This document shows, piece by piece, positions 1 to 23,358 of a stretch of DNA of 23,358 nt. The notes beneath the pieces were generated by a model. The model was not told where the DNA came from, ran no database searches, and was given only the letters and a program-made list of their open reading frames with translations. This stretch comes from a virus: positions 1 through 23,358 of the IMG/VR virus record IMGVR_UViG_3300031974_003820; one strand, given 5' to 3'. A program made the position numbers and the translations under genes. How positions within the stretch are numbered: position 1 is the first letter of the stretch; the number at the start of each line of letters is the position of its first letter.

Positions 1-2
1 GA

Positions 3-1430
3 GCAAAGACGGCGGCCCGTGTGCTGTTCGGCTATGAGGCAATCGCAAACACACGTTATCGCCGCACGCGCGGCGTTGACCCGTTGCGCGGCGAAGAGGT
101 CGAGTTGCAAGGATACGACCGCGATCGCTTGGTTTCTACTCTGCTAAACCTCAAGCGCAATGATCCTGTCGCCAAGGCAATCTCTCGACTGCGCCGCACT
201 GACGTTGTGGGGGGTGGGATAATCCCGCAGCCATCAACGGGCGACGATTCGACTGACGATCAGATTAGCGAGATGTGGGCGCAATGGTCGGCCATGCCTG
301 AAGTGACTTGCACGATGGACATGACCCAGATGCAACAGGAGATTGCAGACGCGCCTTTGTTCTTTGGTGACATTGGCGTTCTGCTGACTCGCGGCGGGCG
401 AGTGCAGCTAATCGAGGGCGATCGCATCGGCTCGCCTACGCTTTCGGCATCCGAAAGCAACCCCAACAAAAATGGCGTGATCGTCGGCCCAGCGGGCAAG
501 CCGCGCACCTATCAGATCGGCGACCGTATCAACGGCACGCTGAAGAATTTTAGAGACGTTCCCGCGCGTAATTTTCTTTTGTTTTACAAGCGAATGAGGC
601 CGCAACAATGGCGCGGCGTTCCTGAGCTTGCGCCGTGCGTCAACAGCTTGCAGGACGTTCGCGAGTACGAAGGCATCGAGATGATCTCAGCCAAGGTTAG
701 CGCGTCGCTGGCTGCCGTTATCAAGCGACAGGATTCGGTTCAGTTTGAGCTTTCAAACCGACTTGACGCAAACGATCAAGATGACGTTGGCCGCCTCGAA
801 AGATTTGAGACGGGCAAATTTCATTATCTTGAGCCGAACGAATCAATCGAAACAATCAGCGCAAACGGTCGGCCAAACGTGGACGGCATTCAATTTGTGA
901 TGTATCACCTGCGCAAAGTCGGCGCGGCGGTTGGCATTCCGGTTGAGATGATTATGTCGACAATCGGCGAGTCATCTTTCAGCGCGTCGCAAGGTTTAAT
1001 TCTGCAATATCAAAGCGCGATCGAGGACAACCAAAGACAGGTTGCCGCTTTCCTCAACCGGATTTATCGGTGGAAAATCGGCCAATGGGTTGCCAACGGG
1101 GCGTTGACGCCGCCGCAAAATATCAACCTGTTTTCCTGCCGCTGGCAGACTCCAGCCTTTCGGTGGGTAAACAAGGCCGCGCAGGTCAAAGCGGATGCCG
1201 CTTATGTTCAAATGGGCGCGCAATCGCTTGACGATGTGGCGAGTCAATTCGGCTACACCGCTGAAGCGTCAATGCGCCGCAAAGCGCAAAACATTCGGCA
1301 AGCTCAACAGATCGCCGAAGAGTTTGGCCTTGATGATTGGCGCGACCTGTTCAACCAATTTAATACAACCGCACAAGTCAACTTGACCGAGTTGATGGAA
1401 TCCGGAGACGAAGAAAATGCCACGACCTAA
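3..1430 (+). CDS. Phage portal protein, lambda-type (5' end outside window)
   Basis: The portal forms the dodecameric ring at the capsid vertex through which DNA is packaged and to which the neck binds. The reading frame is open to the window edge. The first possible start inside is GTG at 21, but the residues before it (frame from base 3) continue a YEA...R-x-x-R-x-R-G start typical of lambda-family portals, so the true start lies upstream. Length seen is about 475 residues against roughly 500-550 for the family. Family-like stretches include the early 'NDPVAKAISRLRRTDVVG', a central 'RPQQWRGVPELAPC' and 'IPVEMIMS...SFSASQG'. The C-terminal part is charged and Gln-rich. The next gene starts inside its last codons. 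The terminase should lie just upstream. Confidence 0.9.
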   Translation, partial: AKTAARVLFGYEAIANTRYRRTRGVDPLRGEEVELQGYDRDRLVSTLLNLKRNDPVAKAISRLRRTDVVGGGIIPQPSTGDDSTDDQISEMWAQWSAMPEVTCTMDMTQMQQEIADAPLFFGDIGVLLTRGGRVQLIEGDRIGSPTLSASESNPNKNGVIVGPAGKPRTYQIGDRINGTLKNFRDVPARNFLLFYKRMRPQQWRGVPELAPCVNSLQDVREYEGIEMISAKVSASLAAVIKRQDSVQFELSNRLDANDQDDVGRLERFETGKFHYLEPNESIETISANGRPNVDGIQFVMYHLRKVGAAVGIPVEMIMSTIGESSFSASQGLILQYQSAIEDNQRQVAAFLNRIYRWKIGQWVANGALTPPQNINLFSCRWQTPAFRWVNKAAQVKADAAYVQMGAQSLDDVASQFGYTAEASMRRKAQNIRQAQQIAEEFGLDDWRDLFNQFNTTAQVNLTELMESGDEENATT

Positions 1431-1590
1431 AATAGAGAGATATATTGAAACCAAAGACGCAAAACTTTGGGCGCAGTTAACGACCTGCGAACAAAACGCA
1501 TTGCGAAAGAAAAACCTTGCGCCAGATTCGGCGAAAGAAAAGGCCGAGCGAAAACCCGCAAAGGTTGAGCCGCCCAAGGGCAAGAAATAG
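1417..1590 (+). CDS. Small basic protein between portal and protease (57 aa)
   Basis: ATG at 1417 overlaps the portal end by 14 nt and follows a good GGAG (1404-1407). The 57-aa product begins MPRPKIERYIE, has 'KLWAQLTTCEQNALRKKNLAP' in the middle and ends in a Lys/Pro-rich tail. It stops with TAG at 1588-1590. The position matches the small head-completion proteins (lambda gpW-like) that sit beside the portal in many phages, but I see no sequence match that proves that. It is in the same reading frame as the following gene, whose GTG directly follows the TAG. Function not assigned. Confidence 0.6.
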   Translation: MPRPKIERYIETKDAKLWAQLTTCEQNALRKKNLAPDSAKEKAERKPAKVEPPKGKK

Positions 1591-3024
1591 GTGCCGCCGT
1601 TTTACCCAACCGACGCAATGGCTGAAGAGGCCGAGCGCGGCCTTGCTTGGCGCAAAGAGTTCAAGCGGGGCGGCACTCGCGTCGGAGTGACACGGGCAAA
1701 CCAGATTGCGCGCAAGGACGGGTTGAGCCTTGAAACCGTCAAGCGCATGAAAAGTTTTTTTGCGCGGCATGAGCGCGCAACCAAGGGCGGGCAAGGATTT
1801 AAGAGAGGCCAAAAGGGATACCCAAGCGCGGGGCGAATCGCTTGGGCGTTATGGGGCGGAGACGCTGGGCAATCATGGGCCGAGCGGATCGTTGAAAAGG
1901 AAAACAAAAAAATGAGCGAAGAGAACCAGAAAAGATTTACCTTTCAAGTCAACGTTGGAAACGTAGACCGCGAAAACGGCGTTTTGCGTGACGTTGTGAT
2001 AATTGAAGCGGGCGAAGCGCGCGGCCATCGGATGATGGTCTCCGAGCGAACACTTGACGCAGCGGTTGGCCTTTTGGCTGACGATATTTTGCCCGCGTAC
2101 ATTACGCACAACGGCGCGTTTCAAGATCGACTCTTGAACGAGATCGGAGCGTTTGAGGGATTTTATCGGGACGGCGATAAGATACGCGCCGAACGGTTTG
2201 AAACACTGCGATCGTGGCGCAAAGCCGAGCCTGACAAATACGAGCGGCTTTTTGACTTGGCCGAAAAAATGCCCAAGACGTTTGGCATCAGTATTGTTTT
2301 CGAGGGTACGCTTGCTTGGGAAACTGATGGGGGCGAAGTTCCTTTTGCCAGCCTGAACGAAAAGCCAGAGGATTCGCTTTTTGACCTGCCGACAATCACG
2401 CCTTCAAAAATCCAATCGGCGGATTTTGTTGACACACCTGCCGCAACGTCGGCCCTGTTCGCGGAGAATTGGGACAAACCCGCAAACGTTGAAGAGGCTT
2501 TTATCATGCCCGAAGATATTGAAAAACCAATTGAGGTCGCTGCGAGCGAATCGGCCAGCTCAGAGTTAGAGCGACGCCAAGCCGAAGAGTCTGCCGCCAG
2601 CGAAGAACCAAAAGCCGAAGCCGCCGAAGAAAAGCCGAAGCGCAAGAAAAAGCTGGAAGAGGCCGAGACTTTAGAAACCGAGCAAGTCGAGCTTGAGGAA
2701 ATTGAAGAGGAGCAGACCGAAGCCATTGAAGAGGTCGAGCTTTCCGAACACGCCGCGCAACTTAACGAGCGCGACTCTATGATTTCCGAGCAGCAATGCA
2801 GAATTGCCGAGCTTGAAAACCAAGTTGCCACACTGAAAGCAGTGTTTGGCGGCGAAGAGGAAATTGCTGACGATCTGGCTGCCGAAGTGGAACCAGAGAA
2901 AACAACCGACCAACTCAAAGCCGAGTCGATCGAAGAACATTTGCGAGCCAATCCGCGCGATTCACGCATGACCGCCGTACTCGCAGTCTACAAAACCAAG
3001 CCTGAGTTATTCAGCGCAAACTAA
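1591..3024 (+). CDS. Prohead protease-scaffold fusion with extra N-terminal domain
   Basis: The 477-aa product has three parts. Residues 1-107 form a compact basic domain (RGLAWRKEF, RGGTRVGV, GYPSAGRIAWALWGGDAG) that I recognise from other phage proteins near head genes but whose function I do not know. Residues 108-250 look like a phage prohead serine protease: His173 in AYITHNGAF and Ser234 in KTFGISIVF are the likely dyad, about 60 residues apart. Residues about 290-477 are very acidic, Glu/Ala-rich and coiled-coil-like, as expected of a scaffold removed during capsid maturation. GTG at 1591 abuts the previous stop. Internal starts at ATG 1912 (Met108) and ATG 2506 (Met306) could give protease-scaffold and scaffold-only products. 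The protease call rests on motifs and on position between portal and capsid. Confidence 0.8.
   Translation: MPPFYPTDAMAEEAERGLAWRKEFKRGGTRVGVTRANQIARKDGLSLETVKRMKSFFARHERATKGGQGFKRGQKGYPSAGRIAWALWGGDAGQSWAERIVEKENKKMSEENQKRFTFQVNVGNVDRENGVLRDVVIIEAGEARGHRMMVSERTLDAAVGLLADDILPAYITHNGAFQDRLLNEIGAFEGFYRDGDKIRAERFETLRSWRKAEPDKYERLFDLAEKMPKTFGISIVFEGTLAWETDGGEVPFASLNEKPEDSLFDLPTITPSKIQSADFVDTPAATSALFAENWDKPANVEEAFIMPEDIEKPIEVAASESASSELERRQAEESAASEEPKAEAAEEKPKRKKKLEEAETLETEQVELEEIEEEQTEAIEEVELSEHAAQLNERDSMISEQQCRIAELENQVATLKAVFGGEEEIADDLAAEVEPEKTTDQLKAESIEEHLRANPRDSRMTAVLAVYKTKPELFSAN
2506..3024 (+). CDS. Possible nested scaffold protein from an internal start
   Basis: Inside the protease gene, GAAGAGG at 2491-2497 lies 8 nt before an in-frame ATG at 2506. 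Initiation here would yield a 172-aa protein consisting only of the acidic coiled-coil region. Lambda makes its scaffold Nu3 in the same way, from an internal start in the protease gene C. The internal start is visible but its use is inferred. Confidence 0.35.
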   Translation: MPEDIEKPIEVAASESASSELERRQAEESAASEEPKAEAAEEKPKRKKKLEEAETLETEQVELEEIEEEQTEAIEEVELSEHAAQLNERDSMISEQQCRIAELENQVATLKAVFGGEEEIADDLAAEVEPEKTTDQLKAESIEEHLRANPRDSRMTAVLAVYKTKPELFSAN

Positions 3025-3033
3025 AACAAAAAA

Positions 3034-3411
3034 ATGGGTGATACTACATACAACGACGGGGCGCGGACGTTTCAAGCAACCGCTGCCGCAATCGCCGCCC
3101 ACGCTCTTGTTGCCGTTGATAGTGACGGCAAGATTAGCGTAGCAGGTGACAACGCAACTGATAAGGTAATCGGTGCAACACTTGAGCCAATCGCCGCGAG
3201 CGGTTACGGCGCAGTGCGCTTGCTGAATACTGGCGGCACTTCCGAGGTGTTAGCGGGCGGCGATACGATCGCAGTCGGCGACACTATTTACACGGACGGG
3301 GCTGGCAAGGTCGGCACTGACTCAAGCAACACAAAAATCGGTTACGCTCTTGGCGCATCTGCTGCTGACGGCGACGTGATCGAGGTGTTGGTTCACGCTC
3401 ACTTCATCTAA
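3034..3411 (+). CDS. Capsid cement/decoration protein, DUF2190-like
   Basis: The 125-aa protein is rich in Ala, Gly, Thr and Asp with short beta-type segments. It contains 'AAIAAHALVAVDSDGKISVAG', 'VIGATLEPIAASGYGAVRLL' and 'GGDTIAVGDTIYTDGAGKV', the pattern of the DUF2190 (Phage_cement_2) family: an early hydrophobic strand, a 'G-x-T/A' turn, and a 'V-G-D-x-I/V-Y' strand. Such proteins bind the outside of the shell and stabilise it. Location directly before the major capsid gene agrees. ATG 3034 has no Shine-Dalgarno; the leader is A-rich, so translation may be coupled to the protease gene ending 9 nt earlier. Confidence 0.75.
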   Translation: MGDTTYNDGARTFQATAAAIAAHALVAVDSDGKISVAGDNATDKVIGATLEPIAASGYGAVRLLNTGGTSEVLAGGDTIAVGDTIYTDGAGKVGTDSSNTKIGYALGASAADGDVIEVLVHAHFI

Positions 3412-3434
3412 TCATTTAACCAAGGAAAGAACTT

Positions 3435-4364
3435 ATGAGCTTTTTCGCATCATCCGCCGCCAGCTTCCAACCCGTTGTTGGCGAAGCAATCAACGAAGTA
3501 GATCGCCAGCAATTTGTTGGCGCGCAAATCCTGCCGCTGCAAGGCGTTGCCTCCAAAAAAGGCACTTACGTCAAAATCAAAGCGTCGCAGTTTGATAACG
3601 ACATAAGCAAGCCGCGCTCCGCTGGGGCCAGCTTTGCCCAAACATCCAGCGAGTACGAGAGCGCAACCTTTGAGTGCGTCGAGTACGGCGTTGAAAATAT
3701 GCTCGACGATCTCGACGTTGCTGAGGCTGAGACTGACGCCTTACTTGACATCGTGACCGTGACCAGCAACCAGCTTGCCGACAACATCATGGTGGGCCAC
3801 GAGATTCGCGTTGCCAACGCTTTGAGCGGCGCGAGCTTTAACAGCACCGCCGCAACTGCGGTGATGTCCAACGCTGGGGCCGCTACTCCGATCGCTGACA
3901 TCAACGCCGCCGTGCAACGCCTGAACGGCAACGGCATATTCAACAACATTCAGTTGATCATGGAAGCCTCTCTGTATCAAGAGATGACCCAGACCGACGA
4001 TATGCGCAATCTAATCAACGGCAGCGGCGCGTTGGCTTACAGCCAAGACCAAGTTGCCCGCGTGTTAGGCGTTGACGGTGTTGTGCTTTGCAACTCGCGT
4101 TACAACTCGGCCAAGAAGGGCCAGACCGGAAGCCGCACCAAAATCTGGCCAACAACCTCCTTTTATGTTGCCAGCATCGCAAACGGCCCGCTGTCCAACG
4201 GTGGCATCGGTCGCACGCTGTTCTACAACGCGCGCGGAAACGGCGCGTTCACGAGCGAAACATATCGCTCCGAACAACCCCCCGCCAACGTTGTGCGCGT
4301 TCGCTCGAACCTTGACGAGTTGATCGTCAACGAGTTCGCTGGCGAGAAGATCACAGGAGCCTAG
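3435..4364 (+). CDS. Major capsid protein
   Basis: The 309-aa protein lies after protease-scaffold and cement genes and before the neck genes, the fixed place of the major capsid protein. It begins MSFFASSAASFQPVVGEAIN and has 'YESATFECVEYGVENMLDD', which resembles the segment where HK97-fold capsid proteins describe their E-loop and spine helix, followed by long helices (LLDIVTVTSNQLADNIMVGHE). The C-terminal half has 'RVLGVDGVVLCNSRYNS' and ends with a VVRVRSNLDE strand. A good AAGGA (3422-3426) precedes the ATG. There is no obvious N-terminal delta domain, consistent with a separately encoded scaffold. The assignment rests mainly on order and size. Confidence 0.8.
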   Translation: MSFFASSAASFQPVVGEAINEVDRQQFVGAQILPLQGVASKKGTYVKIKASQFDNDISKPRSAGASFAQTSSEYESATFECVEYGVENMLDDLDVAEAETDALLDIVTVTSNQLADNIMVGHEIRVANALSGASFNSTAATAVMSNAGAATPIADINAAVQRLNGNGIFNNIQLIMEASLYQEMTQTDDMRNLINGSGALAYSQDQVARVLGVDGVVLCNSRYNSAKKGQTGSRTKIWPTTSFYVASIANGPLSNGGIGRTLFYNARGNGAFTSETYRSEQPPANVVRVRSNLDELIVNEFAGEKITGA

Positions 4365-4391
4365 AGCATCCGCTAGGGGTGGAGAAACAAC

Positions 4392-4422
4392 GGGGCGGGT
4401 GCAAATGCGCCCGCCCCTTTTT
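4392..4422 (+). terminator. Strong rho-independent terminator or attenuator after the capsid gene
   Basis: An 11-bp GC-rich stem (4392-4402 with 4407-4417, one G-T wobble) closes on an AAAT loop and is followed by five T (4418-4422). It lies between the capsid gene and the neck genes, which run in the same direction with no promoter that I recognise between them. Partial read-through would lower tail gene expression relative to capsid. Confidence 0.85.
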
Positions 4423-4434
4423 AGGATTTAAGAA

Positions 4435-4770
4435 ATGGCAAGCATAACGCAAGCGCAACTGTCGGCAGATATGAATCACGCCCTTGAGGATTTCGGCGTG
4501 ACGCTGACGGTTGTGCTGCCGTCCGGATACACTGGCACGACATTCAGCGCAACGCGCGCGTCAATCACACAAGGCTTTATCTTGGAGACAAACGGGCGCG
4601 ACGTTCAAATTGATTCGGCCTTTTATCTTAACCTTGTGAGCTTGTCGCCCGTGCCCGAAAAAGGTTGGATTGTGAACGATGGCACGCGCGATTTGAAAAT
4701 TGCAATGACCGACAAAGACCCAAGCCGCAGCAGCTTAAAAATCGACTGCGTGCGGAGGCACTCGAACTAA
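4435..4770 (+). CDS. Putative head-tail connector or head-closure protein
   Basis: The 111-aa protein follows the capsid gene and precedes a tail-terminator-like gene, where lambda-type phages carry their small head-tail joining protein (gpFII position). The sequence suggests a mostly beta protein: FGVTLTVVLPSGYTGTTFSA, then VQIDSAFYLNLVSLSPVPEKGWIV, then LKIAMTDKDPS. AGGA (4423-4426) precedes the ATG by 8 nt. Its TAA overlaps the next ATG by one base (TAATG). I recognise no decisive family motif, so the role is inferred from order and size. Confidence 0.6.
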   Translation: MASITQAQLSADMNHALEDFGVTLTVVLPSGYTGTTFSATRASITQGFILETNGRDVQIDSAFYLNLVSLSPVPEKGWIVNDGTRDLKIAMTDKDPSRSSLKIDCVRRHSN

Positions 4771-5528
4771 TGGCCGCAACAAAACTTTGGGAAGTGTACG
4801 ACATAGAAACGCCTTTTGAAAAGGCGGCAGTCGCGCACATGGCAAGCGTGTTTTCTGATGATCTTGGGCAATACTCGATTGTGCGCACGATAAACGATGA
4901 AACGCTTTTGACTCCCCGCATTGAGGTCAGGTTTGAGCTTGGCGACGCAATGGAGCCGATCCCGCAGCGCGGCGGCGGGGCGTCGCCATCTGCCCTTGAT
5001 TATAGAAATTTCAACGCGCAGTTTTTCGCTCGCGTAGTGACAGACAACGCGCAAGACCAAGAGGACGATCACCACAAGGCGCGCGGAACGGTGCGCCAAT
5101 GCCTCGCCGTTTCAAGTGATATTTTCAGCACAACAGGATCAGCGGGTGCGCCGCAGTTAACGGGAACGGTTAACGGAAACACTGCGCTGTCAAACGTGGT
5201 CAACGGCGACGGCACGGAGTTCAGCGACGAGCTTGCGGTTGGCGACACAATCCGGATCGAATCAAGCGCGGGAAACGATACCAAGGTTGTGCAGACAATC
5301 AACAGCAACACGCAGTTGCTCGTTACAAGTGACTTTGCTCTAAACCATAGCGGCGGCAATATCTTTCGGGTTCAGTCTTTCACATACGGGCCAGCCTTGG
5401 AATTGTTTACAGTCAACTACATCAAGCCAGAGTCAACCGTTTACGAAACTGACGGCACGTTTAACGTTTCAGAGTTGAGTTACAACATGGTGATCGGCAT
5501 CCGGTCGGACGCTTGGCCCGCGAGTTAA
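4770..5528 (+). CDS. Putative tail terminator/completion protein with inserted beta domain
   Basis: The ATG at 4770 (GGAGG at 4754-4758) is preferred over the upstream in-frame start at 4665, which would run 106 nt into the previous gene. The product is 252 aa. Residues 1-125 and 203-252 look like one domain split in two: helix KLWEVYDIETPFEKAAVAHM, then strands. Residues about 128-201 are a separate beta-rich module with 'LTGTVNGNTALSN', 'TEFSDELAVGDTIRIES' and 'TINSNTQLLVTSDFA'. Modules of this shape occur singly or repeated in other phage structural proteins. Removing it leaves about 175 aa, close to usual tail-completion proteins. The role is inferred from its place between connector and tube. 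Confidence 0.6.
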   Translation: MAATKLWEVYDIETPFEKAAVAHMASVFSDDLGQYSIVRTINDETLLTPRIEVRFELGDAMEPIPQRGGGASPSALDYRNFNAQFFARVVTDNAQDQEDDHHKARGTVRQCLAVSSDIFSTTGSAGAPQLTGTVNGNTALSNVVNGDGTEFSDELAVGDTIRIESSAGNDTKVVQTINSNTQLLVTSDFALNHSGGNIFRVQSFTYGPALELFTVNYIKPESTVYETDGTFNVSELSYNMVIGIRSDAWPAS

Positions 5529-5603
5529 TGGGACAAGCTGGCGAAGTATGAGATACGCGCCGAAAAGGCCGACCCATAAACACAAAATTGGAGGAATAAA
5601 AAA

Positions 5604-5957
5604 ATGGCAGTTACAAGCGACGGAACCCAATCATTTGGTATTGAGGTATCCCCCGTTACGATCAACAGCGTTGACTATGTTGCGGAAGATTTCAACGTAA
5701 CCTATGCGGGCAACCGCGTGGACATCAACGACAGCAACGGCGAGCCGCTCGGATCAACGACCGTGCCGCAGCGTGTCGAGTTCAGCGCAACCTTGCAATA
5801 TGCAACCTCCTCGACTGCCAACCCTGTAATCGGCAACGAAATGACCCTTTCGACCGGACGCAACGCGACGACCTACGTTATCACCGAGGTCGGCGACGCT
5901 CAAACGCAAGGCGATTACGCCAAATGCAGCGTGTCCGGTTACGAGAAAATCAACTAG
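5604..5957 (+). CDS. Putative major tail tube protein (small)
   Basis: The 117-aa, almost wholly beta-type protein lies between the tail-terminator-like gene and the tail assembly chaperone, the standard place of the tube protein. It has the best ribosome binding site in the structural region (GGAGGA, 5590-5595, 8 nt before ATG), fitting an abundant product. Segments such as GNRVDINDSNGEPLGS followed by RVEFSATLQY and a final YAKCSVSGYEKI strand suit a beta-sandwich that stacks in rings. It is shorter than most tube proteins (about 140-250 aa). The call rests on order, size and expression signal rather than on a clear family match. Confidence 0.55.
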   Translation: MAVTSDGTQSFGIEVSPVTINSVDYVAEDFNVTYAGNRVDINDSNGEPLGSTTVPQRVEFSATLQYATSSTANPVIGNEMTLSTGRNATTYVITEVGDAQTQGDYAKCSVSGYEKIN

Positions 5958-5966
5958 GGTTTTTGA

Positions 5967-6587
5967 ATGACCGCGCAAGAGCTTTGGGCCGAGTATCGGC
6001 CCAAGCTCGACGCCGCGCGGGATCGTGATCGAAAAGAGCAGCAAGGGGTTTTTCTTTCGGTTCCCGAAAACGTCGGCGGCGTCTGGCTTGAGCCTTTGAC
6101 CATCGAGCGTTTTTTACTGCTCGACGGCATTGATCACCCCATGCTTACAGGCCGAGGCGTGACGCCTGAATGCGTTGCGTCTTTTTGTTATATTCTGTCA
6201 CCGGAATATAAGCACGGCGACCAAAAGGCGGCGCGCGATTTCATCAAATCATTTTCACCGCCAGACGCCCAACAGTTTGCCGAGCAGTTGGCCGAATACG
6301 TTCAAGAGCAATTTGATCTTGGCGGGGCCGACTCAAAAAAAGAAAACCAAAGCGGAGCAAGTGAAAGTTGGGTTTGCTCAACGATTGACCTGTTGGCCTC
6401 TGAATACGGTTGGAGTGAGCAAGAGATTTTGCGGCTGCCGATTAAAAGGGCGTTTACCTATGCGCGCGCAATCGTGTCACGGAAAAGCGGAAACAACGTT
6501 GCGACATTTAGCAAACACCAAGACCGAGTCAAAGCCGATTACCTCAAAGGCATGGCAAAAATAAGGAGCGAAAAAAATGGCGAGTAA
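5967..6587 (+). CDS. Tail assembly chaperone
   Basis: The 206-aa protein ends 11 nt inside the tape measure gene, as tail assembly chaperones do. The first 115 residues (WLEPLTIERFLLLDGIDHPML, then helices with PPDAQQFAEQ) match the helical N-terminal chaperone domain. Residues about 118-135 are a hydrophilic linker (DSKKENQSGASES). The rest (STIDLLASEYGWSEQEILRLPIKRAF) has the 'L-x-x-x-Y-G-W-s-x-x-E-I-L-x-L-P' signature of the gpT-like part. In lambda these halves are joined by a frameshift; here they are in one continuous frame, with a seven-A run (6335-6341) exactly at the joint. No strong Shine-Dalgarno; weak AGGG at 5956-5959. Confidence 0.7.
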   Translation: MTAQELWAEYRPKLDAARDRDRKEQQGVFLSVPENVGGVWLEPLTIERFLLLDGIDHPMLTGRGVTPECVASFCYILSPEYKHGDQKAARDFIKSFSPPDAQQFAEQLAEYVQEQFDLGGADSKKENQSGASESWVCSTIDLLASEYGWSEQEILRLPIKRAFTYARAIVSRKSGNNVATFSKHQDRVKADYLKGMAKIRSEKNGE

Positions 6588-8916
6588 AATTTCACTGACT
6601 GCATTTCTTGGCCTTGATTCTTCAGAAATGAAGAAAGGCGTTTCCGACGCTGAAAACACAGCAAAAAAAGGCGGCGCGGAAATAGGGAAATCTTTGGCGG
6701 CTGGCGTTGCGGTTTTGGGCGCGGCAGCGGCGGCAGCGGCGGCGGCGGCAGCGGCGGCGATTGCCTCATTTGTCAAAAGCTCGATCGGTGAATTTGTTGA
6801 GTTCGAGGAAAAAATGAACGAAGTGTTCACACTGCTTCCCGATCAAAGCCGAGCGGCGGAACGAAAGATGACGGAGGATGCAAAAAACCTCGCGCGAGAG
6901 TTTGGCATTTTACCGAATGAAGTTGTGCCCGCGCTTTACCAAGCAATATCTGCGGGCGTACCAAAGGAAAACGTTTTTGACTTTATGGAAGTCGCCAGCA
7001 AGGCGGCAATCGGCGGCGTGTCCACTGTTGAAACTGCGGTTGATGGATTGTCCACCGCAATGAATACTTACGGTCAAGAAAACTTGAGCGCGAAGGATGC
7101 GGCTGACGCAATGTTTACAGCGGTCAAACTTGGCAAAACAAACTTTGAATTGCTCAGCGGCTCGATGTCAACCGTGTTGCCTGTCGCAAAAGCGATGGGC
7201 GTTGATTTTGATCAAGTCATGGCTGCGGTTGCTACGCTCACAAAACAGGGCGTGCCGACCGCGCAAGCCATGACTCAAATCCGCTCGGCCATGCAAGCCT
7301 TGGGGTCGCCGACAACAAGACAGTCGGAGTATCTGCAACAGCTTGGCGTTGATACTGAGAAGATGAAGGCGGCACTTGCTGGCCCGAATGGCTTGGCTGT
7401 CGCCATGCAAATGATGGAAAAGGCAGCGGCTGGGGATAACGAAAAACTGCGCAAGATGGTTGGCAGTGTTGAAGCGTTGCAAGGCATCCTTGGCGTGACT
7501 GCGCGCGGCGGCCTTATCATGGCCGAGTCAATGGACGCGATGGGCAAGAAAGCTGGCGCGAACGAGGTCGCTTATAATAAAATGAATGAATCCCTCAAGC
7601 GCACCTTTGAGGCACTCAAGGCAACAGTGAGCGTCGGCCTCACCAATGCGGGTGCGGCGTTCTCGCGTTTATTAATTGCGATGGGGCCAGCGTTGCAAAG
7701 ATTGGCCGACGCATTTGCTGATCTCGATTGGTCGTCTATTAGGATGGCCATGACAAATCTTGGCAAGACGATTGCGCCGACTCTCGGAAGGCTTGCCGAG
7801 GCACTTGGCGGATTGCTTCAAGATTTAGTCAACGTCGGCGGCGGAACCGATAGGCTTGGCGATACTATCGTTGAAGTTTTGGAGGCACTTATTTCAGCGA
7901 CCGAAGTAATAAGGATCACCTTGCTATTAGTCACCGAACTAAACAAGCTGCTCGGAAAAACAGGGGAGGAGGGGACGCAAGCTGTTGGGTCTATTACGGA
8001 AGGGATGAAGGGATTGCTTAATCCGGCAACAATGTTTTTCGACATCTTGAAAAAAATATTGGATGCGTTCGGAACCTTTGGCCCAGCTATTCGCGCGGCA
8101 TTCACTGGCGACGTTTTCAAATTTGTTGGCGAGCTTGAAAAGCTGCTAATGAAACTGGCAACCATTGTAGAAAAGATTCCTATGGTTGGAAAGGATGCTG
8201 CCGAGTCAATAAGAGCAGGGGCGAAGGGCATCGGAAAAATGGGCGAAGAGTTTAGAAAGATTGAGGAGCAAGCCGCAAACAAAAACAAACAGAGGGAACC
8301 CAAGCCAACAGGGCCAAGTTTTATTGATCAAATGCTTGCGAAGAAAAGGGAAGAGGAGGCGAAGAAACTTGAAGAAAACCGCAAGGCATTGTTTGCGCTA
8401 ACGAAAAAACCTTTTTGGCTAACCGCAACAGTCGAAGATTTTAGAAAAGTAAACGAGGACATCTTGAAAAAAGCAAAGATTGCTTTGGAGGGTCAAACGA
8501 TCGGCCCGTTGAAAGACCTAAAGATTGGGTCAAAGGTCAGAACACGCGCGGAAATAATCGCGGCAACAGGGATGACGCCGGAGCAAATTGCAGCAACCAA
8601 GAGGACGATAAGCATCGGAGAGGGCAAGCGATTTGATGAAAGACTTTCCGATATGTTTAGCAAATTTGAAAGTGCATTGAAGGCAAGAACGACGCAAATC
8701 GCAACCCGCCCGACCGTTTCAAGTATTTTGCCAATGCCGCAAACGGGCCAGCCCATTGCGCGCCCAGTCGGAACAGCGAAACCCCCAACGGTCAGAGTTG
8801 ACGCAAACGATATGCTCAAAAAAATGAACACGTTTTATGGCACGGCAATCAAAGACATACAGAAAAGTTTGCGCTCGATTGACAACAGCTTGAAAGGTAA
8901 GTTTGTAAACCAGTAA
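6577..8916 (+). CDS. Tail tape measure protein
   Basis: The 779-aa protein sets tail length and is expelled during DNA injection. Residues about 85-330 carry the TP901-type core: NLAREFGILPNEVVPALYQAISAG, 'AAIGGVSTVETAVDGLSTAMNTYG', a conserved 'D-A-M-F-T-A-V-K-L-G-K-T-N-F-E-L-L' stretch, and 'TLTKQGVPTAQAMTQIRSAM'. Residues 40-66 are hydrophobic and include 13 consecutive alanines (49-61). The middle has further hydrophobic helices and the C-terminal third is charged and Lys/Glu-rich. At about 1.5 angstrom per residue the tail would be near 115 nm. AAGGAG (6563-6568) precedes the ATG by 8 nt. No peptidase or lysozyme motif is visible. Confidence 0.93.
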   Translation: MASKISLTAFLGLDSSEMKKGVSDAENTAKKGGAEIGKSLAAGVAVLGAAAAAAAAAAAAAIASFVKSSIGEFVEFEEKMNEVFTLLPDQSRAAERKMTEDAKNLAREFGILPNEVVPALYQAISAGVPKENVFDFMEVASKAAIGGVSTVETAVDGLSTAMNTYGQENLSAKDAADAMFTAVKLGKTNFELLSGSMSTVLPVAKAMGVDFDQVMAAVATLTKQGVPTAQAMTQIRSAMQALGSPTTRQSEYLQQLGVDTEKMKAALAGPNGLAVAMQMMEKAAAGDNEKLRKMVGSVEALQGILGVTARGGLIMAESMDAMGKKAGANEVAYNKMNESLKRTFEALKATVSVGLTNAGAAFSRLLIAMGPALQRLADAFADLDWSSIRMAMTNLGKTIAPTLGRLAEALGGLLQDLVNVGGGTDRLGDTIVEVLEALISATEVIRITLLLVTELNKLLGKTGEEGTQAVGSITEGMKGLLNPATMFFDILKKILDAFGTFGPAIRAAFTGDVFKFVGELEKLLMKLATIVEKIPMVGKDAAESIRAGAKGIGKMGEEFRKIEEQAANKNKQREPKPTGPSFIDQMLAKKREEEAKKLEENRKALFALTKKPFWLTATVEDFRKVNEDILKKAKIALEGQTIGPLKDLKIGSKVRTRAEIIAATGMTPEQIAATKRTISIGEGKRFDERLSDMFSKFESALKARTTQIATRPTVSSILPMPQTGQPIARPVGTAKPPTVRVDANDMLKKMNTFYGTAIKDIQKSLRSIDNSLKGKFVNQ
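6721..6759 (+). repeat. GCG/GCA triplet repeat coding poly-alanine
   Basis: Thirteen consecutive alanine codons, only GCG and GCA, inside the tape measure gene. This is a short trinucleotide tract that could change length by slippage. Confidence 0.9.
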
Positions 8917-8925
8917 GGGGAAACC

Positions 8926-9567
8926 ATGCCAAGAAACGACGACGCACCAAATACCGGATGGCAAACCGCTGTTGAAGTTTCCAGCGTGCCAAGAATCTTG
9001 ACGCCGTTCTCAGGCATTGGAGACACGACCGCGAAAATATATGAGCGTGATTTTGTGCAAAACGGCGACTACTGGACGCCCCTCGCGCTTGATACTGCTG
9101 ACAGTGTTTTCACAAGCGCATTCCTTATTGAAGAAACGCAGCCGCAACAATTTGGCAATGGGCTTGTGAAATGGACTCGACGTTTTGGAACAGTGCCCAG
9201 CACGTTTTCACATTATAGCGCGGAGCAGTTCACCTTTTTCGGATACTATGACAGCTATGAAACAAACACCAGTTATCGCGACCCCTACCCGCGCGCAACT
9301 GTCACCGAAATCACAAACACCTTTATCAAGTCAGCCGATCCAGAAACCGATTTTCCTTTTGCCTCCGGAGATCAAAAGCTGTTAAGCGAAAACGATCGCG
9401 GCGAATTTGTGACCTACGTTGACGCGAACACAACGCCGACAATCTCAACTTATCAAGGATATGTTTCGGCCAACACTCAAATAGTGATCCGTGACCCGAT
9501 GATTGAAAGGTGTTACGGAAGCGGGAACATTTGGCGAAAACAGGTTTTTAAAGCGGAGGCTCAATAA
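8926..9567 (+). CDS. Unknown structural protein between tape measure and tail fibre
   Basis: The 213-aa protein has no recognised family. AGGGGA (8917-8922) precedes the ATG. It is rich in aromatic residues and in Thr/Asn, without a signal peptide or membrane segment, and appears beta-rich: 'FVQNGDYWTPLALDT', 'LVKWTRRFGTVPSTFSHYSAEQFTFFGYYDSYE' and 'EFVTYVDANTTPTISTYQGYV'. It is the only gene between the tape measure and the fibre, so it is a candidate for the distal tail or the fibre attachment site. That role is inferred from position only. Confidence 0.6.
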   Translation: MPRNDDAPNTGWQTAVEVSSVPRILTPFSGIGDTTAKIYERDFVQNGDYWTPLALDTADSVFTSAFLIEETQPQQFGNGLVKWTRRFGTVPSTFSHYSAEQFTFFGYYDSYETNTSYRDPYPRATVTEITNTFIKSADPETDFPFASGDQKLLSENDRGEFVTYVDANTTPTISTYQGYVSANTQIVIRDPMIERCYGSGNIWRKQVFKAEAQ

Positions 9568-9568
9568 A

Positions 9569-11524
9569 ATGCCCGTTCAAAATTTTTCTGGCTTATCGTC
9601 GCGCACAAACGAAGGTTATAAATTCGGCGGCACTTTTGCGTTGGGCACGACGCCGACCTTGCTGGACAACACCGAGGCGCGGCGCGTTAAATGGTTTATT
9701 GAAAACATGGTGTTCAGGTCAGCGTTTGAAATTAACGTTGGCACTCCAGCGACCAACCAATTCCTTGCAGACTTTTCAAACGGCGAGGCGGTCAAGTGGC
9801 GGCTCGATCTTCAAACAGCTTTACGTTACGACCGCGAGCCAAGGCTGGGCGCAAACCTAGACTTGCGCGGGCACGACATACTTTTCCGCGAGCTTTCGCG
9901 ACTGGTTCAATGGGGCGCAAATGGTTTTCAATTTCACCCGCAAAACTATCCAGCCAACACGGACGCCGATTTGCGCGTGATCCTCAAGTTGTTCGCGTGG
10001 GATTCTGACAACCCTTATCACGTCGGTTTCAAAACTGCATCGGCAAGCGACTTGGCGGGGAGCGGATCACTTGACGCGGACAATGGGATTGTGTGGACGT
10101 TGCCGCACGAGGACGGCACGAGCGGGCAAGTGCTGCAAACGGACGGCAGCCGAATCTTGTCTTGGGTGGACGGCGGCAGCGGTCAAAACTTTGGTATTAT
10201 TTCAGTCGCAGGGCAAAACGATGTTGAGGCAGATCAGAGCAAGGACACGTTGACGCTGATCGCTGGCACTGGCATCAGCTTGACAACAGACGCCGCAGCG
10301 GATTCGGTAACGATTACAAACACCGACTATGGCGGCGGCACGCTTACGGTTACGGAGCAAGACGGCGCGCCCAGCGTTTCAAATGTCACGACAATAAAAT
10401 TTGACAACGGCACGGTGACAGATGACGGCAGCGGGGTTGTCTCTGTTACTAATTCAGGCGGCGGCGGTTCGTTTCCGATTACAGGTTCCGAGGATGAAAT
10501 TGTTACTTTAGACGCAAGCGGAAATCCGCAAAGATCGCAGGGGGTCGAATCCCACGGCAACAGTGGGCTGGGAGACAAATACCTAGAGTTTGTTGATCTG
10601 ACTAATGAGCTTCATTATTTCGTTGGCAAAAATACCTCTCAACATTCCGGCAGTGATGGAATTGGATTTACGTCGACAGATAACAGCGGAATGATCGGCG
10701 AGTTTTATGCGGGGGCATCAGTTCTTGGCGATTATAACACGTTTTCAGTTGGTCATTCAATTCATACAATGGCCAGCTCGGAACAGACCGCATTCAACAA
10801 CAAGAACGCTCTTGATGTTTACGGTCGAATAACAATACGAGGCGCAGACCCAGCAAGTAATGATTATGTTTACGCACAAATCATAAACCCAGATACCACG
10901 GGTGCGGCGGGGGTTTTCAGATTGCCAAACAATGACGTGAAAACATTCGGCAGGTGCGCGGTTGTGGATACCATCGACACGAGCGGAAACAAACAAGTGG
11001 AGTGGGCGGATGTGCTCTTGTCTGGCGGCTCAATATCTAGCACTTCCGGAAATTATTCATCCGGTCTACATATTGAATGCAGCGATACAACCAATACAGT
11101 CGCAACAATGGAGAACGGCTACAAAGTAAAATTTGTTAGCGGCACAGATATTAGTTGCACACTTACAAATCAAGCCGACGGTGTTGGAAACCAGATTTGG
11201 GAAGTGGGTATTGGTTACACTGGTGGAGCTAGTGATGAAAGGCTGAAAGAAAATATCAAACCTCTGAAGGGGGCGGCGGAAAAAGTGGCCGCACTGCGCG
11301 CTGTCGAATTTGATTGGTCTGACGAAAAGGAAAAGGAAAGAACAGGCAACACGCATGACTTTGGTTTTGTAGCGCAAGAGGTTGAAAAGGTGATTCCTGA
11401 GTTAGTACGAGAAAGGAGTGACGGAATGAAAACATTAAATTATAGCGGCGTTGTTCCCTTGCTTTTAGACGTGATTCAGGATTTAACAAAGCGTATTGAA
11501 CGCCTAGAAGCTCAGGCCCAATGA
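9569..11524 (+). CDS. Tail fibre with C-terminal S74 self-cleaving chaperone domain
   Basis: The 651-aa protein starts at ATG 9569, chosen over an in-frame GTG upstream because GGAGG (9555-9559) precedes it and it begins just after the previous stop. Residues about 1-170 are probably the virion-binding part (RRVKWFIENMVFRSAFEINV, LFRELSRLVQWGANGFQF). The middle holds fibre modules such as 'ISVAGQNDVEADQSKDTL', 'LIAGTGISLTTDAAADSV' and Gly/Ser-rich linkers. Residues 555-651 are an S74 intramolecular chaperone: SDERLKENI at 555-563, then FGFVAQEVE and a C-terminal trimeric coiled coil. In that family cleavage occurs just before the Ser, with a Ser-Lys dyad, here Ser555 and Lys560. The released piece would be 97 aa. 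Likely the receptor-binding fibre. Confidence 0.88.
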   Translation: MPVQNFSGLSSRTNEGYKFGGTFALGTTPTLLDNTEARRVKWFIENMVFRSAFEINVGTPATNQFLADFSNGEAVKWRLDLQTALRYDREPRLGANLDLRGHDILFRELSRLVQWGANGFQFHPQNYPANTDADLRVILKLFAWDSDNPYHVGFKTASASDLAGSGSLDADNGIVWTLPHEDGTSGQVLQTDGSRILSWVDGGSGQNFGIISVAGQNDVEADQSKDTLTLIAGTGISLTTDAAADSVTITNTDYGGGTLTVTEQDGAPSVSNVTTIKFDNGTVTDDGSGVVSVTNSGGGGSFPITGSEDEIVTLDASGNPQRSQGVESHGNSGLGDKYLEFVDLTNELHYFVGKNTSQHSGSDGIGFTSTDNSGMIGEFYAGASVLGDYNTFSVGHSIHTMASSEQTAFNNKNALDVYGRITIRGADPASNDYVYAQIINPDTTGAAGVFRLPNNDVKTFGRCAVVDTIDTSGNKQVEWADVLLSGGSISSTSGNYSSGLHIECSDTTNTVATMENGYKVKFVSGTDISCTLTNQADGVGNQIWEVGIGYTGGASDERLKENIKPLKGAAEKVAALRAVEFDWSDEKEKERTGNTHDFGFVAQEVEKVIPELVRERSDGMKTLNYSGVVPLLLDVIQDLTKRIERLEAQAQ

Positions 11525-12621
11525 AACACCCAAACCCGAAACTGTTTGTTGTCATTCTTGGCGACCTTGGAGAGCGTTGCTTTAACTCTTTAGATTCACG
11601 CTTTCCCGCGCTCCAGAATGGCGCACAAGCGTTTTTGTTTGTCTCCGCTAGTGGGAATATGGTTGACATCTTAAACTCCTCACAGTGGGCCTCTCATCGC
11701 GGGCAAGAGCATCTGACCGCGTGCTTTGATTGTGGTGACGAATCGGTTGCGCTGGGCGCGGCTTGCACGGTCGCTCGGCCTTTCACAAGTCGGGGTTATG
11801 AAATCGAGCCTGTATGGATTAGGGGCAAGATTGAAAAGCCAAAGCGCATCAAATCCTTTTCTGTTGTCGCCACTCAAGAGGTCGCGCAAGAGGCCGCGAT
11901 TTTGATCGCATCGCTGCGAACATTCCACGCCGACCCGATTTTTGTTTTCTGCGATGCGGAAGCAAAGGCGTTGATCAAGTCGCACAATTTTGACGGCGTA
12001 GAGTTCAAGACCGAGGCCGACGAAAAGACACTGGCCGCACACAGCGACCGCTTGGCTGGCAAGGTCGCAGCCAAAAACAGCTTTCACCGAGTTGATTGCA
12101 TCGCTGCAAAAATGGACGCTTGGCAATGGGCGATTGATGAAGCGGGCGCGAGTCTATTCCTCGACGCTGACATTGTTGCAGTTTCAAACCTCAACGGCGG
12201 AATGCGCGGCGAGGTTATGCTTTCGCCCCATTATCACGGCGGACCGAAGCTGGAGGCGGCGCGCGACTTTGGCATTTTCAATGCGGGGTATGTTTGGAGT
12301 GATCAACCGGACGCGCCGAAAATTTGGCGCGAAATCTACGAGGGCAAGTCTAGGTTTTTCGAGCAGGAGGGCATGACACTTTTTGCGCAGCACTTTGATG
12401 TCAGCTTTTACTCTCCCGATCACAACGTTGGGTTTTGGCGTTGCCCCGATTTTGATTTGAACGTGCGAAGCTGGCACGCGCATATGACTGACGCCCTCGA
12501 CGAAAAAGCAAACAACGGGTTGCGCGTCAAATACCAAGAACACCGCAAGCGCGTTTTTGATTGGCTTGAATATCAAGGGCGCGACGATCTAATTGATTTT
12601 ATTGAATGCGTGAAAAAATAA
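11521..12621 (+). CDS. Glycosyltransferase, GT-A fold with DxD motif
   Basis: The 366-aa protein overlaps the fibre stop (ATGA). Its N-terminal ~110 residues are unassigned (FVVILGDLGERCFNSLDSRF). Residues about 110-330 look like a nucleotide-sugar transferase of the GT8/Nucleotid_trans type: FSVVATQEVAQEAAILIASL with PIFVFCDAEA (Rossmann-like strands), then SLFLDADIVAV with Asp215-Ala-Asp217 as the metal/nucleotide-binding DxD, then GIFNAGYVW (251-259), the usual acceptor-side 'F-N-A/S-G' motif. There is no signal peptide. It is translationally linked to the fibre upstream and a sulfotransferase downstream. Donor and acceptor cannot be read from sequence; fibre, virion or host surface glycan are possible. 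Confidence 0.75.
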   Translation: MKHPNPKLFVVILGDLGERCFNSLDSRFPALQNGAQAFLFVSASGNMVDILNSSQWASHRGQEHLTACFDCGDESVALGAACTVARPFTSRGYEIEPVWIRGKIEKPKRIKSFSVVATQEVAQEAAILIASLRTFHADPIFVFCDAEAKALIKSHNFDGVEFKTEADEKTLAAHSDRLAGKVAAKNSFHRVDCIAAKMDAWQWAIDEAGASLFLDADIVAVSNLNGGMRGEVMLSPHYHGGPKLEAARDFGIFNAGYVWSDQPDAPKIWREIYEGKSRFFEQEGMTLFAQHFDVSFYSPDHNVGFWRCPDFDLNVRSWHAHMTDALDEKANNGLRVKYQEHRKRVFDWLEYQGRDDLIDFIECVKK

Positions 12622-13307
12622 TCTTTTGCCATTACGGAAAAGCGGGCGGCACTTGGGTCAATGAATATTTGTCTTTGATGTTGCGCCGCGAAGGCTATGC
12701 AATTCGAAACTCGTTTTACATGGGTTTAGGCAGAGACTTTACCGAGGACGAAGTGATGCACGTTGCGGATACCTGCGAAGGCTTCAAGACGTACATACAC
12801 CAACAGCATCTTTCGGTCACAAGTAAAGCCTTAGCGCACCTCAAGAGCAAAGGCTTTTGGTCGTTCATGTTTTTGCGCCCGCCTGAAGATGTCATTTGTT
12901 CAATTTATTTTTGGGCGTTGCGAAAGATTGAGGACGGGCAACCTTGCCCGATTGGCCCACACATAAACCCAACCAAAATCGACCTTGGCGATTTCTTTGA
13001 GGAGGTCGCGAAGAATCAAAAAGCACTTTGGGCATTGCCGCCTTGGGTGAATCAAGTTGATAATGTGGCGATGATTTCAGATAATAATTTCAGGGCATTC
13101 TTGCGCCAGCATTTCGAGCATGAATACAACCCCGACAAATACGACATGAAGGAGCGGCACATGAACAGATCAAACAATGAAGGCTTTGCGGAGTACGCAA
13201 GGCAAGGGCGCATTACATTGGCGCAGCAATCCGCCCTTGTGGGGTCGGATGAGTTTGCGGATTTTTCAAACCTAGCGAGGAGGCTGGGACATCGAAGGGA
13301 ATGGTGA
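12606..13307 (+). CDS. Sulfotransferase-family protein (PAPS-dependent type)
   Basis: The 233-aa protein overlaps the glycosyltransferase by 16 nt. The N-terminus FCHYGKAGGTWVNEYL (Lys12, Gly14-Gly15-Thr16) matches the 5'-phosphosulfate loop of sulfotransferases (K-x-G-G-T/S). FLRPPEDVICSIYFW has Arg91 and Ser99 in the R-x-P-x-D-x-x-x-S spacing of the 3'-phosphate-binding motif. Both are in the expected order and about 80 residues apart. His65/His68 (YIHQQHLS) could supply a catalytic base. The length is typical of small bacterial Sulfotransfer-type enzymes. There is no signal peptide, so it would act in the cytoplasm with host PAPS. Together with the preceding gene it suggests building a sulfated sugar. 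No Shine-Dalgarno; start is coupled. Confidence 0.8.
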   Translation: MREKIIFCHYGKAGGTWVNEYLSLMLRREGYAIRNSFYMGLGRDFTEDEVMHVADTCEGFKTYIHQQHLSVTSKALAHLKSKGFWSFMFLRPPEDVICSIYFWALRKIEDGQPCPIGPHINPTKIDLGDFFEEVAKNQKALWALPPWVNQVDNVAMISDNNFRAFLRQHFEHEYNPDKYDMKERHMNRSNNEGFAEYARQGRITLAQQSALVGSDEFADFSNLARRLGHRREW

Positions 13308-13519
13308 TGGATTTAGCAAGCATTATGCAAGCGGGCTTTGCGATAGCGATCGCGGTGGGTGGGTTTTTCTTTCGGCGAATACAAAGCACGATTGACGACC
13401 AAGCGCGCCGCTTGATCGGCCTTGAAATCAAGGTTGCGCGGCAGGAACAACAAACCGAAAACTTGATTGACAGATTGGATCGAATAGAGCAAAAGATTGA
13501 CCAACTACTTAAAACGTGA
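13307..13519 (+). CDS. Small membrane protein with one TM segment and coiled coil (lysis cassette)
   Basis: The start ATG 13307 overlaps the sulfotransferase stop (TGATG) and has AAGGGA 6 nt upstream; ATG 13301, two codons earlier, is possible but badly placed. The 70-aa product has an N-terminal membrane helix (SIMQAGFAIAIAVGGFFF) followed by arginines and a long amphipathic coiled coil (QQTENLIDRLDRIEQKIDQLL). This N-TM/C-coil layout is common for small proteins beside holin genes of Gram-negative phages. It may be a holin accessory or i-spanin-like protein; exact role not assigned. Confidence 0.65.
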   Translation: MDLASIMQAGFAIAIAVGGFFFRRIQSTIDDQARRLIGLEIKVARQEQQTENLIDRLDRIEQKIDQLLKT

Positions 13520-13710
13520 GCTTTGACCCCATCAACGCAAGTGCTGGCTTTTTGGTCGGCGTGACATTGACCGCCCTGTTGTTTTTGCTCTTTGGAATGC
13601 TCACGCATTTCTATCAACTGGCGGATCAAGTTCAGGACATTATCGAGCAAGTGAAAGGTGAAGCTGATGACCCCGCAGGAGATCAAGAAAATGGAACAAC
13701 CGAAAAATGA
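13516..13710 (+). CDS. Small single-TM protein with acidic tail (lysis cassette)
   Basis: GTG at 13516 overlaps the previous stop (GTGA). The 64-aa product has one strong membrane helix (FLVGVTLTALLFLLFGML), a helical linker (YQLADQVQDIIEQVKG) and an acidic hydrophilic tail. N-in/C-out or the reverse cannot be told. The size and place suggest a holin, antiholin or inner-membrane spanin component. No family recognised. Confidence 0.6.
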   Translation: MSFDPINASAGFLVGVTLTALLFLLFGMLTHFYQLADQVQDIIEQVKGEADDPAGDQENGTTEK

Positions 13711-13927
13711 CCCCTCGCGCAAAGGCGCATTCACAAGCGAATTTATTTTTGCAATCCTTTCGTGCGCGATGACGCTCGCAATTGTTGGCGGATGGGTAGA
13801 CCCTGAAGGCGGCGCAAGCATGACCGACAAAATCGCCGCAATCGTTGGCGTTGCCCTGACAAGCTGCGGCTACACTTACGGACGCAGCGCGATCAAGCGC
13901 GAGCAAATCAAGGCCGACGCTGAATGA
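13691..13927 (+). CDS. Putative holin (two hydrophobic segments, 78 aa)
   Basis: ATG 13691 is preferred because AGGAGA (13677-13682) is 8 nt upstream; upstream in-frame starts at 13658 and 13667 lack one. The product has two hydrophobic helices (EFIFAILSCAMTLAIVGGWV and IAAIVGVALTSCGYTYG), a short loop with DPEGGAS, and a charged C-terminus (KREQIKADAE). This hairpin with a basic tail is a usual phage holin layout. It overlaps the preceding gene by 20 nt and the next by 4 (ATGA). Confidence 0.65.
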   Translation: MEQPKNDPSRKGAFTSEFIFAILSCAMTLAIVGGWVDPEGGASMTDKIAAIVGVALTSCGYTYGRSAIKREQIKADAE

Positions 13928-14073
13928 AATTGCTTGCCGCTTTTTTTGATTCACTGCTGAAGCATTTGACTCGATTATTGCGGCAAGACAAATCTGCAAC
14001 AGATGCGACCACTCCTGAAGATATGCGCCGCCGCTGGGATAATCATGTGCGCGACAGCTTGCGGGACGACTAA
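13924..14073 (+). CDS. 49-aa amphipathic protein, i-spanin-like candidate
   Basis: ATG 13924 overlaps the holin stop (ATGA). The product begins MKLLAAFFDSLLKHLTRLLRQ, a short hydrophobic to amphipathic helix, and continues with a charged region (PEDMRRRWDNHVRDSLRDD). The following lipoprotein gene starts inside it in another frame, the architecture of Rz/Rz1 spanin pairs. It is shorter than known i-spanins (about 100-150 aa), so the spanin role is a guess from context. Confidence 0.5.
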   Translation: MKLLAAFFDSLLKHLTRLLRQDKSATDATTPEDMRRRWDNHVRDSLRDD

Positions 14074-14230
14074 AGTTGTTTTTGTCGATACGCAAGCCGA
14101 CCTTGTGAGACTCGGCCCAGACGTGCGCGGCACGGTGTACGTCAACCGTGGCGGCGAATGGATTAAATCAAAAAACAAAGTGACCCTACCCGAAGGCTGG
14201 ATTGCTGGCCCCTTACCAAAAAATGATTAA
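14003..14230 (+). CDS. Small lipoprotein, o-spanin-like candidate
   Basis: The 75-aa product has a signal peptide (MRPLLKICAAAGIIMCATAC) with Cys20 as the probable lipidated residue (ATAC-G; the -3 residue Ala is unusual). The mature part, GTTKVVFVDTQADLVRLGPDVRG to VTLPEGWIAGPLP, matches a small phage lipoprotein type I have seen beside holins of proteobacterial phages. It starts in another frame inside the preceding 49-aa gene. Rz1-type proteins are outer-membrane lipoproteins that help disrupt the outer membrane; this one is less Pro-rich than Rz1, so the function is inferred. Confidence 0.65.
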   Translation: MRPLLKICAAAGIIMCATACGTTKVVFVDTQADLVRLGPDVRGTVYVNRGGEWIKSKNKVTLPEGWIAGPLPKND

Positions 14231-14327
14231 GTTTCTGACCTATTGCTTTTGTCTACTTGTTCCGGCCTCATTTCTCGCGGGCTTGATCGCAAGCGCGATC
14301 TTGCTGTGGCGCGCCGTTCTTAATTAG
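14223..14327 (+). CDS. 34-aa single-TM microprotein
   Basis: ATG 14223 lies inside the end of the lipoprotein gene. The product is almost entirely a membrane helix (FLTYCFCLLVPASFLAGLIASAILLW) with a short N-terminus containing one Lys and a short C-terminus. It stops at TAG 14325-14327. The overlap with the lysis cassette supports it being real; no Shine-Dalgarno is seen. Function unknown. Confidence 0.4.
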   Translation: MIKFLTYCFCLLVPASFLAGLIASAILLWRAVLN

Positions 14328-14347
14328 GACAAACCGCCCAAGGGTGG

Positions 14348-15109
14348 ATGGGCAAGGCGTGGAAAAAATTCGTTGCCGTTGGGGATAATCACGGCGCACT
14401 GATCGACCAAGACACTGCGCGCGCGGTGTTGAAGTTTTGCGATCATTGGAAACCTGACGCGCGCATTCACCTCGGCGATTGTTTCGACTTCGCCAGCTTA
14501 CGCGCTGGAATCAATCCGGATTCGGACGGCGTTGCGTGCGACGATCTAACCGAGGATTTGTTTCAGGGTTTCAAATTCTTGGAACAGTTCAGGCCGCACG
14601 TTTACCTTGTCGGCAATCACGAGGATCGACTTTGGCGCATAGCCACAAGCCACACGCAAGGCGTGATGCGTTACGCTGCGCGCGACGTGATCGACCGAAT
14701 TGAAAAACAGTGCAAGCGTATGCGCTGCAAGTTGTACCTGTACCACGCCGAGAACGGAGTGCATCACGAGGCAAACGGCAAGCTGGCTTTCGCGCACGGA
14801 TACAGTGCGAACCAAAACGCCGTGAAGGAACACGCCACGCATTACGCAGCCGAAGGCGGCAGCGTTATCATGGGCCACTTGCACCGCGTAGAAATTCAAA
14901 CAGGCAAACGCAAAGGCGGCACTCATGGATATTCTGCGGGATGCCTCGCAAACTTTTCCGCAATGGATTATGCAAAGAACCGACTAGCAACCGCAGGTTG
15001 GGAAAACGCTTTTGCGTTCGGAGTGTGGAAAGGTGAAACCGCAAACGTATGGATCGCGCGCAAGTGCGGCCCTCGCTGGCTACTGCCGACAGGCGTTGAA
15101 GAGTTTTAA
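14348..15109 (+). CDS. Calcineurin-like metallophosphoesterase
   Basis: The 253-aa protein has the full metal-binding motif set in order: G-D-N-H-G (Asp13, His15), L-G-D-C-F-D (Asp44, Asp47), V-G-N-H-E-D-R (Asn90, His91), A-F-A-H-G-Y (His150) and G-H-L-H-R (His177, His179). Such two-metal enzymes hydrolyse phosphomono- or diesters, so it is predicted active. Phage members include protein phosphatases, nucleotide phosphodiesterases and SbcD-like nucleases; there is no SbcC partner here and no capping domain, so the substrate is open. The N-terminal 'FVAVGDNHG' and the compact size resemble phage phosphoesterases found beside structural genes. AAGGG lies just upstream of the ATG. Confidence 0.88.
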   Translation: MGKAWKKFVAVGDNHGALIDQDTARAVLKFCDHWKPDARIHLGDCFDFASLRAGINPDSDGVACDDLTEDLFQGFKFLEQFRPHVYLVGNHEDRLWRIATSHTQGVMRYAARDVIDRIEKQCKRMRCKLYLYHAENGVHHEANGKLAFAHGYSANQNAVKEHATHYAAEGGSVIMGHLHRVEIQTGKRKGGTHGYSAGCLANFSAMDYAKNRLATAGWENAFAFGVWKGETANVWIARKCGPRWLLPTGVEEF

Positions 15110-15111
15110 AG

Positions 15112-15348
15112 ATGGACAAAAAGACCGCATCAAAATTTGCGCAAGCACTTGGTTCACTTGGCAAGGCCGACGTGATCCCTGAAGGCTGGGCGACCGCAAG
15201 AGAGATTGCTGACAGTCAAGGCGTCTCTATGCCCCATATGCAAAAAAAGATTCGCGCCCTTGTAGAGTCTGGCACGGCGGAAATGCAACGGTTTAAAATC
15301 AAAACCTCGCGCGGCTTTTACCCCGTGCCGCACTACCGGATCAAATGA
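15112..15348 (+). CDS. Small winged-helix DNA-binding protein
   Basis: The 78-aa protein contains a helix-turn-helix at residues 27-54 (TAREIADSQGVSMPHMQKKI then LVESGTAE) followed by a predicted beta wing (FKIKTSRGFYPVPHYRIK). This is the layout of small MarR/GntR-like winged-helix regulators reduced to the DNA-binding domain. It lies 2 nt after the phosphoesterase gene and about 500 nt upstream of the first of four repeated promoter modules. That makes it a plausible regulator of them, which is inference. Confidence 0.65.
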   Translation: MDKKTASKFAQALGSLGKADVIPEGWATAREIADSQGVSMPHMQKKIRALVESGTAEMQRFKIKTSRGFYPVPHYRIK

Positions 15349-15599
15349 AACGCTTGCCGCCCATTGGAACGCTTGCCCGTTTTCATTGGGATGATATTTG
15401 CGCGCACACAAACGCACTCGCCAGCGAGGCCAAGGTTGTGCGTTGCGTGACCATCGGATTGCTGCACGCATCCAAGCGCGATCACATCGTTGTCGCGACT
15501 TCCCTTTTTGAGGGCGACCAAAAAGGGCCAGAGGCTTGCGGCGATTTCGTTGCAATCCCGCGCGGAGTGCTGCGCAAGATTGAGCCAATCAAAAGCTGA
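15345..15599 (+). CDS. Unknown 84-aa protein
   Basis: ATG overlaps the stop of the winged-helix gene (ATGA), so the two are co-translated. The protein appears beta-rich (IGTLARFHWDD, VVRCVTIGLLH, DHIVVATSLF) and ends 'GDFVAIPRGVLRKIEPI', the type of C-terminal strand pair found in small SH3-like phage proteins. Two cysteines, no signal or membrane segment. The gene is followed by a terminator-like hairpin and then the first repeated promoter. No function assigned. Confidence 0.6.
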   Translation: MKRLPPIGTLARFHWDDICAHTNALASEAKVVRCVTIGLLHASKRDHIVVATSLFEGDQKGPEACGDFVAIPRGVLRKIEPIKS

Positions 15600-15612
15600 C
15601 CCCCCCGTTTGA

Positions 15613-15642
15613 CCCTGAAAAAACAGGGCCAAAAATTTTTTT
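15613..15642 (+). terminator. Weak terminator at the head of promoter module 1
   Basis: CCCTG (15613-15617) pairs with CAGGG (15624-15628) around six A, and seven T follow at 15636-15642 after a 7-nt gap. It would end the transcript from the metallophosphoesterase region. The stem is short, so efficiency is uncertain. Confidence 0.45.
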
Positions 15643-15731
15643 GAAAAAAGTGAAATAATCCCTTTACACACGGGCGGCTTGCCTGTAAGCTGTAAGCACA
15701 ATGAACGAGCGCAACAAGACAAACCAAATCA
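15615..15731 (+). repeat. Repeated promoter module, copy 1
   Basis: First of four related units. Each has CTGAAAAA-CAGG or a relic of it about 85 bp before an ATG, then long A/T tracts with GAAAAAA, then a promoter, then the start of a gene. Here the start of the gene (15697-15731) is identical over 35 nt to copy 3. Confidence 0.85.
15663..15691 (+). promoter_or_regulatory. Promoter P1, sigma70-like
   Basis: TTTACA (15663-15668), 17-bp spacer, TAAGCT (15686-15691), ATG 9 nt later at 15701. A second TAAGCA at 15693 is an alternative. A-tracts upstream resemble an UP element. The shared ACAGGCAAGC motif lies in the spacer in reverse orientation (complement of 15675-15688). Confidence 0.65.
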
Positions 15732-16039
15732 AATCCGACAACAACCGCGTGAAGGTCGGCCACTCCCTAACCTTCAGCTTTGGCGAATACGACAACACCG
15801 TGATCGTGCTGGCTGGCGAAAAATACTTGCGCCACAAGCTCGGCCTTGATTGCGATGACAAGGCTTTTAATCTCTTATGCGATGTTCAAGAGGTGGAGTC
15901 CATCAACCCAATCCACTGGCGCGAGCTTACGGAATCGGAGCAACGCGCTTTTTCTGAGGAGATGGAATATCAAGCCGCCCAAGATTACATAGAGGAGCAG
16001 CAGTATCGTGAAGCTATCGGCTTTGCTGAAGGAATCTAG
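15701..16039 (+). CDS. Unknown 112-aa acidic protein (promoter module 1)
   Basis: First gene after P1, with no room for a Shine-Dalgarno between the predicted transcription start and the ATG. The protein starts MNERNKTNQI, shared exactly with the gene at 18023, then diverges. The body has VGHSLTFSFGEYDNTVIVLAGEKYLRH, probably a beta hairpin, and an acidic helical C-terminus (TESEQRAFSEEMEYQAAQDYIEEQ). No membrane segment. The acidic content would suit an anti-host protein or DNA mimic, but nothing shows this. Function unknown. Confidence 0.65.
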   Translation: MNERNKTNQIKSDNNRVKVGHSLTFSFGEYDNTVIVLAGEKYLRHKLGLDCDDKAFNLLCDVQEVESINPIHWRELTESEQRAFSEEMEYQAAQDYIEEQQYREAIGFAEGI

Positions 16040-16073
16040 TAGCAACCCCAAACCCAAACAGGAGCATAAGACA
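16040..16073 (+). promoter_or_regulatory. A/C-rich translational leader with AGGAG
   Basis: This leader is C/A-rich (AACCCCAAACCCAAAC) and ends AAGACAATG like the leaders at 17062, 18465, 20083 and 20287. It is the only one of that set with a clear AGGAG, 9 nt before the ATG. Confidence 0.55.
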
Positions 16074-16403
16074 ATGAAAATACAAAACCAATTCGGAGCA
16101 ATGGAACAGAACCCAATCAGCGAGCAGCAACTAGCAGACCGCAAGAAAGTCAAGCGGCACGTTGATTGGACGGAGCGCGGCCTTGTGATTGATCGGATCA
16201 GATTGATTGGCGACCCGTCCCCGTTCATGCCTTTCTACGATGTGAGTTATTGCACCGGACACATCAACGGCGAACCCGTCAAAGTGAGTTTGCCGTTTTC
16301 CCAAGTGCCGAAGAAATACAAAACCTTTCTTTACCAAGAAGCAAAAAAGACGGGCCAATTTATCAACGGCATATTTGACCCCGCAACCGTTTCGATCCTG
16401 TAA
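16074..16403 (+). CDS. Unknown 109-aa protein
   Basis: ATG 16074 is chosen because AGGAG and the family leader precede it; the earlier in-frame GTG at 16008 lies within the previous gene. The protein has a basic stretch (DRKKVKRHVDW), then RGLVIDRIRLIGDPSPFMPFYDVSYCTGHINGEPVKVSLPF, suggesting a small beta domain, and a C-terminal helix (KYKTFLYQEAKKTGQF). It may be a small nucleic-acid-associated protein, but there is no recognisable family. Confidence 0.65.
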   Translation: MKIQNQFGAMEQNPISEQQLADRKKVKRHVDWTERGLVIDRIRLIGDPSPFMPFYDVSYCTGHINGEPVKVSLPFSQVPKKYKTFLYQEAKKTGQFINGIFDPATVSIL

Positions 16404-16422
16404 CCCCAAACACAAACGACCA

Positions 16423-16719
16423 ATGAAAAAAGAAATCACCAAGAACGGGCTGCGCATCCTGCGCGAAGAGATCAACGGGTTTCAGATTTGGGAAACAATA
16501 CCGCGCCGCAATCACATCGGCGGCGTCATGCGCGAGGTTGGCGACGCGGTAACGATCGACGGCGAGACGTTCACAGTGACCGACCTTGCCGAAGCTGGCG
16601 CGCGTTGCCAGATCACAACCAAGCGCGTTGTGGACTACGAAACCGTAGCGGGCAAGCGCGTCCACTTCACAACGACCAAAGGCAAGACCGCCCTTGTGTC
16701 GCTCTACAAATACCACTGA
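16423..16719 (+). CDS. Unknown 98-aa beta-rich basic protein
   Basis: ATG 16423 follows an A/C-rich leader (CCCCAAACACAAACGACC) without a Shine-Dalgarno. The sequence alternates strands and turns: LRILREEINGFQIWETIP, VGDAVTIDGETFTVTDLAEAG, VHFTTTKGKTALVSLYKYH. It looks like a small all-beta protein. The stop TGA lies in the CTGAAAAAACAGG segment of promoter module 2, so the repeat begins within this gene. No function assigned. Confidence 0.65.
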   Translation: MKKEITKNGLRILREEINGFQIWETIPRRNHIGGVMREVGDAVTIDGETFTVTDLAEAGARCQITTKRVVDYETVAGKRVHFTTTKGKTALVSLYKYH

Positions 16720-16832
16720 AAAAACAGGCTCAAAAATTATTTGAAAAAAAATAAAAAAACGCTGGACAGATTACAGGCAAGCGGCTAGGGTGTACGAACA
16801 ATGAGCAACGCAACCAACAAAGTCGAAGAGAT
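16716..16832 (+). repeat. Repeated promoter module, copy 2
   Basis: Same order as copy 1: CTGAAAAAACAGG, CAAAAATTATTTGAAAAAAA, promoter, ATG at 85 nt. Its coding start is the least similar of the four (MSNATNKVEEI against MNERNKTNQI). Confidence 0.8.
16763..16791 (+). promoter_or_regulatory. Promoter P2, sigma70-like
   Basis: TGGACA (16763-16768), 17-bp spacer, TAGGGT (16786-16791), ATG 9 nt later at 16801. The motif ACAGGCAAGC is in the spacer (16773-16782) in forward orientation, 8 bp further downstream than in P3 and P4. Confidence 0.65.
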
Positions 16833-17022
16833 CAAAAACACAATCCGCAACCGTGTCGCGCAGGGTGCAAACCTGAGCGCGCTGATTGACTTGGCCCATC
16901 TACGAGCCGAGGCAACCAACGGCGGCGACGCCAAGCTGGTGCGCGCTTGCTTGCTCGATGTTTTTCAAGAGGTAAACGGAGAGCAAGCAGTTGACGCCCT
17001 ACTTGACAAGCTGGGAATGTAA
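16801..17022 (+). CDS. Unknown 73-aa helical protein (promoter module 2)
   Basis: First gene of the P2 unit, with a near-leaderless start. The protein appears entirely helical: NKVEEIKNTIRNRVAQGANLSAL, LRAEATNGGDAKLVRACLLDVFQ, GEQAVDALLDKLGM. The size and helix pattern suit a small multimeric or protein-binding factor. No DNA-binding motif, membrane segment or recognised family. Confidence 0.6.
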   Translation: MSNATNKVEEIKNTIRNRVAQGANLSALIDLAHLRAEATNGGDAKLVRACLLDVFQEVNGEQAVDALLDKLGM

Positions 17023-17061
17023 ACCAAAACCAAAAACCAAAAACCCAAACACATAAAGACA
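17023..17061 (+). promoter_or_regulatory. A/C-rich leader without Shine-Dalgarno
   Basis: Thirty-nine bases with a single G, made of CCAAAAA and CCCAAAC blocks and ending ATAAAGACAATG. The same ending is found before 18465. Likely unstructured and recognised without a Shine-Dalgarno. Confidence 0.5.
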
Positions 17062-17895
17062 ATGAAACAAATTCAACAAATCCAATCTGAGCAAAGCCAG
17101 ATCAGAAACGCAATGAGCGAAGTGCGCAACCGAGTGCAAAACGTTTTCTATTTAGATTTGCCACGCGGCCCAGTTTACAATCACCCGCAATCTGGTTTTC
17201 CTGTTCAGGATCGCATTGCCCCAGACGGCACAAGCTCAGAGGCTTTGACAGAATGCTATTACTCCGATTTTAACAGCACCGAGAAAAGCCTTTTGCGCTG
17301 GCTCACCAAATGGGAAAAGGCTGCGGGCGTTGACGCGCTCGCGCCATACGCTGAAAAGCTGAAAGCACTGCAAGCCGATCTTGAGGCCAGCAAAAAAGAA
17401 CTGGCCGAAACTCGCGCCGCAATCAAAGAGGCCAAAGCACTAAAGGCCGCAGTCAAGCAAGGCTTGCTTACTGGCCCGCTCGGCGAATGCCTCAAAGACT
17501 TCCGCCCCGAATACATCGCAAGATGTCTTGCCGTTTACGATATGCCCGATGGCGACGGTTACGAAAAAGAGGTTGTGAAATACGATCGCTCTTATCAAAA
17601 CAAAATCCGCGAAACCGTCTTTGTCAAAAAGGGAACGGGCGAATGGGAGCGCAAAAAGGCGGAGGTTATCGAGTGCGCAAATCATTCGGTCGATGCCTAC
17701 ATTTACAAGCTCGCCGAAAAGATCGGCAAGAAAGTCACAGCCGCCAGCATCAAAGGCAGCTTGTGGGATTACTCAATCCTGACCGTCACTTGCGAGGGCG
17801 GAGAGGTGCAGCAGTGGCGCACGCAGTGCATCATAAATGCGCGCTACGAATACAACACCATTTTCAACCAGTGGCCCACACGCCGAATCGACTAG
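17062..17895 (+). CDS. Unknown 277-aa coiled-coil protein
   Basis: The largest gene of the accessory region. The N-terminus is Gln-rich (MKQIQQIQSEQSQIRN). Residues about 70-95 have STEKSLLRWLTKWEKAAG; residues about 100-140 form a coiled coil (ALQADLEASKKELAETRAAI) followed by KEAKALKAAVKQGLL. The C-terminal half (VTAASIKGSLWDYSILTVTCEGG, then YEYNTIFNQWPTRR) looks like a folded alpha/beta domain. No signal peptide or catalytic motif recognised. It is co-transcribed with the 73-aa gene and followed by a strong terminator. Confidence 0.65.
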   Translation: MKQIQQIQSEQSQIRNAMSEVRNRVQNVFYLDLPRGPVYNHPQSGFPVQDRIAPDGTSSEALTECYYSDFNSTEKSLLRWLTKWEKAAGVDALAPYAEKLKALQADLEASKKELAETRAAIKEAKALKAAVKQGLLTGPLGECLKDFRPEYIARCLAVYDMPDGDGYEKEVVKYDRSYQNKIRETVFVKKGTGEWERKKAEVIECANHSVDAYIYKLAEKIGKKVTAASIKGSLWDYSILTVTCEGGEVQQWRTQCIINARYEYNTIFNQWPTRRID

Positions 17896-17901
17896 GCAAA
17901 C

Positions 17902-17930
17902 GGGGGGGCGGCTAGGCCGCCCCCCCCTTA
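17902..17930 (+). terminator. Strong GC hairpin terminator before promoter module 3
   Basis: Perfect 11-bp stem of seven G then CGGC (17902-17912) with its complement (17916-17926), three-base loop, then TTAAAAAG. The T run is short. It ends the P2 transcript where copy 3 of the module has lost its own small hairpin. Confidence 0.75.
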
Positions 17931-17937
17931 AAAAGCC

Positions 17938-18053
17938 CACAAAAACAGGCTCAAAAAAAAATCGAAAAAAAGTGAGAATCAGTGTTGACAGGCAAGCGGC
18001 CAGCGTGTAGGGTAAACCCACAATGAACGAGCGCAACAAGACAAACCAAATCA
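17938..18053 (+). repeat. Repeated promoter module, copy 3
   Basis: The first bases (CACAAAAACAGG) keep the second arm but not the first arm of the small hairpin seen in copies 1 and 4. Positions 18019-18053 are identical to 15697-15731. Confidence 0.85.
17985..18013 (+). promoter_or_regulatory. Promoter P3, sigma70-like
   Basis: Consensus TTGACA (17985-17990), 17-bp spacer, TAGGGT (18008-18013), ATG 9 nt later at 18023. ACAGGCAAGC overlaps the -35 end (17988-17997). The preceding 40 bases are A-tract-rich. Confidence 0.75.
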
Positions 18054-18421
18054 CCAAGCAAGACCTCGACGATCTGAAGATCGACAAAAGCAAGCCGATT
18101 GAAATCGCTTGCACCTTTATGCAGGTTGACGCGCTCGGCCCTGAGCAAATGCGACGCAAAGCAATGCGCGCTTTCAAAGCCGCGCATATGCTCAAAAAAA
18201 ATAGGAAATGGCAGGTTGTCCACGGCGAGCTTGACGCATACGGAAACTTGATCCCGCAAGACCAAACTGATTACCCAACACGCAAGGCCGCACTTGAGTC
18301 AATAAGCTGCTGGGAAAACGTAACCAGATATCGCCGCGGTGAGAGTTGGATTTATACAGGCGAAAATTGCGACGGGTTCAAGCTCGCTTGTGAAGTAAGA
18401 AAAAACACTTTTGAATTTTAA
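18023..18421 (+). CDS. Unknown 132-aa basic protein (promoter module 3)
   Basis: Starts MNERNKTNQIT, identical to the 15701 gene for ten residues, then unrelated. Residues 30-65 contain CTFMQVDALGPEQMRRKAMRAF and AAHMLKKNRKW, a basic helical segment; the rest (PTRKAALESISCW, YRRGESWIYTGENCDGFKLACEV) looks like a small alpha/beta domain. The N-terminal ten residues are probably a by-product of the repeated start module and not a functional signal. No known family. Confidence 0.65.
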   Translation: MNERNKTNQITKQDLDDLKIDKSKPIEIACTFMQVDALGPEQMRRKAMRAFKAAHMLKKNRKWQVVHGELDAYGNLIPQDQTDYPTRKAALESISCWENVTRYRRGESWIYTGENCDGFKLACEVRKNTFEF

Positions 18422-18464
18422 CGACCAAACCAAAAAAACCAAACAGCAAACACACATAAAGACA
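18422..18464 (+). promoter_or_regulatory. A/C-rich leader without Shine-Dalgarno
   Basis: Forty-three bases with three G. It contains AAACAGCAAACACACATAAAGACA directly before ATG 18465, matching the leader family. Confidence 0.5.
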
Positions 18465-18836
18465 ATGAACACCAAAGAACTAAAAAACAAATCCGACGAA
18501 TTGCTAAAGCAAAAAGTATATGAAATCCTAGAGACATTCTTTACGAAGCAGGGTCTTGGAAAAAAAATTGCTTGCGATAAAAGTCTGATCAACTCCCTGC
18601 AAAAAGAGTTGGATGTTGTGCTGAGTCGGCCAACCCTATTCGATATTGAAACCAAGCGCAAAGACTTGATGAAAAGTCTCAAGGTTTGGGATACTTACTC
18701 TCCAGAGCATGAGTCAACTCTTTCGCAACTGCATGATCTTTGCACCGATAGTTTTTTCTGGCTTAACAGAAAAGAGCAGTCCGAATTTTGCGCGACGTCT
18801 TACGAATTGGAAGAGCAAATTGAAAACGAAGTTTAA
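18465..18836 (+). CDS. Unknown 123-aa helical protein, AT-rich gene
   Basis: ATG 18465 follows the family leader; the in-frame start at 18411 lies in the previous gene. The protein is helical and charged (KELKNKSDELLKQKVYEILETFF, SLINSLQKELDVVL, then CTDSFFWLNRKEQSEFCATSYELEEQIENEV). By hand count the gene is about 40% GC, against 50% or more in the neighbours, and uses AT-rich codons (ATA, CTA, TTA) more. That suggests later arrival. No function recognised. Confidence 0.6.
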   Translation: MNTKELKNKSDELLKQKVYEILETFFTKQGLGKKIACDKSLINSLQKELDVVLSRPTLFDIETKRKDLMKSLKVWDTYSPEHESTLSQLHDLCTDSFFWLNRKEQSEFCATSYELEEQIENEV

Positions 18837-18849
18837 CGGAGGGCGAATA

Positions 18850-18999
18850 ATGAACAAAAAAGAATGCCTAGAAGAGATATTAAAGGACATTAAAAGTTAC
18901 GTTGAAGTGTACCATGAAGATGAAGAAAAAGCGCAATCTCTTTGCGATGATTTGCAGCAAATTGTGATTCTTAACTTTGTGAGAATGAAAGGCAAATAA
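18850..18999 (+). CDS. 49-aa acidic helical protein
   Basis: ATG 18850 has a clear GGAGG (18839-18843), unlike most genes here. The product (MNKKECLEEILKDIKSYVEVY, then HEDEEKAQSLCDDLQQIVIL) is acidic and helical. It is as AT-rich as the preceding gene, and the two may have come together. The TAA overlaps the next ATG (TAATG). An earlier in-frame start at 18709 would overlap the previous gene and is not needed. Function unknown. Confidence 0.55.
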   Translation: MNKKECLEEILKDIKSYVEVYHEDEEKAQSLCDDLQQIVILNFVRMKGK

Positions 19000-19649
19000 T
19001 GATTGAACCGACCGAACTAATCAACGGCAAGCCGATCAAGCGGCAAGGCGTTTGCGGCGTGATCGCAACCGCAAACGTGACAGGCCGCACGCCTCAAGAT
19101 GTGTTTGACCTGTTCAAAAAATCGCGCGGCCTAGACTGCGGCAAACGCTGGCGCGGCGGCCTTCACAACTGGGCATTGCTCAAGATGTTGGACAGGCTCA
19201 AGGTCAAGCACGAGCGCATAAAGGTTGAACGTTGCACGCTGCAAAAGTTTGCGGATTGGCACGCAGCCAAAGGCCAGACTTACATCGTGAACGTTACAAA
19301 TCATTACGTCGTTGTGCGCAACGGTCTGATCGCAGACCAAAGCGGAGCCAAGCCGATCCTTGAAGCATGGTCGCGCCGCCGCTTTGTTCAAAAAGTTTGG
19401 CACATTAAAAACCCAGCGATTGACAAACAGGCCGCCAGCGTGGCAACCTCGCCCGCTATGGAAAAACCAACAGTGACCGAAGCCGCCCGCCAATACCTCG
19501 CCGAGATCGGACGCAAGGGCGGCAAGAACAACAAGCACCAAGCCAAGGCCGCGCAAACGTACTGGGCGCGACTGACGCCAGAACAGCGCAGCGAAGAGAT
19601 GCGCAAGCGTGCCGAGAAACGCCTGAAAAACAGGGCCGAAAAAAAATGA
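18999..19649 (+). CDS. Papain-like/C39-like cysteine peptidase candidate with basic tail
   Basis: The 216-aa protein has two parts. Residues 1-135: GVCGVIATANVTGRTPQDVF with Cys19 at the start of a helix, GGLHNWALLKML, TYIVNVTNHYVVVRNGLIADQSG with His102 and Asp113. This Cys, then 'V/G-H-Y/W-V-x-V-x-x-G-x-x-x-D' pattern is that of papain-fold peptidases such as C39-like and phage small peptidases. Residues 155-216 are basic with 'LAEIGRKGGKNNKHQAKAAQ' and 'LTPEQRSEEMRKRAEKR', a nucleic-acid-binding-like tail. The substrate is unknown; processing of a host or phage protein is possible. The stop falls within promoter module 4. Confidence 0.6.
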   Translation: MIEPTELINGKPIKRQGVCGVIATANVTGRTPQDVFDLFKKSRGLDCGKRWRGGLHNWALLKMLDRLKVKHERIKVERCTLQKFADWHAAKGQTYIVNVTNHYVVVRNGLIADQSGAKPILEAWSRRRFVQKVWHIKNPAIDKQAASVATSPAMEKPTVTEAARQYLAEIGRKGGKNNKHQAKAAQTYWARLTPEQRSEEMRKRAEKRLKNRAEKK

Positions 19650-19737
19650 AAAAAAGTGAGGAACAGAGTTGACAGGCAAGCGACTAGCGTTTAAGGTGCT
19701 CCCACGATGAACGAAGTAAACAAGACAAACGAGATCG
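19623..19737 (+). repeat. Repeated promoter module, copy 4
   Basis: Begins CCTGAAAAACAGGGCC inside the last codons of the cysteine peptidase gene, then GAAAAAAAATGAAAAAAAGTGAG, promoter and ATG at 84 nt. The coding start (MNEVNKTNEI) is a diverged form of MNERNKTNQI. Confidence 0.85.
19669..19697 (+). promoter_or_regulatory. Promoter P4, sigma70-like
   Basis: Consensus TTGACA (19669-19674), 17-bp spacer, TAAGGT (19692-19697), ATG 9 nt later at 19707. ACAGGCAAGC overlaps the -35 end (19672-19681), as in P3. Confidence 0.75.
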
Positions 19738-20048
19738 AAACCCAACGCCAAATACTTCGCGCCGAGTGCCTGAAGGTTCAACAAGTCGAAAATGTTATAG
19801 GCTTTTCAAGCTACTCCGCGAGAGACAGCATTTTGACCATGCCGACCACTTGCTTGATTGACCCAGCCGCAACGAAAGAAAGCCGCAAGGTGATCCGAAA
19901 AGCCGCACGGGAGTTGATCGAACTTGAAGGGCGGGAAGTGATCACTGGAGGTCAAAACTGCTGGAGCTATGCGACAGGCGAGCGTCACGCAATCGCTAAA
20001 CTTTGCGACGAATCAACCAAGATCGGCTTTTTAAAATCAGACCGATAG
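19707..20048 (+). CDS. Unknown 113-aa protein (promoter module 4)
   Basis: Starts MNEVNKTNEIETQRQ, related to the other module starts. The body has a helix (ILRAECLKVQQVENVIG), 'SARDSILTMPTTCLIDPAATKESRKVIRKAARELIELEG' and 'GGQNCWSYATGERHAIAKLCDES'. Four cysteines, no clear CxxC pair. No membrane segment or known family. It heads a unit with the 52-aa and 92-aa genes that follow. Confidence 0.65.
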   Translation: MNEVNKTNEIETQRQILRAECLKVQQVENVIGFSSYSARDSILTMPTTCLIDPAATKESRKVIRKAARELIELEGREVITGGQNCWSYATGERHAIAKLCDESTKIGFLKSDR

Positions 20049-20060
20049 CAAACCAAAAAT

Positions 20061-20086
20061 AAACCCTAAACAGCAAAAGACAATGA
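20061..20086 (+). repeat. 26-nt leader repeat, copy 1
   Basis: Identical to 20265-20290 and ends with ATGA of the 52-aa gene. Contains CCCTAAACAGCAAAAGACA. No Shine-Dalgarno. Confidence 0.85.
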
Positions 20087-20241
20087 ACAAAGACACACAA
20101 CGAGAGATTGACGGCGAGAACCTGCAACGAGAATACGAAGCGCATCTTGGAATGCTCGCAATGCTTGAAGATATGGGCACGAGCAAGGACAAGCTCAATG
20201 CGCTGACAGAGCAATGGAGAAAAAACAATCCGGATTATTGA
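20083..20241 (+). CDS. 52-aa charged helical protein
   Basis: ATG 20083 is placed by the repeated leader. The product (MNKDTQREIDGENLQREYEA, then HLGMLAMLEDMGTSKDKLNAL and EQWRKNNPDY) looks fully helical. Codon use matches neighbours, and the identical leader before the next gene supports it as a real gene despite its size. Function unknown. Confidence 0.6.
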   Translation: MNKDTQREIDGENLQREYEAHLGMLAMLEDMGTSKDKLNALTEQWRKNNPDY

Positions 20242-20264
20242 ACCAAGAGCAAACGACCAACCCA

Positions 20265-20290
20265 AAACCCTAAACAGCAAAAGACAATGA
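20265..20290 (+). repeat. 26-nt leader repeat, copy 2
   Basis: Identical to 20061-20086. It directly precedes and includes the start of the 92-aa gene at 20287. Confidence 0.85.
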
Positions 20291-20565
20291 CAACCGAAGA
20301 ACAAACCGAAAACCAAACTCTCAGCCGCTTTGATTTTACCGACGCGCAACAAGAGTTTCTACTGTACGTTGTGAGACGAAACGATGTGATCGACGCAATC
20401 GACCTTGGTTGCATCATCGCAAAGCATGGCGCAGACTTTGGGGCAATCTCGGACGAAATCCTTGAGGCTTATTTTGTGAACAGGCACTGGGATCACCAAA
20501 GCAATCACTCCGACATTGTGAGGAATCTTGAAAGGGCGAAAAGGCTTGATGAAAGAAAAGCCTAA
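20287..20565 (+). CDS. Unknown 92-aa protein
   Basis: The start is fixed by the leader repeat. The protein is acidic at the N-terminus (MTTEEQTENQTLSRFDF) and helical after it (DAQQEFLLYVVRRNDVIDAID, ISDEILEAYFVNRHWD, SDIVRNLERAKRLDERKA). It has a His/Asp cluster (NRHWDHQSNHSD) but no known metal motif. Last gene of the P4 unit before the endolysin. Function unknown. Confidence 0.6.
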   Translation: MTTEEQTENQTLSRFDFTDAQQEFLLYVVRRNDVIDAIDLGCIIAKHGADFGAISDEILEAYFVNRHWDHQSNHSDIVRNLERAKRLDERKA

Positions 20566-20588
20566 ACCAAACACCAAACCCAAACAGC

Positions 20589-21056
20589 ATGAAAAAAATA
20601 AAACTAATAGCCGCGCTTGCGGCACTAACGGCAACCGTCTCGGCGGTTGAAATCAACGGCAAACTGATTCACGCCTTCGCGCTTACTGAATCGCCGCCTC
20701 ACGGCATAGATCACAACGCGATCGGTGACGGCGGAAAAGCTCGCGGCGCGTGGCAGATGCACTTTGCGGCATGGTGGGAAGCCAGCGCGTCTTTGAAGTC
20801 GGCGGGATACAAGACCGCACCGCACGCGATTGGCGCGCACGATCCAGCACTTGCCCACACGCACGCCAAGGAATACATGGCGATAACGCACTCGCGACTT
20901 GCAAAGCGCATGGGCCGCGAGCCTAACGCTTTCGAGCTTTACGCCGCTTGGAATCTCGGCGTCGGCGGATTCGCCGAGCGAGGCTTTAAGATTGACGCTT
21001 GCCCAAGCGCAACGCGCAACGGCATCCAACGTTTAAAAAATCATCTCACGCGATGA
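20589..21056 (+). CDS. Secreted lysozyme/transglycosylase-like endolysin
   Basis: The 155-aa protein has a signal peptide (MKKIKLIAALAALTATVSA, residues 1-19). The domain after it has LIHAFALTESPPHG with Glu34 as likely catalytic acid, then AIGDGGKARGAWQMHFAAWWEA, the 'G-D-x-G-x-A-x-G-x-x-Q-I/M' block of goose-type/SLT muramidases, and 'FELYAAWNLGVGGF' matching the 'A-x-x-x-Y-N-x-G' block. It should cleave peptidoglycan in the periplasm, using host Sec for export. It is about 6.3 kb from the holin-like genes. The leader is A/C-rich (AAACCCAAACAGC) without a Shine-Dalgarno. Alternatively it aids entry, but export suggests lysis. Confidence 0.78.
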   Translation: MKKIKLIAALAALTATVSAVEINGKLIHAFALTESPPHGIDHNAIGDGGKARGAWQMHFAAWWEASASLKSAGYKTAPHAIGAHDPALAHTHAKEYMAITHSRLAKRMGREPNAFELYAAWNLGVGGFAERGFKIDACPSATRNGIQRLKNHLTR

Positions 21057-21298
21057 CCCCCCCTGCCGTGTCGCCCTCTTTTCAGGCATCTTCAGCCGAC
21101 TCCTTGGAGGGCGGCACGGCAACCCCCCTATGCGTTGTGTGCGCCAAGACGATTCACACGGGCCACGTCTGCGGGCGTTGCTCTTACAAGGTCAACATGG
21201 AAGCGCGCAGCTATGGAAAAGCCAGAGGCCCAAAAGTAAAACGGCACCTCTTCCGAATAGACATAAAAACCGGATTTATTGTGAACGATTATGAATGA
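21053..21298 (+). CDS. Small zinc-ribbon protein
   Basis: ATG 21053 overlaps the endolysin stop (ATGA). The 81-aa product has a Pro/Ser-rich start, then CVVCAKTIHTGHVCGRCSYK with two CxxC pairs, the layout of a treble-clef or zinc ribbon, then a basic segment (KARGPKVKRHLFRI). Likely binds zinc and nucleic acid or protein. The upstream in-frame start at 20999 lies within the endolysin gene. Confidence 0.6.
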   Translation: MTPPAVSPSFQASSADSLEGGTATPLCVVCAKTIHTGHVCGRCSYKVNMEARSYGKARGPKVKRHLFRIDIKTGFIVNDYE

Positions 21299-21611
21299 TC
21301 AAAACGAATTTAACTTTGAGAAACCCAAAAGCAAAATTGCCTTGGCGTTTCAGAAATACGACGCGAACAATCCAAACGTGTGGCGGTTGTTTGTCCAATA
21401 CTCACAACAGGCCGCGCACGCTGGCCGCAAGACATTCAGCGCGCAAGCGATCATTGAACGGATTAGATGGTTTCACTCAGTAGAAAACCCCGATGACGAT
21501 TTCAAAATCAACAACGATTTCGCCGCGTTCTATGCCCGTAAGTTTCACGCGATGAATCCAAACCTGAACGGGTTTTTCCGCACCCGCAAAAGTCAGGCCG
21601 ACGATGAGTGA
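21291..21611 (+). CDS. Conserved phage protein of unknown function (106 aa)
   Basis: ATG 21291 overlaps the previous gene by 8 nt. The sequence has the pattern 'N-P-x-V-x-x-L-F' (NNPNVWRLFVQYSQQAAHAG), R-K-x-F-S-A-x-x-I-x-E-R-I-R-W, D-D-F-K-I-N-N-D-F and 'F-Y-A-R-K-F' with FFRTR near the end. I recognise this as a protein type frequent in phages of Gram-negative bacteria, usually near recombination and replication genes, without known function. The next gene overlaps it by 8 nt. Confidence 0.7.
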   Translation: MNDQNEFNFEKPKSKIALAFQKYDANNPNVWRLFVQYSQQAAHAGRKTFSAQAIIERIRWFHSVENPDDDFKINNDFAAFYARKFHAMNPNLNGFFRTRKSQADDE

Positions 21612-21969
21612 AGGCGACAACATTCTTGCGATTGATTTTGACGGCACGATAATTGTGCAAGGCTCTGGCTTGAGCCGCGAGAGATTAGAAAAGCGACCGA
21701 TGGCGGGCGCAGTCCATGCGCTGCAAATGTTGCACGCTCAACGCTGGCGCATCGTTGTCTTTAGCTGCCGCGCAAGGGATGAGCAAGGGCGTGCGCAGAT
21801 CATTAACTGGCTGAGACGTTACGGCATTGACAATTTGGTTGAGGAAATCACCGCGCAAAAACCTTGGGCAAAGTATTACATCGACGACCGCGCGATTGCG
21901 TTTGATAATTGGGCAAGCGTCTTGGAAAGGCTAACGGATGAAGGGCAAGAAACTGATGGGCATATTTGA
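21604..21969 (+). CDS. HAD-superfamily phosphatase
   Basis: The 121-aa protein has HAD motif I IDFDGTI (nucleophile Asp11, acid-base Asp13), motif II VVFSCR (Ser54), and motif III/IV region QKPWAKYYIDDRAI with Lys86 or Lys90 and Asp94/Asp95. It is a minimal HAD domain without a cap, like small phage and bacterial phosphatases related to the kinase-phosphatase DNA end-repair enzyme, so nucleotide or nucleic-acid 3'-phosphate is a possible substrate. Overlaps the methyltransferase-like gene by 32 nt if that one begins at 21938. Confidence 0.8.
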   Translation: MSEGDNILAIDFDGTIIVQGSGLSRERLEKRPMAGAVHALQMLHAQRWRIVVFSCRARDEQGRAQIINWLRRYGIDNLVEEITAQKPWAKYYIDDRAIAFDNWASVLERLTDEGQETDGHI

Positions 21970-22648
21970 TTGGTCGCCGCTTGAAGAGTTTGCGCCGATC
22001 TGGCTGACCGATCGGCTGGTTGTGATCTATTCAGACAGATGCGAAAAAAAAATAAGCAAAAACGCGATCCCGATAAAAATCAATCGGTCGTTTACGTTTG
22101 GCACTGGCGGCCATCCTTCAACGCGCGGCGCAGTTCACGCGATTATCTACGCCGTGCGCCAAAAATATGTTGACCCAACAAACGCGACGTTCGTTGATCT
22201 CGGCGACACGTCTGGGTTGATGTCTATCATTGCGAATCACATGGGGTTCAATCCGGTTTATCTGGCAGCCGAAGAGGAAAAAACCCAAGACGAGGCCGAG
22301 GCCAACATTGTGTTGAACGATTGCGCCGCCATGATCACCGAACCCTCAACCCTTTTCGGCGTCGCGCAATATCACCGAGAGACGAATCAAGTGTTTGACG
22401 TGCGGCCAGAAATTATTTGCACAATTCAAGGCGGGTCGCCGATGGTTAGACAGTATTTGTCCGATTGCTATGATCTAATTGTTGACGGCGGCGTGCTTAT
22501 CTGGGCGGGGCATCAACCCAAGGCGACAGGCAAAACACGCGCGGCCCTTGAAGAATACTTTGACGACATCGAGCATTTAATTTGTGACGGTTGGCCCGTT
22601 GCGATTTGTAGAAAAACAAAACTAAAGGAACCAAAAGAAAATGAGTAA
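21938..22648 (+). CDS. PrmA-like methyltransferase, altered motif I
   Basis: The 236-aa protein has FGTGGHPSTRGAVHAI (54-69), close to the F-G-T-G-x-H-P-T-T signature of ribosomal protein L11 methyltransferase PrmA, then ATFVDLGDTSGLMSIIANHMGF where PrmA has the SAM-binding D-x-G-C-G-S-G motif, AAEEEKTQDEAEANIVLND like the motif II/acidic loop, and DLIVDGGVLIWAGHQ near the end like the strand 5/6 part. The classic glycines are partly replaced (DLGDTSG), so catalysis is uncertain. Start could also be ATG 21956. It lacks PrmA's N-terminal substrate-binding domain, so the target is not evidently L11. Confidence 0.65.
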   Translation: MKGKKLMGIFDWSPLEEFAPIWLTDRLVVIYSDRCEKKISKNAIPIKINRSFTFGTGGHPSTRGAVHAIIYAVRQKYVDPTNATFVDLGDTSGLMSIIANHMGFNPVYLAAEEEKTQDEAEANIVLNDCAAMITEPSTLFGVAQYHRETNQVFDVRPEIICTIQGGSPMVRQYLSDCYDLIVDGGVLIWAGHQPKATGKTRAALEEYFDDIEHLICDGWPVAICRKTKLKEPKENE

Positions 22649-23358
22649 ACAGCAAATAGCAAATCCAAAAACAGAAATCCGCGCGCTCCTTGAGGGCGAC
22701 GCATTCCGTGAACAGGTTGCCAAGGCATTGCCAACGCACTTAACCCCTGACCGCTTTTTGCGCGTCGCGCTAACGGCATTCAACCGCACGCCGAAGCTAT
22801 ACGCTTGCACGCGAGAGAGTTTGTTTCAATCAATGCTCGACCTGTCGGCGACCGGATTGGAGCCAGACGGCAGACACGCGCACCTTATCCCCTACGGCAA
22901 CCAGTGTCAGTTGATTATTGATTACAAGGGACTCCTTGCGCTCGCAAAGCGTAACGGCGTGACAGCGGACGCCAAGGTTGTGCGGGAGGCGGATCACTTT
23001 GAAGTAATCGAGGATGACGGCAGCGGCAACACTGTCATCAATCACGCGGTCAACTATCGGAAAGCGCGGGGCGATTCGTTTGCGTTCTACTGCCGCGCAA
23101 CGTGGCAGGAGGGCGACAACCGCGTTGTGAGTTATGAGGTGATGACGCGCGATGAAGTGGAAGCAGTGCGCGCACGATCGAAGGCGGGCAAGTCTGGCCC
23201 TTGGGTGACAGACTTTGACGAAATGGCACGCAAGACAGTTATGCGCCGCCACTCTAAACGCTGGCCCCTATCCTCTGAGATTGCCGACGCCATCAACAAA
23301 GATTATGACGCGCCAGACTTTGCGCGCAAAGCAAACGCAACATCCTCCCCGCTGTTTG
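22641..23358 (+). CDS. recT: RecT-family single-strand annealing protein (3' end outside window)
   Basis: The frame is open to the window end (239 residues seen). It shows the RecT block: THLTPDRFLRVALTAFNRTPKL, TRESLFQSMLDLSATGLEPDG, HLIPYGNQCQLIIDYKGLLAL, VVREADHFEV, EVMTRDEVEAVRARS and GPWVTDFDEMARKTVMRR. RecT anneals complementary single strands and works with an exonuclease (RecE-like or YqaJ); no such gene lies in the window, so look downstream. It overlaps the methyltransferase-like gene by 8 nt. It shows that the phage encodes its own recombination, which fits the repeat-rich region upstream. Confidence 0.92.
   Translation, partial: MSKQQIANPKTEIRALLEGDAFREQVAKALPTHLTPDRFLRVALTAFNRTPKLYACTRESLFQSMLDLSATGLEPDGRHAHLIPYGNQCQLIIDYKGLLALAKRNGVTADAKVVREADHFEVIEDDGSGNTVINHAVNYRKARGDSFAFYCRATWQEGDNRVVSYEVMTRDEVEAVRARSKAGKSGPWVTDFDEMARKTVMRRHSKRWPLSSEIADAINKDYDAPDFARKANATSSPLF

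Follow-up and report, generated by a model that had tools for sequence, protein, structure and literature searches.

The four units that precede the genes starting at 15701, 16801, 18023 and 19707 are, judging from sequence, most probably copies of a mobile cassette that combines a promoter, an operator and a leaderless start, and that stands before small ORFan genes of a phage with a probable Verrucomicrobiota host. The window, that is, the whole stretch of 23,358 nucleotides analysed (IMG/VR record IMGVR_UViG_3300031974_003820), represents part of a marine phage of siphovirus type. All four units listed in an earlier sequence-only reading are present with their -35 hexamers, 17-bp spacers and -10 hexamers, and the distance of 9 nt from the -10 to the ATG is confirmed in 4/4. 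The features are as follows.

15112–15348, + strand: 78-aa protein with a predicted winged-helix fold, candidate regulator, found in both cassette-bearing lineages
15613–15628, + strand: unit 1, upstream edge, short hairpin CCCTG-AAAAAA-CAGGG (sequence, fold)
15629–15662, + strand: unit 1, A/T-tract region, putatively UP-element-like (sequence, alignment)
15663–15668, + strand: unit 1, -35 TTTACA (sequence)
15666–15686, + strand: unit 1, operator-like dyad site ACACACGGGCGGCTTGCCTGT, 6/10 pairs
15686–15691, + strand: unit 1, -10 TAAGCT, 17 bp after the -35 and 9 nt before the ATG at 15701
15701–16039, + strand: small ORF behind unit 1, its first ~10 codons (15701–15731, MNERNKTNQI) being part of the cassette
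16714–16800, + strand: unit 2, hairpin remnant, A-tracts, promoter and dyad site, heading the ATG at 16801
16763–16768 and 16786–16791, + strand: unit 2 promoter, -35 TGGACA, 17 bp, -10 TAGGGT, 9 nt to ATG
16773–16793, + strand: unit 2 dyad site, 7 nt closer to the ATG than in units 1, 3 and 4
16801–17022, + strand: 73-aa ORF behind unit 2, homology with the related genome G001 stopping at 16821
17935–18022, + strand: unit 3, hairpin remnant, A-tracts, promoter and dyad site (17988–18008), heading the ATG at 18023
17985–17990 and 18008–18013, + strand: unit 3 promoter, -35 TTGACA, 17 bp, -10 TAGGGT, 9 nt to ATG
18023–18421, + strand: 132-aa ORF behind unit 3, sharing only its first ~28 aa with the corresponding gene of the relative G002
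19620–19706, + strand: unit 4, hairpin CCTG-AAAAA-CAGG, A-tracts, promoter and dyad site (19672–19692), heading the ATG at 19707
19669–19674 and 19692–19697, + strand: unit 4 promoter, -35 TTGACA, 17 bp, -10 TAAGGT, 9 nt to ATG
19707–20048, + strand: 113-aa ORF behind unit 4, without counterpart in G002

Four places in the window match TTGACA (at most one mismatch)-17-TAnnnT-d-ATG when d may run from 0 to 30 and the ATG must open an ORF of 50 codons or more, and d is 9 in all of them. Dinucleotide shuffling, repeated 300 times, gave a highest count of 1 at any single distance and a mean total of 0.06. The -35 and -10 elements were identified by their resemblance to those of E. coli sigma-70; a generic sigma-70 scan misses the cassette promoters because it demands 4/6 in the -10; the -10s of the window (TAGGGT, TAAGCT) are weak. 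Because the four units are paralogous repeats, their equal spacing partly reflects shared descent and is not fully independent evidence. Descent alone is nevertheless disfavoured, because the dyad block stops 14 nt short of the ATG in three of the four units and 7 nt short of it in the unit at 16801, while the -35/-10/ATG geometry is identical. This shift also speaks against the view that the units are ordinary repeated early promoters under one repressor, with a short -10/ATG distance that is inherited and functionless and with translation by an ordinary or downstream route. We regard that view as unlikely, even though the copies are recognisable as paralogues, the dyad site is typical of an operator and the spacing takes values of 8, 9 and 12 nt at one orthologous locus among the relatives.

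Related genomes carry copies of the cassette before unrelated genes, which bears out the proposal of a dispersed, repeated promoter cassette with its -10 close to the ATG. G001 and G002 contain nine further copies, eight at 9 nt and one at 12 nt; the L020 cassette lies at 8 nt and those of L111 at 8 and 9 nt. A sister lineage, G005, with 36% GC and a phosphoesterase 74% identical, has its own version, TTTACA-17-TATATT-6 nt-ATGCTTAACGGCACTAATAACACTGAA, in which the spacing is mostly 6 nt, once 7 and once 9. Because the spacing there is 6 nt, the seventh nucleotide after the -10 is the A of the ATG. An invariant of exactly 9 nt is thus refuted by relatives at 6, 7, 8 and 12 nt, but the spacing keeps to a narrow band of 6–12 nt and does not show the free variation that would have refuted the original claim. 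Because the relatives and the sister lineage vary from 6 to 12 nt, the constant, as read from these genomes, is a -10 at that distance from the ATG, with a predicted leader of 0–6 nt and without a Shine-Dalgarno (SD) sequence. That G005 holds to 6 nt with a cassette of different sequence again argues against a functionless distance.

The sister lineage also bears on whether the promoter was called correctly. The -10 hexamers of the window are far from TATAAT and the A-tracts offer many AT-rich hexamers, so the block might be an operator or another binding site, with the true promoter in the A-tracts and a leader of some 40–60 nt. We consider this very improbable, since G005 shows a -10 close to consensus at this position and G001 has TTGACA-17-TATGCT and TGGACA-17-TATCGT. 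The cassette itself was found in only a few records: the exact module consensus found no match in viral_contigs, looser patterns recovered only known relatives, and it is missing from relatives whose phosphoesterase is 49% identical. A cassette universal in the phage family is rejected, as none was seen in that lineage or in the TerL regions of wider relatives.

The region from -20 to -4 has no SD core in 19/22 cassettes, the remaining three having AAGG within the promoter sequence; six of the eight late genes in the window have an SD core. This lack of SD is a further point against ordinary early promoters. An A lies 7 nt after the -10 in all four units of the window, and the TAnnnT hexamer starts 15 nt before the ATG in each of them and 12 nt before it in the sister lineage. 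A TA-like signal (TAnnnT) about 10–15 bp upstream of the start, without SD, defines a class of leaderless genes, in which the signal is concentrated in position, about 10–12 bp ahead of the start (PMC3160421). Leaderless starts are known in phages from lambda cI (PMC9031893) and have been predicted in Cluster O mycobacteriophages (PMC4351075), and CA repeats downstream of the start boost leaderless translation (PMC9031893).

The host is probably a member of the Verrucomicrobiota, as suggested by the similarity of TerL to genome sequences: its sole matches in genome_contigs are two Verrucomicrobia MAGs, with a terminase identity of only 33%. The bacterial phylum of the probable host includes some SD-scarce members. 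The MCP search gave no match in the genome_contigs alignment and none among phages, the relatives contain no tRNA genes that could serve as host markers, and Rfam gave no match on the region. In 70 genomes of the probable host order, -35/-10/ATG arrangements number 993 at 6–9 nt and 492 at 18–21 nt, an enrichment of about twofold from crude, pattern-based counts; they took the place of rough gene calling in four genomes of Verrucomicrobiota, which gave a hint in one only. Given this excess of -10/ATG proximity, starting without a leader is probably customary in the host and exploited by the phage. The same excess weighs against the early-promoter view.

The cassette is larger than first described: a dyad operator-like site and a coding tail had been missed, as had the probable host. 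The dyad-symmetric site overlaps the stretch from -35 to -10, with the idealised form ACAGGCAAGC-G-GCTTGCCTGT, and is probably a binding site for a protein (repressor/operator). On the + strand of the window, scores of at least 17/21 occur at cassettes only. The dyad is imperfect, with 6–7/10 pairs in the window and 6–9/10 in the near clade, and is weak in G005. The 78-aa protein is a candidate regulator of the cassettes on the basis of its predicted fold, for which the best PDB match has an E-value of 3e-3. At the upstream edge, the CTGAAAAA-CAGG element forms a small, weak hairpin; together with the adjacent A5/T7 hairpin, that of unit 1 folds at -8.8 kcal/mol (z -2.7). No terminator signature was found on the + strand at the four units, and a terminator role of the hairpin is ruled out by this absence and by the weak fold.

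The products of 15701 and 18023 have MNERNKTNQI in common; the repeat thus reaches into coding sequence. Cassette homology extends ~10 codons into the gene in an Asn-rich, A+C-rich and unstructured stretch, where unrelated bodies are joined. In clade A, A+C reaches 81% versus 60% in codons 2–11 and the first 45 nt fold at -0.35 versus -5.73 kcal/mol, the composition effect being significant in one lineage only, whose genes are not independent. The tags look coding, because those of G005 differ between copies by the loss of one codon in frame and at several third positions; such frame-preserving change is also at odds with an ordinary early promoter. One G005 copy heads a 10-codon mini-ORF whose stop lies 8 nt upstream of the following ATG, as would suit a tag that recruits ribosomes on its own.

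Homology with G001 breaks 21–33 bp inside the genes, at 15733 in the unit 1 gene. The breakpoints at 15733, 16821 and 18099, together with unrelated bodies behind common starts, are compatible with shuffling. Only two orthologous pairs among the compared module proteins have a common body, and in G002, which lacks the unit 4 gene, a module is fused to the CA-rich leader belonging to the gene that follows. Mosaicism breakpoints at the module ends, unrelated bodies and the hairpin remnant at the upstream edge would also suit a module that is chiefly a recombination or mobility element, such as a PeSL-like cassette or a mobile-element remnant, with secondary promoter activity. This is improbable: neither a terminator-like site nor a transposase gene was seen, orientation and placement before the ATG are strict, and the promoter hexamers are conserved while other positions diverge.

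For the promoter-operator-leaderless-start cassette, the sequences themselves show the copies, their geometry, the missing SD, the dyad symmetry, the coding tail, the unrelated bodies, the breakpoints and the 6-nt form of the sister lineage, and from these we infer the start site, leaderless translation, repressor binding, expression timing and host. The A/T tracts of each copy would act like UP elements beside a sigma-70-type promoter, and host RNA polymerase would begin at the A 7 nt past the -10, leaving a leader of ~3 nt (ACA or ACG). 70S ribosomes would initiate on the leaderless or near-leaderless AUG, aided by the CA-rich first codons, and a phage or host DNA-binding protein at the dyad site would regulate all copies jointly. 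Every copy would head either one small ORFan gene or a short operon, genes further downstream having another leader type, CA-rich and mostly non-SD. Recombination between copies, with its seam within the first codons, would exchange gene bodies behind a constant start. More tentatively, and with somewhat less than even confidence, the unit may be a plug-in cassette that combines a promoter under operator control with a leaderless start and with a translation enhancer in the coding sequence (the common N-terminal tag), the recombination seam lying in the tag; an incoming ORF would therefore obtain regulated expression without its own ribosome-binding site. This suggests that host leaderless initiation serves phages of this phylum as the principle by which acquired genes are assembled: the start signal moves with the promoter and first codons, so that an acquired gene body needs no start signal of its own. 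Gene shuffling behind fixed starts becomes testable, and the cassette can be used as a search signature when hosts are assigned to uncultured verrucophages or their start codons corrected.

The cassette can be compared with several known systems. The likening to T4 PeSLs holds for the repeated intergenic promoter motif and fails for the stem-loop terminator, only a weak hairpin being present. As far as the account in PMC4503421 goes (citing Arbiol 2010 and Comeau 2014), T4-type PeSLs are repeated promoter and stem-loop cassettes tied to gene shuffling; here there is no terminator feature, and an operator-like dyad and a predicted leaderless start are added. The ESAS and SAS of Cluster K mycobacteriophages are also dispersed, conserved elements before the starts of non-structural genes, which belong to differing families (PMC3203893, PMC11373665), and the ESAS also joins a SigA-like promoter (17–18 bp spacing there) to an imperfect inverted repeat. 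Unlike the present unit, the SAS contains an SD core, and because of this the genes behind it are leadered; the present units lack an SD, have the -10 at 6–12 nt from the ATG and extend the repeat into coding sequence. The 13-bp SAS GGGATAGGAGCCC, located 3–7 bp before the start, has no match at the units, and its four three-mismatch matches elsewhere are at chance level. TA-like leaderless genes share the TAnnnT -10 close upstream of the start and the lack of SD, but were described for host genomes, whereas here the arrangement is packaged as a dispersed phage repeat (PMC3160421). In Cluster O mycobacteriophages, too, leaderless promoters are predicted and a 17-bp palindrome is dispersed through the same genome, but the palindromes lie mostly away from promoters, whereas in the present cassette the dyad is integrated with promoter and start (PMC4351075). 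L5-type stoperators are 13-bp sites that act in termination or silencing rather than at promoters (PMC4351075), in contrast to the high-scoring + strand dyads of the window, which lie at promoters only.

P8625 (KP792622) is a Verrucomicrobia phage in culture, a lytic siphovirus whose host is a marine Puniceicoccales strain (PMC4642752). It has TTGACA-17-TATnnG-7 nt-ATG before the CDS at 5448, 10772 and 15594, each with a GTATCCA-N5-TGGATAC-type dyad 2–3 nt before the ATG. Its TerL is only ~21% identical to that of the window phage, its dyad is different, its -10 is without the final T and, unlike the window cassettes, its dyad lies mainly before genes of the virion-gene region. P8625 and IMCC8625 thus form a cultured phage-host pair with similar geometry that is open to assay. 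The parts of the cassette are known singly, and the combination of promoter, probable repressor site, start and first ten codons was not found described. In its working, the cassette is like the T4 PeSLs and the Cluster K ESAS, and it belongs to neither.

The 23,358-base IMG/VR virus record carries siphovirus-type portal, major head, tape-measure and tail-fibre genes, followed by a metallophosphoesterase gene and then a run of small unknown ORFs that holds all four units. In G002, the longest close relative (34.3 kb), the downstream genes encode RecT, a PD-(D/E)XK nuclease, a methyltransferase, RusA and a replication-initiation protein. Because of this gene order, the units directly precede recombination and replication genes, and the cassette-headed genes are presumably early genes. 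The window itself encodes a PrmA-like methyltransferase at 21938-22648 (PF06325, E 1.5e-15), which may be a phage enzyme that acts on components of the translation apparatus.

The layout that the sequence-only reading assigned to the four units is borne out: a hairpin remnant, A-tracts, a TTGACA-like -35, 17 bp, TAnnnT, 9 nt and ATG. Under a search that tolerates a single mismatch in the -35 and asks for an ORF of 50 codons or more, the window contains exactly four -35/17 bp/TAnnnT/ATG arrangements, every one with a -10/ATG gap of 9 nt. The count at any single distance never exceeds 1 in 300 dinucleotide shuffles of the window. The seventh base after the -10 is A in all four units, so transcription starting there would leave a 3-nt leader. 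What the cassette may do is judged here from its sequence.

Five related viral records were gathered via the phosphoesterase and more via the head protein and terminase. The cassette is common to the close relatives G001, G002 and G003, with a 9-nt gap in nearly all copies. Orthologous cassettes at the terminase-portal locus have gaps of 9 (G001), 12 (G002) and 8 nt (the further relatives L020 and L111). A sister lineage, G004/G005, has a phosphoesterase 74% identical and a GC content of 36% vs about 51%. It carries its own cassette, TTTTTTGTTTACA-N16/17-TAnnnT-6 nt-ATGCTTAACGGCACTAATAACACTGAA, with gaps mostly of 6 nt (one copy 7, one copy 9); at 6 nt, the A of ATG is the seventh base after the -10. 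The gap proposed as fixed at 9 nt is thus so in the window and not among relatives, which also show 6, 7, 8 and 12 nt. The cassette was not seen in the regions read of wider relatives, and loose cassette-pattern scans of the viral collection gave no records beyond those already named.

The -35 to -10 region of the units coincides in part with a site of dyad symmetry (idealised ACAGGCAAGC-G-GCTTGCCTGT). Across the whole window, plus-strand scores of at least 17/21 occur in cassettes only. Near-clade copies have 6-9 of 10 symmetric pairs, and about 2% of the background has 6 or more. The better half-site is the right one in the unit at 15701 and the left one in the others. In most copies, 14 nt separate the end of the dyad block from ATG; in the unit at 16801 and its relatives the separation is 7 nt, with -35/-10/ATG distances unchanged. 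Descent alone is therefore a hard explanation for the constant distances, and the shift of the dyad argues that this geometry is under selection. One gene in the window encodes a candidate regulator:

15112-15348: 78-aa candidate regulator, beside the phosphoesterase, predicted winged helix

This protein is kept in both cassette-bearing lineages (43% identity). Its predicted structure is a winged helix (mean pLDDT 84.5), the top PDB hits being winged-helix transcription factors (E 3e-3), and it may be the protein that binds the dyad.

The repeat extends into the gene, as MNERNKTNQI at 15701 and 18023 and MNEVNKTNEI at 19707. Homology between the window and G001 ends at 15733 and 16821 (33 and 21 bp into the genes), and that with G002 at 18099. 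When the first 14 residues are left off, comparison of the module proteins from G000 (apparently the window), G001, G002 and G005 leaves two orthologous pairs and a single 14-residue remnant as the only matches. Since the breakpoints lie within genes and the bodies are unrelated, the conserved unit extends past ATG and ends at about codon 7-26 of the coding sequence. Among the G005 tags, the shared first codons, the differences are an in-frame deletion of one codon and several changes at third positions, a pattern that translation of the tags would predict. At L009:12795-12827 in G005 (site 12795-12835), a cassette heads a mini-ORF of 10 codons (MLNGINKNTN-stop) whose end lies 8 nt short of the next ATG; this suggests translational coupling. 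At L006:15151-15274 in G002, the counterpart of the 19707 gene is missing and the cassette runs, apparently through a deletion, straight into the CA-rich leader belonging to the following gene; this is the sole long-leader copy seen, a natural leadered version.

A Shine-Dalgarno (SD) core near ATG is absent from the cassettes (the pattern matches, in 3 of 22 cassettes, are AAGG within promoter sequence) and present in 6 of 8 late genes of the window. Cassette genes of the near clade, which are not independent, have 81% A+C in codons 2-11, vs 60% in other genes, and these codons are almost free of folding; the effect is not significant in G005. Leaderless translation is boosted by CA repeats 3' of the start and lowered by distance from the 5' end (PMC9031893). 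A third start type, often at inner genes of cassette operons, is a CA-rich leader ending AAAGACA-ATG. It is a second repeated start signal, distinct from the late-gene SD leaders, and takes the mostly non-SD form AAACCCWAAACAGCAAAAGACA-ATG at the following window positions:

16044-16073: CA-rich leader of an inner gene
17023-17061: CA-rich leader of an inner gene
20052-20082: CA-rich leader of an inner gene
20256-20286: CA-rich leader of an inner gene
20566-20588: CA-rich leader of an inner gene

More distant relatives without the cassette have GTTTGGTTT-type repeats (L191:16988-19967), which take the form of CA-rich leaders when the other strand is read.

Alignment of the terminase against the genome collection gave two matches only, both Verrucomicrobia MAGs (33%), and deeper searches gave better matches within Verrucomicrobia. 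In 70 genomes of the order of G174, one of the best matches, TTGAC-17/19-TAnnnT precedes ATG by 6-9 nt 993 times vs 492 at 18-21 nt; the reversed pattern, as a control, gives equal counts (634 and 637), and 59 of the 70 genomes show the excess of short gaps. SD-scarce members occur among Verrucomicrobia (PMC10783764). In P8625, a cultured phage of a marine Puniceicoccales strain (PMC4642752) with TerL only about 21% identical, three CDS starts show the arrangement TTGACA-17-TATnnG-7 nt-ATG. Each has a palindrome just before ATG that differs from the cassette dyad, and because these -10s, unlike the cassette TAnnnT, lack the final T, the parallel is suggestive only. The P8625 (L108) dyad, GTATCCA-N5-TGGATAC (19 bp), lies 2-7 nt before annotated starts:

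5426: 19-bp dyad
10750: 19-bp dyad
15573: 19-bp dyad
17515: 19-bp dyad

At these sites a TTGACA-like hexamer lies 17-18 nt upstream of a -10-like hexamer; the part of the genome paper available (PMC4642752) makes no mention of the dyad. From the host-order spacing excess, the SD-scarce Verrucomicrobia and the P8625 geometry, it is probable that the host group habitually uses (near-)leaderless promoters and that unrelated phages exploit this.

The components of the cassette are known singly, but the literature searched gave no description of a single shuffled unit that joins promoter, dyad, leaderless start and coding tag. Leaderless genes whose -10 lies some 10 bp ahead of the start are a familiar class (PMC3160421), and leaderless promoters have been predicted in Cluster O mycobacteriophages (PMC4351075). 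T4-type phages have, according to a citing paper (PMC4503421), promoter/stem-loop cassettes that shuffle genes. The ESAS of Cluster K mycobacteriophages are, like the cassette, dispersed elements that place a promoter and an inverted repeat before start codons (PMC3203893, PMC11373665).
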